Below, one piece after another: positions 1 to 64,000 of a DNA stretch of 64,000 nt. This DNA comes from Robertkochia flava (GTDB lineage: Bacteria > Bacteroidota > Bacteroidia > Flavobacteriales > Flavobacteriaceae). The DNA lies in assembly GCF_020166515.1 (NCBI RefSeq), contig NZ_JAINZT010000002.1, positions 310,001-374,000 of the forward strand. The letters are read 5' to 3'. Below the pieces are notes generated by a model. That model was not told the DNA's origin. It made no database searches and saw nothing but the letters and a program-made list of their open reading frames with translations. The first letter of the stretch is position 1. Every line of letters begins with the position of its first letter. The position numbers were made by a program, and so were the translations under genes.

Positions 1-3000
1 GAACAGATCCTACCCCGGAGATCGATCTGGAGATCACCGACAATTGTGATCCATCCGGTCAGTATGAGATTACTGTGAATATGACCCAGGAGGGAATTGC
101 CCCTTACACGCTTAGTGTAAATGGTGCTGTACGTCCTGTTACCATAGACAGCAGTACGCCTTATGTGATTACCGGGCTTTCTGCAGGCACATACGATATC
201 GCCATTACAGATGCCAATGGTTGTGGGGTGAATGTCACCGGAACCATAGACATCGTGCCTCTTGACTACTCAGCTCAGGTAACAGGATTGTTATACTGTG
301 ATGGGCCGGCAGCCATCACCATCGATAATATTTCCGGTAGCGGACCTTTTGCATATGCCATAGACGGACCGGGTGCAGCAGACCAGGCTCAAACCACCCT
401 TGATCCGGCCGGGACAACCTGGAACGGAGCTACCGTGGCAGGAACCTATACCATTACTGTTTATGATCTTAACGGAACCTGTTCCCTTACCAGGGAGGTT
501 GTGGTTCCGGAAAGAGTGGAACCTGTTATTAACTTGGTGAGCCTTCAGGATCCGTCCTGTTCCGGTGACCTGGGGCAGATCATCGTGTCTTCTCCGGATA
601 ATGGCATCGGGCCATTCACCTTTGAAATTGTGGATATAGACGGTACGGCTGCAGCGATTGCACCGAATCAGACAGACGGATATACTGCAACCTTCAGCAA
701 CCTTAACGGGGATACTGCTGGAATTACTTATACCATTAGAGCTACAGCTCAAAACGGATGCGTTGTGGAGATCAGTGAAACAATCACTTCCCCGGAACCG
801 GTTGCCATGCCAACGCCAAGAGTTACACACTTTAGCTGTAATGCAGGTAGCAACTCGTTCAACAATGCTCTTGTGGTGGTAGACCCTGCAACCATAACAG
901 GGGGTAGCGGTAGTTATGTACGTTATGCCTTTAACTTTAACGGTGTAACCCAGGTTTCTTCTAATCCTCAGTTTATCGTAACTGACACCAGGGGAGGAAC
1001 TGGTACTGTTACCGTTTACGACAGCAATAACTGTAGTGTAACACGCAACTTTATTATCGATCCGTTTATCGGAATTGAAAATCCCCAGCTTAATGTAGAC
1101 ACCACGGCTACCTGTGTTAACGGAGAAGATGTTACTGTAAGCGTGGATATTTTTGAAGGGCTTTCCGGTACTCCGGGAACCACAGACCTGTTATATACGC
1201 TTACCGATATTAATGGAAATCCATTGGAGAACTCCGGAACTATTACGGCTACGGGAAGCTCCAGCCACACCTTTTCTGGTCTTGCACCCGGAGCATACTT
1301 TATAAATATCCTGAACGAGTATACCGGATGTGAGGTAAGTCTGAGTCACACGGTAGATGATCCGAATACGTTCGTAATGACTGCCACCGTAGTAGATCCT
1401 ACATGTTTTGGAGAAGCTACCGGTAGTGTTGAGCTTACCATGATCGACACCTTCCTCGGAGATGGAAACCAGGCAGGAAGTTTCGATTATGAGATCAGAA
1501 GAGTTTCCGACGATGCCCTGGTAGCTAGTGGTAACAGTAACGGACTAAGCAATATTACGGTGGGAAGTTTACCTGCCGGACATTATGCTGCAATTGCCAC
1601 TATTACCAGCGGAGGACTGGGATGTAGTGTGGAGCCTACTGAGTTTACCATAACCCAACCACAGGAAGATCTTACAGCGACCATAGAAGAGGTACATAAT
1701 GTAACCTGTTTGAATAATCGCGGAGAAATCTATGTGGATGCGTCAGGGGGGTATCCGTACTACGAGATCACCCTGGTGGGACAGAATACAGGATACAGTG
1801 AAACCCACACCAATGTGGACGGATGGGTATTCCTTGGGCTCGAAGCTGATATCTATACGGCTTATATAACCGATGCACAGGGGTGTACTTTTGAAACCCT
1901 ACCGGTGGAACTGATCAGGCCGGAATTTATTTCCGCAGAGATCACCGGACAACCAACCACATGTTTCGGATCTAATACCGGAGAAGTTTCTGCCATTAAT
2001 ATTACCGGTGGTGCCGGCCCGGATAGTTACTATTTCGAGCTTTACGACCAGGCAGGAAATCAGATCGGGGAAAGTCAGGAATCTCCTGTATTTACCGAGC
2101 TGGTTGCAGGAAGCTACTATATCAAGGTTCTCGATCCGTGGGATTGTGACTTTGAAACCGAGGTATTCGTAGTTACCGACCCTCAGGAAATTTCAGTAAA
2201 TGTGACCGATCAACCCACCGTGGTGTGTTACGGAACCACAGATGGCTATTATGAGTTTAATATGACCGGGGGAACGGCTCCATACACTGTTTCCCTGTAC
2301 CATCCGGATAGCGACACCCCTGTGGAGACCTTTACAGGAATCGGCCTTGCAGAGGCTGTGACTTTCTGGGATCTCGAAGGAGATGTGGAATACAGGGTAG
2401 AGGTAACCGATGCCAATACCTGTACCACAGAGACCACCTTTATGATTCCTACCGGTCCGGACCTGAGCGCTGCAGTGGATGTGGTCTATGAATGTTCGAC
2501 CAACCTGCCTGAGAATTACATCGAGGTAAGCCTGATCAACAGTACGCTTGACCTGGCTGAGGTAATGTACGCCCTGAATACTGATGATATTAACCAGGCT
2601 GTATTGTTTAATGAGATCATCGACGGGAAGGGAATTGTCAGAAACGTTCCTGCCGGAGCCGATCAGTTTATCACGATCTTCCATGAAGGTTGTGCCCAGG
2701 TGATGCCTGCCGGTGAGTTCTTTGAGGTGATCGCTTATGAGCCACTGGAGCTTTCCCTGGCCAACGAGCAGCTCAACGTGATCGATTTCAATGCTACCGG
2801 AGGACAGCCGCCGTATAATTATTATGTGAACGGAGAATACCGAGGAGACGATGCCGATTACCGTATCCGGGAAACCGGCACTTATGAGGTGGTGGTCGTG
2901 GATGCCAACGGGTGTGAAAGCCGTGCAGAGATCTTTGTGGAGTTCTACGATATAGATATCCCTAACTTCTTTACTCCGGATGGAGACAGCAATAACGATG

Positions 3001-3215
3001 TTTGGGGACCGGCGAACTCTGAGGCCTATCCAACCATAAGAACAAGGGTTTACGACCGTTACGGAAGGGTAGTTGGTGAAATGCGCGTCGGACAATTCTG
3101 GGATGGTACTTATAACGGATCTCCATTACCTACGGGAGATTACTGGTACGTGATCAAGTTCGATGAAGAAGAGGATGCCAGAGAGTTTGTAGGACACTTT
3201 ACCCTGTACAGATAA
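1..3215 (+). CDS. T9SS type B sorting domain surface protein (SprB-like repeats), 5' end cut by window
   Basis: The reading frame is open from base 3 at the left edge, so the true start lies upstream; the first ATG at 75 is internal. The protein is a chain of roughly 80-residue beta-rich modules with the pattern Cys-x-G...GG-x-x-PY...G-x-Y-x-x-x-V-x-D-x-x-G-C, typical of SprB-type repeats in gliding adhesins (for example modules beginning PTCFGEAT, VTCLNNRG, TTCFGSNTG). The last 85 or so residues, from NFFTPDGD to the terminal FTLYR, form the gliding-motility-associated C-terminal domain used by the type IX secretion system (type B). The product is therefore predicted to be exported across the outer membrane and held at the surface. 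It sits 16 bp before a PorP/SprF gene, the usual partner of type B substrates. Ligand unknown. The C-terminus is paralogous to the two large proteins downstream, but its DNA is more diverged. Confidence 0.9.
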   Translation, partial: TDPTPEIDLEITDNCDPSGQYEITVNMTQEGIAPYTLSVNGAVRPVTIDSSTPYVITGLSAGTYDIAITDANGCGVNVTGTIDIVPLDYSAQVTGLLYCDGPAAITIDNISGSGPFAYAIDGPGAADQAQTTLDPAGTTWNGATVAGTYTITVYDLNGTCSLTREVVVPERVEPVINLVSLQDPSCSGDLGQIIVSSPDNGIGPFTFEIVDIDGTAAAIAPNQTDGYTATFSNLNGDTAGITYTIRATAQNGCVVEISETITSPEPVAMPTPRVTHFSCNAGSNSFNNALVVVDPATITGGSGSYVRYAFNFNGVTQVSSNPQFIVTDTRGGTGTVTVYDSNNCSVTRNFIIDPFIGIENPQLNVDTTATCVNGEDVTVSVDIFEGLSGTPGTTDLLYTLTDINGNPLENSGTITATGSSSHTFSGLAPGAYFINILNEYTGCEVSLSHTVDDPNTFVMTATVVDPTCFGEATGSVELTMIDTFLGDGNQAGSFDYEIRRVSDDALVASGNSNGLSNITVGSLPAGHYAAIATITSGGLGCSVEPTEFTITQPQEDLTATIEEVHNVTCLNNRGEIYVDASGGYPYYEITLVGQNTGYSETHTNVDGWVFLGLEADIYTAYITDAQGCTFETLPVELIRPEFISAEITGQPTTCFGSNTGEVSAINITGGAGPDSYYFELYDQAGNQIGESQESPVFTELVAGSYYIKVLDPWDCDFETEVFVVTDPQEISVNVTDQPTVVCYGTTDGYYEFNMTGGTAPYTVSLYHPDSDTPVETFTGIGLAEAVTFWDLEGDVEYRVEVTDANTCTTETTFMIPTGPDLSAAVDVVYECSTNLPENYIEVSLINSTLDLAEVMYALNTDDINQAVLFNEIIDGKGIVRNVPAGADQFITIFHEGCAQVMPAGEFFEVIAYEPLELSLANEQLNVIDFNATGGQPPYNYYVNGEYRGDDADYRIRETGTYEVVVVDANGCESRAEIFVEFYDIDIPNFFTPDGDSNNDVWGPANSEAYPTIRTRVYDRYGRVVGEMRVGQFWDGTYNGSPLPTGDYWYVIKFDEEEDAREFVGHFTLYR

Positions 3216-3217
3216 CG

Positions 3218-3224
3218 AAAGGAG
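3218..3224 (+). promoter_or_regulatory. Strong Shine-Dalgarno-like site before porP/sprF gene
   Basis: AAAGGAG lies 7 bases before the ATG at 3232, in the 16-bp gap after the preceding stop. Bacteroidota usually lack clear Shine-Dalgarno sequences, so a near-canonical site here is noteworthy and supports 3232 as the start. Confidence 0.5.
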
Positions 3225-3231
3225 ATATATC

Positions 3232-4194
3232 ATGATGAGAAAACTTATTTATGCTACCATGGCCCTTGTCGGGATGCACGCTTCAGCCCAGGAGCTTACC
3301 CTTCCGACATTTACCCAGTACACCTCGGATAATGAGTTCGTTATCTCGCCTACCTACGCGGGAATCGGAGATTATGTGAAGGTGAGGGGAAATGCCCTGA
3401 CCCAGTGGGTGGGCATCAAGGATGCCCCGGATACCCAGACGCTGGTGGGGGATGTCCGACTCGGACAACGCTCCGGAACCGGAGTGCTGTTTTACAACGA
3501 CCGGAATGGGTACACCCGTCAGTTGGGGGCCAGACTGTCTTTTGCCCACCACCTGACCCTGAATAATATGGACGACAAGTTTCTGTCGTTCGGATTATCG
3601 TATAATGTGAACCAGTTTCGGATCGACATCAATGAATTTGACCCGAATGCAGATCCCTCTATAACCGACGACAGAGCTACCACCAACCACAATTTTGATG
3701 TGGGCATCCTGTACCGTCATGGAAAATTCTTTGCGAGTTTAAACGCGGCGAACATCCTGAATAAGGACCTGAACGTTTTTGCGATCTCTGAACCAAACCG
3801 TCTTCGTAATTATTACTTGTACACCGGGTATCGCTATAAGGAGAGAATAACATCCAACTGGGAATATGAACCTTCGGTGTTCTTCCAGTTGTTTGAAAGT
3901 GACGGCCGTTCGAGTACCGATGTGAACTTCAAGGTTCGGTACTGGAAATTTCAGGGCGAACGGGATGAAGAGTATTACTGGTTTGGATTGACCTACCGGT
4001 TCCTGAATGACCAGTTCCTAAACCCTTGGAATATCGGTCCGATGGGAGGCCTTAAAAAGGGAGGTTTTTATTTTGGCTATAGCTACCAGGTGATCTTTAA
4101 TGAGATCCAGCTGTACAGTACAGGTACGCATGTGATCACTGTTGGAGTCGACCTGTTCCAGGGAATCAGCAATTGTAAATGTACCATGCGCTAA
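3232..4194 (+). CDS. PorP/SprF family type IX secretion outer-membrane protein
   Basis: A 320-residue protein with an N-terminal signal peptide ending in HASAQ (about residue 20) followed by alternating beta-strand sequence with many aromatic residues and a C-terminal region typical of an outer-membrane barrel. The conserved opening after the signal peptide (LPTFTQYTSDNEFVISPTYAG) matches the PorP/SprF family. In Flavobacteriia these proteins are co-encoded with T9SS type B substrates and are needed for their secretion or surface anchoring (SprF with the adhesin SprB is the model). It is the only PorP/SprF gene in the window, directly after one type B substrate and upstream of two more, so it may serve all three; that sharing is inference. 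ATG at 3232 is followed by a second ATG; the first has the better-spaced ribosome site. Confidence 0.9.
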   Translation: MMRKLIYATMALVGMHASAQELTLPTFTQYTSDNEFVISPTYAGIGDYVKVRGNALTQWVGIKDAPDTQTLVGDVRLGQRSGTGVLFYNDRNGYTRQLGARLSFAHHLTLNNMDDKFLSFGLSYNVNQFRIDINEFDPNADPSITDDRATTNHNFDVGILYRHGKFFASLNAANILNKDLNVFAISEPNRLRNYYLYTGYRYKERITSNWEYEPSVFFQLFESDGRSSTDVNFKVRYWKFQGERDEEYYWFGLTYRFLNDQFLNPWNIGPMGGLKKGGFYFGYSYQVIFNEIQLYSTGTHVITVGVDLFQGISNCKCTMR

Positions 4195-4292
4195 CAAAAA
4201 TACGGTACCTGCAACCTTGGTTGTTGGGTGCTGTTGTGTGTTTAGCCAACGCAGTATGAACGTTAATCTTTAAAATAAGATACTAAAAATCA

Positions 4293-4336
4293 GAAAGGGA
4301 GGGGTTTTCATTAAAAATGAACACTGCTTCCCTTTC
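4293..4336 (+). other. Nested inverted repeat in leader of the second type B protein gene
   Basis: Outer arms GAAAGGGA (4293-4300) and TCCCTTTC (4329-4336) enclose inner arms TTCATT (4307-4312) and AATGAA (4316-4321). No T-run follows, so it is not an obvious terminator. It lies 84 bp before the ATG at 4420 and could be a leader hairpin or protein site. The rest of the 4195-4419 gap shows nothing I can identify. Confidence 0.4.
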
Positions 4337-4419
4337 GGTATGAAAAAACACCTGTCATATTAAAACGGAAGTTAGCTTTTTGGTTCCCCCACACCTGGTT
4401 AATGCCCTAATATTTTATT

Positions 4420-7317
4420 ATGATTAAAACCAAAGCCAACCTCGCTGAAATAATCCTATGGGGTTTATTTTTACTGTGCACCACCCTAACGGTGTCGGCC
4501 CAGGTAAAAAAGACCTTTGAGCCAAGATACCAGGAGAATATCAGGGGAGACCTTACCTTTATTGCAAATAGTATCGTAAACAGGGATGACGCATCCGGAG
4601 ATCCTGAAACGGCCTATAATCTTACCGGCAGCAGTTCAGACCTTAACGATTTTCTCAATATGCAATATATCGATGTGGATGGCGACACCTCCACATTTAG
4701 CTCCTCCTCCGCAACATTTACCCTTACAGATCCCAATTGTTCTAAAGTGCGTTATGCCGGGCTTTACTGGGGAGCTGTTTATCCGCATGACGGAGACGGG
4801 AACCCAAATACCAGGAGCACCGGTTTTGACCAGGTAAAAATTAAATTGCCCGGCGGAACCTATCAGGATATTACGGCAGATGAGATCATTTTTGATGGTT
4901 ATGGCGACAGTGATTTTGGAACATACAGTCCGTATATCTGCTACAAGGATGTAACGGGTCTCATTACCCCCCTTGCAGATCCTCAGGGAGAATATACCGT
5001 AGCCAATGTGCTTGCAGCGGCAGGAGACTACACCAGTGTTTCCGGGGGGATATCCGCAGGTTGGACCCTTGTCATTGTCTTTGAAAACCCAACGGTGCCT
5101 GCAAAAAACATTGCCACCTTTGATGGTTATGCAGGTATAAAGGCCGGAGAAACGGTTGATATTCCCTTTAGCGGATTTAACACCCTCCCCAATCCATTTC
5201 CGGTTAATGCCACCCTTGGGGTAGGAGCCCTGGAGGGAGATAATGATATTGCCGGGGATGCCCTTTTATTTAAGGCAGACAGCAACACCGGTTTTACTAC
5301 TTTGGGCGATGCTTTTAATCCTTCGGATAACTTTTTTAACAGCAGTATCAGTCAGTTTGGGAGTTCCCTTTCCGGACGCACCCCAAACAGTATAAATACC
5401 CTCGGATGGGATACCGATCTTTTGGAAATTGACAATCCGTCTAATTCGGTGATCCCTAATAATGAGACGGGAGCTACTCTGAGGGCGACATCAACAGGAG
5501 ATAAGTATGATCTCTTTTTTACCTCCCTGGCTATTGAAAATATTGAACCCGATATTCAGCTCACCAATACCGTTGAAGATCTCGGCGGGAATAATATTGA
5601 CGGAGCCAGCGTTGCCCTGGGGCAGGAAATGTATTATGTAATTACCTTCGACAATACAGGAAACGACGACGCAACGAACTTTACACTACGCGACCAACTC
5701 CCTGTTAATGTAGACCCCTTATTTAACGAAATCATCTTTCCGGATAACGGAGACCAGATTCAGTACAATTTTGATTCAGCCACCCGGGAGATCACCTTTC
5801 AAATTCCGGATTCCTATGTCGAAGTCGCAGAAAGTGCATATACCATCAAGATCAGGGTAAAGGTTCTGGAAGATTGTTTTGGGTTGAGGGACGCCTGCGC
5901 CAATGTTTTGGAAAACCTGGTATACGGGACCTACCGGGGTGTGATCAATGATAATATTATTACGGATGACCCCGGAGCGACCGAATTTGGCGATTGCCGC
6001 ATCCCATCCCCCGGCGCCACAAACTATATCGATCTTACAGGGTGCAACCTCGAGAGTGACCTCTTTTTGTGCGGCAGTAGCATTATGCTGAATGCCGGGA
6101 ATGGGTTTACCACGTATCAATGGCAATACCTGGACGATACGGGAACCTTCATAAATATCACAGGGGCTGATTCCTTCAATTTTGAAGCCACAGCAGAGGG
6201 AACCTACAGGGTGATTAAAACCATAGCCTCTCCCTGTATCTCTGGGGAAGAGGTATATAATGTATACCTTGCCGATAACGGACTTGTGAACCCGGTGATC
6301 AATCAGGCCGACGAGGTGGTTAGCTGTTCTGCAGATGGGACACCCGTACCACAGTTTTATTTTTGTAGTGCCGATGAAGAGCGTGCTTTAAGCGTTTCTA
6401 TAAATAATAGTGTTTCCCTGGAATGGCAAAAACTGGATGGGGGATGTTCCCAGGAAGAAACAGGGAATTGTCCTGTAACCTCAGATAGTTGTACCTGGAG
6501 CACTGTGGCTACCGGAGAAGATTTTACCCTCGATGCAGCAGGGGAATACCGCCTGGCGGTGACCTTCGATAACGGTTGTATAACCTATTATCCGTTCAGG
6601 GCCTATGATTATGCGATAGACCCGGTACTTGAAATCTGGTATGACTGTACCGACAATTCCTCATCTAACGAGGTGGTGATCGCGCTGAGCAACCCGGGGA
6701 TTACGGATGTGATCTATTCTCTGGACGGCGGACCGGATCAGTTCGTAAATTCATTTAAGGATGTTGCTCCTGGCACCCACAGCATTACTGCAAGTTACCA
6801 GGGGTGCCAAAAGACCCTGAATTTTGAAATCGATGCCATTTCTCCTGTAGAACTCTCCCTGGCTAACAGAACTTTCAACCTGATAGAAATGCAGGCCAGC
6901 GGAGGTGTTGCGCCATATACTTTTTATGTAAATGGAGAATACAGGGGAGAAGACACCGATTACAGGATCCGTGAAACCGGAACGTATGAAGTGGTTGTAG
7001 TGGATGCCAACGGATGTGAAAGCCGGGCAGAGATCACCCTTGAATTTTACGACATCAGCATTTCCAACTTTTTCACGCCCAACGGAGATAATAATAACGA
7101 TACCTGGGGGCCTTCAAATTCTCAGGCGTATCCGAGTATAAAGACTATTGTTTATGACCGCTACGGCAGGGTTGTAGGGGAGATGCGTGCGGGCCAGTTC
7201 TGGGACGGCACCTATAACGGAAGCGAATTGCCGAGTGGAGATTACTGGTATGTGGTTAGTTTTGATGAAGGGGAAGATGTCCGGGATTATGTAGGCCACT
7301 TTACCCTTTACAGATAA
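4420..7317 (+). CDS. T9SS type B sorting domain surface protein with DUF11-like domain
   Basis: A 965-residue secreted protein. Residues 1-28 are a signal peptide ending VSAQ. The region to about residue 370 is shared with the N-terminus of the next gene (motifs FEPRYQENIRGDL, CYKDVT, TFDGYAGI). Residues about 377-500 look like a DUF11/isopeptide-type adhesin repeat (IQLTNTVEDLGG, MYYVITFDNTGNDDATNF). An Ig-like module follows at about 545-620 (LCGSSI...YQWQY...GTYRV), then a Cys-rich segment, and from about 882 to 965 the gliding-motility-associated T9SS type B C-terminal domain (NFFTPNGDNNND to FTLYR). Predicted role: surface protein, possibly adhesive. It has its own 225-bp leader and an intrinsic terminator just downstream, so it is probably transcribed separately from its neighbours. 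Compared with the next gene it lacks the long block of SprB-like repeats. Exact ligand or function unknown. Confidence 0.9.
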   Translation: MIKTKANLAEIILWGLFLLCTTLTVSAQVKKTFEPRYQENIRGDLTFIANSIVNRDDASGDPETAYNLTGSSSDLNDFLNMQYIDVDGDTSTFSSSSATFTLTDPNCSKVRYAGLYWGAVYPHDGDGNPNTRSTGFDQVKIKLPGGTYQDITADEIIFDGYGDSDFGTYSPYICYKDVTGLITPLADPQGEYTVANVLAAAGDYTSVSGGISAGWTLVIVFENPTVPAKNIATFDGYAGIKAGETVDIPFSGFNTLPNPFPVNATLGVGALEGDNDIAGDALLFKADSNTGFTTLGDAFNPSDNFFNSSISQFGSSLSGRTPNSINTLGWDTDLLEIDNPSNSVIPNNETGATLRATSTGDKYDLFFTSLAIENIEPDIQLTNTVEDLGGNNIDGASVALGQEMYYVITFDNTGNDDATNFTLRDQLPVNVDPLFNEIIFPDNGDQIQYNFDSATREITFQIPDSYVEVAESAYTIKIRVKVLEDCFGLRDACANVLENLVYGTYRGVINDNIITDDPGATEFGDCRIPSPGATNYIDLTGCNLESDLFLCGSSIMLNAGNGFTTYQWQYLDDTGTFINITGADSFNFEATAEGTYRVIKTIASPCISGEEVYNVYLADNGLVNPVINQADEVVSCSADGTPVPQFYFCSADEERALSVSINNSVSLEWQKLDGGCSQEETGNCPVTSDSCTWSTVATGEDFTLDAAGEYRLAVTFDNGCITYYPFRAYDYAIDPVLEIWYDCTDNSSSNEVVIALSNPGITDVIYSLDGGPDQFVNSFKDVAPGTHSITASYQGCQKTLNFEIDAISPVELSLANRTFNLIEMQASGGVAPYTFYVNGEYRGEDTDYRIRETGTYEVVVVDANGCESRAEITLEFYDISISNFFTPNGDNNNDTWGPSNSQAYPSIKTIVYDRYGRVVGEMRAGQFWDGTYNGSELPSGDYWYVVSFDEGEDVRDYVGHFTLYR

Positions 7318-7339
7318 TATAAAGCATACGCTAATTATG

Positions 7340-7373
7340 ACCCTTCCTTGATTGTTCAAGGAAGGGTTTTTTT
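7340..7373 (+). terminator. Intrinsic terminator
   Basis: Perfect 11-bp stem ACCCTTCCTTG (7340-7350) / CAAGGAAGGGT (7357-7367), 6-nt loop, then a run of T to 7373. It ends the transcript of the 965-residue type B protein. Confidence 0.9.
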
Positions 7374-7837
7374 ATGGCCAAAATTTGAATAGAGACGTTA
7401 AATGCAACCAGGATGTCGGTTTCTGATTTCTGCAGGTGTAAATCATCGATTAAATGAAAAAAAATCAGTTAAAATGCATCAAATATTCGTTAAATGTCGT
7501 ATAATTACTATAAAATGAATGATTTACATTTCTAAACCCATAATTAAGACGCCTATAAACAACTTTACGCTATCCACAAAATCTTTATCGGGAACGAATC
7601 TGTTTTAAATACGCAGAAAGTTCATTCAATACCATCAATTCGCGGTCGTTATTTCTGATCCTTGTTAAATACCTATTACAAGGGCCAGGCTTCGATCTTA
7701 ATTGATTTGCATTAACCTACTGGAATGACTTTCTTCTTTTCCTGCACCAGGCATATTTATCTTCCTTAAAGCTTTATGGATGTCGATTACCACTATACAA
7801 GAAGCCCCAATTCTTATGAAGATCAAATTACTATGCT
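7374..7837. other. 464-bp AT-rich intergenic leader, no gene seen
   Basis: No credible ORF. It contains a 10-bp inverted repeat TGTAAATCAT (7437-7446) / ATGATTTACA (7519-7528) separated by 72 bp, and several scattered copies of GTTAAATG-like words between 7397 and 7500. It presumably holds the promoter and a long leader of the 2120-residue gene, but I could not place a convincing TAnnTTTG box. Confidence 0.4.
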
Positions 7838-10800
7838 ATGAATGCAACAATTTCCTACTTAAAAAAAGTGATCCTGTTGGCCTGCTTGTTATTGTCGGGT
7901 ATCGGGTCATTGTCCGCACAGATCGGAAGACCCTTTGAACAACGGTTTTCTACCAATGTTAGAGGTGAATTAGTTATGCTGGCCAATAACATCCTCAATC
8001 CATCAAATGACCCTAATGCTGATTACAACGGTAATCGGGACAACAATAATGTTGATGTTGCCTATATAGATATCGATGGCGATACCACTACTTTTAGTTC
8101 ATCGAGTTCTGACCTTTATCTGCAAGGCTGTACCCGTATTGTTTACGCCGGCTTATATTGGTCGGCCATCTATCCCCACGACAATGATGAATCTACGCCT
8201 CCCAGGGATGATTACGATCAGGTTAAGTTTATGGTACCGGGTCAACCCTATACAGACCTGTTGGCAGACTGGCAGTATTACGGCTCTCCGACCAACCGGG
8301 CTAATGAAACATCCTATGTTTGTTATAAGGATGTAACCAATGTGGTTTCGGCATTACCAGACCCTAACGGAACTTATACGGTCGCCAATATCCGGGCCAA
8401 CCAGGGAACAAAAAACGGTGGCTCCGGAGGAGGATGGATACTGGTGCTTGTGTATGAAGATCCAAACCTGCCCGGCAGATATATCTCTACCTTCGATGGC
8501 TATGCAGCAGTTGGAGGTAGCGGGAGTAATAATATTCAGGATTTCAGCTATAGTGGCTTTAAAACCATTCCCAATGGTCCGGTTCGTGCCCGTTTAGGAG
8601 TAGGTGCCCTGGAAGGAGATTATGGAAAGGTGAATGACCGTATGGAGATTCGCGCAGATGGCAATGCCACCTTTACTGCCCTCAGAAACGATGTAGGCGC
8701 TACTAATAACTTTTTTAACAGTAGTATTACGGTAGACGGGAATAACGTGACCACCCGGCAACCTGCAGGGTTAAATGCCCTTGGCTTTGACGCCGATATC
8801 TTTGATCTGGACAACCCCAATAACAGTGTTATCAATAACAATGAAACAGGGCTGACCGCCAGGGTGGAAACCACCGGAGATGGGTATGGGGTGTTTCTCA
8901 ACACCCTCTCCATCGAGATCATTGAGCCTGATATTCAGCTTACAAAAATTGTGGAAGACCTGACAGGGAATGACATTACGGGAGGAAATGTGACCCTCGG
9001 ACAGGAAATGTACTATGTGCTTACCTTCGACAATGTAGGGAATGACGATGGTACAGATTTTTCCATCAGGGACAGGCTTCCTGTCAACGTTGATCCTTTA
9101 TTGGATGAACTGGTATACGATTCCAACGGGGATGTCATTGATGTGCAATACGATGAGGGTAATCATGAATTGACCTTCCGAATTCCTGATTCATATATCG
9201 AAATGGAAGATGGGAGTTATTCCATCAGAATCAAGGTGAAGGTGCTGGAGAACTGCTACGGGCTGCGGGATGCCTGCTCCAATATTATTGAGAACCTGGC
9301 TTATGCTACCTATCGCGGAGTGATAAACGACAACCAGATCACTGATGATCCCAGCGTGAGTCGGTTTAATAACTGCGGATTCCCCACTCCCGGCTCTACC
9401 AACTTCCTGGTTGGCCTGGAAGATTGCAATTTTGAAAGGGATGAGTACCTCTGCGGTTCGAGTATTGAACTTACGGCAGGTAGCGGATATACGGCCTATC
9501 AATGGCAAAGAGGCGATGGTAATGGGAACTTTACCGATATTGCAGAGGCTACCGGCCAAACCTTTACCGCAACTGGTTTTGGTACGTATCGGGTGGTAAA
9601 GACCGCCCCACAAGGCTGTATTTCTGATGAAGAAACGATTAACGTGCTACCCTTCAGCAATAATGCAGTGAACCCCTTTATAGCGATAGCCGATGAGGTG
9701 GTTTCCTGCCCTAATGATGGCAGTGACCTGCCTAAATTTTATCTCTGCGGGGCGAATGATGACCGGTTTTTGGATATTTCTTTCAATGATGCCCAATCTT
9801 TTGAATGGCAACGCCTGGATGGAGGATGTGATGCTGAGGCTGGTGATGATTGTCCAACGCGGTCGCTCACCTGTAGCTGGACTACTGTTTCTACCGATGA
9901 GGATTATACCCTGGAAGGTCCGGGAGAGTACCGCCTTATCGTGGTGTACCAGAATGGTTGTTTTAATCGTTTTCCTTTTAAAGTCTATGAGAACACCCTG
10001 AATCCGGAAGTGAATTCAAGAGATATCCTCTGTTCTACTCCCGGAAATATAACCATCACTAATGTTCCGGCAGGATATGAGTATGCTGTGACTGCAGATC
10101 CGCAAGGTTTTGTCGCTAACTCGGCTACCTGGCAATCTGCAAACACCTTTGCTATTAATACCCCCGGGGTATATACTGTTTTTATTCGTCAGGCCGGAAT
10201 TGATGCCGGTCTTGACGGAAGGCAGCCTTGCCTGTTCTCGGTGCCTGACATTGCTGTAACAGACAGAGATTTCACCGCCACTGTGAATGTTACCAATCCA
10301 CAGTGTCCCACAGGTTTCGGGAGCATTACGATAACCATGAACAATGCCGAACCTCAGTACACCTATACGCTGTTGGATGATGCCGGAGCTACGGTAGACG
10401 TTTTTGGTCCTGATAACGACAACAACTACACCTTTAAAAACCTGGCCACAGGGGATTATACCGTTATAGCCGAAACCTCTGATGGGTGTTCCTATACTGA
10501 AAACATTAGTATTATCAGTGACTCTGATCTTGAAATAACTGCCTGGGTGGAGCAGCAGATTATTTGTGGAACCAACGGTATACTCAGGGTCAATGCCACC
10601 GGAGGCGTGCAGCCTTACTTTTTTGCTGTCTGGAGTTATACACCAGCGATCGGTGCTACCGCTCCGGCCATTAACTACGGAAGCATAGATGATATACCGC
10701 CGAGAGTCTTTTCGAGAAGTGATAATTTTCAGGTGGCTGCCGGAGCTGAGGGAACCTATGAATTCGTGGTTCTTGACCGGAATAATTGTACTGCATTTTC

Positions 10801-13800
10801 AAATCCTGTAGAGATCGTTGCTCCCCCGGTAACAGAATATACAGTAAACAATGGGAATGTGACGTGTTTCGGGTCTGACAACGGATTTATTACCATCGAG
10901 GTGGTAGCCGGAACCGGAGGTAATGGTCAAACCTATAAGTTGGAATATCCTGATGGCAGTGTGTTAAGAAATGATTCAGGAAATTTTCAAAACCTTCCGG
11001 CCGGACAATATATTCTGACCGCTACAGACACCAATGGATGTATTTATTCAGAAACAGTAAATGTTGATCAGCCCACGCAAGTAACTTACGCGCTCTCTGA
11101 TGAGCAAATAAGCTGTACAACCGGATCGTTGGGAAGTATTACGGTGGATAACGTTACCGGAGGCAATCCTCCCTATACGTACACCCTTACACGTCAGGAT
11201 GGATTCCGGTCAACTTATACTTCCGCTTCTATTCCTGCAGACCCATACACTTTTAGCAGCCTTGATTACGGCATTTACCATGTTGAGGTAACCGATGCCG
11301 AAGGATGTCCTTCAGGCCCGCCAGCAGAGGTGGTTCTTGCTACACCTCCGGATGACCTTATTATTGATACTTCAACCCCTACCCTTAACTGTACCGTTGG
11401 AGGTACAGCGGTGGTTAGCGTTTCTTCAACCCTCACCGGAAGCGGAAATTATGAGTTTGCGGTACTGGAATATTATAAGGTACCCTATACCGATCCGTCA
11501 AATTACCGTGGGCCTGATACCGGATTTACTGACAGAGCCACCTTTACAGGATTAACACCCGGGGTTACCTACACCTTTGTTGTACATGACCTTGTAACGG
11601 ATTGTTATTACTTTGAAACTGCAGCCGGCCCTATTGATAGTCCGTCTTCAATGATCCCGACCCTGGACCAGGTAGCTAACGTAACTTGTTACGGAGCTGC
11701 GAATGGAAGTGTGGACTTTACCGTTACAGGCTATGATTCATTTACCACAGAGATCGCTTATGAAGTCTTTGTTCCGGAAACCAATGAGTTCACCGGGGTA
11801 AGCAACCGTATTCCGGTAACCGGATCAATCACCAGCGGGACCCTAAGCGGGTTAGATCCGGGTACTTACTATGTATTATTCACAGAGGTTGGAGGCGCCT
11901 ATAATGCCTGTTCAGTAAGCTCGGTGGAGTTTGAAATTACAGAATCATCAAGTCAGTTGTTGCTGGACGCTGAAGTATCTCAGACCCCAACCTGTATAGA
12001 TCACGGTGCCATTATTGCCTATGCAGGTGGCGGTACCGCCGCCTACGAATACCAGCTTTCTGATATTTCGACCGTGCCGGCAACCATAGTGGTACCTTTC
12101 GGTTCGGCCTCGGAATTTACGGGACTGCCTGGAGGGCAATACCGGGTTACGGTAAGAGATTCCTTTGGTTGTGAGGCCGTTCAGGATGTTAATTTGGTGG
12201 CTCCAAATCCGATCACTGCCAGCTTGATTGAAGATGCAACCATTAATTGTTTCGGAGACAATACGGGAACTGTTTCAGTCGCTTTGGTGAGTGGAGGATT
12301 GCCGGAACTGGACTCCAGTGCGCAATACCTTTTCTCATTGAATTACCTGGATAATTCGGGCACGAACATTCTCTTTAGCACTGCTCCGGGCCAAAAAGAT
12401 ACCTTTACCAATCTGGGAGTAGGAAATTACAGTGTTACCGTAACTGACGGATGGGGATGTGATTACACAACGCCCGCAGTGACTTTCACAGAACCGGAGC
12501 AGCTCACATCACAATTGCGTTTGGAAAGCGCAAACACCTGTTTGGAGGACGCCACTATAACCCTGACCGCCTTCGGAGGAACGGCGCCCTACAGCTATGC
12601 AACTTCACCTTCGGGTAACTTTTCCCCTTTTACCAATGGAAGTTCGGTCACTTTTACCGTCCCTCCAGGTGAGTACAGCTATTATGTGAAAGATGCTAAC
12701 GGATGTATTTCTTTTGTGTCCAATACGGTTAGTATCGAGGAAATATCCCCTGTAGAGATCGTTGCGGAGATCGCTGCCGATGCAAGCTGTTACCAGGAAG
12801 CTACCGGATTTATTCAGGTAAGAGCAACGGGAGGGGCAGGGAATTATGTGTTTACCCTGCTCGATGAGACTATGGATATCAAGAACCCGGTAAGACCGGC
12901 ACAGAACTCCAATGTATTTGCTGATCTGTTTGCGGGAGTGTACTTTGTAAGAGTGGAAAGTGAGGATTGTTCTGAAACGATTCGCATTGAGCTGGGAGAA
13001 GGGAATCCAATCACAGCCAGCGACCCGGTGGTCACCCAGCCTGCCTGTGCTGAGGATTTTGGAACCATAGAGGTGCTGTTGGAAGGCGGTACGGGAATAT
13101 ACCAGTATGCCATTTCCCCGCGCTTGGACCAGTTCCAGGACCAGAATATTTTTTATGACCTTGAACCGGGTCGTTATACCATCATAGCACAGGATTCCAA
13201 CGGATGTCTGCCGTTTATTTTTGAAGTGGATATCGTGGCCCCAACACCTTTGGTATTGACCCCTGAGATCATTTCCGAGGAATACTGTGAGGGAGAGGAT
13301 ACAGGAATTATTTCTCTGGACATAAGTGGAGGTGTGGCTCCGTATTACACCTCCTTGAATTCCAATAACCCGGGCGATTTTGTGGAAAGACAGACCCTTT
13401 TTGAAGGACTTTCGGGGGGAGAAACCTATACCATTTTTGTAAAAGATGCCAATGGATGTGAAGAGAATATCGCTGTAACCCTGCAAGCCCCGGTTCCTTT
13501 AGATCCGCAGGTAGAAGTAATGTATACCTGTATAGGTAACAGCTCAGGTAATGAGGTGATTGTTAATATGAGCGATCCGACCATCACCGATGTGATCTAC
13601 AACCTCGATAATGGATCTGATCAGTTTCAAAATATTTTTGTGGACGTGGCTCCGGGTCCTCACACCATCACGGCAAGTTATGAAGGATGTGTACGAATTA
13701 TCGATTTTGAGATCGATTCTATAGAACCCCTTGAACTATCGCTGACCAATGAAGAATTTAATCTTTTGGAAATGACGGCTGTTGGGGGAGTACCTCCATA

Positions 13801-14200
13801 TTCGTACTACGTGAATGGCCAGTACGTGGGTGAGGATGCCAATTACCGAATTCGGGAAACCGGAACGTATGAGGTGGTGGTCGTAGATGCCAACGGGTGT
13901 GAGAGCCGCGCTTCGATCTTTGTAGAGTTCTATGATATTGAAATTCCGAACTTTTTTACACCAAACGGAGACAATAACAACGATACCTGGGGGCCGTCAA
14001 ATTCCCAGGCGTACCCGAGTATAAAAACCATTGTTTATGACCGCTACGGCAGGGTGGTAGGGGAGATGCGTGCGGGCCAGTTCTGGGACGGCACCTATAA
14101 CGGAAGCGAATTGCCAACCGGAGATTACTGGTATGTGGTTAGTTTTGATGAAGGGGAAGATGTCCGCAATTATGTAGGTCTCTTTACCCTTTACCGCTAA
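7838..14200 (+). CDS. Giant T9SS type B surface protein with SprB-like repeats (2120 aa)
   Basis: Signal peptide residues 1-28 (ending LSAQ). Residues to about 360 are paralogous to the previous gene (FEQRFSTNVRGEL, CYKDVT, TFDGYAAV). A DUF11-like domain runs at about 364-490 and an Ig-like module at about 540-600. From about 810 to 1880 there are ten or more SprB-like repeats, each starting near a Cys (VTCFGSDNG, VTCYGAANG, INCFGDNTG, ASCYQEATG, PACAEDFG) and ending YxVxxxDxxGC. Residues about 2036-2120 are the T9SS type B C-terminal domain. Predicted to be a long surface-displayed adhesin-like fibre. Part of its 3' end is almost identical at the DNA level to the same region of the 965-residue paralogue, suggesting gene conversion. 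The start ATG at 7838 precedes a good signal peptide. A weak 6-bp hairpin without T-run follows the stop (14211-14227). Substrate unknown. Confidence 0.92.
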   Translation: MNATISYLKKVILLACLLLSGIGSLSAQIGRPFEQRFSTNVRGELVMLANNILNPSNDPNADYNGNRDNNNVDVAYIDIDGDTTTFSSSSSDLYLQGCTRIVYAGLYWSAIYPHDNDESTPPRDDYDQVKFMVPGQPYTDLLADWQYYGSPTNRANETSYVCYKDVTNVVSALPDPNGTYTVANIRANQGTKNGGSGGGWILVLVYEDPNLPGRYISTFDGYAAVGGSGSNNIQDFSYSGFKTIPNGPVRARLGVGALEGDYGKVNDRMEIRADGNATFTALRNDVGATNNFFNSSITVDGNNVTTRQPAGLNALGFDADIFDLDNPNNSVINNNETGLTARVETTGDGYGVFLNTLSIEIIEPDIQLTKIVEDLTGNDITGGNVTLGQEMYYVLTFDNVGNDDGTDFSIRDRLPVNVDPLLDELVYDSNGDVIDVQYDEGNHELTFRIPDSYIEMEDGSYSIRIKVKVLENCYGLRDACSNIIENLAYATYRGVINDNQITDDPSVSRFNNCGFPTPGSTNFLVGLEDCNFERDEYLCGSSIELTAGSGYTAYQWQRGDGNGNFTDIAEATGQTFTATGFGTYRVVKTAPQGCISDEETINVLPFSNNAVNPFIAIADEVVSCPNDGSDLPKFYLCGANDDRFLDISFNDAQSFEWQRLDGGCDAEAGDDCPTRSLTCSWTTVSTDEDYTLEGPGEYRLIVVYQNGCFNRFPFKVYENTLNPEVNSRDILCSTPGNITITNVPAGYEYAVTADPQGFVANSATWQSANTFAINTPGVYTVFIRQAGIDAGLDGRQPCLFSVPDIAVTDRDFTATVNVTNPQCPTGFGSITITMNNAEPQYTYTLLDDAGATVDVFGPDNDNNYTFKNLATGDYTVIAETSDGCSYTENISIISDSDLEITAWVEQQIICGTNGILRVNATGGVQPYFFAVWSYTPAIGATAPAINYGSIDDIPPRVFSRSDNFQVAAGAEGTYEFVVLDRNNCTAFSNPVEIVAPPVTEYTVNNGNVTCFGSDNGFITIEVVAGTGGNGQTYKLEYPDGSVLRNDSGNFQNLPAGQYILTATDTNGCIYSETVNVDQPTQVTYALSDEQISCTTGSLGSITVDNVTGGNPPYTYTLTRQDGFRSTYTSASIPADPYTFSSLDYGIYHVEVTDAEGCPSGPPAEVVLATPPDDLIIDTSTPTLNCTVGGTAVVSVSSTLTGSGNYEFAVLEYYKVPYTDPSNYRGPDTGFTDRATFTGLTPGVTYTFVVHDLVTDCYYFETAAGPIDSPSSMIPTLDQVANVTCYGAANGSVDFTVTGYDSFTTEIAYEVFVPETNEFTGVSNRIPVTGSITSGTLSGLDPGTYYVLFTEVGGAYNACSVSSVEFEITESSSQLLLDAEVSQTPTCIDHGAIIAYAGGGTAAYEYQLSDISTVPATIVVPFGSASEFTGLPGGQYRVTVRDSFGCEAVQDVNLVAPNPITASLIEDATINCFGDNTGTVSVALVSGGLPELDSSAQYLFSLNYLDNSGTNILFSTAPGQKDTFTNLGVGNYSVTVTDGWGCDYTTPAVTFTEPEQLTSQLRLESANTCLEDATITLTAFGGTAPYSYATSPSGNFSPFTNGSSVTFTVPPGEYSYYVKDANGCISFVSNTVSIEEISPVEIVAEIAADASCYQEATGFIQVRATGGAGNYVFTLLDETMDIKNPVRPAQNSNVFADLFAGVYFVRVESEDCSETIRIELGEGNPITASDPVVTQPACAEDFGTIEVLLEGGTGIYQYAISPRLDQFQDQNIFYDLEPGRYTIIAQDSNGCLPFIFEVDIVAPTPLVLTPEIISEEYCEGEDTGIISLDISGGVAPYYTSLNSNNPGDFVERQTLFEGLSGGETYTIFVKDANGCEENIAVTLQAPVPLDPQVEVMYTCIGNSSGNEVIVNMSDPTITDVIYNLDNGSDQFQNIFVDVAPGPHTITASYEGCVRIIDFEIDSIEPLELSLTNEEFNLLEMTAVGGVPPYSYYVNGQYVGEDANYRIRETGTYEVVVVDANGCESRASIFVEFYDIEIPNFFTPNGDNNNDTWGPSNSQAYPSIKTIVYDRYGRVVGEMRAGQFWDGTYNGSELPTGDYWYVVSFDEGEDVRNYVGLFTLYR

Positions 14201-14390
14201 GCAACAAAGCTCGTTCCATTTGAACGAAATTGACAGGAAGTGTTCCTCCTTGATTTTAGCAAAAGTTTGCTGTAGGGCCTTAAAACGCCTTCAGGTGATG
14301 TGCAAGGGTAAGGTTCATTTTCTTTGCGAAAACAGCTGGCAGGCAGAGGAGATAATTAACGGGTTGTTTTTTCATGCTGGAGGTTTGATG

Positions 14391-14398
14391 TATTTTTG
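14391..14398 (+). promoter_or_regulatory. Bacteroidota -7 box (TATTTTTG) for folB
   Basis: TATTTTTG matches the TAnnTTTG consensus and ends 17 bases before the GTG start of folB. A TTG at 14364-14366 is a little farther upstream than the usual spacing, so the -33 element is uncertain. Confidence 0.55.
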
Positions 14399-14415
14399 CG
14401 TTAAATATTAGACGT

Positions 14416-14772
14416 GTGGGAACAATTAGGGTAACCAACATTCAGGTTTATGCCTATCACGGATGCCTGATGGAAGAGGGTAAGATAGGAAGTGATTACC
14501 GGGTAGATGTGGCGGTAAAGGCCAATCTGCAACCCTCAGCAAAAAGTGACGCGCTCAGGGATACTGTGGATTATGTGCATATTAACCGCATTGTAAAGGA
14601 GGAGATGGCGGTTCGTTCGAAATTGCTGGAGCACGTTGCCAAACGGATGCTTGATCGTATCTTTGATGAGATTCCGATAGCCATGGAAGCCACGGTCGAG
14701 GTGTCAAAGATCAATCCGCCAATAGGGGGAAATGTGGAAAAGGTAACCATAGAAATGACCCTGAGCAGGTAA
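14416..14772 (+). CDS. folB: Dihydroneopterin aldolase
   Basis: 118 residues, the normal size of FolB. It converts 7,8-dihydroneopterin to 6-hydroxymethyl-7,8-dihydropterin plus glycolaldehyde in tetrahydrofolate synthesis, in the cytosol. Diagnostic residues are visible: AYHGCLMEEG near the N-terminus (His15, Glu20/21 region), the DYVHINRIV stretch, and the catalytic lysine Lys98 in VSKINPP. The start is GTG at 14416; no in-frame ATG lies between it and the -7 box 17 bases upstream, so GTG is the best choice. It is followed within 60 bp by tRNA-Cys with its own promoter. No other folate genes are adjacent, which is common in this phylum. Confidence 0.93.
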   Translation: MGTIRVTNIQVYAYHGCLMEEGKIGSDYRVDVAVKANLQPSAKSDALRDTVDYVHINRIVKEEMAVRSKLLEHVAKRMLDRIFDEIPIAMEATVEVSKINPPIGGNVEKVTIEMTLSR

Positions 14773-14808
14773 AGTAAATAGTTTTTGGAATAAAGAGAAT
14801 TAATTTCT

Positions 14809-14816
14809 TATTTTTG
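14809..14816 (+). promoter_or_regulatory. Bacteroidota -7 box (TATTTTTG) for tRNA-Cys
   Basis: TATTTTTG lies 13 bases before the mature tRNA 5' end; TTTG at 14784-14787 could be the -33 element (spacing about 21 bp). Initiation would be close to the tRNA start. Confidence 0.55.
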
Positions 14817-14829
14817 CCCACCACAAAAG

Positions 14830-14900
14830 GGCATCGTGGCCGAGTGGCTAGGCAGAGGTCTGCAAAACCTTGTACAGCGGTTCGAATCCGCTCGATGCCT
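14830..14900 (+). tRNA. tRNA-Cys (anticodon GCA)
   Basis: A 71-nt cloverleaf can be drawn by hand. The acceptor stem is GGCATCG (14830-14836) with CGATGCC (14893-14899), discriminator U at 14900 as expected for tRNA-Cys. The anticodon loop is CTGCAAA (anticodon GCA) flanked by GAGGT/ACCTT. The T arm is AGCGG-TTCGAAT-CCGCT. CCA is not encoded (TCA follows), which is normal in Bacteroidota. It has its own -7 box and terminator. Confidence 0.97.
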
Positions 14901-14908
14901 CAACTAAT

Positions 14909-14941
14909 AAGACCGTTCTGTAACAAGGACGGTCTTTTTTT
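14909..14941 (+). terminator. Intrinsic terminator of tRNA-Cys
   Basis: Stem AAGACCGTTCT (14909-14919) pairs with AGGACGGTCTT (14926-14936, one G-T wobble), loop GTAACA, followed by a run of T. It ends 41 bases after the tRNA. Confidence 0.9.
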
Positions 14942-15351
14942 GTTCAGGAATAAAAGAATCGCAGGCTCCCTAAAATATATAGCTTTTTATTTACAAGCCC
15001 CGGCTATCTTAAGGTATAGGCTAAGTTGCCCGCACGCTAGCTGGCCCCTGCGCTAAAAACAGCCACTGGCTGTTGTCCTCCCCGACGCTTCGGGGCGCCC
15101 GATGCCTCAGAAAAACCATTACTGACAAGCACGGCTATTATTGTCTTTAAAGTTTACAAGCGAAAATCCTGAATGGTATCAAGCTTACATACAAAGGAGA
15201 GCTACCTGAAAGGTCATCCAGAGACACCTCAATAGCGCCATGGAAAAGGGAGCTTTTAGCTGTAGCTGATATAAGAAATTGCGATCCCGTGCGTTATCAC
15301 CCTATATAAGGTTCCCCCGAACCTTAGGGGCATCTGATACCGGATGTATAA
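14942..15351. other. Non-coding region downstream of tRNA-Cys with palindromes and a tRNA 3'-end echo
   Basis: No intact ORF is supported. Visible structure: a 17-nt palindrome AACAGCCA-C-TGGCTGTT (15058-15074), a GC-rich hairpin CCCCGA/TCGGGG (15080-15095), the 10-mer CGATGCCTCA (15100-15109) identical to the tRNA-Cys 3' end plus two bases (14893-14902), and a hairpin AAGGTTC/GAACCTT with CCCC loop (15308-15325). The 15110-15300 part translates only as broken short frames. It may be a decayed insertion or an unrecognised small RNA gene; the terminator at 15352-15381 would suit either a transcript from this region or a duplicated tRNA terminator. Confidence 0.4.
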
Positions 15352-15381
15352 AAGACTGCACGTAGTAGTGTGGTCTTTTTT
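15352..15381 (+). terminator. Intrinsic terminator with no assigned upstream gene
   Basis: AAGACTGCAC (15352-15361) pairs with GTGTGGTCTT (15368-15377) around a GTAGTA loop, followed by T residues. The 14-mer GGTCTTTTTTTGTT at 15372-15385 repeats exactly the end of the tRNA-Cys terminator (14931-14944). It terminates transcripts on the + strand, but no gene immediately upstream explains it. Confidence 0.7.
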
Positions 15382-15524
15382 TGTTAGAGGGGTTATAAAT
15401 TGGGAAAATGCGCCTTAGGTGCAACGCAGCTTAAGGAGAAATTTCTTATCAGAACCCGGGGGAAGGATCTTTTTACAGTTTTTGAAAGAAACATGATTTT
15501 GCTTATCGCGTCCTGTATAAAAGT

Positions 15525-16661
15525 CTATTCAGGTTTCTTATGGAGTAATCGCGTAAGCGAAAGAGATAAGTCTGTGAAAATGATCTTGCTGTTTACATTG
15601 CGCTCTACCTGGTAAAGAGCGTTCTCCAGTTCCCTGTGAATTTCATTGATGTTATTGCCGTGAACAAAGGGGGCAAATTTCTTTAACTGGAAACCGGTGT
15701 CGAATTCCATAAACGCCAGGCTGTTGGCGTTATAATTTAAAACCAGGGCTTGCCGGAACACTTCCATGCAGTAATAGATAAATTTTTTCTGGGTTTCTCT
15801 TCCGGTTTTTCCCACCTCATCACTCCAGGAGAGCAAATCGTTAACCACCTGTTTATTCCCCCGGGCCTTAAAGGCTGTTCGCACCCAGGTAACGAACCAT
15901 TTTTCGAAGACCTCATCTTCAGACCGGTGTTCCATCAGGTCGAATGCCTTGTTCAGGTTTCCGTCGGAACGGTGCGCAAGTTTAAGGGCCTCGGCCGCAG
16001 CCATTCCTTTTTGCTCAAGGGCTTTGACAACAGAGGCCTCGGAAAGCGGAGGGAAATGAATAACCTGGCATCTTGATCGTATGGTTTGTAAAAGGGCTTC
16101 TTCATCCTCTGCCAGTAAAAGAAATACAGTTTTCTCCGGGGGTTCTTCGATGAGCTTGAGTAGTTTATTGGCACAGGCATTATTCATCGCTTCCGCCATC
16201 CAGACGATACATATCTTATAACCTCCTTCAAAAGCCTTTAGCGAGATCGACTTCAGGATGTCCTTGGCTTCGTGAACCGAGATAAGCCCCTGTTTTTTTT
16301 CTATACCTATGCTCAATAACCAATCGAAGAGGTTGCCATAAGGCTGTTCCTTCAAAAAGGCAGTCCATTCCTGGGCATAATCCTTACTGGTCGGGTCCTT
16401 CTTTATCTTATCGCTCGTGTTAACCGGATATGCGAAATGGAGATCCGGATGGGCAAACTTATCGAATTTAAGATGGCAGGCTCCGGCATTCCTGTGCTCT
16501 GAACCACAGATAATATACCTGGCATAGGCTATTGCCATAGGCAGCAGTCCCGAGCCTTCAGGCCCGACAAAGAGTTGCGCATGCGGGATCCTGCCGTGAT
16601 CGGCACTGTGTTTCAGGTGATTTTTAATATGCTCCTGACCGGTTATATCTTCAAATCGCAT
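15525..16661 (-). CDS. holB: DNA polymerase III, delta' subunit
   Basis: 378 residues. HolB is the clamp-loader subunit that, with DnaX and HolA, opens the sliding clamp at primer-template junctions. The AAA+ N-terminus reads MRFEDITGQEHIKNHL with the partner-recognition stretch GRIPHAQLFVGPEGSG; the P-loop is degenerate (GPEGSGLLP instead of GKT), normal for delta'. A Cys/His segment (CGSEHRNAGACH...HPDLHF) corresponds to the zinc-binding insertion, and LLKLIEEPPEKTVFLL and the sensor-like IRSRCQVI follow. The C-terminal third is the collar domain. It is transcribed divergently from pgk, 167 bp away. The minus-strand ATG at 16661 gives a complete N-terminus. Confidence 0.93.
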   Translation of the reverse strand: MRFEDITGQEHIKNHLKHSADHGRIPHAQLFVGPEGSGLLPMAIAYARYIICGSEHRNAGACHLKFDKFAHPDLHFAYPVNTSDKIKKDPTSKDYAQEWTAFLKEQPYGNLFDWLLSIGIEKKQGLISVHEAKDILKSISLKAFEGGYKICIVWMAEAMNNACANKLLKLIEEPPEKTVFLLLAEDEEALLQTIRSRCQVIHFPPLSEASVVKALEQKGMAAAEALKLAHRSDGNLNKAFDLMEHRSEDEVFEKWFVTWVRTAFKARGNKQVVNDLLSWSDEVGKTGRETQKKFIYYCMEVFRQALVLNYNANSLAFMEFDTGFQLKKFAPFVHGNNINEIHRELENALYQVERNVNSKIIFTDLSLSLTRLLHKKPE

Positions 16662-16800
16662 AAGGGGTGTTTTCAGTTGGAAAAATAAAGGTTATTCTGT
16701 GTTTCTACAAGCAATAGGGCCTTTTTAAAATAGGGGAGATGAATTCGAAGAAATGCCGGAATACGGGGATTATCGCTTTTTCAGGGAGATTTTAAATATG

Positions 16801-16808
16801 TAACTTTG
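16801..16808 (+). promoter_or_regulatory. Bacteroidota -7 box (TAACTTTG) for pgk
   Basis: TAACTTTG fits TAnnTTTG and ends 20 bases before the pgk ATG. No clear TTG sits at the expected -33 position; the upstream bases there are T-rich. Confidence 0.6.
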
Positions 16809-16828
16809 TCTAGAACTGAAGAAAAATT

Positions 16829-18019
16829 ATGAGAACAATAGACGATTTTAATTTTAAAGATAAAAAGGCCCTGGTAAGGGTCGATTTTAATGTTCCTCTG
16901 AATGAAGAGCTCAAAGTTACTGACGCTACCCGTATAGAGGCAGCGAAACCCACGATCATAAAGATTCTTGAAGATGGAGGTAGCGCGGTATTAATGAGTC
17001 ACCTGGGAAGACCCAAGGGGCAGGTTAATGACAGCATGTCCCTGAAGCATATTTTGAATAAGGCATCAGAGATCATTGGCGTTCAGGTAAAATTTGCAGA
17101 GAACTGTGTAGGAGAAAAAGCAGAAGCAGCCGTAGCGGCCCTGAAGCCCGGGGAGGTACTATTACTGGAAAACCTCAGGTTTCATGCGGAGGAAGAACAG
17201 GGAGATGAGGCTTTTGCGGAACAACTCTCAAAATTAGGAGATATTTATGTGAACGATGCCTTCGGAACCGCGCACAGGGCACATGCCTCTACCACTATTG
17301 TTGCCCGGTTTTTCCCGGAAAAGAAATGTTTTGGATACTTGCTTGCCAGGGAAATCGAAGCCATTGATAAGGTGATGAAAAGCGGGGAGAAGCCTGTTAC
17401 AGCCATTTTGGGAGGAGCAAAGGTGTCATCTAAGATCACCATTATAGAAAACATTTTGGATAAGGTTGATAATCTGATCATTGGTGGGGGAATGACCTAT
17501 ACTTTTGTAAAAGCACAGGGAGGTAGAATAGGAGATTCCATATGTGAGGACGACAAACAGGACCTGGCTCTGAGTATTCTTGAAAAGGCTAAATCCAGAG
17601 GGGTCAATGTGTACCTGCCCGTAGATGTGGTGGCTGCCGATGCCTTTGATAATAATGCGGAAACCAAGGTATGCCCTGTAGATCAGATCCCGGACGGATG
17701 GCAGGGGCTGGATGCGGGTCCGCAGACCCTTGAAAATTTTAAAAAGGTGATCCTGGAATCCAGAACCCTGTTGTGGAATGGTCCTGTGGGGGTATTCGAA
17801 ATGGAGCGTTTTGCCAAGGGAACCATCGCTTTAGGGGAATTTATAGAAGAGGCCACAAAGAACGGAGCATTTTCTCTTGTGGGAGGAGGTGATTCTGTGG
17901 CTGCGGTAAAGCAATTTGGATTTGAAGATAAGGTAAGCTATGTTTCAACAGGTGGCGGAGCCATGCTGGAAAGCCTGGAAGGAAAAACACTTCCGGGAAT
18001 TGCTGCTATTCTGAAATAA
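16829..18019 (+). CDS. pgk: Phosphoglycerate kinase
   Basis: 396 residues, full length for bacterial PGK. It transfers the acyl phosphate of 1,3-bisphosphoglycerate to ADP in glycolysis (and the reverse in gluconeogenesis), in the cytosol. Landmarks: RVDFNVP at residues 17-23, the substrate-binding SHLGRPKG at 57-64, the [13 protein letters not shown] stretch, the hinge GGAKVSSK, and the nucleotide-site motif GGGDSVAAV at about 351-359. It stands alone with its own promoter and an intrinsic terminator, and is not clustered with gap here. Confidence 0.98.
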
Positions 18020-18050
18020 TAATAATGATAACGTCTCGTTATGGAGACAG

Positions 18051-18085
18051 CAAACCCTTGTACTGTGTATAAGGGTTTGTTTTTT
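18051..18085 (+). terminator. Intrinsic terminator of pgk
   Basis: CAAACCCTT (18051-18059) pairs with AAGGGTTTG (18071-18079), followed by six T (18080-18085). Confidence 0.9.
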
Positions 18086-18154
18086 AACATTATATAAGCC
18101 GCTGTTTTTAAAAAAACCGCGATTTTTGCAAGCCCTAAAATGCCCTGATATCTA

Positions 18155-19528
18155 ATGAGAAAACTGCAAATTCTTTTTATTTGTTCCTTTTTATGTCAAT
18201 CACTTCTGTTCGCCCAGAAAGACATGTCCGGTGTAACTGCCGGGGAAAAGGGAGAAACGTCTAATGAGATTTCCAAACTGAATGACGAAAAGGTCCTCAT
18301 GGCTGAGGCAGATACCATAAAGGCACTGACGCTGAAAAAAGGCGGGAAATACGTCCTTCCAGACAATCCATTCGCAAAAGAGGTGGATAGTCTGTGGCTC
18401 CAGCAGTTTTACGGTTCCGGATTGTATGATACCATCTATAAGGATATAGCTTCCATGGAATTTTAAAAGGTAAGTGAGGTGGTGCTTCCTACGGATACCC
18501 TGAAGGCCCGGCTTGAATTGTTGAATCAGAAAACTCCCTTTCATATAGAGTACAATCCCATTCTGGAGAGCGTTATCAATAATTACCTGAAGAACCGAAA
18601 AAAACAACTTACCCGGCTTATTGCCCTGAGTAAATACTATTTCCCTTTGTTCGAGCAGGAATTTGACAGGTATGATATTCCTTTGGAAATGAAGTATCTG
18701 TCGATCGTTGAGTCTGCCCTGAATCCCAAGGCAAAGTCCTGGGTGGGAGCCACAGGCCTTTGGCAGTTCATGTATGCCACAGGAAGGTCCTACGGATTAA
18801 ACGTGAGCAGCTATGTAGATGAGCGCAGTGACCCCGAGCGTTCTACGGAAGCCGCCGCAAAATTTCTCGGAAAGCTTTACGAAATGTTTGGTGATTGGGA
18901 TCTGGCCCTGGCAGCATACAATTCAGGCCCCGGGAATGTATCCAAAGCCATAAGACGTAGCGGTGGAAGCCAGAATTACTGGAATCTCAGGCCCTTTTTG
19001 CCTCGGGAAACGGCGGGCTACGTGCCTGCCTTCCAGGCAACGCTTTACATTTTCGAATATGCAAAGGAACACGGCCTGGAAGACCTGAATCCGGAATGGG
19101 CGTATTACGAGTCGGATACCGTCCGGGTAAAACACCTGATCACTTTTGATCACGTTTCTGAGATCATGGATATGGATGTAGAGGAGCTGGAGTTTTTTAA
19201 CCCATCTTATAAGCTAAATATCATTCCCCATATCGAAGGTAAAAATTACACCCTTCGTTTACCGGTGCGCAAGATCGGGGAATTTGTAGCCAATGAAGAT
19301 GCCATATACGCCCATGTAAAGGAAGACCTGGCCCAGCGGGAAAAACCGCTTCCGGAACTGGTAGAGCGAAATGCTCAGATAAAATACCGCGTTCGAAACG
19401 GGGACTACCTGGGGAAGATCGCCAAAAAGTACGGGGTTCGCGTAAGTGAGATCAAGCGATGGAATGGGTTGCGAAACAGTAATATCCGTGCGGGACAACG
19501 CCTGATTATCTACCCGAGGAGAATCTGA
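18155..19528 (+). pseudogene. Membrane-bound lytic transglycosylase (MltD-like) with LysM, interrupted by one in-frame TAA
   Basis: Two ORFs, 18155-18466 and 18479-19528, are in the same frame and separated only by a TAA at 18464-18466 (ATGGAATTT-TAA-AAGGTAAGT). Reading through gives a 457-codon protein of the usual flavobacterial layout: signal peptide (ends LLFAQ), a linker with DSLWLQQFY and GLYDTIYK, then the pre-SLT segment LPTDTLKARLELL, the SLT domain with catalytic Glu in IVESALNP, GLWQFMYATGR and AAYNSGPGN, and one C-terminal LysM domain (YRVRNGDYLGKIA). The enzyme would cleave glycan strands of peptidoglycan from the periplasm. The downstream ORF alone has the whole catalytic domain but no signal peptide and only a GTG-type start. 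A single G-to-T change in a GAA codon would explain the stop. It could be a real nonsense mutation, a recoded stop, or a sequencing error. A terminator follows. Confidence 0.85.
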
Positions 19529-19560
19529 AACCAGAGCGCTTATATGCGTTTTTCTTATAC

Positions 19561-19599
19561 AGGCTTCAGCCCCGACATACGGGACTGAAGCCTTTTTTA
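19561..19599 (+). terminator. Intrinsic terminator
   Basis: AGGCTTCAG (19561-19569) pairs with CTGAAGCCT (19585-19593); an inner CCCG/CGGG extends the stem around an ACATA loop. A T-run follows. Confidence 0.9.
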
Positions 19600-19683
19600 T
19601 TAAATTTACCCCCTCGTTTTATCAAAATGGAACGATATTCGCGGTAAGACGGAGGAAACCATCCGTTTAAAATTTACTGAATC

Positions 19684-20685
19684 ATGAAACACGTATGTAT
19701 TCTTCTCTTGCTTAGTACCTTTTTGTTCTCCTGTGAAGAGTCTAATGAAAAGGTCCTGCCAAAATCTGTGGGAGCCATTAACGAAATCTCTTTAGTGGTC
19801 GATAACGAACTATGGGAAGGAGAGGTTGGAGATAGCATCAGAAAATATTTTGCAGCTCCTGTAGACGGACTTCCCTGGGATGAGCCTCTTTTTACCATCC
19901 GACAGGTAGACCCGGAGGTGTTTACGGATTTTGTTAGGACCAGAAGAAATGTACTCATCACCGAGATCGATTCTTCAGAGACCGCAGGGATCAGAAATGA
20001 TATGTTCGCCAGGCCACAGCAGGTAGCGATACTGAAAGCCCCTACCCGGGAAGAGCTCATTGATCAGGTAGAGCAACACGCCCCAAAGATCATTTCGGAA
20101 TTTAAGGAAATGGAGATCAGGGAAACTCAAAAGCGCTTTCTACGCTCCCTGAACAAGGAGAAGGATCTTGAAGAATTGGGGATTTCCCTTTCCATGCCTT
20201 CGATTTACAAGATCGCCAAAAAAGAAAATAACTTTTTCTGGATTGAGCGTATTATTCACAAGGGTACCATGAATATTCTTGTTTATGAAATGCCACTGAA
20301 CAGTATCCCCAACGACTCTACCAGGGTGAATGCCATTATTAAGATGAGAGACAGCATAGGGCAAACCTATGTTCCCGGACGCGAAGAAGGGATGTATATG
20401 ATCACTGAGAAGGCTTATGCTCCCTATGTTTTTGACTCGGAACTGGCAGGAAGAAAAGCGATAGAGACCAAAGGAATGTGGGAAGTGAAAAACTTCTTTA
20501 TGGCCGGGCCATTCGTAAATTATGTGGTAGAGGATACACCCAATAACCGTTTGCTGGTGCTGGAAGGATTTACCTTTGCCCCCTCTACCAATAAAAGAGA
20601 CTATATGTTCGAACTGGAAGCTATTCTGAGAACCCTGAAATTTATTGACAAAGGTGATGACAGTGAAATAGCCACTGCAGAATAA
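19684..20685 (+). CDS. DUF4837 family lipoprotein
   Basis: 333 residues. The N-terminus has a lipoprotein signal with lipobox ending LFSC, lipidated Cys at 17, followed by acidic EESNE. The body (motifs NELWEGEVGDSIRKYF, FTIRQVDPEVFTDFVRTRRN, VYEMPLN, TKGMWEVKNFFMAGPF) matches the Bacteroidota family DUF4837, whose function is not known. Predicted to be anchored in a membrane facing the periplasm. It is monocistronic: a terminator precedes it and a bidirectional terminator separates it from the converging tatA gene. Confidence 0.85.
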   Translation: MKHVCILLLLSTFLFSCEESNEKVLPKSVGAINEISLVVDNELWEGEVGDSIRKYFAAPVDGLPWDEPLFTIRQVDPEVFTDFVRTRRNVLITEIDSSETAGIRNDMFARPQQVAILKAPTREELIDQVEQHAPKIISEFKEMEIRETQKRFLRSLNKEKDLEELGISLSMPSIYKIAKKENNFFWIERIIHKGTMNILVYEMPLNSIPNDSTRVNAIIKMRDSIGQTYVPGREEGMYMITEKAYAPYVFDSELAGRKAIETKGMWEVKNFFMAGPFVNYVVEDTPNNRLLVLEGFTFAPSTNKRDYMFELEAILRTLKFIDKGDDSEIATAE

Positions 20686-20705
20686 GTAACCATCCTTCAG
20701 AAAAG

Positions 20706-20735
20706 AAAAAAGCCTTCCATTTGGAAGGCTTTTTT
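20706..20735. terminator. Bidirectional intrinsic terminator
   Basis: AGCCTTCC (20711-20718) pairs with GGAAGGCT (20723-20730), with an A-run before and a T-run after, so it can stop both the DUF4837 transcript (+) and the converging tatA transcript (-). Confidence 0.9.
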
Positions 20736-20756
20736 ATGAAGGTAGATGACTATTCT

Positions 20757-20939
20757 TTAATCATTCTTTTTTTCTGAATCCGTAGCGTCTTCCTTGGAAG
20801 CGTCTTTAAATTCTTTTATACCACTGCCAAGCCCTCGCATGAGCTCTGGTATTTTCTTTCCTCCGAACAACAGCAAAACAACGATCGCGATGATCAATAC
20901 CTGTTGCCAACCAATTGCAAGAAAAAATGTCATTGCCAT
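20757..20939 (-). CDS. tatA: Sec-independent (twin-arginine) translocase subunit TatA
   Basis: 60 residues: a single N-terminal membrane helix (about residues 7-24, [17 protein letters not shown]), the [14 protein letters not shown] hinge and amphipathic helix, then a short charged tail. This is the standard TatA/TatE architecture. TatA oligomers form the translocation site for folded proteins with twin-arginine signals, together with TatC, which is not in this window. It is divergent from the M23 peptidase gene and convergent with DUF4837. Confidence 0.95.
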
Positions 20940-21024
20940 GATATTAAAATTAAGTTCATCGACAAAGGTAAGAATTAAAGTCTAAACACATTACATATCC
21001 CCTTAAAATCCGGGAATTGCAAGA

Positions 21025-21054
21025 TTGAATTACAGCGTGTAATGGTTATATTTG
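21025..21054 (+). promoter_or_regulatory. Bacteroidota promoter for M23 peptidase operon
   Basis: TTG at 21025-21027, 19-bp spacer, TATATTTG at 21047-21054; this fits the Bacteroidota -33/-7 pattern well. The -7 box ends 7 bases before the ATG at 21062, implying a very short leader. Confidence 0.7.
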
Positions 21055-21061
21055 CTCTATT

Positions 21062-21931
21062 ATGGCAAACAAAGAACAGAAAAGGAAGCAGATCAGGAAA
21101 AAGCTCCTGCATAAGTATCGCCTGGTGGTGCTTAATGAGGACACTTTTGAAGAACGCCTGTCCTTTAAGCTTAACCGGCTCAATGTATTTGTCATGGGAA
21201 CGCTGTTTACGATTTTCCTTATAGCCGGAACCATATTTTTAATCGCCTTTACCCCGTTGAAAGAATACATTCCCGGATACTCTTCCACCGAATTGCGTAT
21301 TAAGGCCACTGACCTGGCGTTTAAGGTGGATTCTCTGGAATACAAACTGGCGGTAAACGAAGCCTACTTTAATAAGATACAGAGGGTATTGAAGGGAGAG
21401 CTCGATACCGAGGAGATCGACCGGGACTCCCTTTTCTCAGAATTTCGCCCGGATACAGCTTCTGTAGATCTTTTACCCAATAAACAGGACTCCCTCCTGC
21501 GTGAAAAGGTGGCTATGGAAGATAAATACAATTTATTCCAGGCCGCTTCCTCCCGAATCGATTTTGTGCTGTTTCCACCTTTACAGGGCGAAATATCCCA
21601 AACCTATAATGTGGAGGAAAAGCATTATGCCATCGACCTGACGGCTCCTGCCAGAACACCGGTAAAAGCGGTAGCCGATGGTACGGTGATCTTTGCGGAA
21701 TGGACTACAGAGACAGGCTATGTGATTATTGTGGAACATCCCTACGGATTGCTTTCTGCCTACAAGCATAATTCTTCCTTAAGTAAACAACAGGGCGACC
21801 TGGTTAAAGGAGGAGAGGTTATTGCCATTATCGGGAATACGGGCGAACTCACCACAGGTCCTCATCTGCATTTTGAATTATGGAGTGAAGGTCAACCGGT
21901 GGATCCTTCCGACTATATAGACTTTGAATAA
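21062..21931 (+). CDS. M23 family metallopeptidase, membrane anchored
   Basis: 289 residues. A basic N-terminus (residues 1-35) precedes one membrane helix at about 41-63 (VFVMGTLFTIFLIAGTIF), then a coiled linker, and a C-terminal LytM/peptidase M23 domain from about 175. Zinc-site motifs are visible: HYAIDL (His about 188 with Asp four residues on) and GPHLHFELW (His about 268 and 270). The family cleaves peptide cross-bridges in peptidoglycan or acts as a regulator of amidases; the complete HxH suggests an active enzyme. The stop is one base from the start of the GH3-family gene, so they are probably co-transcribed. Confidence 0.9.
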   Translation: MANKEQKRKQIRKKLLHKYRLVVLNEDTFEERLSFKLNRLNVFVMGTLFTIFLIAGTIFLIAFTPLKEYIPGYSSTELRIKATDLAFKVDSLEYKLAVNEAYFNKIQRVLKGELDTEEIDRDSLFSEFRPDTASVDLLPNKQDSLLREKVAMEDKYNLFQAASSRIDFVLFPPLQGEISQTYNVEEKHYAIDLTAPARTPVKAVADGTVIFAEWTTETGYVIIVEHPYGLLSAYKHNSSLSKQQGDLVKGGEVIAIIGNTGELTTGPHLHFELWSEGQPVDPSDYIDFE

Positions 21932-21932
21932 T

Positions 21933-23429
21933 ATGTCAATAAAAGCACTAGGGGCGAAGGTATTTGCCCGAATTGTAACTCAACGGATTAAAAAGTGGGC
22001 TTCCCGCCCTGAAGAAACCCAGGCCCGGGTTTTTCGGGACCTGATTAGCAGAGCAAAGGATACCGTTTTCGGGGAAGACCATGATTTTAAAAATATACGT
22101 GACCATAAAGATTTTATACAAAGGGTTCCGGTAAGAGATTACGAATTGCTGAGACCCTGGATAGACCGGGTGGTCGCGGGAACCGCAGATGTACTATGGC
22201 CAGGGAAACCCATATATTTTGCCAAAACTTCAGGAACCACATCCGGAGCCAAATACATCCCTATTACCGAGGCTTCCATGCCATACCACATTCAGGCAGC
22301 ACGAAATGCCATTCTGTGCTACATTGCTGAAACCGGAAAGGCCGATTTCGTGGATGGAAAAATGATCTTTTTACAGGGAAGCCCGGTACTCGAACAAAAA
22401 AACGGGATCAAACTGGGAAGACTATCCGGAATCGTAGCCCATTACGTGCCATCTTACTTGCAGAAAAACAGGATGCCCAGTTGGGAAACCAATTGTATTG
22501 AAGACTGGGAAACCAAGGTTGAGGCCGTTGTAGACGAGACCCTGCCGGAAAATATGACGGTTATTAGCGGGATTCCTTCCTGGGTACAGATGTATTTTGA
22601 ACGTTTGGAAAGCCGCACCGGGAAAAAGGTTGGGGATATCTTCCCCGGATTTGAGCTTTTCATTTACGGAGGGGTGAACTTTGAGCCGTATCGTCAGCGG
22701 TTTGAGTCGCTTATAGGCAGAAAAGTAGATAGTATTGAGCTGTTTCCGGCCAGTGAGGGCTTTTTTGCCTACCAGGACTCTCAAAAAGAACCCGGAATGC
22801 TGTTATTGCTTAATAATGGTATTTTCTATGAGTTTATTAAAGCAGATGAATTCTTTGAAGAAGACGCCAAACGCCTCACCATAGGGCAGGTGAGGACAGG
22901 GGTGAATTATGTGATGATCATATCCACCAATGCGGGACTATGGGGATATAACCTGGGGGATACGGTACAGTTCGTATCTACAGACCCTTACCGGGTTATT
23001 GTTTCCGGAAGAATTAAGCATTTTATTTCCGCCTTCGGCGAACATGTGATCGCCAAGGAAGTGGAACAGGCCATGAAGATCGTTTCTTCTGAAATGAAAG
23101 CCCGGGTTAGGGAGTTTTCGGTGGCTCCGCAACTAGCGGTCAAAGAGGGCGAATTGCCGTATCACGAGTGGTTCATAGAATTCGAAGAGGTGCCTGATGC
23201 ACTGGAAATAATGGCTAAAAGGCTGGATGAGGAAATGCAAAAGCAAAATTCCTACTATTATGACCTGATCGCAGGGAAGGTCTTGCAGCCGCTAAAGATC
23301 ACCCCGGTCACTCCCGGCGGATTCAATGCCTTTATGAAAAGATCGGGAAAATTAGGCGGACAAAATAAAGTACAGCGACTGGCCAACGACCGTAAGTTAG
23401 CCGATGCACTATCTGATTTTCTGGTTTAG
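21933..23429 (+). CDS. GH3 auxin-responsive promoter family protein
   Basis: About 499 residues of the GH3 family, related to plant acyl-acid amido synthetases of the ANL adenylating superfamily. Visible motifs include the phosphate-binding-loop-like KTSGTTSGAKYIP (about residue 95), LFPASEGFFAYQ, the YNLGDTVQF segment and the C-terminal GGFNAFMKRSGKLGGQNK. Bacterial members are common in Flavobacteriia but their substrate is unknown; by family they would activate a carboxylate with ATP and may join it to an amine. I take ATG 21933 as start, one base after the M23 stop; an in-frame TTG at 21924 is less likely. cysQ follows 6 bp later, so M23-GH3-cysQ looks like one transcript. Confidence 0.9.
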   Translation: MSIKALGAKVFARIVTQRIKKWASRPEETQARVFRDLISRAKDTVFGEDHDFKNIRDHKDFIQRVPVRDYELLRPWIDRVVAGTADVLWPGKPIYFAKTSGTTSGAKYIPITEASMPYHIQAARNAILCYIAETGKADFVDGKMIFLQGSPVLEQKNGIKLGRLSGIVAHYVPSYLQKNRMPSWETNCIEDWETKVEAVVDETLPENMTVISGIPSWVQMYFERLESRTGKKVGDIFPGFELFIYGGVNFEPYRQRFESLIGRKVDSIELFPASEGFFAYQDSQKEPGMLLLLNNGIFYEFIKADEFFEEDAKRLTIGQVRTGVNYVMIISTNAGLWGYNLGDTVQFVSTDPYRVIVSGRIKHFISAFGEHVIAKEVEQAMKIVSSEMKARVREFSVAPQLAVKEGELPYHEWFIEFEEVPDALEIMAKRLDEEMQKQNSYYYDLIAGKVLQPLKITPVTPGGFNAFMKRSGKLGGQNKVQRLANDRKLADALSDFLV

Positions 23430-23435
23430 CGCATT

Positions 23436-24254
23436 ATGACCAGTCCATCCCAATTTTCTTCGGATCTACAGCTCGCAATCGCTGCAGCAGTTAAGGCGGG
23501 AGGGGAAATCATGAAGGTCTATGGAAAGGACCTGGGGACGCAATATAAAAAAGACGATTCGCCTGTAACCATTGCAGATAACAGGGCCCAAAAAGTGATT
23601 CTTGAAGCTTTGAAGCCCACGAATCTGCCTGTGTTGAGTGAAGAAATGCAGATCCCGTCTTTTGAGATCCGGAACATCTGGAACAGATATTGGCTGGTAG
23701 ATCCCTTAGACGGTACCAAGGAGTTTGTTAACGGAGGAAAGGATTTTACCGTCAATATTGCACTAATGGAGCATAACCGTCCGGTGGAAGGGATAATTTT
23801 CATCCCATTTACACGGGAATTATACATTGGAGGCCATTCCTTTAAACAGGTTTTTAAGGCGAAACTTATGGATTTTGATGAAGGGGTTGTGGAGCATATA
23901 AATTTAAAACCGGTAACACCACCTCGAAGAGGAAATATCATTAGAATTGCAGTGAGCGCATCTCACCTTAGCGGGGAAACCCTCGCATTTGTGGAAAGCC
24001 TTAGAACCAGATACGGTGCCGATGCCGTCGAGCTTTGTAAAAGAGGAAGCTCGGTTAAGTTCTGTCTTTTGGCTGAGGGTAAGGTAGACATGTATCCCAG
24101 GTACTCCCCTTGTATGGAATGGGATACGGCCGCCGGGCAGGCTATTTGTGAAGCCGCAGGAGCTGTTATGAAGAGGTTGGATGATCGCAAGCCCCTGAAA
24201 TACAATAAAAAGGATCTGGTGAATCCCCCTTTTATCATGGAAGTTCCTTTTTGA
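23436..24254 (+). CDS. cysQ: 3'(2'),5'-bisphosphate nucleotidase
   Basis: 272 residues of the lithium-sensitive inositol monophosphatase-like superfamily. CysQ hydrolyses 3'-phosphoadenosine 5'-phosphate (PAP) to AMP, removing an inhibitor produced by sulfotransfer and sulfate assimilation. Metal-binding motifs are present: DDSPVTIADNRAQ near residue 40, SEEM (about 67-70), DPLDGTKEF (about 88-96) and MEWDTAAGQ (about 226). Length matches E. coli CysQ. It lies 6 bp after the GH3-family gene; no sulfate assimilation genes are adjacent. A role on other small phosphomonoesters cannot be excluded. Confidence 0.93.
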   Translation: MTSPSQFSSDLQLAIAAAVKAGGEIMKVYGKDLGTQYKKDDSPVTIADNRAQKVILEALKPTNLPVLSEEMQIPSFEIRNIWNRYWLVDPLDGTKEFVNGGKDFTVNIALMEHNRPVEGIIFIPFTRELYIGGHSFKQVFKAKLMDFDEGVVEHINLKPVTPPRRGNIIRIAVSASHLSGETLAFVESLRTRYGADAVELCKRGSSVKFCLLAEGKVDMYPRYSPCMEWDTAAGQAICEAAGAVMKRLDDRKPLKYNKKDLVNPPFIMEVPF

Positions 24255-24340
24255 TGGAGTAGGGCGCTTTTCTTTTTAGGATAATACATTCATTTTAAGC
24301 GGATAAAACTTTTATTTCGGGAGAGTTCCAAAAGAACTCG

Positions 24341-24348
24341 TATTTTTG
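24341..24348 (+). promoter_or_regulatory. Bacteroidota -7 box (TATTTTTG)
   Basis: TATTTTTG ends 16 bases before the ATG at 24365 in the gap after cysQ. No clear TTG at -33. Confidence 0.55.
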
Positions 24349-24364
24349 TAGGGAAAAACCTGAG

Positions 24365-26050
24365 ATGAGTACTATAGGAAATCGTACCCGGGCCCAGGAG
24401 TCTACAGCGGCCATTGAACGCATGTACATTACCATGCGTCACCTTTTCAACAGAGGATTTTATAAACCTATGGGAGTATCCGGAGAAACACTTCGGGAAG
24501 CCCTGCTGCAATTGCGACCGGAAATATACGGGTCTGTTGCCGAGCAAAAAACAGAATTGCATGGACTGGTGTATATTCTGGACCGCCTGCCTTATGGGAT
24601 AGAACAATGCAGGTACATCAACCTGACCAGTGATGAAGGCTATAAGAATTCCGGATTCAAGGTGATCATTCCTCCTAAAAGGAGAAGAAATTGTTACCGC
24701 ATCGATGAGGAACAGATGAATATTGAAATTACGCGCGGGCGTTCAGATATTTATGATATCCTTACGCACCTCACATTTTTATTCATAGAATCCCATAAGA
24801 TTGCCAGCCGCATCTATGATGAAGAGGATAAAACGGTGCTGAGAGACTGGCAAAAGCTGGAAGAGGCCGTACATAAGAAAAAGCTCACCCTTACCGAGAG
24901 GGAGGTAGCCCTGAGTCATATGAGTAATATTCTGGGGCGGACTTTTGAAGAACTTAAGGCTGCGCATAAGATATTCCAAACCAAGGAAGAGCCGGACAGG
25001 TTCCTTAGCCTGATCTACTGGCTGGGAAAAATGGGCCTTTCGGATCTCACCCAGGGAAAAAAGCGAACCATTACCTTCAGTCCCGTTTTACGGGAGCGCC
25101 TGGGGCACCATATCCACGGAGAGAAATGGGCCAACAGGATAAAAGAGGAGCTTAAAAACCACCATCTCCTGGACAGACCCCTTCATATTATCAGTGCAAA
25201 CATGCACTCGGTAATGAATACTATTTACGCCAGGAAGGCGCTGGGGGCATCTGTAAAAGATAAGAATGACCTGGAGCTCTATACCCTTCTGAGTCAGCCG
25301 GAAAGCGACACCTTGAGATCACGGGTGAAAGCCTATGCCGAAAAGCACGGAATGATCAGTGTTAATGATGTTTCCGGGGCCAATATTGACGTGCAGCTTT
25401 TCGACCTTAAAAAAATTGGCGATGTAGAAATTAATCCTAATTTTGCAGCTTCGGAAGAGGCGGATATTCCTGTGCTTTTCGTTATGGATTACGCCTTCGG
25501 AGAACAGGCATATGAGACGATCGATGAATTTTTGAAGCCTTTTTCTGAGAAAGATGGTGTAAAACATTACATGAACATCGCCTCTGTGTCTATTATGGGG
25601 AAGGCCGGTATCCTGGAGGGAGGCAAAGGGGATCTTATGATTCCATCGGCTCATATATTTGAGGGAACGGCAGATAATTATCCTTTCATCAACGAATTAT
25701 GTGCTGCAGATTTTAAAGGGCATGGTTTAAAGGTATTCGAAGGTACTATGATTACCGTTTTAGGAACCTCCCTGCAAAACAAGGATATTTTAAAATTCTT
25801 CCATGACAGTACCTGGAATGTGATCGGACTGGAAATGGAAGGAGCGCACTACCAAAAGGCAGTGCAATCGGCATCGCGAATCAGAAAGAGTATTTCTAAG
25901 GATGTTCAGGTAAGGTACGCCTATTACGCATCAGATAATCCGCTGGAGACCGGGAGCACCCTGGCTTCGGGAGGATTGGGGATAACAGGCGTAAAACCGA
26001 CCTATCTGATCACAGAGAAGATCCTGGACCAAATATTGAATAATAAGTAA
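24365..26050 (+). CDS. Conserved Flavobacteriia protein (probably DUF6909), nucleoside-phosphorylase-like C-terminus
   Basis: 561 residues, no signal peptide or membrane helix, so cytosolic. I believe this belongs to the uncharacterised family DUF6909 but am not certain of the name. The N-terminal half is helical and rich in charged residues (ERMYITMRHLFNRGFYKP, LPYGIEQCRYINLT). The C-terminal third carries motifs reminiscent of the purine nucleoside phosphorylase/nucleosidase fold: GGKGDLMIPSAHI (about residue 420), IGLEMEGAHYQKAV (about 487) in the position of the V-E-M-E-A signature, and YYASDNPLETGS (about 520) in the position of the catalytic Ser-Asp. It has its own -7 box and is followed 6 bp later by the Wzz-like gene, the first of the polysaccharide locus. 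Enzyme activity is inferred only from motifs. Confidence 0.7.
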   Translation: MSTIGNRTRAQESTAAIERMYITMRHLFNRGFYKPMGVSGETLREALLQLRPEIYGSVAEQKTELHGLVYILDRLPYGIEQCRYINLTSDEGYKNSGFKVIIPPKRRRNCYRIDEEQMNIEITRGRSDIYDILTHLTFLFIESHKIASRIYDEEDKTVLRDWQKLEEAVHKKKLTLTEREVALSHMSNILGRTFEELKAAHKIFQTKEEPDRFLSLIYWLGKMGLSDLTQGKKRTITFSPVLRERLGHHIHGEKWANRIKEELKNHHLLDRPLHIISANMHSVMNTIYARKALGASVKDKNDLELYTLLSQPESDTLRSRVKAYAEKHGMISVNDVSGANIDVQLFDLKKIGDVEINPNFAASEEADIPVLFVMDYAFGEQAYETIDEFLKPFSEKDGVKHYMNIASVSIMGKAGILEGGKGDLMIPSAHIFEGTADNYPFINELCAADFKGHGLKVFEGTMITVLGTSLQNKDILKFFHDSTWNVIGLEMEGAHYQKAVQSASRIRKSISKDVQVRYAYYASDNPLETGSTLASGGLGITGVKPTYLITEKILDQILNNK

Positions 26051-26056
26051 ACCATC

Positions 26057-27124
26057 ATGGACAACAACCTGCAACGTACCCCCCAAAACAGTAGCTCAGA
26101 GGAAATAGACCTCGGGCAGTTATTTAAACTCATAGGCGATGGGTTTAGAAACTTCTTTAATTTTATTGGGAGCATTTTTCAAAGGCTTTTCGATCTGTTG
26201 ATTCTTTTCCTGCTCTTTGTTCAGAAGCATTTTGTCAAGTTTGTGATCGCAGCGGTGTTAGGAGCAATTTTAGGGTTTGTAGCCGATAATTTTGTGAAGA
26301 CAAAGTATCTCTCTACCATGGTGGTAGAACCTAATTTTAACAGTGCCCAGCAGCTATATAATAATATCAATTTTTATAACGAGCTCGCCGCCGCAAGGGA
26401 TTCGGTTTCCCTGGCAGAAGCGCTTGATCTTCCTGTGGAGGAGGCAGCATCCCTGAGAGAATTCACTATTGAATCCTATGCGGATGAGAATCAAAAGGTA
26501 AAACTTTTCGATGAGTTTGTAAGGGAGCTGGATTCAACGACGCGAAATACGATAGACCTGGAAAATTTCATGGAGAACTTCAACTCCTTTGATGCGCGTT
26601 TTCACAACATTTCTATAGTAGCTACAGACCCTTATGTTGCCCGAAAAACCCAACCTGCGATTCTGAACTCAATTATCAGGAATAACTACTTCAGTTTGCA
26701 AAAGAACATTGCGCAAAAGAACATCGATGTTCAGGACAGCATCATTCAACGGCAATTGGTGGAAATTGACTCCCTTCAGGGACTGTATAAGAGGGTTATG
26801 GAGAAAGAAGCAGAAAAACCCATGCAGGGAACAAGTATCTCCTTAGGCGAGAACGGACAACAGGAGAATAAGGAACTCGCATTGATCCGACAGATCGATG
26901 AATTGAAAGAAAGCCTGGTAGCGCTTAACATGGAGCGGGCAAATAAGTCGGATATCGTGAATGTGATCTCAGAATTCCCAAGAAGAGGGGTAGAGCTAAA
27001 AGGATTTATCAATAGTTTTAAACTGCTTTTACCAGCGGCATTCGTTTTGCTAACCCTTTTAATTTTAATACTTCTGCAACTCAACAAATATCTTAAGGGA
27101 TATAGAGAAAACCACATGGGGTAA
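26057..27124 (+). CDS. Wzz/GumC-like polysaccharide chain-length or co-polymerase protein
   Basis: 355 residues with the two-helix layout of Wzz-type proteins: an N-terminal cytoplasmic stretch, a first membrane helix at about residues 63-80 (KFVIAAVLGAILGFVADNF), a long periplasmic segment with coiled-coil propensity (QDSIIQRQLVEIDSLQGLYK; IRQIDELKESLVALNMERA) and a second membrane helix at about 324-344 close to the C-terminus. No tyrosine kinase domain is attached. Such proteins set chain length or assist export of surface polysaccharides. It lies 6 bp after the preceding gene and 124 bp before rmlB, and base composition is still like the chromosome, so it is probably the fixed edge of the variable locus. 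Confidence 0.75.
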   Translation: MDNNLQRTPQNSSSEEIDLGQLFKLIGDGFRNFFNFIGSIFQRLFDLLILFLLFVQKHFVKFVIAAVLGAILGFVADNFVKTKYLSTMVVEPNFNSAQQLYNNINFYNELAAARDSVSLAEALDLPVEEAASLREFTIESYADENQKVKLFDEFVRELDSTTRNTIDLENFMENFNSFDARFHNISIVATDPYVARKTQPAILNSIIRNNYFSLQKNIAQKNIDVQDSIIQRQLVEIDSLQGLYKRVMEKEAEKPMQGTSISLGENGQQENKELALIRQIDELKESLVALNMERANKSDIVNVISEFPRRGVELKGFINSFKLLLPAAFVLLTLLILILLQLNKYLKGYRENHMG

Positions 27125-27200
27125 ACTTCTTAGATAATTCAAATTGACGACTGTACTAAATTTCATTGTGATTTAAGTCCTCAGACCGCTTAAAAAGCCG

Positions 27201-27208
27201 TAGTTTTG
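27201..27208 (+). promoter_or_regulatory. Putative -7 box (TAGTTTTG) for the polysaccharide operon
   Basis: TAGTTTTG fits TAnnTTTG and lies 40 bases before the rmlB ATG. No TTG at the right distance upstream, so this is tentative. The genes from rmlB to the DUF1972 glycosyltransferase are nearly all overlapping or closely spaced, so one promoter could serve them. Confidence 0.4.
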
Positions 27209-27248
27209 GACCCCTATTTTTTAAATAGTTTAACTACTCAGTTTGTTT

Positions 27249-28292
27249 ATGAAAATTTTAATAACAGGAGGAGCCGGATTTATTGGTTCACATGTGGTAA
27301 GAAGAATGGTGACCAGGTACCCGGAGTATCAAATCTTTAATCTGGATGCTTTAACCTATGCAGGAAATCTGGAAAATCTTCTCGATGTTGAAAATTATCC
27401 TAACTATCATTTTATAAAGGGAGATATAACAGATCAGGATTTTATCTCTCAGTTATTTGAGAAATATAGGTTTGACGGAGTTATCCATTTAGCTGCAGAA
27501 TCTCATGTCGACCGCTCCATATCAGACCCTTTGGCATTTGCTAAAACAAACGTTCTTGGTACCATGATTTTACTGAATGCTTTCAAGGCTTTGTGGAATA
27601 ATAACTGGGGAGGTAAGCGGTTTTATCATGTAAGTACCGATGAGGTGTATGGAACCCTGGGAGAAACAGGGTTGTTTACGGAGAAAACGCCATACAGTCC
27701 CAATTCGCCGTATTCAGCCTCGAAAGCTTCATCAGACCATTTTGTGAGAGCTTATGGGGAAACCTATGGATTACCTTATGTGATCAGCAATTGCTCGAAC
27801 AATTATGGTCCTAATCATTTTCCGGAAAAGTTGATCCCATTATTTCTTAATAATATAATTGAGAACAAAGCGCTTCCTGTTTATGGGGATGGTAATTATA
27901 CCCGAGACTGGCTGTTTGTGAAAGATCATGCAAGGGCTATTGATCTTGTTTTTCATAAAGGTAGCACCGGTGATACATACAACATTGGAGGTTTTAATGA
28001 ATGGAAGAATATCGATTTAGTAAAACTCTTATGTAAGATCATGGACCGTAAGTTAAATCGTAATGAGGGGAGTAGTGAGCAGTTGATCACAAATGTAAAG
28101 GATCGTCCCGGCCACGATTTTCGTTATGCGATTGATGCCTCTAAAATAAAAAATGAACTGGGGTGGGAGCCATCTGTTACTTTTGAAGAAGGGTTAGAGC
28201 AGACCGTGGACTGGTATATGGAGAATGAAGAATGGCTTAAGCGTGTTACCTCAGGAGCTTATCAGGAATATTACAACAAACAATACCGATAA
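27249..28292 (+). CDS. rmlB: dTDP-glucose 4,6-dehydratase
   Basis: 347 residues. Converts dTDP-glucose to dTDP-4-keto-6-deoxyglucose using tightly bound NAD+. Rossmann motif [10 protein letters not shown] at residues 6-15, [11 protein letters not shown], the catalytic STDEVYG (about 128-134) and YSASKAS with the Tyr-x3-Lys pair (about 154-158), and the substrate-binding [15 protein letters not shown] place the start at ATG 27249; an in-frame TTG at 27243 adds only two residues. First gene of the rmlBACD set and source of the intermediate for both rhamnose and the predicted 4-amino sugar in this locus. The sequence is clearly more AT-rich from here on. Confidence 0.97.
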
Positions 28293-28306
28293 ATTCGATA
28301 AAGATC

Positions 28307-29179
28307 ATGAAGGGAATTATACTGGCAGGAGGTTCAGGTACAAGACTGCATCCACTTACCCTTGCGGTAAGTAAGCAACTTATGCCTGTTTATGATAAAC
28401 CTATGATCTACTATCCCTTGTCCACTTTAATGCGTTCCGGGATCAGGGAAATTTTGATAATATCTACTCCTAAGGATTTACCTCTGTTTAAAGAATTGTT
28501 AGGAAATGGAAAGAAGTATGGGTGCAAATTTGAGTATGCAGTTCAGGAACACCCAAATGGACTGGCAGAGGCATTTTTGATAGGAGAAAACTTTATTGGA
28601 GACGATAAAGTTGCCCTGATTCTGGGAGATAATATCTTTTACGGAACCGGATTAGCTGAGTTGTTACAGGCGAATAATGACCCGCAAGGTGGTATCATTT
28701 ATGCATACCATGTGCATGATCCTGAACGCTATGGTGTGGTTGAGTTTGACCAAAACGGTCAAGTTTTGTCCATTGAAGAAAAGCCGCAAAAGCCCAAATC
28801 AAACTATGCCGTTCCGGGAATATATTTTTATGACAATGAAGTGGTTTCTATAGCAAAAAGTATACAGCCAAGCGCCAGAGGAGAGTTGGAAATCACTGAT
28901 GTGAATAAGGAATATCTTAAGAGGGGTAGACTTTCAGTAAGTATTATGGACAGGGGTACAGCCTGGCTGGATACGGGTACTTTCCAGTCGTTAATGCAGG
29001 CCTCACAGTTTGTAGAGGTCATTGAGGAGCGACAGGGCCTTAAGCTGGGGTCTATTGAGGGCGCAGCCTATGAGATGGGATATATTGGTAAAGATGAGTT
29101 TATTGCCCTTGCAGAGCCTCTTATGAAAAGCGGATATGGTAAGAATCTATTAGGGTTATTAAAAGAAGAGCGAAAGTAA
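28307..29179 (+). CDS. rmlA: Glucose-1-phosphate thymidylyltransferase
   Basis: 290 residues. Joins glucose-1-phosphate and dTTP to give dTDP-glucose plus pyrophosphate, the first step of dTDP-sugar synthesis. The N-terminal nucleotide-binding signature [11 protein letters not shown] (residues 8-18) and [11 protein letters not shown], the [11 protein letters not shown] segment, and the [20 protein letters not shown] stretch are typical RmlA. It lies 14 bp after rmlB and abuts rmlC directly. Confidence 0.97.
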
Positions 29180-29725
29180 ATGAAAGTAACTGAAACCGGA
29201 TTAGCAGGGTGTTTTGTTATAGAACCTCGTGTTTTTGAAGATGACAGGGGTTATTTTTTTGAAAGCTTCAATCATAAGGAGTTTGAAAAAGCAGTTTGTA
29301 GACCAGTTAACTTTGTTCAGGATAATCAGTCATTTTCAAGTAAGGGAGTTATCAGGGCATTGCATTATCAGCTGGGGGAACATGCACAGGCAAAACTGGT
29401 AAGAGTTTTAAGCGGAAAGGTATTGGATGTAGCTGTTGACCTGAGGAAGGATTCTAAAACCTTTGGGCAACACTTTTCAATCGAATTAAGTGCAGACAAT
29501 AAGCGACAACTATTTATTCCCAGAGGTTTTGCACACGGGTTTATCGTTTTGAGTGAGACGGCGGAATTCTTTTATAAATGCGATAATTACTATAATAAAG
29601 CTTCGGAAGGAGGTATCATTTATAACGATCCTGAATTGAATATTGATTGGATCCTTCCAAAGGAAGAAATTCTTCTTTCAGAAAAGGATGCTCAGCTCCC
29701 CAAATTAAAAGAAGCACGATTATGA
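29180..29725 (+). CDS. rmlC: dTDP-4-dehydrorhamnose 3,5-epimerase
   Basis: 181 residues, a normal RmlC. Epimerises dTDP-4-keto-6-deoxyglucose at C3 and C5 in L-rhamnose synthesis. Cupin-fold landmarks: FEDDRGYFFESFN near the N-terminus, VQDNQSFSSKGVIRALHYQ with the catalytic His in the LHYQ motif (about residue 62), VDLRKDSKTFGQH and IPRGFAHGFIVLS. It follows the rmlA stop with no gap and overlaps rmlD by 4 bases. Confidence 0.96.
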   Translation: MKVTETGLAGCFVIEPRVFEDDRGYFFESFNHKEFEKAVCRPVNFVQDNQSFSSKGVIRALHYQLGEHAQAKLVRVLSGKVLDVAVDLRKDSKTFGQHFSIELSADNKRQLFIPRGFAHGFIVLSETAEFFYKCDNYYNKASEGGIIYNDPELNIDWILPKEEILLSEKDAQLPKLKEARL

Positions 29726-30510
29726 AAAGAGTTTTAGTAACCGGGGCAAACGGGCAATTGGGAATGTCGTTACGGGATATAGCCGGTGAATACAACGATT
29801 TAGAGTTTGATTTTAAATCCTCTGCCGATTTGGACATTACTTCCAGCAAAAGTATAGAGGAAGTTTTTGAAAGAAGTCGATATGATTATTGCATAAATTG
29901 TGCGGCTTATACCGCGGTAGATAAAGCGGAGGAAGAACCGGAGAAGGCATTTGCAGTGAATGCTGATGCGGTTCATATGCTTGCGGAGACATGTAAGGAA
30001 AATAATGTTGTATTAATTCAAATCTCCACAGATTACGTGTTCGATGGGGAAAAGACGCGCCCTTATACGATTGCCGATTTGCCTAACCCAATAAATGTTT
30101 ATGGACAATCTAAACTAAAAGGGGAGATCCATGTACAGGAAATCCTAAAAGAATTTTTTATAGTCCGGGTATCATGGCTTTATAGCAAAAAACATGGTAA
30201 AAACTTTTATAAGACAATTCTTAAAAAGGCAGGATCAGGAGAAGAATTGAAGATTGTTAGTGATCAATATGGATGTCCAACGGATACGGCGAACCTTTCT
30301 CAGTATTTAATCAGTTTAATTTGTAATGATGAAACTTTTGGGATAAAGCACTTCTGCGATGGAAAAATAATGAATTGGTATGACTTTGCAATCGACATTA
30401 TTGAATCAAACCATTTAAAGGGCAGGGTTAAAAAAATTAAAACTGCAGATTTAAGCTTAAAGGCCAAAAGGCCGAAATATTCAGTTTTAGAAGTTTCTAC
30501 TTTGCAGTAA
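29722..30510 (+). CDS. rmlD: dTDP-4-dehydrorhamnose reductase, C-terminus short
   Basis: 262 residues from ATG 29722, which overlaps the rmlC stop (ATGA). Final step to dTDP-L-rhamnose with NAD(P)H. The N-terminal motif VTGANGQLG (residues 5-13), NCAAYTAVDKAEEEP, STDYVFDG, and VYGQSKLKGE with the Tyr-x3-Lys pair (about 127-131) are intact. Family members run to about 285 residues and continue past the conserved RPKYSVL segment with a helix; here the frame stops only seven residues after RPKYSVL. The missing tail may be due to recombination at this point, where an unrelated lipoprotein gene begins. Activity is plausible because catalytic residues are present. Confidence 0.9.
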   Translation: MKRVLVTGANGQLGMSLRDIAGEYNDLEFDFKSSADLDITSSKSIEEVFERSRYDYCINCAAYTAVDKAEEEPEKAFAVNADAVHMLAETCKENNVVLIQISTDYVFDGEKTRPYTIADLPNPINVYGQSKLKGEIHVQEILKEFFIVRVSWLYSKKHGKNFYKTILKKAGSGEELKIVSDQYGCPTDTANLSQYLISLICNDETFGIKHFCDGKIMNWYDFAIDIIESNHLKGRVKKIKTADLSLKAKRPKYSVLEVSTLQ

Positions 30511-30591
30511 TTTCTCTGACCGTATTCATATTTCAATCTTTTTTATAAAAACGGATTGGCAGTTTCCTAGTTTAATGAGAGAATTGTAGTA

Positions 30592-31137
30592 ATGAGAACC
30601 TCAGTAATTTTCTTAAATACAGAGACGATTTTTAACAGGATGCTTTTTCTGGTGCTACTCACTGGGATATTGTCCTGTAATCAATGGGGTCAGGAGTCGC
30701 TTGAAAATAAAGATCTCGAATTAATTTTAGTAATTAAAATTCCAGTTCAGGAAAGAATTCAATTGTTTTACCAGGATATAGCTCAGGAAGCTTTTACAGA
30801 TAAAAAACGTTTATATAAGGATGTTAATCCCAGTCCAAACTTCCAGAAAGTAAAATTCAAAATATCAACTGGTCATATTCCGCATAAACTTAGATTGGAT
30901 TTGGGAGAGAATAGAAATGAGAATGATATCGAGATATCACAGATTGTCTTGGTTCAATTAGATACCCTGAAGATGACCAAAAACAATTTTGAAAGGTATT
31001 TTCAGGGTAATAAGTATGTTGAGATATGCGGATCGAATTTTTCAAGAAGGGTTAGAAATAATGAATACGATCCTTATTTGACATCCACTCCCCTTTTAAC
31101 TAAAACGATTCAATTGAAATTAACGCAAGGCAAATGA
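30592..31137 (+). CDS. Hypothetical lipoprotein within the polysaccharide locus
   Basis: 181 residues if started at ATG 30592, or 165 from an in-frame ATG at 30640, which would give a more conventional lipoprotein signal (MLFLVLLTGILSC). The lipobox ILSC marks a predicted lipidated cysteine. The remainder is a small soluble domain without motifs I recognise (KIPVQERIQLFYQDIAQE, HIPHKLRLDLGENRNEN). The stop overlaps the flippase start by 4 bases, so it belongs to the same operon. A lipoprotein inside an O-antigen-type locus is unusual; it might sense or bind the sugar product, but nothing in the sequence proves that. Confidence 0.6.
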   Translation: MRTSVIFLNTETIFNRMLFLVLLTGILSCNQWGQESLENKDLELILVIKIPVQERIQLFYQDIAQEAFTDKKRLYKDVNPSPNFQKVKFKISTGHIPHKLRLDLGENRNENDIEISQIVLVQLDTLKMTKNNFERYFQGNKYVEICGSNFSRRVRNNEYDPYLTSTPLLTKTIQLKLTQGK

Positions 31138-32576
31138 CTTTAAAAGAATCTACATTCAAGGGGCTGATTTGGAGCGTTGCCGATAGCTATGTCTTAAAAG
31201 GTCTTGTGTTTATAGCTGGAATAATTCTAGCACGAATTCTAGGGCCGGAAGAATTTGGATTAATGGGTATGATTTCCATTTTAATTGCTGTTGGGACATC
31301 TCTGGTTGATAGCGGTATGGCAGCATCATTGATCAGATCCAAAGAAATTGAAGAGGTAGATCTGAACACCGTTTTTATTTTAAATCTTGCCTTTAGTGTA
31401 TTAGTCTATGTTTTGATGTTAATCGTAGCGCCGCTGGTTGCCGATTTTTTTTCACAGAAGATATTAGTTTCGATTATAAGAGTGTATAGCCTGAGTTTTC
31501 TTATTCAGGCATTTTCCTCTGTACAATTGGCTAAGTTGATGAGAGAAATGCAGTTCAGGCGAGTAATGATGTTAAATATTCCTGGAACTATTATTGGAGT
31601 TATAACGGGTATATTAATGGGGATGAATGGGGTAGGAGTTTGGAGTATTGTAATTATGCACCTTATAATTCAATTCACCTATGCTGTTTTGTTATGGTTT
31701 GGGTCCGGATGGAGACCTAAGATGAGGTTTTCAAGGAAAAGTAGTAAATATCATTATGGATATGGATATAAATTAATGTTATCCGGGTTAATCGATACCG
31801 TTTTTAATAATATTTATAACGTAATTATAGGGAAGTTTTTTTCAGTTCAAACCTTGGGGTATTTTGAAAGGTCAAAAGCAATTAATGACTACCCCGTAAC
31901 TTCAATTACTAGCATTATTAATAAAGTATCTTTTCCTTTGCTAGCTAAAATTCAGGATGACAAACAAAGCGTATCATCAATATACAAACGTATAATTCTG
32001 TTCACCTTTTTTATTACAGCTCCATTGATGTTGGGTCTGGCTGCTTTAGCAGAACCATTATTTCTTCTGATCTTGGGAGATCAATGGGTTGGCGGGGTGC
32101 TGATCTTTCAAATGCTAAGTTTCTCTGCGATTTTCTATCCTATACATGCGTTTAATGTAAACGTGTTAAAAGTGTATGGAAGGTCTGATTTGTTTCTAAA
32201 ATTGGAGCTTTACAAGAAATCTGTAATAGTTGTTGCGTTGATTTCGCTTATTGGTTTTGGAATATATGGTTTGGTCGCCTCAATAATAATTACTTCGGTT
32301 AGTGCGTTGCTCATTAATAGTTTCTATAGTGGTCAAATGATAGATTATCCAACGAAAAGGCAGCTTCTTGACCTTTTACCCACCTTTGCAATTTCCTTGT
32401 TCACTGCAGCCCTAATGTTTGTGACAAATGAATTTTGGATAAACTCAAATAAGTTTATAGGAATTTCAATCTCAGTGGTAATCGGGGTAGTATGCTACTT
32501 TGGAAGTCACAGAATACTTAAAACTGAAGCCCTAGAAGTGGTTGTGAATTTTTTAATTAAAAAGATGAAGACATGA
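31134..32576 (+). CDS. Oligosaccharide flippase (Wzx-type, MOP superfamily)
   Basis: 480 residues with about 12-14 hydrophobic helices spread along the whole length and the family opening FKGLIWSVADSYVLKGL followed by ILARILGPEEFGLMGM. Wzx proteins flip undecaprenyl-diphosphate-linked repeat units across the inner membrane. Sequence is most like lipopolysaccharide biosynthesis MOP proteins (WzxC type). It overlaps both neighbours by 4 bases. A second, unrelated flippase gene sits at 62.2 kb and is probably for another pathway. Confidence 0.9.
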   Translation: MTLKESTFKGLIWSVADSYVLKGLVFIAGIILARILGPEEFGLMGMISILIAVGTSLVDSGMAASLIRSKEIEEVDLNTVFILNLAFSVLVYVLMLIVAPLVADFFSQKILVSIIRVYSLSFLIQAFSSVQLAKLMREMQFRRVMMLNIPGTIIGVITGILMGMNGVGVWSIVIMHLIIQFTYAVLLWFGSGWRPKMRFSRKSSKYHYGYGYKLMLSGLIDTVFNNIYNVIIGKFFSVQTLGYFERSKAINDYPVTSITSIINKVSFPLLAKIQDDKQSVSSIYKRIILFTFFITAPLMLGLAALAEPLFLLILGDQWVGGVLIFQMLSFSAIFYPIHAFNVNVLKVYGRSDLFLKLELYKKSVIVVALISLIGFGIYGLVASIIITSVSALLINSFYSGQMIDYPTKRQLLDLLPTFAISLFTAALMFVTNEFWINSNKFIGISISVVIGVVCYFGSHRILKTEALEVVVNFLIKKMKT

Positions 32577-33646
32577 TCAATGTTACTAAGACATATTTTC
32601 CTCCATTAGAAGAATATGTAAAGCAGTTGGAACGAATATGGCGTAATGAATGGCTTACTAATCGTGGGGAACTTGCAATTGAATTGGAGGGTAAACTGAA
32701 AGATTTCCTAGGTGTTCAGAATGTACTGCTGATGAATAACGGCACAATTCCAATGCAAATCGCTTTAAAAGTTTTAGGAGAAGGAGGGGAAATTATAACC
32801 ACCCCCTTCAGCTATGTTGCCACAACGTCTGCAATTGTGTGGGAAAACTGTAAACCGGTTTTTGTTGATATCCATCCAGAGTATTTCACTATTGATGAAA
32901 GGAAAATAGAGGCAGCCATCACAGAAAGAACTACTTGTATTCTAGCGACACATGTTTTTGGGAATCCCTGTGCAGTGGAGGAGATAGAATTAATTGCGCG
33001 AAAATATGGGTTGAAGGTTATTTATGACGCTGCGCATGCTTTTGGTGTTAATTATAAAGGCAAGTCTCTATTCTCCTATGGAGATGTCAGCACATGTAGT
33101 TTTCATGCCACAAAATTATTTCATACCGGAGAGGGAGGAGCGGTTTTTTGTAATGATCATAAGTTGAATCATCAGCTATTTTACAGTCATAATTTTGGAC
33201 ATAATGGACCCACAGCATTTCATGGACTGGGAATTAATGGGAAAATTTCGGAACTTCAGGCAGCCATGGGATTATCTGTATTGCCGCATATTGATGAAAT
33301 TATGAAAAACCGTAGAAATTGTGTAGAGTATTATAATAGACATATTAATTTCTCTATATGTGATAAGATCAAAATTAGAGAAGGTTCAAGCTGGAATTAT
33401 AGCTATTATCCTGTTCTTTTCAGTTCCGAAGCAACTTTAATTAAGATAATCGAGAAAATGAATGATAATGGGATAAACCCCAGAAGATATTTCTATCCTT
33501 CCTTAAATAATTTGAACTATGTAAATAGTTTGAAAATGCCGGTTTCTGAAGATATTTCGAGCAGGATTTTATGTTTACCACTTTCGCATGATCTGGATTA
33601 TAAAGATTTACAAAAAGTTGTTAAGGTTATAAATTCGCACGAATGA
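32573..33646 (+). CDS. DegT/DnrJ/EryC1/StrS sugar aminotransferase (VioA/WecE-like)
   Basis: 357 residues of the PLP-dependent nucleotide-sugar aminotransferase family. Landmarks: WLTNRGELAIELE near the N-terminus, the NNGTIPMQIAL phosphate site, TTPFSYVATTSAI, YDAAHAFG and the Schiff-base lysine Lys181 in HATKLFHTGEGGA. With RmlA/RmlB in the same operon the likely substrate is dTDP-4-keto-6-deoxyglucose, giving a dTDP-4-amino-4,6-dideoxyhexose; the opening resembles VioA. Gluco versus galacto product cannot be decided here. It overlaps the acetyltransferase gene by 4 bases, and the two probably act in sequence. Confidence 0.88.
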   Translation: MINVTKTYFPPLEEYVKQLERIWRNEWLTNRGELAIELEGKLKDFLGVQNVLLMNNGTIPMQIALKVLGEGGEIITTPFSYVATTSAIVWENCKPVFVDIHPEYFTIDERKIEAAITERTTCILATHVFGNPCAVEEIELIARKYGLKVIYDAAHAFGVNYKGKSLFSYGDVSTCSFHATKLFHTGEGGAVFCNDHKLNHQLFYSHNFGHNGPTAFHGLGINGKISELQAAMGLSVLPHIDEIMKNRRNCVEYYNRHINFSICDKIKIREGSSWNYSYYPVLFSSEATLIKIIEKMNDNGINPRRYFYPSLNNLNYVNSLKMPVSEDISSRILCLPLSHDLDYKDLQKVVKVINSHE

Positions 33647-34281
33647 TTATAGTAGGGGCAAAAGGGATGGCTAAAGAGGTGTTAAGTTTCTTAACACCAA
33701 TAGATAAGGTAAAAGATATTGCGTTTTTCGATGATGTTTCTAGTGATCTTCCAACAAAAATATATAATGAATTTCCCATACTTAGAAGCGAAAATCAAGT
33801 GAAGGAGTTTTTTAAAGAGCATGGCTTTTCATTTACTTTGGGGTTAGGTAATCCGGAACATAGAGAATTATTGGCTTGCAGGTTCATTGAACTTGGGGGG
33901 CAATTAATTTCAGTATTTTGCGATACGGCTAAGGTTGGTATTTATGGCACTTATATTGGCAATGGTACTATATTATCATCGGGAGTGGTGGTAACTAATG
34001 ACGTTTTGATTGGAGAGGGTTGTCTAATTAACACACATGCGAGTATTAGTCATGATTCGAAATTGGGTAATTACACGGAGGTAGCCCCTAAGGCTACAAT
34101 CACGGGAAATTGTGTGATTGGAAACAAGGTTTTTGTTGGTGCAGGGGCAACGATTTTACCTAAAATTACCATAGGTGACAATGCGATAATAGCAGCAGGT
34201 GCCGTGGTAACAAAAGATGTGCCCGAAAATCATTTAGCCATTGGTGTTCCCGCTAAACTAATTCCCAGAGCTCAGAATTAG
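33643..34281 (+). CDS. PglD/VioB/NeuD-type sugar O/N-acetyltransferase
   Basis: 212 residues. Residues 1-80 form a small Rossmann-like domain beginning MIIVGAKGMAKEVLSFL, and the C-terminal half is a left-handed beta-helix of hexapeptide repeats (GTYIGNGTILSSGVVVTNDV, NTHASISHDS, TEVAPKATITGN, GAGATILPKITIGDNAIIAAGAVVTKDV). This is the architecture of PglD and related 4-amino-sugar N-acetyltransferases using acetyl-CoA. The His in THASISHDS is the likely base. Placed directly behind the aminotransferase, it is predicted to N-acetylate the 4-amino sugar. The GT56 gene follows 2 bp later. Confidence 0.88.
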   Translation: MIIVGAKGMAKEVLSFLTPIDKVKDIAFFDDVSSDLPTKIYNEFPILRSENQVKEFFKEHGFSFTLGLGNPEHRELLACRFIELGGQLISVFCDTAKVGIYGTYIGNGTILSSGVVVTNDVLIGEGCLINTHASISHDSKLGNYTEVAPKATITGNCVIGNKVFVGAGATILPKITIGDNAIIAAGAVVTKDVPENHLAIGVPAKLIPRAQN

Positions 34282-34283
34282 AC

Positions 34284-35399
34284 ATGATTGTACATTTATT
34301 TGAGGATGAAAAATTTGTCGATTCAACGATTTCAATTTTCGAGGAAGTCGCACCGGGAAAGAACAAATATGTTATTTTCTCTAATAGTGAAGAGCTGGTG
34401 CATGTTACAAATGTACAGAAGGTTATCATCCAGAAGAACAATTGGAAGTATCTAGATTATGAGTTGATTTTTGAAGGGTGTAATGTATTGTTAGTACATT
34501 ATTTGACTCCAATAAAGTATCATGTAATTAAAAATGCCCCAAAAAGGGTTCGCGTAATTTGGTCAGTATGGGGTCGCGACTTTTATCTTCATATGCCGTA
34601 TAAGGAGATCTATGAACCCAGGACGGCAAAGATGATCAAAGGAGATTTTCGTGAAAAATACCGGTTCAGTTTATTGTATCGGTTGTATCATAAGCAGAAA
34701 TATGGCGTAGAACCTTTATTGTTTGAAAATGAACTTTTGCATCGAATAGATTATATATCTACTGTGATTGAAGCAGAGTATCCCGTTATAAAAAATTCGT
34801 TGAATATAGATGCCGAATTCCTTAAATTTAACTATAGCGCTTTCGATGAGGGCTTACTTGCCAATAAGAGTTATGCAAATGGACCCTCAGTTTTTCTCGG
34901 AAATTCTGCAACCGAAACCAATAATCACCTTGATACCTTTAAGTATTTAAAGGGGATAAACAGGAAGGTTTATATTCCCTTGAACTATGGTAATCACGAG
35001 TATGCAAAAAAGATTATTAAGGCCTCTAAATCGGAGCTCGGAGATGATGCGATACCGATCACTCATTTTATGAAAATGGGTGAATATGTGGAAATATTAA
35101 AGGATTGTAACACAATGATCATGTTTCATATCCGACAACAAGCTCTTGGTAATATTTTGTTGGGGTTATATTTAGGACTGAGAATTTACTTAAACAAAAA
35201 AAGCGTTACTTTCAAAACCCTTGAGGAATATGGGTTTATAGTAAACACCTTAACAGATCACAGCACTCTGCTCTTGACGCCACTTACTGATGAAGAAAAA
35301 TCAATAAACCGTAGCCTGGTGTTGGAATTTTGGGGGACTGAATATGTTTTAAACGGTGTCAAAAGAATAGTGCGTTTGAATAATATCCATGATTTATGA
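34284..35399 (+). CDS. GT56-family (WecF-like) 4-acetamido-4,6-dideoxyhexose transferase
   Basis: 371 residues. It resembles WecF, which adds 4-acetamido-4,6-dideoxy-D-galactose to lipid II in enterobacterial common antigen synthesis. Supporting motifs are RVIWSVWGRDFYLHMP, FLGNSATETNNHLDTF (WecF has VGNSGDRSNEH at the same place) and IMFHIRQQALGNILLGLYLG (WecF: FARQQGIGT). It overlaps the polymerase gene by 4 bases. Its position right behind the aminotransferase and acetyltransferase supports a dTDP-4-acetamido-4,6-dideoxyhexose donor. Acceptor unknown. Confidence 0.8.
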   Translation: MIVHLFEDEKFVDSTISIFEEVAPGKNKYVIFSNSEELVHVTNVQKVIIQKNNWKYLDYELIFEGCNVLLVHYLTPIKYHVIKNAPKRVRVIWSVWGRDFYLHMPYKEIYEPRTAKMIKGDFREKYRFSLLYRLYHKQKYGVEPLLFENELLHRIDYISTVIEAEYPVIKNSLNIDAEFLKFNYSAFDEGLLANKSYANGPSVFLGNSATETNNHLDTFKYLKGINRKVYIPLNYGNHEYAKKIIKASKSELGDDAIPITHFMKMGEYVEILKDCNTMIMFHIRQQALGNILLGLYLGLRIYLNKKSVTFKTLEEYGFIVNTLTDHSTLLLTPLTDEEKSINRSLVLEFWGTEYVLNGVKRIVRLNNIHDL

Positions 35400-36610
35400 T
35401 CTTGTTTCGGGAGATTTACAAATTTTCATTTCTTAGCACGGTCTTACTTACATTCCTGATTGGAGGTGCAATGCAGTTTTTTCTTGGGGTTTCAAACACC
35501 TTACTCACATTAGCACTCTCCGGATTGGCATTAGCCAATTACACTATTTACTGCCTTTTATCCGGACGCATATTATTCAATAAAGTAGTTTTTGCTCTAA
35601 TGTTTTTTTTAGCAGTGATATTATTTTCCGGTCTAATAAACCAAAGCGGAGTTGCCAAAATAATCTTGTACTGCTTATTTGTAATACTTCCTTTTTCACT
35701 TTATGGATTTGCGCATATAAACTGGAAAGAAGGTATTGTGTCATATAGATCAATTTTTAAATTATTGTTTTATATCGGGTTATTCCAATTTCCTGTTCTA
35801 TTGATTCAAAGAAATTTTTATCAGGAACTTATAGGGTGGAATCGCAGCGGGCAGAAAATAGAATGGTATGATTTTATGTATGGCACCTTTTTTATCAAAT
35901 CCGATCATTCCTTGTGTCTATTTTTGTTGATTTTGATCAGTATTCTCATTTTTACCCCTTCCGTTAGGCAATTAGGGGTTCGCTTCAGATGGCTAAATGT
36001 TTCCATTCTTTCGGTTGCCATTTTTTTGACAGAGTCGAACATTTCTAAATTGTTCCTTTCACTTCTGCTGGCCTTTGTTGTCATTCTTCCAATCTACAGG
36101 AAATATTATCGAAACAAAAGGTTTCAAATATTAACAGGAGTATTTTTGTTGTCCTTAATTTTTATGGTCTTTCAGTTAAAGGACTATGATTTTATGAAGA
36201 AACGGTTAGGTGGGAAATTCGAAGATCAGTTTTCTATTGAAACAGCCTATAAACAGTATGAAAATACGACCGCAAAGCGATCGCAGATTGTCTTGGTGGC
36301 GATAAAAAAGCTGGAACCTAAATTCATTGGTTCGGGACCGTTTTCGTATTTTGATTTTTTTAAAGGAACCTTCACTAAAACCCAGCATTTCTCCCAGCTG
36401 ATTTGGGCATATTTCGACCTGGGCTTCTTGGGCTTATTCGCGGTTATTCTATTAATATTTTCAATAGTTAAATCCATTACCACGGTTAAGGGTGTACCCT
36501 TTGTAATCTTTTCGGGAATAATTATAGTTTATGCTTTTTATACTACCATATTAGCAGACATTGCAATAATGGCCAGCCTATTTATTTTATTTAAACAAAA
36601 AATCGATTGA
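35396..36610 (+). CDS. O-antigen polymerase-like membrane protein (Wzy candidate)
   Basis: 404 residues with 10 or more predicted membrane helices and a larger loop between them (about residues 265-310, FMKKRLGGKFEDQFSIETAY...RSQIVLV), followed by GSGPFSYFDF and helices to the C-terminus. This arrangement is typical of Wzy polymerases and O-antigen ligases, which are poorly conserved in sequence. It sits among glycosyltransferase genes downstream of wzx, as expected for Wzy. The start ATG overlaps the preceding stop (ATGA). Assignment rests on topology and context. Confidence 0.7.
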   Translation: MILFREIYKFSFLSTVLLTFLIGGAMQFFLGVSNTLLTLALSGLALANYTIYCLLSGRILFNKVVFALMFFLAVILFSGLINQSGVAKIILYCLFVILPFSLYGFAHINWKEGIVSYRSIFKLLFYIGLFQFPVLLIQRNFYQELIGWNRSGQKIEWYDFMYGTFFIKSDHSLCLFLLILISILIFTPSVRQLGVRFRWLNVSILSVAIFLTESNISKLFLSLLLAFVVILPIYRKYYRNKRFQILTGVFLLSLIFMVFQLKDYDFMKKRLGGKFEDQFSIETAYKQYENTTAKRSQIVLVAIKKLEPKFIGSGPFSYFDFFKGTFTKTQHFSQLIWAYFDLGFLGLFAVILLIFSIVKSITTVKGVPFVIFSGIIIVYAFYTTILADIAIMASLFILFKQKID

Positions 36611-37785
36611 TGGATATAGTTGTTACGCCCTTCCACGATTGGAAGAAAAGTGAGGCGGAAGGGTTCAGAACAAGAGATGTACATATCATTAATGCTTTAG
36701 CAGGTAATACTAAAGTAGGTAAGATTTTGGTTGTAAACCGACCATCCACTTTTTTGGAAGATCTGTACAAAAGATCTTTCACAGGAATTAAGGGGAAGCT
36801 TATCACACAAAGGAATGGTTTTTCGTTATATAAGATATCAGAAAAGATTTATGTGGTGAATTATCGTTCAAATGATATTTTAGGTCAGGTAATAAAAAAG
36901 CATAAGTGGTTTTTTGAAAAATACTCGTCTGCACATTATGTGAAATTCATAGATAAAAGCTTGGCGAGTTTGGGAGTTCACAAGCCTTTATTACTCACAC
37001 AAAATGTTTTTGCCAGTGGCTTGGCATCTAGATTAACAGCTTCATCAAAGATTTTTGATGCCTGGGATAACTTCCTGAAATTTCCGTCATATAAATCTAT
37101 CAGAAAAGACATTTATCGGGGGTATCAATCTCTTGCTGAAAGCTCAAATACCTGGTTGACGAATTCTAGGGAAAATCAAAATTTCTACCAGAATGAATTT
37201 GGAAAGGATAGGGTTAAGTTGCTCAAAAACGGGGTTAACACAAATTTTATTCCAAATCATTTAATTTTACCAGATGATCTCAAAAGAATTCCAAGGCCTA
37301 TAATAGGATTTGGAGGGAAATTATCATATTTGATAAATACCAATCTGATTAATACGATTACCAAAGATCATCCTGATAAATCCTTCGTCTTTGTAGGTCA
37401 GATTCTTGACAAAGAAGTATACAACCAAATAGAAAAGAGACCAAATGTTCATTTCCTGGGAGATAAACATTACAGTATATACCCCCAATATGTGTCAGGT
37501 TTTGATATTTGTGTTATCCCTTATAACATAAAAGAAAAGCAACATGGAGGTGATTCTATAAAAGCCTATGAATATTTGATGACTGGCAAAAAAGTTGTAG
37601 GCACAAGAGGAAATGGTCTTGAAGATTTAGGTGAGTATATTTACCTGGCAGATTCTAACAAGGAATTTACCGAACATTTAAGGGATTTTGAAAACAAAAA
37701 GCCGGCATTTGATATAAATAAGCATTCATGGCAATCTAAGGCCGAAGAAATACTTCAACTATTTGAAGATGCTGAAACCATTTAA
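36610..37785 (+). CDS. GT4-type glycosyltransferase
   Basis: About 391 residues from ATG 36610, which shares one base with the preceding stop (an in-frame TTG three bases earlier is less likely). Two Rossmann-like halves of the GT-B fold are visible; the C-terminal half has FGGKLSYLINTNLI, KSFVFVGQIL, the acceptor-loop region SGFDICVIPYN and a donor-site segment GGDSIKAYEYLMTGKKVVGT that holds the Glu used by retaining GT4 enzymes (E in KAYEYL). Donor and acceptor sugars are unknown. The end overlaps the next gene by 17 bases. Confidence 0.85.
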   Translation: MDIVVTPFHDWKKSEAEGFRTRDVHIINALAGNTKVGKILVVNRPSTFLEDLYKRSFTGIKGKLITQRNGFSLYKISEKIYVVNYRSNDILGQVIKKHKWFFEKYSSAHYVKFIDKSLASLGVHKPLLLTQNVFASGLASRLTASSKIFDAWDNFLKFPSYKSIRKDIYRGYQSLAESSNTWLTNSRENQNFYQNEFGKDRVKLLKNGVNTNFIPNHLILPDDLKRIPRPIIGFGGKLSYLINTNLINTITKDHPDKSFVFVGQILDKEVYNQIEKRPNVHFLGDKHYSIYPQYVSGFDICVIPYNIKEKQHGGDSIKAYEYLMTGKKVVGTRGNGLEDLGEYIYLADSNKEFTEHLRDFENKKPAFDINKHSWQSKAEEILQLFEDAETI

Positions 37786-39076
37786 AGAGCGTTTTAATAA
37801 GTTCATGTCGGGGAATTCTGGGCTTCATGTTTTGATGCTTATTACTATTGGGATTCCTTTTGCTGTTAACATAGGGAATGTTGCTATAATAACTGCATTT
37901 ATATACTCGCTTTACTTGATGGTATTCAAGAAACAGAAAGTTGAAGTTTATTCCTGCTGGTATATCATTTGGCCCTTAATATTCTTCTTAATTATATTTT
38001 TTAGTGCGTTAACAAGCTATAATATACGGGAAGGAATAAAACAGCTGGACAAGAGCCTTTTGTTAATTTTACTCCCGATATGTTTAGGGGTTTTATATAC
38101 AGAAAGACGATATCTTAAACCCATTTTAATGTCATTCGTATATTCAACCGGATTGGCCTCCTTTCTTTTATTGGTCTATGGAATATTCAGAGTGCTGAAA
38201 ACGGGAAGAGGTGATGTGATGTTTTTCCATGAATTCACCGCGCTATATGACCAACATCCTGTGTATTTCGCTATTTATTGTGCTATGAGTGTCTTCATAG
38301 CGACCCATTATTATTCTTGTTTTAGCAGAGTCTCAAAACTGGGAGTAATTGCTATTAACCTGTTGTTGGGTGTAGTGTTGCTTCTTACATCCTCCAAAGC
38401 GATTCTCCTTGTGTTTGCAGTGTTGTACCCGATACAATTAGCGCTATACATAAAGAATGCTAAAATGAGGTTGATTTCAATTTTTGCTTTGTTGACTCTC
38501 GGTATATTATCTGTTATCAATATCCCGTTTTTGCAAGAAAGATTTGTGGAGGGCTTAACCCTGAATTATACCAGTTTTCAGCCAACCCACGATGTAGGGG
38601 AAGCATTTGTTTTTGGTAATGACGACAAGCATAATCTAAGTGATCTTGATTTAAGGTATATCTTTTGGAGGCTGGCCCTTTTTCATTTAAATGATGATGG
38701 TAAATTGCTTTTAGGATATGGCGTAGGTGATGTTCAAGATCATCTGGATTTATATTATATGTACTATGGACTGGCTCCCGGTTGGTTTGAAGGGTATAAT
38801 GTTCATAATCAGTACTTGCAGATACTTGCGTCTATGGGAATACTGGGACTTTTGTTATTTTGTTTCTACTTGTGGAAGTCTGTTACGGTAGCGAATCGAA
38901 ATAAAAGTTTTTTACATCTTGCATTTTTAGGTACGATGCTGTTTGCATTTTGTTTTGAATCATATCTATCCAGGAATAAAGGTATCGTGCTATTTGTTTT
39001 TTTTAATACATTATTAATTAAGGATTATTACTTGAATGAAATTAGGGATCATAGGAACCAGGGGGATACCAAATAA
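37769..39076 (+). CDS. O-antigen ligase/polymerase family membrane protein (Wzy_C domain)
   Basis: About 435 residues with some 10-12 membrane helices. The large external loop before the last helices carries the Wzy_C/WaaL signature HNQYLQILASMGILGLLLF, with DLRYIFWRLALF and LLGYGVGDVQDHL upstream. Members either ligate finished O-antigen to lipid A-core or polymerise repeat units. Since another multi-helix polymerase-like gene lies two genes upstream, one may be the polymerase and the other the ligase. I start at ATG 37769 (MLKPFKERF), inside the end of the upstream gene, rather than TTG 37763. Confidence 0.82.
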   Translation: MLKPFKERFNKFMSGNSGLHVLMLITIGIPFAVNIGNVAIITAFIYSLYLMVFKKQKVEVYSCWYIIWPLIFFLIIFFSALTSYNIREGIKQLDKSLLLILLPICLGVLYTERRYLKPILMSFVYSTGLASFLLLVYGIFRVLKTGRGDVMFFHEFTALYDQHPVYFAIYCAMSVFIATHYYSCFSRVSKLGVIAINLLLGVVLLLTSSKAILLVFAVLYPIQLALYIKNAKMRLISIFALLTLGILSVINIPFLQERFVEGLTLNYTSFQPTHDVGEAFVFGNDDKHNLSDLDLRYIFWRLALFHLNDDGKLLLGYGVGDVQDHLDLYYMYYGLAPGWFEGYNVHNQYLQILASMGILGLLLFCFYLWKSVTVANRNKSFLHLAFLGTMLFAFCFESYLSRNKGIVLFVFFNTLLIKDYYLNEIRDHRNQGDTK

Positions 39077-40136
39077 CCACGGGGGATTTGAGCAGTTTGC
39101 AGAATATTTTTCTATTCACATGGCTGAACGAGGCCATGAGGTATATGTATATAATTCACATAATCATCCTTACCAGGACGATATGTTTCATGGCGTAAAA
39201 ATAATTCACTGTTATGATCCCGAGTATAAAATTGGAACGGCGGGTCAATTTATATATGATCTGAACTGTATCTGGGATGCTCGAAAAAGAAACTTCGATG
39301 TAATATTGCAACTGGGTTATACGTCCAGCTCAATATGGCATTGGCTAATGCCTAAGTCCGCGAAGATTGTCACGAATATGGATGGTCTGGAGTGGAAAAG
39401 ATCCAAGTATTCTGCCAAGGTTCGCAGATTTCTGAAATATGCCGAAGGATTGGCAGCTGAAAACAGTGATTTTTTGATTTCAGATTCTATTGGGATTAAA
39501 GATCACCTGAAAAAGGTATATGGTCTGAATTCTGAATATATAGCATACGGGGCTGATGTATTTGTGAATCCTTCCAAAATGGTGTTAGACAAGTATGGAC
39601 TTTCTCCCTTCGAGTATAATATGCTTATAGCAAGATTGGAGCCGGAAAATAATATCGAAACGATTATTAAAGGTTATATTAAATCCCAAACAAAGAGGCC
39701 ATTATTAATTTTTGGGGGGCTTAACAGCTATGGGAAACTATTAAGTGAAAAGTATGGGCATGATGAAAGGGTCAGATTTGTTGGGCCTAATTATAACCAG
39801 GAGGAGCTGAATAATTTAAGATATTACTCAAGGTTTTATTTTCATGGCCACTCCGTTGGAGGCACCAACCCTTCTTTGCTGGAAGCCATGAGTTCGAACA
39901 CATTTATCATTGCGAACGATAATATTTTCAACAAAGCCATACTTGAGGAAGAGGCACTTTATTTCAGGAACTCAGAGGATGTTAAAGGGTATCTGGATAC
40001 AGACCAATTTGAAGTGTTGAATGAAAATTTTACACTGAAAAACAGATATAAAATAAAACAGCTATATTCCTGGGATATAATTAATAACAAATATGAATCC
40101 TTTCTGCTCTCTATTCAAAAGGGAGGGGAGCGTTAA
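39036..40136 (+). CDS. DUF1972-containing GT4 glycosyltransferase (rhamnosyltransferase-like)
   Basis: 366 residues beginning KLGIIGTRGIPNNHGGFEQ, the hallmark of DUF1972 glycosyltransferases of family GT4, followed by LQLGYTSSSIWHWLMPKSAKIVTNMDGLEWKR-type sequence, the hinge YNMLIARLEPENNIETII and the donor-binding GHSVGGTNPSLLEAM with the retaining-enzyme Glu. Several characterised members transfer rhamnose from dTDP-L-rhamnose, which fits the rml genes in this locus, though the substrate is inferred. It overlaps the ligase-like gene by 41 bases. It is the last AT-rich gene; composition changes after its stop. Confidence 0.88.
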   Translation: MKLGIIGTRGIPNNHGGFEQFAEYFSIHMAERGHEVYVYNSHNHPYQDDMFHGVKIIHCYDPEYKIGTAGQFIYDLNCIWDARKRNFDVILQLGYTSSSIWHWLMPKSAKIVTNMDGLEWKRSKYSAKVRRFLKYAEGLAAENSDFLISDSIGIKDHLKKVYGLNSEYIAYGADVFVNPSKMVLDKYGLSPFEYNMLIARLEPENNIETIIKGYIKSQTKRPLLIFGGLNSYGKLLSEKYGHDERVRFVGPNYNQEELNNLRYYSRFYFHGHSVGGTNPSLLEAMSSNTFIIANDNIFNKAILEEEALYFRNSEDVKGYLDTDQFEVLNENFTLKNRYKIKQLYSWDIINNKYESFLLSIQKGGER

Positions 40137-40215
40137 TTAAGCGTTTTGTTTAAGCGGAAGCAAGCAGATGTTGATTTTTTTTTGTTTTTTTGCAGAATAA
40201 AGTCGACACCTAGCC

Positions 40216-41568
40216 ATGTTCCATAAACAGGGAAGATATTCCGGACTCCTTAAGCCTATTTCCTATTTTTTGGATCTGTCATTTGTAATTGGCCTGGCGG
40301 TCATTTTACCGCTAAGATTGCATTATCCCCTGCTGCTTATTTCATATTTATTTGTCGGGTGGATCGTGATTTCCGTTAAGAACGAGTTCTATGAAGTGGA
40401 ACGCTATGCAAAGATTTCGCGTGTATTTTCCCTGCTCTTTCGCCAGTTCGTAGTCTACTTTGTCGTGCTATACGCTTTTATCGGATTCTTTAAGGAGCAC
40501 CTCGTTAGCCGTTTAATGCTTGCACAGTATTTTGCCTTGACCTTCTTCCTTGTTGCTTTCTTTAAGATCCTGATGTATTACCTCCTGCAGCGTTACAGGG
40601 AGACCCTGGGGGGCAATTTTCGGAATACTGTGGTGGTCGGGAATAATGCAAAAGCCCAACAGCTTATACAGATATTTAATAATCACCCGGAATTCGGTTA
40701 TGTATTTAAAAGAAAATTCACACCGAAATCCAAGTCCTTCTCCGTTCAGGAATGTATCGACTTCATCGAAAGCCATGAAATAGATGAGATTTATTGTTCC
40801 GTGGCAGAGCTTACAAATATTCAACTCGCGGAGATCGTTCACTTTGCAGACAACAACCTTAAGGCGGTAAAGTTTATACCTGATAATAAATTCATTTACA
40901 ACAAGCGACTTAAGTTTGATTATTACGATTATCTGCCAGTATTGTCGCTCCGGGATATCCCTCTCGAAGCATCCATTAACTACTTTCTGAAACGGCTGTT
41001 CGACATTGTGTTTTCCCTTGGCGTTATCGTGTTCCTGCTTTCCTGGTTAGTGCCTTTGATGGGAATTCTGATCAAGCTCGAATCCAGGGGCCCTGTATTT
41101 TTCAAGCAGAAACGACATGGTATCAATGGAGATGAGTTCCGGTGTTATAAATTCCGTTCCATGGCGGTGAATCAGGATGCTGATAAAGCCCAGGCAACAA
41201 AGGGAGATATGCGGGTCACCAAAATTGGAAACTTTATGCGCAAAACCAGTATTGATGAATTGCCGCAGTTCTTTAACGTGCTCTTCGGCCAGATGTCAGT
41301 AGTGGGGCCGCGACCTCACATGGTTTTCCACACGGAACTTTACGGAAATCTTGTAGATAAGTACATGGTACGCCACTTCGTAAAACCAGGAATTACCGGG
41401 TTGGCCCAGGTAAGAGGGTACCGCGGTGAGATCACCCAGGATAGCGATATCATTAACCGCGTCCGACTGGATATATTTTATGTGGAAAACTGGACCATGG
41501 CGCTTGATTTTAAGATCATTATCGATACCGTACTCAATGTGTTCAGAGGCGAGGAGAACGCATACTAA
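40216..41568 (+). CDS. Undecaprenyl-phosphate glucose phosphotransferase (WbaP/WcaJ type)
   Basis: 450 residues. Four hydrophobic helices in the first 120 residues, then a CoA-binding-like domain (VVVGNNAKAQQLIQIF), and from about residue 255 the polyprenyl-phosphate sugar phosphotransferase domain with its membrane re-entrant helix (KRLFDIVFSLGVIVFLLSW), KLESRGPVFFKQKRHGINGDEF, YKFRSM, KTSIDELPQFFNVLFGQMSVVGPRPHM and the terminal DIFYVENWTMALDFKII. It loads the first sugar phosphate, probably glucose-1-phosphate, on undecaprenyl phosphate and so starts the repeat unit. Base composition is again like the chromosome. The 79-bp gap before it is T-rich. Confidence 0.92.
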   Translation: MFHKQGRYSGLLKPISYFLDLSFVIGLAVILPLRLHYPLLLISYLFVGWIVISVKNEFYEVERYAKISRVFSLLFRQFVVYFVVLYAFIGFFKEHLVSRLMLAQYFALTFFLVAFFKILMYYLLQRYRETLGGNFRNTVVVGNNAKAQQLIQIFNNHPEFGYVFKRKFTPKSKSFSVQECIDFIESHEIDEIYCSVAELTNIQLAEIVHFADNNLKAVKFIPDNKFIYNKRLKFDYYDYLPVLSLRDIPLEASINYFLKRLFDIVFSLGVIVFLLSWLVPLMGILIKLESRGPVFFKQKRHGINGDEFRCYKFRSMAVNQDADKAQATKGDMRVTKIGNFMRKTSIDELPQFFNVLFGQMSVVGPRPHMVFHTELYGNLVDKYMVRHFVKPGITGLAQVRGYRGEITQDSDIINRVRLDIFYVENWTMALDFKIIIDTVLNVFRGEENAY

Positions 41569-41623
41569 GAATTTTATAGTTTCCCACGTTTAAGTGGTCA
41601 ACCTATATCAGGGACGAACAATA

Positions 41624-41742
41624 ACTCACAACTCACAACTCCCGACTCCCTACTCCCTACTCCCTACTCCTGACTCCTGACTCCTGACTCCCGACTCATC
41701 ACTCATCACTCATCACTCATCACTCATCACTCATCACTCATC
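41624..41742 (+). repeat. Heptamer tandem array, 17 units of ACTCnnn
   Basis: Exactly 119 bp = 17 x 7. Every unit begins ACTC. In order the last three bases are ACA x2, CCG, CCT x3, CTG x3, CCG, ATC x7. Identical units are grouped, as expected from local slippage or unit duplication. It fills most of the 241-bp gap between the WbaP-like gene and purD and ends 12 bases before the purD -7 box. The flanking parts of the gap (41569-41623, 41763-41809) show nothing else. Confidence 0.97.
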
Positions 41743-41754
41743 ACTTTATTTACC

Positions 41755-41762
41755 TATCTTTG
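41755..41762 (+). promoter_or_regulatory. Bacteroidota -7 box (TATCTTTG) for purD
   Basis: TATCTTTG is a perfect match to TAnnTTTG, 47 bases before the purD ATG. The -33 position would fall inside the last heptamers of the repeat array, which contains no TTG. Confidence 0.65.
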
Positions 41763-41809
41763 CACTCCAAAAACATTGTCTAATCCATTTTCAGTTAAAG
41801 CAGAGTAAC

Positions 41810-43084
41810 ATGAATATCCTCGTACTCGGTTCCGGTGGACGTGAACACACCTTCACCTGGAAGATCGCTCAAAGTAAACTTACCGATAACCTTTTTGTAG
41901 CTCCAGGAAATGCGGGGACTGCCCGTATCGCTACCAATGTAGCAGTAGCCCCGGACGATTTTGAAGCTGTAAAAAAGCTGGTTATCGAGAAGCAAATCGA
42001 TATGGTAGTGGTCGGACCTGAAGATCCGCTGGTAAAGGGGATCTACGATTATTTCAGAGACGAGGAGGAACTGAAGGAAGTCATGGTTATCGGGCCGTCT
42101 AAAACCGGAGCTATTCTCGAAGGGAGTAAGGAGTATGCCAAGGAGTTTATGTCAAGGCACAACATTCCTACTGCAGCATACCAGAGTTTTACAGCAGATA
42201 GCCTGGAGGCCGGTTATGCATTCCTGGAGACCCTCAAGGCGCCTTACGTGCTTAAGGCTGACGGTCTGGCAGCAGGAAAGGGTGTACTTATCATAGACGA
42301 CTTGAACATAGCTAAACAGGAGCTAAAAAAAATGCTGGTTGATGCCAAGTTCGGAGATGCCAGCGCCAAGGTGGTTATTGAAGAAATCCTGAGCGGAATT
42401 GAACTCAGTGTTTTTGTGCTTACCGACGGGAGCGATTATATGATCCTGCCAACCGCCAAGGATTACAAGCGTATCGGGGAAGGAGACACCGGGCTGAATA
42501 CCGGTGGTATGGGCGCCATTTCTCCCGTGCCTTTTGCGGATTCTGACTTTATGAGAAAGGTGGAAGAGCGCATCGTAAAACCTACCGTGGAAGGATTCGC
42601 GAAAGACAATATTGATTACAAGGGATTTGTGTTTATCGGACTCATTAAAGTGGCCGGAGAACCCTATGTTATCGAATACAATGTAAGAATGGGTGACCCG
42701 GAAACCGAAGTGGTGATTCCGAGGGTGAAAAATGATATGGTAGACCTTTTCCTGGCAGTCGCTAACGGCACGCTTAACCAGAAAACCCTTGAAACTGATC
42801 CTCGCACGGCTACTACCGTTATGGCAGTTTCAGGAGGATACCCGGAGGCGTATGAGAAAGGGAAGGAGATCGTAGGACTGGATAAGGTAACAGATTCTAT
42901 TGTGTTTCACGCCGGGACCAGTCAGGACGGAGACAAGGTGGTAACCTCAGGAGGCCGTGTAATAGCTTTCACTTCTTTCGGGGACAATTACCGGTCTGCC
43001 CTTAAAACGTCCTACAGCAGTCTTAATAAGGTTTGTTTTGACGGGATCTACTACAGGAAAGATCTTGGGTTTGATTTGGAGTAG
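41810..43084 (+). CDS. purD: Phosphoribosylamine-glycine ligase (GARS)
   Basis: 424 residues, full length. Joins phosphoribosylamine and glycine with ATP in purine synthesis. N-terminal motif VLGSGGREHTFTWKI (residues 4-18), APGNAGTARIA, the ATP-grasp lid with LKADGLAAGKGV, GIELSVFVLTDG, YKRIGEGDTGLNTGGMGAISP and the metal-binding YNVRMGDPETEVV are all present, and the C-terminal domain ends normally. The gene is flanked on both sides by heptamer repeat arrays and is not linked to other pur genes here. Confidence 0.98.
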   Translation: MNILVLGSGGREHTFTWKIAQSKLTDNLFVAPGNAGTARIATNVAVAPDDFEAVKKLVIEKQIDMVVVGPEDPLVKGIYDYFRDEEELKEVMVIGPSKTGAILEGSKEYAKEFMSRHNIPTAAYQSFTADSLEAGYAFLETLKAPYVLKADGLAAGKGVLIIDDLNIAKQELKKMLVDAKFGDASAKVVIEEILSGIELSVFVLTDGSDYMILPTAKDYKRIGEGDTGLNTGGMGAISPVPFADSDFMRKVEERIVKPTVEGFAKDNIDYKGFVFIGLIKVAGEPYVIEYNVRMGDPETEVVIPRVKNDMVDLFLAVANGTLNQKTLETDPRTATTVMAVSGGYPEAYEKGKEIVGLDKVTDSIVFHAGTSQDGDKVVTSGGRVIAFTSFGDNYRSALKTSYSSLNKVCFDGIYYRKDLGFDLE

Positions 43085-43090
43085 ACGAGT

Positions 43091-43118
43091 TAAATGCGAA
43101 GCGGGATGCGTGATGCGA
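43091..43118 (-). repeat. Short heptamer array, minus orientation (left arm)
   Basis: Read on the minus strand from 43118: TCGCATC, ACGCATC, CCGCTTC, GCATTTA. It begins six bases after the purD stop. Together with bases to 43120 it forms the left arm of an imperfect inverted repeat with 43585-43613: 11 bases perfect (GTGATGCGAAA at 43110-43120 versus TTTCGCATCAC at 43585-43595) and 23 of 29 positions overall. Confidence 0.85.
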
Positions 43119-43144
43119 AAAGGAATTCAAAGATAAAAAATCTA

Positions 43145-43505
43145 TCAAGGCTTAAGTTTTTGCCTTAAGCCTTTTATATAGTTTAATAGCATTCTTCTTG
43201 TATATTCAATTCGATTTTCAACCTCAGGGTTATGTTTGATGAATTCTAACTGGCAGGTTATATCAAGTTGAGTTTCCAGTTCTGCTAAGGAACCTAAAGC
43301 GATATACAAAAAGCGTATTAAATCTTTAGTAGAACCTCGAGCAGCTCCTTCGGCAATATTGGAAGGCACAGAGATAGCCGAACGCTTTAATTGACTGGAA
43401 AGAAAGTCCGAACATTTCAGACTCGGGTAATGCCGAAGTAATATTATAAATGTCCTTAACCAGGGACATGGATTCTTTGTATACCCTTAGATTTTTATGA
43501 TGCAC
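43145..43505 (-). pseudogene. Four-helix-bundle protein (23S rRNA IVP family), frameshifted
   Basis: Reading the minus strand from a GTG at 43505 gives HHKNLRVYKESMSLVKDIY and then SALPESEMFGLS; an extra base in the A-run at about 43399-43401 then shifts the frame. Removing one base gives SSQLKRSAISVPSNIAEG and continues RGSTKDLIRFLYIALGSLAELE to the stop at 43145. That is a complete four-helix-bundle protein of the 23S rRNA intervening-sequence family (about 119 codons), broken by one indel. The family is widespread in Bacteroidota, is related to Avd of diversity-generating retroelements, and has no settled function. The gene is bracketed by inverted heptamer arrays. GTG start uncertain. Confidence 0.85.
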
Positions 43506-43586
43506 AACATTTAGAATATATTCTATAAATTTAATACTATATTCTAAATGTTTGGATGGATCTTAATTTAATATTTTTTACAACTT

Positions 43587-43649
43587 TCGCATCACTCGTC
43601 ACACCTCGCACTTCCCGCATCACACGTCACACATCACACTTCGCGCATT
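43587..43649 (+). repeat. Degenerate heptamer array, plus orientation (right arm)
   Basis: Nine 7-mers in register: TCGCATC ACTCGTC ACACCTC GCACTTC CCGCATC ACACGTC ACACATC ACACTTC GCGCATT, consensus near ACaCnTC. It shares the unit type with the ACTCATC units before purD, and starts with the same TTTCGCATCAC word as the oppositely oriented left arm at 43091-43120. Between the pseudogene and this array (43506-43586) there is only AT-rich DNA. Confidence 0.88.
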
Positions 43650-43718
43650 TCCATAATCCAAAAATCCCCGAAAGCCTTGGCCTCCGGGGATGTTCAGAAT
43701 AAATATGCTATCCGGAAA

Positions 43719-43940
43719 TTACAGGTACGAATGCGCTGAAATATCCTTGTTTTCTTCGTTGTTATCGTTGAAGATCTTCAATTGCCCCATCCAGTATATA
43801 AAGGCTACAAAACCTACGATCATAAAGATCCAGTTAATGGTATTGGCACCCCACCAGCTGTCCATGCTTCTTAAGAAATTAAGTGGTGCGAATAATATTT
43901 CTTCAAATAAGTACTGGATACCGTAGAAAAAATCACTCAT
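43719..43940 (-). CDS. Small membrane protein, DUF6341 family
   Basis: 73 residues with a central amphipathic region (YLFEEILFAPLNFLRSMDSWWGANTIN) and one membrane helix at about 37-53 (WIFMIVGFVAFIYWMGQL), followed by a charged tail. Small proteins of this sequence are conserved in Flavobacteriia next to the DUF6427 gene and upp; I recall the family name DUF6341, moderately sure. Function unknown. It is divergent from the DUF6427 gene with 48 bp between start codons, so the two share a promoter region. Confidence 0.78.
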   Translation of the reverse strand: MSDFFYGIQYLFEEILFAPLNFLRSMDSWWGANTINWIFMIVGFVAFIYWMGQLKIFNDNNEENKDISAHSYL

Positions 43941-43988
43941 GAGTAAAAGTTATATTAAATTTACCCAGCAAAAATACAAAAAGCGCCC

Positions 43989-44912
43989 ATGATATCAAGC
44001 ATTTTTGGAAGAACTAAGCCTATAAATTTCGTTTTACTTGCCTTGTTTGCATTCGTTTTTCTGATTTGCTACTATCTGCTCTCGGTCCCGGGAGGATTAA
44101 CGCTAACCCTTTTACCCGATTTATTGCTGACCGTTCTTCTGGTAACTTTTACGATGCTTTTAATTGAGTTTATCAACCGTAAAAATGGGCTTACAAAAGA
44201 CAATACCTACCTGAGTTTTTTCTTTTTGCTGTACCTCTGCATGTTTCCGAAGATCTTTGCAGATGTGCAGGTAATTATCTCTCATATCTTTGTTTTGCTG
44301 GCCTTCAGGCGGGTGATCAGTATCAAAAGCGGACAGGAGGTGCGTTCGAAGATCTTTGACGCGAGTATCTGGGTGTTTGTTGCTGCCTTGTTTTACAGTT
44401 GGTCGGTAGTTTTTCTGGTGTTGGTATTTGCGGGTATCTTTCTGTATGGGGTTAACTATTATAAAAACCTGCTGGTGCCCTTTGTGGCATTTCTTACCGT
44501 TGCCATTCTTGCCGTAACCTATAAATTATATATGGGCGATGCCCTCCTTTGGAGTGACTTCTTTGACCTGACCCCCACATTTAGCCTGGACAAATACGCA
44601 GATCTTCAATTTGTGTTGCCGCTGGCTTTTATTTCGGCCTTTGGGTTTGTTTCTGTGGTGTATTATTTTATGAAAGTAAGCGGACGCGCCTATAAAGCCC
44701 GGATTCCCGGATGGTTGATAATGATCTTTCTGCTGCTCTCGGGAGTAGTGGTAGCCCTGGTGGAAAGTGCCAATACCTCCGAGCTTATTTTTGCAGGATT
44801 CCCATTATGTGTAATGATGGCCAACTACCTGCAATCGATAAAGAAAAAATGGCTGAAAGAGCTTTTCCTATGGTTGTTTCTGGCAGTACCCCTGGTTGTT
44901 CTATTTTTGTAG
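43989..44912 (+). CDS. Polytopic membrane protein, DUF6427 family
   Basis: 307 residues with about nine to ten membrane helices from residue 12 to the C-terminus and short loops (FGRTKPINFVLLALFAFVFL at the start, VKVSG-type loop near 225, NYLQSIKKKWLKEL before the last helix). Belongs to a Flavobacteriia-restricted family that I recall as DUF6427; no catalytic motif is visible. The stop overlaps the stop end of the converging upp gene by 12 bases, so neither has room for a classical terminator. Functional link to DUF6341 and upp is only by neighbourhood. Confidence 0.78.
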   Translation: MISSIFGRTKPINFVLLALFAFVFLICYYLLSVPGGLTLTLLPDLLLTVLLVTFTMLLIEFINRKNGLTKDNTYLSFFFLLYLCMFPKIFADVQVIISHIFVLLAFRRVISIKSGQEVRSKIFDASIWVFVAALFYSWSVVFLVLVFAGIFLYGVNYYKNLLVPFVAFLTVAILAVTYKLYMGDALLWSDFFDLTPTFSLDKYADLQFVLPLAFISAFGFVSVVYYFMKVSGRAYKARIPGWLIMIFLLLSGVVVALVESANTSELIFAGFPLCVMMANYLQSIKKKWLKELFLWLFLAVPLVVLFL

Positions 44913-45557
44913 CTTGTTCCCAAATGCCAGGTCTCCGGCATCGCCTAAACCGGGAACGATATAAGAGTAATCATTGAGTTCAGGATCGATGTCGCCTACC
45001 CACAACCGGGTTTCCGGGGGGAAATGCCGGGAGATATAGGCAATCCCTTCCTCAGAAGCAATAGCGGTTAATAGATGGATCTCTCTGGGCAATCCGACCT
45101 TGGTCAAAGCCTCAAAAGTAGCTACAAGAGAATGGCCGCTGGCCAGCATCGGATCGGCTAAGAGCAACACCTTATGGTCCAGTTCCGGACTGGCCAGATA
45201 CTCCACGATGATCTCAAATGCCGTTTCACTAGTATGGTACCTGTAGGCAGAAATAAAGGAGTTTTCTGCCCAGTCAAAATAATTAAGAATGCCCTGGTGT
45301 AGCGGTAATCCGGCCCGTAATACAGAACATATCACAATTTGATCCTGAAGGGTCTCCATGGTTTTACTTCCCAGTGGAGTGGTAATCCCAATAGCTTTGT
45401 AATGGAGGTGTTTACTTACTTCATAACTCATGATCTCTCCGATACGCTCCAGGTTTCGCCTGAAGCGCATGGCATCTTTCTGGATTTCCTTGTCCCTGAT
45501 CTGGGCCAGGTAAGTGTTTAAAACCGAAGGGGTTTTTGCCAGGTGATGTATCTTCAT
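44901..45557 (-). CDS. upp: Uracil phosphoribosyltransferase
   Basis: 218 residues. Salvages uracil with PRPP to give UMP. The PRPP-binding loop region reads LLADPMLASGHSLVATFEAL (D-P-M-L-A-S-G-x-S, typical Upp), with ICSVLRAGLPLHQG and GVWVGDIDPELN-type C-terminal sequence (LWVGDIDPELNDYSYIVPGLGDAGD) that binds uracil. Length is normal. ATG at 45557 on the minus strand. It converges on DUF6427 with a 12-base overlap and lies 91 bp downstream of the DUF502 gene on the same strand. Confidence 0.96.
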   Translation of the reverse strand: MKIHHLAKTPSVLNTYLAQIRDKEIQKDAMRFRRNLERIGEIMSYEVSKHLHYKAIGITTPLGSKTMETLQDQIVICSVLRAGLPLHQGILNYFDWAENSFISAYRYHTSETAFEIIVEYLASPELDHKVLLLADPMLASGHSLVATFEALTKVGLPREIHLLTAIASEEGIAYISRHFPPETRLWVGDIDPELNDYSYIVPGLGDAGDLAFGNKLQK

Positions 45558-45648
45558 GTATTAAAGATAATGAATTTATGTGCCTATATATGAACAATGA
45601 AAAAGAGGAGTGCACGGATTTATCAAAAATAGCAGTGGGGCTTTGTAA

Positions 45649-46269
45649 TCAGGAATGCGATGTGTTTTCAGCTGTCGGGTCTAAACTGTCGTATTTATGC
45701 GACCCACTCCCCAGTTGTTGCAGCATTTTAATCACGTCCTTGGGCGTCATGTCCAGCTTTATGATCCGTTCAGGAGCTACATAGACTACAGTTCCCGACC
45801 ACGGATTGGGCGATCCGGGAAGGTATACCACGACCCTGTTCTTATCTGTGCGTTCGATTTCAAAACCAACCTGTGCGTTATCATCGAATTCTGCGAGCAC
45901 GGGTAAAAAGTGTTCAGATGCCTTTTCGTTGCTTTTGATGCCATCAGTTATGCCCTTTATGAATCGATACCCTGGGATATTTATGAGCACATTGTCTTCC
46001 AGGTTGGTCTGCATTCTCTTCAGATTTTTCCTGTTGGCCAGCAGTCCGGCCAGGAAACATAGTAAAAGAATGCCCAGTACCGCAATAATATTGGCAAGGG
46101 CAACCCCGCCAATTTTCTCTACTGGAATAAGCCTGCCAAGGGGTTGCGCGATCTTCATCATGATCTGAAATGCCTTGGTAAGAATAATAATGACGATCAC
46201 GATGGGAATCAGGAAGAGGATCCCGCCTATAATTGTGGTTTTTATGAAACTAAGCATCTTATTCATCAT
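45649..46269 (-). CDS. DUF502 family membrane protein
   Basis: 206 residues with two membrane helices, about 10-30 (IKTTIIGGILFLIPIVIVIIIL) and 60-80 (IAVLGILLLCFLAGLL), and a soluble C-terminal domain with the family motifs NIPGYRFIKGITDGI, FEIERTDKNRVVVYLPGSPNPWSGTVVYV and MTPKDVIKMLQQLG. DUF502 proteins are widespread in bacteria; function unknown. Start is ambiguous between two adjacent ATG codons. Same strand as upp. Confidence 0.9.
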   Translation of the reverse strand: MMNKMLSFIKTTIIGGILFLIPIVIVIIILTKAFQIMMKIAQPLGRLIPVEKIGGVALANIIAVLGILLLCFLAGLLANRKNLKRMQTNLEDNVLINIPGYRFIKGITDGIKSNEKASEHFLPVLAEFDDNAQVGFEIERTDKNRVVVYLPGSPNPWSGTVVYVAPERIIKLDMTPKDVIKMLQQLGSGSHKYDSLDPTAENTSHS

Positions 46270-46455
46270 CAGGTTTTTAAAGGGTTATGCGTTAATACTC
46301 TAATTTACAATTTATTGAGATTAATTCCCGCATAATTCATACTTCGGTAGAGAGGCCAGCTTTCGCGGTGGCACTCATGCTGGAAATGGGGTGGGATGGA
46401 AGTGAGCTCTGACAAGTAATTATTGCAATCCGCGGGAAAACTTTGTTGAATGGGC

Positions 46456-46463
46456 TATATTTG
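46456..46463 (+). promoter_or_regulatory. Bacteroidota -7 box (TATATTTG) that sets the DUF4254 start
   Basis: TATATTTG lies inside the longer possible reading frame that begins at 46443, so the real start must be downstream; ATG 46485 is 21 bases after the box. Confidence 0.6.
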
Positions 46464-46484
46464 CATATCCAAATACCAGACGAT

Positions 46485-47090
46485 ATGTTTAGCGAATTCG
46501 CATTTAAGATTTTTGAGGAAAGTATAAGGAATTACCACATAAAGGATGATGTTTACCAGAATTTTGAAAATCCGTATCCTAAAGAAAAGATAGAACATCT
46601 GTTGTACCGCAAGAACTGGATAGATACGGTGCAGTGGCATTATGAGGATATCATTCGCGACCCGGAGATCGATCCGGTAGCCGCTCTGGACCTCAAACGC
46701 AAGATCGATGCCTCCAACCAGGACCGAACCGACATGGTGGAATTCATCGACAGTTATTTTTTAGATAAGTATCAGGAAGTGAAGCCAAAAGGAACAGCCA
46801 CCATCAATTCTGAGAGCCCGGCCTGGGCCATCGACCGTCTTTCCATTCTTGCCTTAAAGATCTATCATATGAAGGAGGAGGCTGAACGGGAAGGCGCTTC
46901 CCAAGAGCATAAGGCGAAATGTCAGGCTAAACTGGATGTTCTTCTTGAACAGAAAAAGGACCTTTCCACAGCCATCGATCAACTATTGACAGATATTGAG
47001 AACGGTGACAAGTACATGAAGGTCTACAAGCAAATGAAGATGTACAATGATGATGAGCTGAATCCGGTACTTTACAAAAATAAAAAATAA
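46485..47090 (+). CDS. DUF4254 family protein
   Basis: 201 residues from ATG 46485 (MFSEFAFKIFEESIRNYHI); a longer frame from 46443 includes a promoter-like box and is rejected. All-helical sequence with the family motifs RKNWIDTVQWHYEDIIRDPEIDP, RKIDASNQDRTDMVEFIDSYF and ESPAWAIDRLSILALKIYHM. DUF4254 genes are typically found beside glycosyltransferases in Bacteroidota, as here, where a glycosyltransferase gene starts 29 bp later. The role may be in lipid A-core or other glycan assembly, but is not established. Cytosolic; no membrane helix. Confidence 0.88.
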   Translation: MFSEFAFKIFEESIRNYHIKDDVYQNFENPYPKEKIEHLLYRKNWIDTVQWHYEDIIRDPEIDPVAALDLKRKIDASNQDRTDMVEFIDSYFLDKYQEVKPKGTATINSESPAWAIDRLSILALKIYHMKEEAEREGASQEHKAKCQAKLDVLLEQKKDLSTAIDQLLTDIENGDKYMKVYKQMKMYNDDELNPVLYKNKK

Positions 47091-47119
47091 CAACCCATTG
47101 GGTGCACAATAAAACGATT

Positions 47120-47857
47120 ATGGCTCAAGACAAAAACATTCACATCTTCTGTATGAAGTGGGGTACTCTCTACGGCCCGGACTATGTGAATCGTTTACAT
47201 GGCATGGTAAAAAGGAATCTGACCCTGCCTTTTACCATGGTGTGTTTTACCGATAACGAAGAAGGGATCGATGACGATATCAAATGTTTCCCTATTCCCG
47301 AGATCGATATTCCCGGAAATCTTCCGGAACGGATGTGGAAGAAATTAACAACCCTGAAAGCCGACCTTTACGGACTCGAAGGAACGGCACTTTTTCTGGA
47401 TCTTGATATCGTGATCGTTGACAATATTGATTGCTTTTTTGAAGATGATGCGCCCTTCCGAATTATCAAAGATCATTCCTGGAGGAGTTGGAGGATTACC
47501 GGAAACTCCTCGGTATACCGGTTTGAGATTGGTAAACACGGGTATGTGTTCGATTATTTTAAAGAGAACTTTGATGAGATCAGGAAACAGCATCGCAACG
47601 AACAGGAATATCTTACCTGGGCTGTACATGAAAAGGGATATTTAAACTATTGGCCCATACCGTGGTGCCCGAGTTTTAAATATGACTGTGTTTCCCGTTT
47701 TCCCCTGGCATTCTGGAAGAAGCCGATTATTCCTGAAGGTGCCAAGATCATCATATTTCACGGAGAGATCAATCCGCATAAAGCTATCAAAGGAGGCCGC
47801 GGTAAGTGGTATCGCTACGTACAACCCGCTCCCTGGGTGGCCGATTACTGGAAATAA
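47120..47857 (+). CDS. Glycosyltransferase, GT-A type, with DxD motif
   Basis: 245 residues from ATG 47120 (an in-frame GTG at 47102 is less likely). It opens NIHIFCMKWGTLYGPDYVNRL, has TMVCFTDNEEGID, and the metal-binding DLD in GTALFLDLDIVIVDNID (about residues 94-96), a pattern of nucleotide-sugar binding in GT8-like and related GT-A enzymes. The C-terminal part contains WRSWRITGNSSVYRFEIG and IIIFHGEINPHKAI, where the HGxxxPHK-like stretch resembles GT8 donor-site residues. Sugar and acceptor are unknown. Together with DUF4254 it forms a two-gene unit ended by a strong terminator. Confidence 0.8.
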   Translation: MAQDKNIHIFCMKWGTLYGPDYVNRLHGMVKRNLTLPFTMVCFTDNEEGIDDDIKCFPIPEIDIPGNLPERMWKKLTTLKADLYGLEGTALFLDLDIVIVDNIDCFFEDDAPFRIIKDHSWRSWRITGNSSVYRFEIGKHGYVFDYFKENFDEIRKQHRNEQEYLTWAVHEKGYLNYWPIPWCPSFKYDCVSRFPLAFWKKPIIPEGAKIIIFHGEINPHKAIKGGRGKWYRYVQPAPWVADYWK

Positions 47858-47886
47858 AAAAGGGAAGCGGAAAGCTTCCCTTTTTT
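47856..47886 (+). terminator. Intrinsic terminator overlapping the stop codon
   Basis: A-run then GGGAAGC (47862-47868) pairing with GCTTCCC (47874-47880), loop GGAAA, T-run to 47886. The A-run begins within the stop codon of the glycosyltransferase gene. Confidence 0.92.
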
Positions 47887-47995
47887 ATTTCTTTTTATGA
47901 ACCAATCACCGTGTATCCGAAGTTAATCAAAATTAACGGTTGATATGAGTAAGAAAATTGGCATCAGGACTTTTCATTTCTTCAGGTCGGTTTTT

Positions 47996-48044
47996 CTTCC
48001 TGCGCCCTCCTTCTTTTCTCCTGAGTCCTGGCTCTTGACTCTAA
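47996..48044 (+). repeat. Degenerate heptamer array
   Basis: Seven 7-mers in register: CTTCCTG CGCCCTC CTTCTTT TCTCCTG AGTCCTG GCTCTTG ACTCTAA, close to the ACTCCTG units of the purD-upstream array. It ends three bases before the stop codon of the converging PaaE-like gene. The rest of the 47887-47995 gap is featureless. Confidence 0.75.
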
Positions 48045-48047
48045 AAA

Positions 48048-49100
48048 CTATACATCATCGTAATCAATAGATAATGTACTGGTTACCGGATGTGACTGGC
48101 AGGTAAGTATGAGTCCCTCTTCCAATTCCGAATCTGTGAGGATCTGGTTCTTCACCATTTCCACTTTTCCTTCCTTCACACGTGCAATACAGCTGGAGCA
48201 GATACCACCCTGACAGGAATACGGCGCGTCTATATCTTCTTTGAGCACTGCATCCAGAACCCGTTGTTTTTTGTCCATAACAAGGGTGTACTCTTCGTCG
48301 TCTACCAGCACAGTTACTTGTGTTTTCCCATCATGCGTAGTAGCGGGAATTTCGGTGCTGTCATCCCCGGAACTAAACAATTCAAACTTGATCTTATCTT
48401 TTTCAATGCCCTGGGTTACCAGCGTATCTGAAACATTGTTGATCATTTCTTCGGGGCCGCAAAGGTAAAACAGGCAGTTCTTTGGGCTATCCACTTTATT
48501 TTTCAGGATAAAATTTACAGTAGAGCGTTCTATACGGCCAAACAGGGCATCTTCATTTTGCTCCCTGCTGTAAAGTAATTGTACCTGAAGTCGGTCCGGA
48601 TATTCGGAAACGAGGTTCCGGATGTCTTTATGGAACATGGTTTCTTCCAGGCTCTTGTTCCCGTATACCAGGATAAAATTCTTTTGCGTCTTGTTAAGTA
48701 CCTCTTTCATGATGCTCATAATAGGGGTAATTCCGCTCCCGGCAGCAAAAGCAATTACGGTAGAGGCCTGGTCTTTTCCGGCATCAAATGTAAACCGGCC
48801 CTCTGGAGGGTGTACTTCCAATTGCACCCCCGACTCCAAATGGTCGTTGGCATATTTAGAGAACAGGCCATCCTCTACTTTTTTGATCCCTACGGAGATT
48901 GTATTTTCCTCTTTTCCTGAACATATGGAGTATGAGCGCCTCACTTCCGCTCCGTTCAGATGGGTTTTAATGGTTATATACTGCCCGGGAATAAAATGAA
49001 AGTGCTCTTTTTCTCCTTCCGGGATTTCAAAATTCACCTTTACCGCGCTCGGGGTAAGTCTTTCAATACTCGAGATATTAAGGTGCTTATATTTTTCCAT
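48048..49100 (-). CDS. PaaE-like ferredoxin-NAD(P)H reductase with C-terminal 2Fe-2S domain
   Basis: 350 residues from ATG 49100 (a longer frame to 49142 adds 14 unlikely residues). Order of domains: FAD-binding barrel with RRSYSICSG (Arg55-x-Tyr57-Ser), NAD(P)-binding domain with AAGSGITPIMSIMKEVL and CGPEEMINNV, then a plant-type ferredoxin domain with cluster ligands Cys296, Cys301, Cys304 and Cys334 (CQGGICSSC...C). It resembles PaaE, the electron donor of phenylacetyl-CoA epoxygenase, but no other paa genes are nearby, so it may serve another oxygenase or desaturase. It is divergent from padR, with the palindromic operator candidate between them, so PadR might also regulate it. Confidence 0.88.
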   Translation of the reverse strand: MEKYKHLNISSIERLTPSAVKVNFEIPEGEKEHFHFIPGQYITIKTHLNGAEVRRSYSICSGKEENTISVGIKKVEDGLFSKYANDHLESGVQLEVHPPEGRFTFDAGKDQASTVIAFAAGSGITPIMSIMKEVLNKTQKNFILVYGNKSLEETMFHKDIRNLVSEYPDRLQVQLLYSREQNEDALFGRIERSTVNFILKNKVDSPKNCLFYLCGPEEMINNVSDTLVTQGIEKDKIKFELFSSGDDSTEIPATTHDGKTQVTVLVDDEEYTLVMDKKQRVLDAVLKEDIDAPYSCQGGICSSCIARVKEGKVEMVKNQILTDSELEEGLILTCQSHPVTSTLSIDYDDV

Positions 49101-49164
49101 GAATGAACTTTTTTTCAAAAATAAGAATTGTAAATCGGTCATTCATCGAAGACTTGAAATTTAT

Positions 49165-49185
49165 ATACCTAATTTAATTAGGTAT
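49165..49185. promoter_or_regulatory. Perfect palindrome, probable PadR operator
   Basis: 9-bp arms ATACCTAAT (49165-49173) and ATTAGGTAT (49177-49185) separated by TTA. It lies 30 bases before the padR ATG and 64 bases before the start of the divergent PaaE-like gene. Small PadR proteins bind dyad sites of this kind in their own promoters as dimers. Confidence 0.75.
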
Positions 49186-49215
49186 TAAGTAATTTGTTGT
49201 TATTTTCATAAACAT

Positions 49216-49554
49216 ATGGAGAAGTGGAAGTTATATAAAGGGAGTTTAGATACCATCGTGTTGCAATTGCTGGGAAAATATGATCGCATGTACGGATATG
49301 AAATCACTCAAAAGGTAAAAGAGATTACCGGGGGCGAATTACAGATTAAGGAAGGGGCCCTTTATCCTGCATTGCACCGGTTAGAGGCTAAGGGATTTCT
49401 GGAGGTTGAGGTGGATAATGTGGGGAACAGGATGCGCAAATACTACAGTTTGACTCAGAAAGGCTTGGGTGAGAAGGATAACGCACTGGATCAACTTAAA
49501 GAATACCTTAGCACGATGAACAGACTTATTGACCCTGAAATTTCTATGGGATGA
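49216..49554 (+). CDS. PadR family transcriptional regulator
   Basis: 112 residues, the size of subfamily-2 PadR proteins. The winged helix covers LDTIVLQLLGKYDRMYGYEITQKV, GELQIKEGALYPALHRLEAKGFLEVE (the GxLYPxLxRLExxG signature) and RKYYSLTQKGLG, followed by a short dimerisation helix. Family members repress their own operon until a ligand, often a toxic compound, is bound. Encoded first in an operon with a small membrane protein and an ABC transporter, and preceded by a perfect palindrome, so autoregulation is likely. It overlaps the next gene by 4 bases. Confidence 0.93.
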   Translation: MEKWKLYKGSLDTIVLQLLGKYDRMYGYEITQKVKEITGGELQIKEGALYPALHRLEAKGFLEVEVDNVGNRMRKYYSLTQKGLGEKDNALDQLKEYLSTMNRLIDPEISMG

Positions 49555-50258
49555 TTACACTAGAAAAAAAGCACATCGATCACCTTTATGATTTTGTTCG
49601 CAGGCACTTCGTGCCTTGGTATGACCTTCAAGCCGAACTCGTCGACCACCTGGCTACCGGAATAGAGGAACTGTCTATTACGCATCCCGATAAGAGCTTT
49701 CAGGAGCTCCTTGAAATGGAATTTAAAAAGTTTGGGGTGCATGGGTTCGAAAGTGTTGTGGATAGAAAGAGGAATGCATTAGCAAAAGAATATAACATCA
49801 TGGTTTTTAGGCGTATGACAGCATTCTTCAGGTGGCCGGTAATTCTCGAAAGTCTTTTTTTGATGGTGCTGCTTTACTGGATGATCGCACTCGTAAACCC
49901 GGAATGGCTTTGGGTAGTGCTCTATATGACCATATTCATCAGTGGGATGGTAGGATTTATAAAACTGTGGAGGGATAAAAGGAAAGAAGAAAAATCAAAA
50001 GAGCGAAAATGGTTGTTACGGGATATCATTTTAAATGCAGGAGGTAGTGGAGCTGCACTTTTTGTTTTACCTCTGCAACTTGTCCAATTCTATCTTAGCG
50101 ATCATCTCGAAGAGTTGGATCCGTTTTGGGCTCAGTTCATTGTTGTGGTATTTATGGTCATTTTCTTAAGACTCATACAGGTAGTTTGTTGGGTGATCCC
50201 GCGACAGATCGACTCCGTTCTGGAGGATCGTTATAAAGCCTATATGAGGGCTGAATGA
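49551..50258 (+). CDS. Membrane protein with N-terminal soluble domain, cotranscribed with padR
   Basis: 235 residues. The N-terminal 70 or so residues are soluble (EKKHIDHLYDFVRRHFVPWYDLQAELVDHLATGIEEL), similar to the small domain often encoded next to PadR regulators in Bacteroidota, followed by about four membrane helices (VILESLFLMVLLYWMIALV, VLYMTIFISGMVGFI, ILNAGGSGAALFVL, FIVVVFMVIFLRLIQVV). The ATGA overlap with padR implies translational coupling. By analogy with DUF1700/DUF1048-type partners of PadR it may modulate the regulator or sense the membrane; not demonstrated. Confidence 0.7.
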   Translation: MITLEKKHIDHLYDFVRRHFVPWYDLQAELVDHLATGIEELSITHPDKSFQELLEMEFKKFGVHGFESVVDRKRNALAKEYNIMVFRRMTAFFRWPVILESLFLMVLLYWMIALVNPEWLWVVLYMTIFISGMVGFIKLWRDKRKEEKSKERKWLLRDIILNAGGSGAALFVLPLQLVQFYLSDHLEELDPFWAQFIVVVFMVIFLRLIQVVCWVIPRQIDSVLEDRYKAYMRAE

Positions 50259-50328
50259 TCCACTTTGTTTTTAATAATTGTAACAGATCGGCTTTAATGG
50301 CTACAAATAACCTGCAAACCATCAAACT

Positions 50329-51801
50329 ATGCTTCAAAGATTCATATCCCTGCAATGGAAGTCTTTTTTAAGGGCGGCATCTTTTCAGACCAACCTGGCT
50401 CTGAAGATCCTAATGGGTTTTATGGCCCTCTACTTCATTTTTGTGTTCTCTATGTTGGGAGCCTTCTCCTACAAGATCATTCAGGGACAGTTAGAACAAG
50501 ACCCTCTCCAGGTGATTAATAGGATTTTAATTTTTTACCTCGTAGGCGACCTGGTGTTCAGGTACCTGATGCAGCGTATGCCAGTGGTAAACATTAAGCC
50601 ATTATTGCCCTTGCCATTCAGCAAGAATAAGATCGTGCATTTCAGTCTTTGGAAGACCGTGTTGTCATTCTTTAATATTATACATGCGTTTTTCTTTATT
50701 CCGTTCAGCGTGGTTCTTCTTATTGAGGGATACCCGGTGGGAAATGTAGTGGGATGGCTCATCGCTATTACTGCGTTGATCTATTGCAACAATTTTATTA
50801 ATGTCTTTCTGAACGATGTCGATCAGGTTTTTTGGAGTGTACTCGGTGTCTTTATCACTCTTGGTGTACTGATGTACTTTAGAGTGTTTGATATCACTGC
50901 ATTTACCGCTCCCGTTTTTGATGGTATTTACGAAAACCCTGTTTGGTGTGCAGTTCCTGTAATCATCCTGGGAATGCTTTATTGTACTGCATTCCGGTAT
51001 TTCAGAAACCGACTCTATCTGGACGACGGGTTAAAAGGGAAGACTTCGGAAGTGTCGTCCGAAGACCTTTCCTGGCTGAACCGTTTTGGAAGCCTGGCCG
51101 TGTTTTTAAAGAATGATATCAAGCTGATAAAGCGAAATAAGCGCTCCAGGACCTCGGTGCTCATGAGTGTTGCCTTTATTTTTTACGGATTGTTGTTCTT
51201 TAGCGGTGGGCTGGAAGTATATGAGGGACCCGTTTGGCGTATTTTTGCCGGGATATTTGTTACGGGAGGCTTCCTGTTTACCTTCGGGCAGTTCGTTCCG
51301 AGCTGGGACAGTTCGTACTACCCCCTGATGATGAGTCAGAACATACAATACCGGGACTACCTGAACAGTAAATGGTGGTTGGTGGTTATGGGTACTGTAA
51401 TTTCTACCGTGCTGGCATCATTTTATATTTACTTTGGCTGGGAGGTGTATCTCGCCATTCTGGTTTCGGCCATTTACAATGTAGGTGTCAATTCCCATAT
51501 GGTTTTGTGGGGAGGGGCTTATATAAAAACTCCCATAGATCTGACCTCAAACAAAAAGGCTTTTGGAGATAAGCAGGCGTTTAATGTAAAGACCCTGCTG
51601 CTTACCATACCAAAGCTTATATTGCCTTTGTTGCTTTACGCGGCCGGTCATTACACCCTGGGTCCTAATTTCGGGTATCTTCTGGTGGCCTCGGCAGGAA
51701 TTGCCGGGTTCGCATTTAAGGATCGTGTTTTTAACCTGATCGAAAAGGTATATAAGAACGAAAAGTATAAGACCCTGGTAGCCTATAAACAGAAAGCATA
51801 A
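50329..51801 (+). CDS. ABC transporter permease-like membrane protein, DUF5687 family
   Basis: 490 residues with about 11-12 membrane helices. Opening ISLQWKSFLRAASFQTNLALKIL, the KPLLPLPFSKNKIVHFSLWKT segment and the FVPSWDSSYYPLMMSQNIQYRDYLNSKWW stretch match the Bacteroidota family DUF5687, which is paired with an ABC ATPase, as here with the gene 12 bp downstream. It is likely the membrane half of an exporter. It starts 70 bp after the upstream membrane protein gene and no terminator intervenes, so the padR transcript probably includes it. Substrate unknown. Confidence 0.85.
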   Translation: MLQRFISLQWKSFLRAASFQTNLALKILMGFMALYFIFVFSMLGAFSYKIIQGQLEQDPLQVINRILIFYLVGDLVFRYLMQRMPVVNIKPLLPLPFSKNKIVHFSLWKTVLSFFNIIHAFFFIPFSVVLLIEGYPVGNVVGWLIAITALIYCNNFINVFLNDVDQVFWSVLGVFITLGVLMYFRVFDITAFTAPVFDGIYENPVWCAVPVIILGMLYCTAFRYFRNRLYLDDGLKGKTSEVSSEDLSWLNRFGSLAVFLKNDIKLIKRNKRSRTSVLMSVAFIFYGLLFFSGGLEVYEGPVWRIFAGIFVTGGFLFTFGQFVPSWDSSYYPLMMSQNIQYRDYLNSKWWLVVMGTVISTVLASFYIYFGWEVYLAILVSAIYNVGVNSHMVLWGGAYIKTPIDLTSNKKAFGDKQAFNVKTLLLTIPKLILPLLLYAAGHYTLGPNFGYLLVASAGIAGFAFKDRVFNLIEKVYKNEKYKTLVAYKQKA

Positions 51802-51813
51802 ATCAAATTCACT

Positions 51814-52536
51814 ATGATCACACTTCATCAACTATCAAAAGAATATAAAAATATAAAGGTGCTGGATGTCGAATCTCTGGAGATTCCTAAAGGGCAAAGC
51901 TTTGGACTGGTAGGCAATAACGGAGCGGGTAAAACAACCATGTTCAGTATGCTGCTCGATCTGGTCAGGCCCACCACGGGTTATGTGCTCAGCAACGACA
52001 TCAGGGTCGATCAAAGTGAGGGATGGAAACCTTTTACTTCGGCCTTTCTGGATGAAACCTTTCTTATAGGGTACCTTACCCCGGAGGAGTACTTTTATTT
52101 TATAGGAGAACTCCGGGGGCAGAATAAAGCCGATGTTGACCGGATGTTGGGAGATTTTGATGATTTTTTTAACGGAGAAATTCTGGGAGTTCGAAAATAC
52201 CTCAGAGACCTTTCCAAAGGAAACCAGAAAAAGGTGGGGATTGTTGCAGCACTTATCGGGAATCCTGAAGTGATCATTCTCGATGAGCCCTTTGCCAACC
52301 TTGATCCAACCACCCAGATCCGTTTGAAGAAAATTCTCCGGGAGCTTAAAGAGGCCAATGGAGTCACGGTTTTAATTTCCAGCCATGACCTGATGCATGT
52401 AACCGAAGTGTGTGAGCGCATTGTTGTTCTTGAGAAGGGGCGAATGGTGAAGGATATCAGGACTTCCCCGGAAACGCTCCGGGAACTGGAAGCGTTTTTC
52501 TCGGGCGAGATCCGTGAAAATGCATCTTTGGCTTAA
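51814..52536 (+). CDS. ABC transporter ATP-binding protein
   Basis: 240 residues with a complete nucleotide-binding domain: Walker A GNNGAGKTT (residues 34-42), ABC signature LSKGNQKKVG, Walker B VIILDEPFANLDP, and the switch His in LISSHDLMHV. The GNQKK form of the signature is typical of the DRA/CcmA-like exporter ATPases associated with drug or bacteriocin resistance. It is the partner of the DUF5687 permease upstream and the last gene of the padR operon. No hairpin terminator was seen in the 103-bp gap to porW. Confidence 0.93.
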   Translation: MITLHQLSKEYKNIKVLDVESLEIPKGQSFGLVGNNGAGKTTMFSMLLDLVRPTTGYVLSNDIRVDQSEGWKPFTSAFLDETFLIGYLTPEEYFYFIGELRGQNKADVDRMLGDFDDFFNGEILGVRKYLRDLSKGNQKKVGIVAALIGNPEVIILDEPFANLDPTTQIRLKKILRELKEANGVTVLISSHDLMHVTEVCERIVVLEKGRMVKDIRTSPETLRELEAFFSGEIRENASLA

Positions 52537-52645
52537 GGGCTTTTTAGCCTGTAAATCGGTATTATTGGAAAAGAAATGTATTTTTACTGCGATACAGCAA
52601 TATTAATGCTGTACATCAGTTATTAATACTCCAGAGCCATTGCAG

Positions 52646-55195
52646 GTGAAACACCTACTTAAAATAACATTGGGATTAGCAGCTTCGGTGATCGCAGTGA
52701 CTTCCTGTTCCACTAAAAAGGATGCCCTTCTGAACCGGAAATGGCATGCTATGAATGCAAAGTACAATGCTATTTATAACGGGAAGAACGCCCTCGCTGA
52801 AGGTCGCCAGGACCTTATTTCCAACTATCGCGATAATTATTGGGACATCTTGCCCGTAGAGCGTATGGAGGTAAGAGATGAGGTCGTGCTGGATGGTACC
52901 GAACTAACCCCGAATTTTGAAAGAGCAGAGGAGAAGGCGGTAAAGGCGATACAGAAACACGGGATGAATATCGGTGGCAGTGAGCGTAATACCCAGATTG
53001 ATGAGGCCTACCTGCTTCTTGGAAAAGCACGTTACTACGATCAGCGATTCATTCCAGCCCTCGAGGCCTTTAACTATGTACTCAATAAATACCGCAACAG
53101 CGATATTATCGGCCAGGCCCTGATCTGGAGAGAAAAGACTCACATCCGCCTGGAAAATGACGAGCTGGCCATCGAAAATCTGAAAAAATTATTGAAATAT
53201 GCTGCAGAGCTTGATGATCAGGACTATGCAGACGCTAATGCAATGATGGCGCAGGCCTATATCAACCTTAAGCATAAGGATTCTGCATTGCAGCGATTAA
53301 AAACAGCATCGCTGTATACCGGGGATGCCGAAGAAAAAGGGCGGTATTATTTTATCATCGGGCAACTTTACAATGAATTAGGGTACCTGGATAGCGCGAA
53401 TTACGCCTTCGATAAAGTGATAGACCTGAACCGGAGAACCTCCAGGGTGTATCATGTAAATGCCAGGATCTTCAAGATTCGAAACCTCTATGACAAGGGG
53501 TACGATAAAGAAGAGCTCCTGGAGCTGCTAACAAAGATGGAAAAAAACCGGGAGAACCGGCCTTATCTGGGGATGGTATACAGGCAATCTGCGCTTTATC
53601 ATGAAGACCAGGATTCCCTTGACCTGGCCCGGTTGTATTATAATAAATCCCTGAGGGCAGAATCCCGGGACCCGATCCTGAATGAACGCAATTACAGGGC
53701 GCTAGGGAAGATGGCTTTTGACGCGCGCGATTATACCCTTGCAGGAGCTTACTACGACAGTACGCTCTCGCAAATGGCAGAAAAAAGTAAGGAATACAGG
53801 CTGCTGAAGCGTCAGCGTGATAACCTACAGGAGGTCATTGCCTATGAAGGGGTTCGGAAACGAAACGACAGCATTCTGAACCTTTTGGCCATGACTCCCG
53901 AGAACCGTTTGGCTTACTTTGAAAATTATATTGACTCCCTGAAAAAAGAGGAAGCGATCAGACGCGAACGGGAGCGGGTCGCAGAATTGCAAAAGAATTC
54001 CGGAGGCGGTGGCTTATCTCTTAATAATTCCGGAGGTGCTGACGGGTTCTATTTTTATAATACTTCCAGTGTGGCCTACGGAAAGCAGGAATTTCAGAAA
54101 ATATGGGGGAATATAAGCCTGACGGATAACTGGAAATACGGAAAACAGCAAATAAAGGCCGGCGAATCTGTAGTAAATACGGAGATCGCTTCAGGAGAAG
54201 CGGCTGCGGATATTTATGATCCCGATTTTTACCTGACCAAATTACCGGAGGAACCTGAAAAGATCGATAGTATTCAGCAGGAAAGAGATTTGGCTTACTA
54301 TCAGTTGGGATTGTTGTATAAAGAGCGCTTTCGAGAATATATGCTCGCTGCCGACAGACTCCAGGACTTGCTGGGCTATTACCCGGAAGAGCGTTTGGTG
54401 CTCCCCGCAAAATACAACCTGTACCGGATCTACCTGGAAACAGAATCACCCTTGGCTGAAGCAATGAAGGCCGATATCCTGAGCAATTACCCGGATTCCC
54501 GTTATGCCCAGTATATCCTGGATCCGAGTGCCTTTGCTTCAGACAATACAGACGATCCGGAAAGAAACTATAATGAGTTGTACCGTCGGTTTGAAGCCCA
54601 GGAATTCGAGGAGGTTATTGCGCAGGCGGGAGATTACAGCAGAAAATACAATGGTGAGGATATAGGCGTAAAATTCGAGCTCTTAAAGGCCAATGCCATG
54701 GGAAGATTATACGGGGTGGATGCCTTGAAAAGGTCGCTTACAGAACTGAGCCTTAATCACCCGTCAAAGCCTGAAGGTATTCGGGCTGCAGAACTCCTTG
54801 AGAACAACATCCCAAAACTGGAGACCCTTGACTTTCCCTCGGACGAAGAGGCCCTGGATAACTGGAAAGTGGTTTATGTGCTGAAAAAGACAGACACAAC
54901 GGCCCTGGAAGACCTCCGAAAAAAGGTGGAGCGCTCACTTGTTGAGGTGGAACAGCGCGGCTATACCTATTCGGTGGATGTCTACGACCGCCAGCTCGTC
55001 TTTCTTGTGATCCATAATGCGGGCTCAAGGCTGAGGGCGGAGGGCTTTGCCGAGTTTCTCGCTAAAAACAAGGATTATTTGGTTGACATTGAGAATTTTG
55101 TAATTTCGCGAGATGCCTATAAAGTAATTCAGATAAAGAAAAACCTGGACGATTATTTGCTTGAATCCGGGCAGGCGTACCCAAATCTAAATTAA
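52646..55195 (+). CDS. porW: Type IX secretion lipoprotein PorW/SprE, TPR-rich
   Basis: About 850 residues. A lipoprotein signal (LGLAASVIAVTSC, lipidated Cys about 21) is followed by the highly characteristic opening KDALLNRKWHAMNAKYNAIYNGKNAL and NYWDILPVERM of SprE/PorW. The body is a string of TPR-like helical repeats (AYLLLGKARYYDQRFIPALEAF, AYINLKHKDSALQRL, LAYYQLGLLYKERF). SprE of Flavobacterium johnsoniae and PorW of Porphyromonas gingivalis are needed for type IX secretion, linking the PorK-PorN ring to the Sov translocon. No ATG is available at the N-terminus: GTG 52646 (or TTG 52640) is used. The bactofilin gene starts 5 bp after its stop, so it heads a transcript leading towards the ATP synthase genes. 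Confidence 0.9.
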   Translation: MKHLLKITLGLAASVIAVTSCSTKKDALLNRKWHAMNAKYNAIYNGKNALAEGRQDLISNYRDNYWDILPVERMEVRDEVVLDGTELTPNFERAEEKAVKAIQKHGMNIGGSERNTQIDEAYLLLGKARYYDQRFIPALEAFNYVLNKYRNSDIIGQALIWREKTHIRLENDELAIENLKKLLKYAAELDDQDYADANAMMAQAYINLKHKDSALQRLKTASLYTGDAEEKGRYYFIIGQLYNELGYLDSANYAFDKVIDLNRRTSRVYHVNARIFKIRNLYDKGYDKEELLELLTKMEKNRENRPYLGMVYRQSALYHEDQDSLDLARLYYNKSLRAESRDPILNERNYRALGKMAFDARDYTLAGAYYDSTLSQMAEKSKEYRLLKRQRDNLQEVIAYEGVRKRNDSILNLLAMTPENRLAYFENYIDSLKKEEAIRRERERVAELQKNSGGGGLSLNNSGGADGFYFYNTSSVAYGKQEFQKIWGNISLTDNWKYGKQQIKAGESVVNTEIASGEAAADIYDPDFYLTKLPEEPEKIDSIQQERDLAYYQLGLLYKERFREYMLAADRLQDLLGYYPEERLVLPAKYNLYRIYLETESPLAEAMKADILSNYPDSRYAQYILDPSAFASDNTDDPERNYNELYRRFEAQEFEEVIAQAGDYSRKYNGEDIGVKFELLKANAMGRLYGVDALKRSLTELSLNHPSKPEGIRAAELLENNIPKLETLDFPSDEEALDNWKVVYVLKKTDTTALEDLRKKVERSLVEVEQRGYTYSVDVYDRQLVFLVIHNAGSRLRAEGFAEFLAKNKDYLVDIENFVISRDAYKVIQIKKNLDDYLLESGQAYPNLN

Positions 55196-55200
55196 AGAAC

Positions 55201-55611
55201 ATGTTTTCAGAATCTAAAAAAACCAAAATGGAACCTACCAACGCTTTAAACAACCGTATTGCAGAAAACACAAGGATCAAAGGAGATATTACCTCTGAGG
55301 CCGATATCCGTATAGACGGAGAATTGGAGGGAAGTATTATCACCTCAGGAAAAATCGTTATCGGAAAAACCGGAACGGTTAAAGGAAAGATCCAATGTGA
55401 AAATGCCGACATCGAAGGCGCTTTCAACGGAGAATTGAAAGTAAATGATATTCTGGCTTTGAAAAGCTCAGCTGTTATCGAAGGCGATGTTGTGGTTGGT
55501 AAACTCGCAGTAGAACCCGGAGCTAATTTTAATGCGTCTTGTACCATGAAGGGTGCCGGGATTAAGTCGCTTAAGGATGACCAAAAAGGACAATCAGAAA
55601 AATCCGCTTAG
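55201..55611 (+). CDS. Bactofilin (polymer-forming cytoskeletal protein)
   Basis: 136 residues with the DUF583 beta-helical core: NRIAENTRIKGDITSEADIRIDGELEGSIITSGKIVIGKTGTVKGK and repeating six-residue turns to about residue 115, then a polar tail. Bactofilins polymerise without nucleotide into filaments that localise wall enzymes or other complexes, often membrane associated. It lies between porW and the atpZ-like gene, overlapping the latter by 35 bases, an arrangement I recall as common in Flavobacteriia. Confidence 0.93.
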   Translation: MFSESKKTKMEPTNALNNRIAENTRIKGDITSEADIRIDGELEGSIITSGKIVIGKTGTVKGKIQCENADIEGAFNGELKVNDILALKSSAVIEGDVVVGKLAVEPGANFNASCTMKGAGIKSLKDDQKGQSEKSA

Positions 55612-55801
55612 GAACTTCGCAATATTTTCGGGTATTGCAATTCAAATGGGTGTAACCATCTTCCTGTTCGCATGGCTGGGAAGATGGTTAGACGACACCT
55701 ATAATAACGGGAATAAACTTTACCTCATCATTTCCACCCTGCTCGGGGTGGCTATCGCCATCTACGTGGTGATCAAACAATTAAACCAGGCGCAGAAGTG
55801 A
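55577..55801 (+). CDS. AtpZ/AtpI-like ATP synthase assembly membrane protein
   Basis: 74 residues from ATG 55577 (MTKKDNQKN), inside the end of the bactofilin gene; a GTG at 55553 in frame is less likely. Two membrane helices at about 13-31 (AIFSGIAIQMGVTIFLFAWLG) and 46-64 (YLIISTLLGVAIAIYVVI) with the intervening GRWLDDTYNNGNK, the usual AtpZ/AtpI family pattern. These proteins help c-ring assembly or Mg2+/Ca2+ transport and are encoded before atpB. The stop overlaps the start of the next gene (GTGA). Confidence 0.85.
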   Translation: MTKKDNQKNPLRNFAIFSGIAIQMGVTIFLFAWLGRWLDDTYNNGNKLYLIISTLLGVAIAIYVVIKQLNQAQK

Positions 55802-56208
55802 GTATTTCTCCCAGGGCAATTCTAATACGTGCACTTGTAGGACTTGTGGTGCTGCTTTTGGCGGCGTATTTTATTCACCATAAAGTGATTATTTCCATGG
55901 AAATTGCACCCGAAACGGTGTTGTTGGGAAGGGCGTACCTGGTTAACGTAATCCTTGCCTCACTTATCCTCTGTATAATCTACGTGTTAAGGAACCGCTT
56001 TTTTTCCCAGATCGGTTTTTTATTTCTGGCCGGGAGTATGTTAAAATTTCTGTTCTTCTTTCTCTTGTTCAACCCGGTGTATAAGGCAGACGGATTGGTC
56101 TCAAAAGCAGAATTCATTGGGTTTTTCATTCCCTATGGCCTTAGCCTCCTTATCGAAACCCTCGCAGTTTCCAAACTGTTAAAATCAAAACCCGACACAG
56201 ACTCCTGA
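55798..56208 (+). CDS. Small membrane protein, DUF6168 family
   Basis: 136 residues with four membrane helices (ILIRALVGLVVLLLAAYFI, LVNVILASLILCIIYVL, IGFLFLAGSMLKFLFFFLLF, FIPYGLSLLIETLAVSKLL). It resembles the extra membrane protein found between atpI-like and atpB in Flavobacteriia, which I recall as DUF6168, and is placed like AtpI of other bacteria. The start is GTG at 55798, coupled by a 4-base overlap to the atpZ-like gene. Function unproven; an ATP synthase assembly role is inferred from position. Confidence 0.75.
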   Translation: MSISPRAILIRALVGLVVLLLAAYFIHHKVIISMEIAPETVLLGRAYLVNVILASLILCIIYVLRNRFFSQIGFLFLAGSMLKFLFFFLLFNPVYKADGLVSKAEFIGFFIPYGLSLLIETLAVSKLLKSKPDTDS

Positions 56209-56250
56209 GCAACTGGTGTTTAGCGGGTTTAAATATTCAGGTAAAATTGT

Positions 56251-56280
56251 TTTTGTTTTTCATTTAAAGCGTTACATTTG
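56251..56280 (+). promoter_or_regulatory. Promoter of atpBEFHAG
   Basis: TTTTG at 56251-56255 and TACATTTG at 56273-56280 (17-bp spacer) match the Bacteroidota pattern. The box ends 33 bases before the atpB ATG at 56314, ruling out the longer TTG-started frame from 56278. Confidence 0.65.
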
Positions 56281-56313
56281 CACCGATTTTTAAGCCACCT
56301 TTATTTGAGTGAT

Positions 56314-57393
56314 ATGCGAAGAGAATTTACTGAAAAGATCCTTGTAATTTTATTCGTTTTGGCCCCATTTTTTACCTGGGCTCAACATGAATCCACCGAA
56401 ACAGAAAGCGGTGCGGAATCTAAAAGAGAGGGGATTAAGGCCTTTATAGACCACCACCTCCAGGATTCTCACTATTTCATCCTTACCGAAGATGCAGAGG
56501 CCGGAACACATTACGGGTTTCCTCTACCTGTGATCCTTTGGGATAACGGACTTAAAGTCTTCTCTTCTTCCAGGTTTCATCATGGAGAAACCGTTGCCGA
56601 GGTGGATGGTAACCACTACGCCCTTTACCACAATAAGATTTATAAAACCGATGCAGAGGGAACTATTGAATACGATGACCATCATCACCCTGTAAATGCA
56701 AAACCACTGGATTTCTCGATCACCAAGAACGTGGTGACCATGCTCCTGGTTTCGCTGTTGATGTTCCTTTTGTTCAGAGGTCTTGCAAATAGCTACAAGA
56801 AAAACAACGGTATTCCTGCCGGAGTGGGCCGATTCTTTGAGCCGCTTGTGGTTTTTGTACGGGATGAGATCGCTATTCCTAACATTGGGGAAAAGAATTA
56901 TAAAAAGTACATGAGTTTCCTGTTAACCATTTTCTTCTTTATCTGGTTCCTTAACCTTTTAGGGATGACGCCTCTTGGGGTGAACGTTACAGGAAATATT
57001 GCGGTGACTTTCGGGTTGGCCCTGATCACCTTCCTGATCACCACCTTTACTGCAAATAAAAATTACTGGGGACACATTTTCTGGATGCCGGGTGTGCCTA
57101 AGTTAATGCGTGTTGTTTTAGCCCCTATCGAGGTGCTTGGAATGTTCATTAAGCCATTTTCACTCATGATTCGTCTTTATGCCAACATGACCGCAGGTCA
57201 CGTGGTACTCATGAGTATTATCGGTTTGATGTTCCTGTTCAAAAACTGGATCGGAAGCTCTCTTTCTTTCGGACTGGCGTTTGCCCTGTCTATTCTGGAG
57301 CTTCTTGTTGCTGCGCTTCAGGCATATATTTTCACCATGCTTTCTGCCTTATACTTTGGTATGGCGAATGAAGAGCATCACGATGATCATTAA
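56314..57393 (+). CDS. atpB: ATP synthase F0 subunit a
   Basis: 359 residues. Proton-channel subunit of F0. It has a signal-peptide-like N-terminus (ILVILFVLAPFFTWAQ) and a long, His-rich periplasmic extension of about 110 residues (HHLQDSHYF, YDDHHHPVN), a normal feature in Bacteroidota but absent from E. coli. The core has about five to six helices with the essential arginine in LMIRLYANMTAGH (about residue 285) and the C-terminal LVAALQAYIFTMLSALYFG. Start ATG 56314 follows its own promoter. Confidence 0.95.
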   Translation: MRREFTEKILVILFVLAPFFTWAQHESTETESGAESKREGIKAFIDHHLQDSHYFILTEDAEAGTHYGFPLPVILWDNGLKVFSSSRFHHGETVAEVDGNHYALYHNKIYKTDAEGTIEYDDHHHPVNAKPLDFSITKNVVTMLLVSLLMFLLFRGLANSYKKNNGIPAGVGRFFEPLVVFVRDEIAIPNIGEKNYKKYMSFLLTIFFFIWFLNLLGMTPLGVNVTGNIAVTFGLALITFLITTFTANKNYWGHIFWMPGVPKLMRVVLAPIEVLGMFIKPFSLMIRLYANMTAGHVVLMSIIGLMFLFKNWIGSSLSFGLAFALSILELLVAALQAYIFTMLSALYFGMANEEHHDDH

Positions 57394-57426
57394 TAAATTG
57401 AATGTTTAATTTTTAATTATATAACT

Positions 57427-57618
57427 ATGGAAATCCCAACTATTGTAGGAGCTGGTTTAATTGTAATTGGTGCTGGTCTTGGTATCGGTAGAATCGGTGG
57501 TCAGGCTATGGACGCTATTGCTCGTCAGCCAGAGGCTTCTGGTAAGATCCAGACTGCTATGCTTATTGCTGCGGCTCTTATCGAAGGTATTGGATTTGCT
57601 GCTCTTTTTGCAGCTTAA
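57427..57618 (+). CDS. atpE: ATP synthase F0 subunit c
   Basis: 63 residues, two helices joined by the polar loop ARQPEASGK (residues 32-40). The ion-binding carboxylate is Glu53 in ALIEGIGFA, and the glycine-rich first helix GAGLIVIGAGLGIG is typical. No Gln/Thr signature of Na+ c-subunits is obvious, so protons are the likely ion. A strong hairpin follows the stop codon and may help raise c-subunit expression relative to the other subunits. Confidence 0.96.
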   Translation: MEIPTIVGAGLIVIGAGLGIGRIGGQAMDAIARQPEASGKIQTAMLIAAALIEGIGFAALFAA

Positions 57619-57623
57619 GACTA

Positions 57624-57660
57624 AACAAACAGCTGTAACGGTTGGTTACGGCTGTTTGTT
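57624..57660 (+). other. Long mRNA hairpin between atpE and atpF
   Basis: A 16-bp stem: AACAAACAGCTGTAAC (57624-57639) with GTTACGGCTGTTTGTT (57645-57660), one T-G wobble, loop GGTTG. No T-run follows (CTAAAATG), so it is not a normal terminator. Confidence 0.85.
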
Positions 57661-57697
57661 CTAAAATGTCGATTAAACATTATTAATAAAATATTTC

Positions 57698-58198
57698 ATG
57701 GAAAAGTTAATAGAACAATTTTCATTCGGACTCTTCTTTTGGCAGATTGTCATTTTTGTTGGATTAGTATTACTACTTAAAAAATATGCATGGGGTCCTA
57801 TCCTTAAGGCGGTGAATGATCGCGAGGAAGGGATCAGAAAGGCGTTGGAGTCGGCCGAGAGTGCCCGTAAGGAGATGCAAAACCTTCAGGCAGACAACGA
57901 AAAGCTGCTTAAGGAAGCCCGAGCGGAAAGAGATGCCATGATGAAGGAGGCCCGTGAGGTGAAGGATAAGATGGTCGCTGATGCTAAGGAGCAGGCTCAG
58001 GCGGAAGCAAACAAGATCATCGCTTCAGCACAGGCTTCTATCGAGAGTGAAAAGCAGGCTGCGGTAAATGACCTTAAAAATAAGGTCGCGGAACTTTCTA
58101 TTGAGATCGCCGAGAAGGTGGTTAGACAGGAGCTTTCTGCAAAAGACAAGCAAATTAAGCTTGTTGAAGGAATGTTAGACGACGTAAAGCTAAACTAA
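57698..58198 (+). CDS. atpF: ATP synthase F0 subunit b
   Basis: 166 residues: one N-terminal membrane helix (about 9-27, FGLFFWQIVIFVGLVLLL) followed by a long charged coiled coil (about 35-150, VNDREEGIRKALESAESARK and repeated KEAR/EAQ sequence) that forms the peripheral stalk of F-type ATP synthase. Length is normal. It follows the atpE hairpin and is 6 bp before atpH. Only one b gene is present, so the stalk is probably a homodimer. Confidence 0.95.
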   Translation: MEKLIEQFSFGLFFWQIVIFVGLVLLLKKYAWGPILKAVNDREEGIRKALESAESARKEMQNLQADNEKLLKEARAERDAMMKEAREVKDKMVADAKEQAQAEANKIIASAQASIESEKQAAVNDLKNKVAELSIEIAEKVVRQELSAKDKQIKLVEGMLDDVKLN

Positions 58199-58204
58199 TA
58201 CAGC

Positions 58205-58756
58205 ATGACAGGTAGCAGGGCAGCAACCAGATACGCAAAGGCTATTTTAGGCTATGCTCAGGAACACGGGGCTTTAGAGACCGTTCATGGGGATATGCTT
58301 AATGTAATCCGGGTAGTAGAAGAAAATGAAGACCTTCGTTCACTGATAGAAAGTCCGGTGATCAAGGCAAACCTTAAAATGAGCATTCTTAAGGAAGTGT
58401 TTAGTGATTTCAGTGATTCCGCTGAAAGGCTTGTGGCGCTTCTTATGGAAAACAACCGTATCGAGATCCTCGGTCTGGTTGCGCAGAAGTTCGTGGTACT
58501 TTACGATGAGCTTAAGGGTAAAGAGAAGGCTGTGGTAACAACTGCCGTTCCGCTTACCGGAGATGTAGAGGCAAAAATTCTTGCCAAAGTTCGCGAGCTT
58601 ACCTCAAAGGAGGTAACTCTGGAGAACGTGGTGGATGAAGCGATCATCGGAGGGTTTATCCTGAGAGTAGGAGACCAGCAGTACGATGCCAGCATTGCCA
58701 ATAAACTGAATAACTTAAAAAGAGACTTCCTGAATCAGGCGGTGGTCTCTGCATAA
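58205..58756 (+). CDS. atpH: ATP synthase F1 subunit delta
   Basis: 183 residues. Joins the peripheral stalk to the top of the alpha/beta hexamer. N-terminal helical domain (ATRYAKAILGYAQEHGALE, SLIESPVIKANLKMSIL) and the conserved C-terminal GGFILRVGDQQYDASIANKLNNLKRDF region are diagnostic of the delta/OSCP family. Starts at ATG 58205 just after atpF and is separated from atpA by 66 bp. Confidence 0.95.
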   Translation: MTGSRAATRYAKAILGYAQEHGALETVHGDMLNVIRVVEENEDLRSLIESPVIKANLKMSILKEVFSDFSDSAERLVALLMENNRIEILGLVAQKFVVLYDELKGKEKAVVTTAVPLTGDVEAKILAKVRELTSKEVTLENVVDEAIIGGFILRVGDQQYDASIANKLNNLKRDFLNQAVVSA

Positions 58757-58822
58757 ATTTAAAATTAAGGATGGCCGGATGCCCTCGGGTGACCAGGTCG
58801 AAAATCTAAATATTTAATTAAG

Positions 58823-60403
58823 ATGGCTGAAGTTAAAGCTGCTGAGGTATCAGCAATATTAAAAAAGCAACTATCAGGGTTTGAAGCAAAGGCTTCTTTA
58901 GATGAAGTTGGTACCGTTCTGACGATCGGTGACGGTATTGCCCGTGTATTCGGACTGAATAATGTTCAGTACGGAGAGCTCGTTTCTTTCGAGAACGGGA
59001 TGGAAGGTATTGTACTTAACATTGAAGAAGACAACGTAGGTATCGTACTTCTCGGGCCTTCTATCAGTGTGAAGGAAGGAGATACCGTGAAACGTACCGA
59101 AAGAATTGCCTCTATTAAGGTAGGTGAGCAAATGCTTGGACGTGTTGTTGACACCCTTGGTAACCCGATCGATGGAAAGGGACCTATCGGAGGTGATCTT
59201 TACGAAATGCCACTCGAGCGAAAAGCTCCTGGAGTAATTTTCCGTCAACCGGTAAACGAGCCACTTCAAACGGGTATTAAGTCTGTAGATGCCATGATCC
59301 CTGTAGGACGTGGTCAGCGTGAGCTGGTTATTGGAGACCGTCAGACTGGTAAAACCACTGTTTGTATCGACACCATCCTGAATCAAAAGGAATTTTATGA
59401 TGCAGGGGAACCTGTATTCTGTATATATGTAGCGATCGGACAAAAGGCTTCGACCGTTGCTGGTATAGCCAAGACCCTGGAAGATAAGGGAGCTCTTGCT
59501 TATACTGTTATCGTAGCGGCTAACGCTTCTGACCCTGCGCCAATGCAGGTATATGCTCCTTTCGCTGGTGCAGCTATCGGAGAGTATTTCAGAGATACTG
59601 GTCGTCCTGCACTTATCGTTTATGATGATCTTTCTAAGCAGGCGGTAGCTTACCGTGAGGTGTCGCTTCTGCTTCGTCGTCCACCGGGACGTGAGGCATA
59701 TCCTGGAGACGTATTCTTCCTGCACTCAAGACTTCTTGAGCGTGCGGCGAAAGTAATCGCCGATGATGAGATCGCGAAGAATATGAATGACCTTCCGGAG
59801 TCGCTGAAGCCTATCGTGAAAGGTGGCGGTTCGCTTACTGCACTTCCTATCATTGAAACTCAGGCGGGTGACGTTTCTGCCTATATTCCAACCAACGTAA
59901 TTTCGATTACTGACGGACAGATCTTCCTCGAGTCTGACCTGTTCAACTCTGGGGTGCGTCCTGCAATTAACGTAGGTATTTCTGTATCTCGTGTGGGTGG
60001 TTCTGCTCAGATCAAATCGATGAAGAAAGTGGCTGGTACCCTAAAGCTTGACCAGGCGCAGTACCGTGAACTGGAGGCTTTTGCCAAGTTCGGTTCTGAT
60101 CTTGACGCGGCTACCATGAACGTAATTTCTAAAGGTAAGCGTAACGTAGAGATCCTGAAGCAGGCGCAAAACGATCCTTATTCCGTAGAAGATCAGGTAG
60201 CTATTATCTATGCCGGTTCAAAGAATCTGCTTAAGGACGTTCCTGTAGAGAAGGTTAAGGAGTTTGAAAGAGATTACCTGGCTTTCCTTAATACCAAGCA
60301 CAGAGATGTTCTGGATACCCTGAAAGCTGGTAAGCTTACAGATGAGGTTACTGATACCCTGGAAGCGGTAGCAAAAGACCTTTCTGCGAAATACAAGGCT
60401 TAA
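58823..60403 (+). CDS. atpA: ATP synthase F1 subunit alpha
   Basis: 526 residues. Non-catalytic nucleotide-binding subunit of F1. The P-loop GDRQTGKTT is at about 170-178, with [17 protein letters not shown] in the N-terminal barrel, [23 protein letters not shown] and the ATPase alpha/beta signature region [17 protein letters not shown] near 385. Length is slightly above E. coli AtpA but normal for Bacteroidota. The gene is richer in optimal codons than its neighbours, as expected for high expression. Confidence 0.98.
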
Positions 60404-60463
60404 TTTTAATATTCTATTCGGCCCGGGGCTGAAAGGCCCCGGACCGGATCTATAAATAAAAGT

Positions 60464-61324
60464 ATGGCAAATTTAAAAGAAATACGTAGCAGGATTACCT
60501 CGGTAGGATCCACCATGCAGATCACCAGTGCAATGAAGATGGTGTCTGCGGCCAAATTGAAAAAGGCCCAGGATGCGATCACTGCCATGAGGCCTTATGC
60601 CGATAAATTAACTGAACTCTTGCAAAACCTCAGCGCCACCCTGGAAGGTGATGCCGGAAGCGTTTATGCAGAACAGAGAGAGGTTAACAAGGTACTTATC
60701 GTAGCCATTACTTCTAACAGAGGTCTGTGTGGGGCCTTTAATACGAATGTCATCAAGGAGTCTGCCCGTGTCGCAACACAGGAGTTCGCCGGAAAGACCA
60801 TTGATATGGTGACCATTGGTAAAAAGGGAAATGACATCCTCTCCAAGAGGTATGATATCGCCCTGAATGACAACGGGATCTTTGAAAACCTGACTTTTGA
60901 TAATGTTGCTGCCATCGCAGAAACCCTGATGCAATATTATACCGAAGGAAAGTACGATAAGATCGTGTTGGTGTATAACCACTTTAAGAATGCCGCTACA
61001 CAGATCGTGAAAGTGGAGGATTTCCTTCCTATTCGCGCCAATGAAACGGAAGCTAAGGGTGCTATGGACTATATCTTCGAGCCTAATAAGCTGGAGATCG
61101 TCGAGACTCTTATCCCCAAGTCGCTAAAGACCCAATTGTACAAAGCCATCAGGGATTCTTTTGCGTCTGAGCATGGAGCGCGTATGACAGCTATGCATAA
61201 GGCAACTGATAATGCTGGAGAGTTAAAGGCAGAATTAACCCTGACCTATAACAAAGCCCGTCAGGCGGCTATTACCGCAGAGATCCTCGAGATCGTTGGT
61301 GGTGCCGAAGCCCTTAACGGATAA
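60464..61324 (+). CDS. atpG: ATP synthase F1 subunit gamma
   Basis: 286 residues. Rotor shaft of F1. N-terminal ANLKEIRSRITSVGSTMQITSAMKMVSAAKLKKAQ and the C-terminal MTAMHKATDNAGELKAELTLTYNKARQAAITAEILEIVGGAEAL coiled-coil helices are diagnostic. It is the last gene of this atp cluster; atpD and atpC do not follow, consistent with the split atp operons of Flavobacteriia. A terminator lies 25 bp downstream. Confidence 0.97.
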   Translation: MANLKEIRSRITSVGSTMQITSAMKMVSAAKLKKAQDAITAMRPYADKLTELLQNLSATLEGDAGSVYAEQREVNKVLIVAITSNRGLCGAFNTNVIKESARVATQEFAGKTIDMVTIGKKGNDILSKRYDIALNDNGIFENLTFDNVAAIAETLMQYYTEGKYDKIVLVYNHFKNAATQIVKVEDFLPIRANETEAKGAMDYIFEPNKLEIVETLIPKSLKTQLYKAIRDSFASEHGARMTAMHKATDNAGELKAELTLTYNKARQAAITAEILEIVGGAEALNG

Positions 61325-61348
61325 TAATACTGGTATTAAAGCCCAGAG

Positions 61349-61379
61349 AAAACCCTAACGGAAACGTGGGGGTTTTTTA
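61349..61379 (+). terminator. Intrinsic terminator of the atp operon
   Basis: AAAACCC (61349-61355) pairs with GGGTTTT (61370-61376); the inner part closes with ACG/CGT on a GAAA tetraloop, one mismatch. A T-run follows. Confidence 0.85.
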
Positions 61380-61672
61380 TTTGTTAGAAAATGAAATGCT
61401 CAGAACAAGCAAGATTTTTAAACACTACTACCTGCTGTATCTGTCCCCGACTTCCCCCTGGACAAGGCAGAGTGACGCTATAATGCGTTCAACGCATCTT
61501 TTTTAGCGAATGATCTTGCCGGTGCATGGCATCAGGTAGGTGGTATGTCAGGCCCGGTCTTCTTCATTCTTTACCTTGCTTCCCGGTTCCTGACTCAATG
61601 CCATTCCCTACTCTTCACTTCTCATAGTGGCATCAATTTTGAATATGTATCTTTATAAAAGATATCATACCC
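61380..61672. other. Intergenic region with a faded heptamer-like tract
   Basis: No gene is seen. From about 61590 to 61627 there is a pyrimidine-rich tract with 7-bp spacing of ACTC/ATTC/ACTT words (GACTCAA, CATTCCC, TACTCTT, CACTTCT), like a decayed version of the array upstream of purD. TATCTTTA at 61648-61655 is one base off the -7 consensus and could be the promoter of the next gene. Confidence 0.5.
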
Positions 61673-62173
61673 ATGAAGCATATACTCAATATCTTATTCG
61701 GCGGGGTTACCCTTCTGGCTTTTGCCCAGTGTGGCAGCTCCCAGGTGTTTGAAAGCAACCCGCCTTTTTCCCTGGATACGGCTCATATTGAACCCTGGAC
61801 AGCCGGGGAGGCCGATCAGTATAAGGGCGTTAACCTGTTTTTTCCCGTAGCCTCGGGAAAGGAGATAATCCTGGATACCGTATATTTCAGAACAACTAAG
61901 GCCCCTTTAATGCGCATACAAAAAGGGAGCTATCTGGTGTACAAAGCCACCATAGAGAATAAGGAGCAACCCTATGATATTATTATGCATGCCGATCCGA
62001 AGAAGGAATTCGGGAACCAACCTCCGCGAAATACACATCTTCCATTCCAACTTGAACATGATCAGGCCGTACTGTCTTATTCAGATGGAGAGCAAAGGAA
62101 GTATTACAAAGTAACCGGGATGCAATTGGCTCCGGCTATACACTACGAAGACCGACCGGCTTTAAAAAATTAA
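61673..62173 (+). CDS. Hypothetical secreted or lipoprotein
   Basis: 166 residues. The N-terminus (LNILFGGVTLLAFAQCGSS) looks like a lipoprotein signal with Cys20, though Gln at -1 is not ideal. The mature part (SQVFESNPPFSLDTAHIEPWTAG, GSYLVYKATIENKEQPYDIIMHADPKKEFGNQPP, YSDGEQRKYYKVTGMQ) is beta-rich and resembles conserved small Flavobacteriia proteins of unknown role. It lies before the flippase and dut genes, possibly in one transcript (58-bp gap). Confidence 0.7.
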   Translation: MKHILNILFGGVTLLAFAQCGSSQVFESNPPFSLDTAHIEPWTAGEADQYKGVNLFFPVASGKEIILDTVYFRTTKAPLMRIQKGSYLVYKATIENKEQPYDIIMHADPKKEFGNQPPRNTHLPFQLEHDQAVLSYSDGEQRKYYKVTGMQLAPAIHYEDRPALKN

Positions 62174-62231
62174 GTGCTTCCATTGTCAGGCCTGATTAAT
62201 TTAAATACTTTTAGACCTTAAAGATGTCAAT

Positions 62232-63713
62232 TTGAGCGCCCTGAAGAATCTTTTTAAGAATACCTTTATTTACGGACTGGCTACAGTACTTCCGCGCGTT
62301 TTAGGTCTAGTGCTCACCCCTCTTTATGTCTCGGGGCTACCGGAAAAGCAATTCGGTGTCTATGTCATCCTGATGACCTATCTTATCATGGGGAATATTC
62401 TCCTGTCTTACGGTATGGAGACCGCTTTTTTCAGGTTTATCAACCGGGGCGATGATAAGCAGAAAGTGCAAAGCACAGCGCTGACATCCTTGTTTACTAC
62501 AGCGGTTATTTTTCTCTTGCTGGCCGTTGTTTTTAAGGCAGAACTTTCGCAGTTCCTCAAATATCAAACCGCATTTATCGTGTACGCTGTGGTTATCCTT
62601 TTTCTGGATACCCTGGCAGTAATTCCGTTTGCCTGGTTCAGGCAAAATGAAAAACCCATGCGGTATTCAGTGATTAAGATCACCAATGTGGTGATCAACC
62701 TGGGGCTGAATCTTTTCTTCTTTTTAGTACTGCCTGAAATCACCGGAGCAGGCGATGGAATAGCCGATCACCTGGTTTTTGAAAATAAGGTTCATTATAT
62801 TTTTATTTCCAATATCATAGCCAGTGCGGTGACCCTTTTGCTGGTTGCTCCCTTGTATTTTCGAATCGGACTGCGATTGGACCTGGGGCTATGGAAGGAG
62901 ATGATTATTTACGCCTTACCGGTATTGGTAGCCGGAATGGCCTTTTCCATAAATGAGGCAGGTGATAAGCTTATGCTGAGGTACCTGCTTCCCGAAGCCG
63001 TTGCTGAGTCTGAAGTAGGTGTTTACGGTGCAGCGTATAAACTTGGGGCGTTCATGACGCTTTTTGTTACGGCCTTTAAACTTGGGGTGGAGCCCTTCTT
63101 CTTTAGTCAGGCCAATAAGAAGGATGCCAGGAATACCTACGCCAATATTACCCTTTACTTCACCATCTTTGGATCTTTGATCCTCCTTTTTGTGGTGGTG
63201 TATACCGATCTTTTTGCTGCAATTCTACTGCCGGAAAGGAGTTACTGGAGAGCCTTATGGGTAGTCCCTTTCATTCTCCTGGCCAATCTATGTTTGGGCG
63301 TATACCATAATTTATCTGTCTGGTATAAGATCACAGACCGAACCATTTATGGGGCATGGATATCTGTTGGCGGGGCGGTTATTACCATCGTGCTGAACCT
63401 GCTGCTTATTCCGGTGCTTAGTTATAAAGGGTCGGCTATTGCCACCCTTGCGGCCTATGGCACCATGATGGCCACCTCCTATCTGCTGGGACAAAAACAC
63501 TATCCCATTCCTTATGACCTGAAAAAGATCGGGGTATATATGACTACTTCCGTGGTGTTTTCTGCCCTGGCCTTTTATGTTTTTAAGGGTAGCCTGTTAC
63601 CGGGAACCGTTTTACTTTTATTATTTTTGAGCCTCATCTATTATTTGGAGCGGCAGGAGTTGAGAAAGCTGTTTAAGCCCTTGCTCGATAGTACCGCCAA
63701 AAAGTTCAAATAA
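62232..63713 (+). CDS. Oligosaccharide flippase family protein (second MOP transporter)
   Basis: 493 residues with about 14 membrane helices. Opening LKNLFKNTFIYGLATVLPRVLGLVLTPLYV and the EKQFGVYVILMTYLIMGNILLSYGMETAFFRF stretch belong to the polysaccharide biosynthesis/MOP superfamily, in the subgroup found next to dut in Flavobacteriia. It is only distantly related to the Wzx in the polysaccharide locus and probably moves another lipid-linked sugar. The start appears to be TTG at 62232: an ATG at 62224 is in another frame and stops after three codons. dut follows after 9 bp. Confidence 0.88.
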   Translation: MSALKNLFKNTFIYGLATVLPRVLGLVLTPLYVSGLPEKQFGVYVILMTYLIMGNILLSYGMETAFFRFINRGDDKQKVQSTALTSLFTTAVIFLLLAVVFKAELSQFLKYQTAFIVYAVVILFLDTLAVIPFAWFRQNEKPMRYSVIKITNVVINLGLNLFFFLVLPEITGAGDGIADHLVFENKVHYIFISNIIASAVTLLLVAPLYFRIGLRLDLGLWKEMIIYALPVLVAGMAFSINEAGDKLMLRYLLPEAVAESEVGVYGAAYKLGAFMTLFVTAFKLGVEPFFFSQANKKDARNTYANITLYFTIFGSLILLFVVVYTDLFAAILLPERSYWRALWVVPFILLANLCLGVYHNLSVWYKITDRTIYGAWISVGGAVITIVLNLLLIPVLSYKGSAIATLAAYGTMMATSYLLGQKHYPIPYDLKKIGVYMTTSVVFSALAFYVFKGSLLPGTVLLLLFLSLIYYLERQELRKLFKPLLDSTAKKFK

Positions 63714-63722
63714 AACCAATTT

Positions 63723-64000
63723 ATGAAGATTAACGTGATTAACAGATCGTCTCATGCCTTGCCGGAATATGAGACCTTCGCCTCTGCAGGAATGGACCTC
63801 AGGGCAAATATTGATGCTCCCATTACCTTGAAACCCCTTGAACGTGCTATAGTGAAAACAGGTTTGTTTATTGAATTACCTGTGGGATTCGAAGCCCAGG
63901 TACGACCGCGTAGCGGACTTGCGGCCAAGAAAGGAATTACCGTACTCAATTCGCCCGGTACCATAGATGCCGATTACCGCGGCGAGATTGGCGTTATCCT
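63723..64000 (+). CDS. dut: dUTP diphosphatase, 3' end cut by window
   Basis: The first 92 codons of Dut, which hydrolyses dUTP to dUMP and pyrophosphate, preventing uracil incorporation and feeding thymidylate synthesis. Trimeric-dUTPase motifs 1 to 3 are present: SAGMDLRA (about residues 21-28), RPRSGLA (about 62-68) and [13 protein letters not shown] (about 79-91). Motifs 4 and 5 lie beyond the window. It is 9 bp from the flippase stop, so likely in the same operon. Confidence 0.96.

Follow-up and report, generated by a model that had tools for sequence, protein, structure and literature searches.

The window, a 64,000-nucleotide stretch of the Robertkochia flava genome, holds a gene of the 23S_rRNA_IVP family (PF05635, hereafter IVP) on the minus strand of the spacer between the convergent genes purD and DUF6341. 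The gene is bracketed by two inverted arms, with a short palindrome upstream of it and a solo array upstream of purD (Table 1). The sequence-only reading had called the gene a broken IVP, and both pieces match PF05635, at profile positions 1-38 and 43-104 and in different frames; the N-terminal piece taken alone falls below the PF05635 cut-off. The two pieces are one IVP gene split by a frame change. Open IVP relatives occupy the purD/DUF6341 site in G001 and G003 (G000 denotes the window's genome and G001 to G004 four congeners).

Table 1. Features of the IVP locus and of the array near purD (window positions)
Feature	Position	Strand	Description
Solo period-7 array, upstream of purD	41623..41745	+	
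Left inverted arm, 3' side of IVP gene	43092..43120	+	some three worn 7-bp units
23S_rRNA_IVP (PF05635) gene, split by a single frame change	43145..43505	-	C-terminal piece 43145-43369, N-terminal piece 43326-43505
TAGA-N6-TCTA palindrome, upstream of IVP gene	43512..43525	-	
Right inverted arm, 5' side of IVP gene	43585..43648	+	period-7 array, about 7 units, G-rich strand into gene

The arms first proposed from the letters (the left arm of Table 1 with 43585-43613) are 29 nt long and complementary at 23 of 29 positions (79%), and the 11-bp perfect core is present. When partners for the reverse complement of the right array were scored, the real partner reached 17, against a maximum of 12 across 60 random windows of 900 bp from this genome. 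Both arms had been said to continue as arrays; this is strong on the right, where TRF reports a period-7 array (43588-43648), and weak on the left, where there are about three worn units, TRF lists none, and the lag-7 score of 9 lies under the array threshold. The array near purD had been assigned to the same 7-mer family as the arms, which is partly right: the purD unit and the arm consensus agree at 6 of 7 positions in the window's species and at 5 of 7 in G001, and in G003 the periods are 8 and 7. A wider perfect inverted repeat of 15 bp lies near the palindrome (43506-43520/43538-43552). Rfam gave no match at E<=0.5 in 41500-44100, and a reading of the region as a known RNA was dropped on that result.

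Matched inverted arrays flank many IVP genes in the genus

PF05635 matches number 15 in G000 and 14, 9, 13 and 7 in the four congeners. After neighbouring fragments were merged, these 58 matches in 5 genomes gave 53 loci, low-scoring ones included. The inverted arms claimed around the window's IVP gene recur among them: arrays (score >=12) stand on both sides at 27 of 53 loci, while 26 lack clear two-sided arrays and one arm is under the threshold at purD/DUF6341 in G000 and also in G003. The flanks share a common plan, in which the left array runs G-rich into the gene, the right array is its reverse complement, and the unit is peculiar to each locus. Among the 300-bp flanks of the 53 loci, 22 on the left and 15 on the right have lag-7 arrays, as compared to 7 in 400 kb of background, and 13 and 9 have lag-8 arrays, as compared to 4; other lags appear 0 or 1 times per side, except for 9 (4 and 2) and the multiple 14. 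The two arms of a locus have the identical period in 26 of the 27 two-armed cases, where shuffling predicts 11.8 (periods 5 to 11 allowed). Unit identity between the arms of one locus is 0.80 (n = 26), versus 0.60 between loci of equal period (n = 292). G exceeds C in 25/27 left and 27/27 right units.

A TAGA-N3-8-TCTA palindrome, nearly always with N6, lies within 130 bp upstream of the hit (at about 30-90 bp) at 25 of 53 genus loci. Its background rate is 0.0026 per 130 bp and it occurs at 0/80 loci outside the genus; it is perhaps a genus-specific operator.

Five IVP loci of the window's genome lie within about 55 kb of an exopolysaccharide-type locus (G000:C10:10000-67000; L055, L056, L057) that carries a Wzz-type kinase and a UDP-glucose dehydrogenase. 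Many congener copies are also clustered, and several match different neighbours on either side, as if modules were shuffled at IVP cassettes. At G001:C3:504287-519717 several IVP copies are broken by stops or split matches, and decay of the gene seems to be common.

The layout recurs in distant bacteria

PF05635 matches were found in 89 of 120 genomes sampled from the host's family (1-16 each) and in 61 of 80 sampled from its phylum at a completeness of at least 95%. We examined the flanks in a set of 80 relatives from Bacteroidota, Cloacimonadota, Desulfuromonadales, Omnitrophota, Bipolaricaulota and others, many of them MAGs with names taken from record titles. An array excess around IVP genes of other genomes, on which the sequence-only reading had staked its case, was found: arrays stand on both sides at 50/80 loci, a count that retains L135, whose left 'array' is a run of N, and L189, with 4 bp of right flank. 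Single control windows reached an equal array score in 31 of 594 cases. Leaving out 3 loci with short flanks, arm pairs scored >=15 at 78% of 77 loci when each locus kept its own arms, in 6% of 616 swapped pairs and in 1.4% of 142 control pairs. The period is equal at 42 of the 50 two-armed loci, with G exceeding C in 37/42 left and 33/42 right units; among the 8 loci whose arms differ in period are one N artefact and a Dysgonomonas pair. In these two Dysgonomonas species the IVP gene and its arrays lie between co-directional genes, before an iron-sulfur subunit gene (L156, L181; about 3001-3399), and the arms have periods 8 and 7.

Six further genomes were searched whole. They show two-sided arrays at 17 of 30 loci (30 fetched of 32 matches listed), always with equal period (17/17), at 6 to 9 bp. 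Six seed loci among the 30 had been picked for strong arms; without them both arms are present at 11/24 loci, again with equal period in 11/11. Two-sided arrays are not clear at 30/80 loci of the many-phyla set and at 13/30 in the six genomes. The cassette layout is real and recurrent across distant bacteria, and the association of gene and arrays, with matched arms, is well supported. Two features of the first description gave way: the period is 7, 8 or 9 and once 6, not strictly a heptamer, and the units are locus-specific in place of a single 7-mer family.

Period and unit on the IVP tree

Mapped onto the IVP tree, the period changes 19 times, as compared to a shuffled mean of 29.5; 0 of 300 shuffles were as low and none gave fewer than 24 (88 of 130 loci, those with a period call). 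Among IVPs that are at least 70% identical, the period is equal in 93% of 15 pairs and mean unit similarity is 0.74. Over all pairs, unit similarity had no clear tie to protein identity (Mantel r 0.066, permutation maximum 0.169). The unit behaves as if it drifts faster than the protein. The idea that the protein reads the unit as a binding code was rejected, the Mantel test not being convincing.

Arms change together

At purD/DUF6341 the IVPs of G000, G001 and G003 form one clade (99/94), which also takes in two more copies from G001, in a genus tree of 51 of the 53 loci that the window copy entered by its longer piece only. The units at this site are about GTGATGC in G000 (the arms read GTGTGAA and GGGATGC), GGGTTAT in G001 and GGGCTAA in G003. 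The match drops when right arms are swapped from one species to another: over 7 site groups, 3 of 3456 arrangements were as high, the observed one included. The groups were chosen by hand, leaving out sites without arms and pairs from the same genome; one member of group B is tied by one flank only, and group G consists of two of four members. In groups C to F the IVPs do not each make up a single clade, and some sites may therefore have been filled twice or converted.

Mismatches between arms were counted at 3001 paired positions (99 of 132 loci, arm match >=15), giving 173 G.U, 182 A.C and 373 others. Selection for an RNA stem would be expected to leave more G.U than A.C mismatches on that strand. 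There is no excess of G.U, so arm complementarity seems to be maintained in DNA rather than in an RNA stem; the RNA side of the analogy with rRNA intervening sequences, drawn in the sequence-only reading, was not borne out, and the RNA-stem reading was demoted. Copying of whole arms should place the unit variants in mirrored order. This was seen at 10/66 loci (p<0.05), and whole-arm copying was rejected on this count. The mismatch pattern fits template switching between inverted repeats, a process that homogenizes arms and is documented in other systems (PMC8794818).

Cassettes and solo arrays at orthologous sites

Comparison of the purD-DUF6341 regions with those of relatives, as the first reading had proposed, shows the cassette present or absent at orthologous sites. 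Of 149 genomes 143 gave a match, and 30 loci were fetched; with the window's own genome and one without purD excluded, 28 other genera were compared, and in 28/28 purD and DUF6341 overlap, abut or are separated by no more than 180 bp, and no IVP is present. Within the genus, G002 has a clean 103-bp spacer with both neighbour genes in place. By purD identity G002 (89.8%, partial) is nearer to G000 than are G003 (86.1%) and G001 (78.0%), which implies that the cassette either vanished from this site and left no trace, or arrived there on more than one occasion. In G004 the region is rearranged: the two genes share a strand, 1.1 kb separates them, and there is neither IVP nor array.

Three further spacers add to this picture. 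Between mscL and asd in G000 the cassette starts directly after the mscL terminator, and in G001 these genes are also neighbours but the spacer is clean; no mscL precedes asd in G002, G003 and G004, where the asd side alone is comparable. The spacer that precedes purD, bordered by one and the same pair of genes, contains a whole cassette in G001, an array alone in G000 and G003, and neither in G004. A third spacer, with a cassette at G000 C6:172362, has no IVP in G002 (both neighbours kept) or in G001 and G003 (one neighbour).

The four spacers yield 12 IVP-less site-species cases, the rearranged G004 region being excluded, with array scores of 98, 71, 70, 19, 18, 16, 11, 10, 7, 6, 6 and 5. 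Scores of at least 16 occur in 6/12, versus 1.25% of random 300-bp windows, and neighbours are kept on both sides at 3 of these 6 sites. IVP-free arrays thus occupy spacers where a relative has a cassette, consistent with the earlier suggestion that arrays are scars, and solo arrays may be leftovers of cassettes. Compared for a target-site duplication, the empty sites are too diverged for the cassette edges to be placed. No fresh copy at two sites was found among the compared loci, and no actual transposition event was seen in the compared genomes. Cassette mobility rests on a few sites. Insertion beside terminators was rejected, despite the mscL-asd case, with 5/199 arm edges within 15 bp of a terminator in a scan.

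IVP genes and arrays across genomes

We compared ten IVP-free and ten IVP-rich genomes (7-16 matches), which belong to different genera of one family and were selected on copy number, completeness and contig size. The array census disregards units that themselves repeat every 1-4 bases. The IVP-free genomes had two period-7-9 arrays in 800 kb sampled, both of period 9 and thus none of 7/8 bp; the sampled stretches of the IVP-rich genomes had 21, of which 17 were of period 7 or 8. The counts differ at P = 0.0012 for period 7-9 and P = 0.0007 for 7/8 bp in tests that ignore kinship. Eighteen of the 21 arrays lie away from any IVP and three near one.

In 2 Mb (400 kb of the window's genome, placed away from known IVP loci, and 1.6 Mb of 20 others) the sole inverted array pair encloses an IVP. 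Stretches chosen for their IVPs hold 19 inverted pairs that enclose an IVP and 19 that enclose none; some of the latter span neighbouring cassettes and others lie in array-dense stretches. The sequence-only reading had also counted arms in relatives that never had the IVP gene as evidence against itself. This applies in part: arrays without IVP do exist, but the 11 background arrays tested had no inverted partner above their null. Mixed-unit inverted array pairs with no recognisable IVP gene were observed at L057:2300-4350, L046:150-600, L059:14560-15100 and L052:12900-13420; they are possibly eroded or IVP-less derivatives.

The IVP protein

To our knowledge, stand-alone PF05635 members have no established function. 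Purifying selection acts on IVP genes, which do not look like junk: for the five closest pairs dN/dS is 0.03-0.08, with a high dS in some of them, and the median pN/pS is 0.30 (n = 139 pairs). The solved-structure match of IVP is one chain, XCC0516 (2GSC) from X. campestris, which is described as a homopentamer of four-helix bundles (PMC4990558). A survey lists 18 IVP-family genes in cas loci, one of them between cmr3 and cmr2 (PMC3936711). A role in defence was dropped when 3 IVP proteins matched 0 families among the PADLOC models.

Relation to known repeats and elements

Like a 23S rRNA intervening sequence, the cassette places a PF05635 gene (broken in the window, open in relatives) inside complementary ends. 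Unlike it, the window cassette lies in the purD-DUF6341 spacer and not in rRNA, and its arms are tandem arrays with a locus-specific unit and no sign of RNA-level pairing. The Coxiella intervening sequence has a 28-bp terminal stem and is processed by RNase III (PMC4990558). PF05635 resembles Avd of diversity-generating retroelements in sequence and structure (PMC10053308). Avd, however, partners with a reverse transcriptase; none (PF00078) was found in the 5 genus genomes, and a reading through reverse transcription was rejected for that reason.

REPIN/RAYT systems share with the cassettes short extragenic repeats, inverted pairs and a tie to one dispersed gene family. They differ in that their REPs sort into a small number of groups across the genome (three in P. 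fluorescens SBW25), whereas each cassette locus has its own unit, and in that Y1 transposase was found in 1 of 5 genus genomes, with 0 matches in G000; the RAYT reading was rejected on this distribution. The terminal repeats of a MITE are constant, unlike those of the cassettes, whose units differ between copies.

The Xanthomonas GGGAATC heptamers (Rehm et al. 2015, PMC4692102) are also 7-bp G-rich units, with 70 and 75 convergent inverted pairs in two genomes. They are of one genome-wide unit type, unlike the cassette arrays, and IVP genes are not mentioned in the accessible text of that paper. They merit re-examination because the IVP homologue whose structure is solved (2GSC) comes from X. 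campestris. TAACTGA repeats of Beggiatoaceae and some Bacteroidetes are likewise 7-bp direct repeats in spacers, and other heptamers adjoin the long Gramella arrays (PMC4679880). As described in the available sections of that paper, the TAACTGA unit is constant and the arrays mostly one-sided, near start codons and with no IVP link. Heptamer repeats are reported to be over-represented in many bacteria, and detailed literature on them is stated to be unavailable (PMC4692102). No published link between IVP genes and arrays was found in open-licence PMC papers (preprints excluded), and as far as searches of these papers go, the cassette layout is undescribed.

Interpretation

We find it somewhat probable that array, gene and inverted array form an IVP cassette whose arms undergo concerted evolution and can persist once the gene is gone. 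The arms would drift by slippage, and their inverted copies would be maintained by a DNA process, the simplest being a replication-fork hairpin in which one arm serves as template for the other. The IVP protein may bind the repeat strand and promote or tolerate this templating. The period would then become a property of the IVP protein, a ring of five four-helix bundles in the solved relative, and loss of the gene could leave a solo array.

The chief alternatives account for parts of these data. Genomes may simply be prone to 7-9-bp slippage arrays in their spacers, with co-located IVP genes causing nothing. Arrays distant from IVP genes are indeed common in the window's genome and in other IVP-bearing genomes, and a heptamer excess is known in many bacteria (PMC4692102, PMC4679880). 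Matched inverted arms of one period are, however, not expected by chance, and none of the 11 tested background arrays had an inverted partner, which leaves this explanation unlikely. We regard as distinctly unlikely an RNA device, in which a transcript stem is trimmed by RNase III as in 23S rRNA intervening sequences and the insertion is thereby tolerated. Its complementary ends would enclose the same gene family as those sequences do, and some cassettes lie between co-directional genes, as L156 in Dysgonomonas; against it, G.U is not in excess over A.C (173 to 182). In the genus, moreover, the 5'-side arm lies upstream of the likely promoter, placed with what we take to be the Bacteroidota -7 motif, TAnnTTTG, and a transcript started there would thus carry only one arm.

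A classical mobile element, whose arms are recognised by a trans-acting transposase in the manner of MITEs or REPIN/RAYT, appears very improbable. Several copies per genus genome (7 to 15 matches), presence and absence at sites, and inverted ends are all what it predicts, and REPINs are inverted doublets tied to RAYT transposases (PMC3116915). The ends of the cassettes nevertheless vary between copies with no common recognition sequence seen, and the enzymes looked for are scarce or missing in the genus genomes (Y1 transposase in 1/5, reverse transcriptase in 0/5).

A stronger form of the concerted-cassette reading gives IVP itself an active part, and we infer that the protein may generate the arrays. 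As a repeat maker, IVP would be a ring protein without a polymerase of its own that sets a slippage step of 7, 8 or 9 bp while one arm templates the other; it would build and renew inverted arrays at its own gene, and solo arrays elsewhere or after loss of the gene. We put this forward tentatively and consider it doubtful. If true, a repeat-making IVP would explain much of the unexplained heptamer excess in bacterial genomes. The cassette would be an unusual mobile unit, with ends that vary from copy to copy yet match each other. The link between IVP and arrays makes both the function of the protein and the source of the repeats testable, and gives IVP its first candidate substrate at the sequence level. 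PF05635 is a widespread family, and its cassette appears to be of an undescribed kind that may be a cause of short repeats in bacteria.
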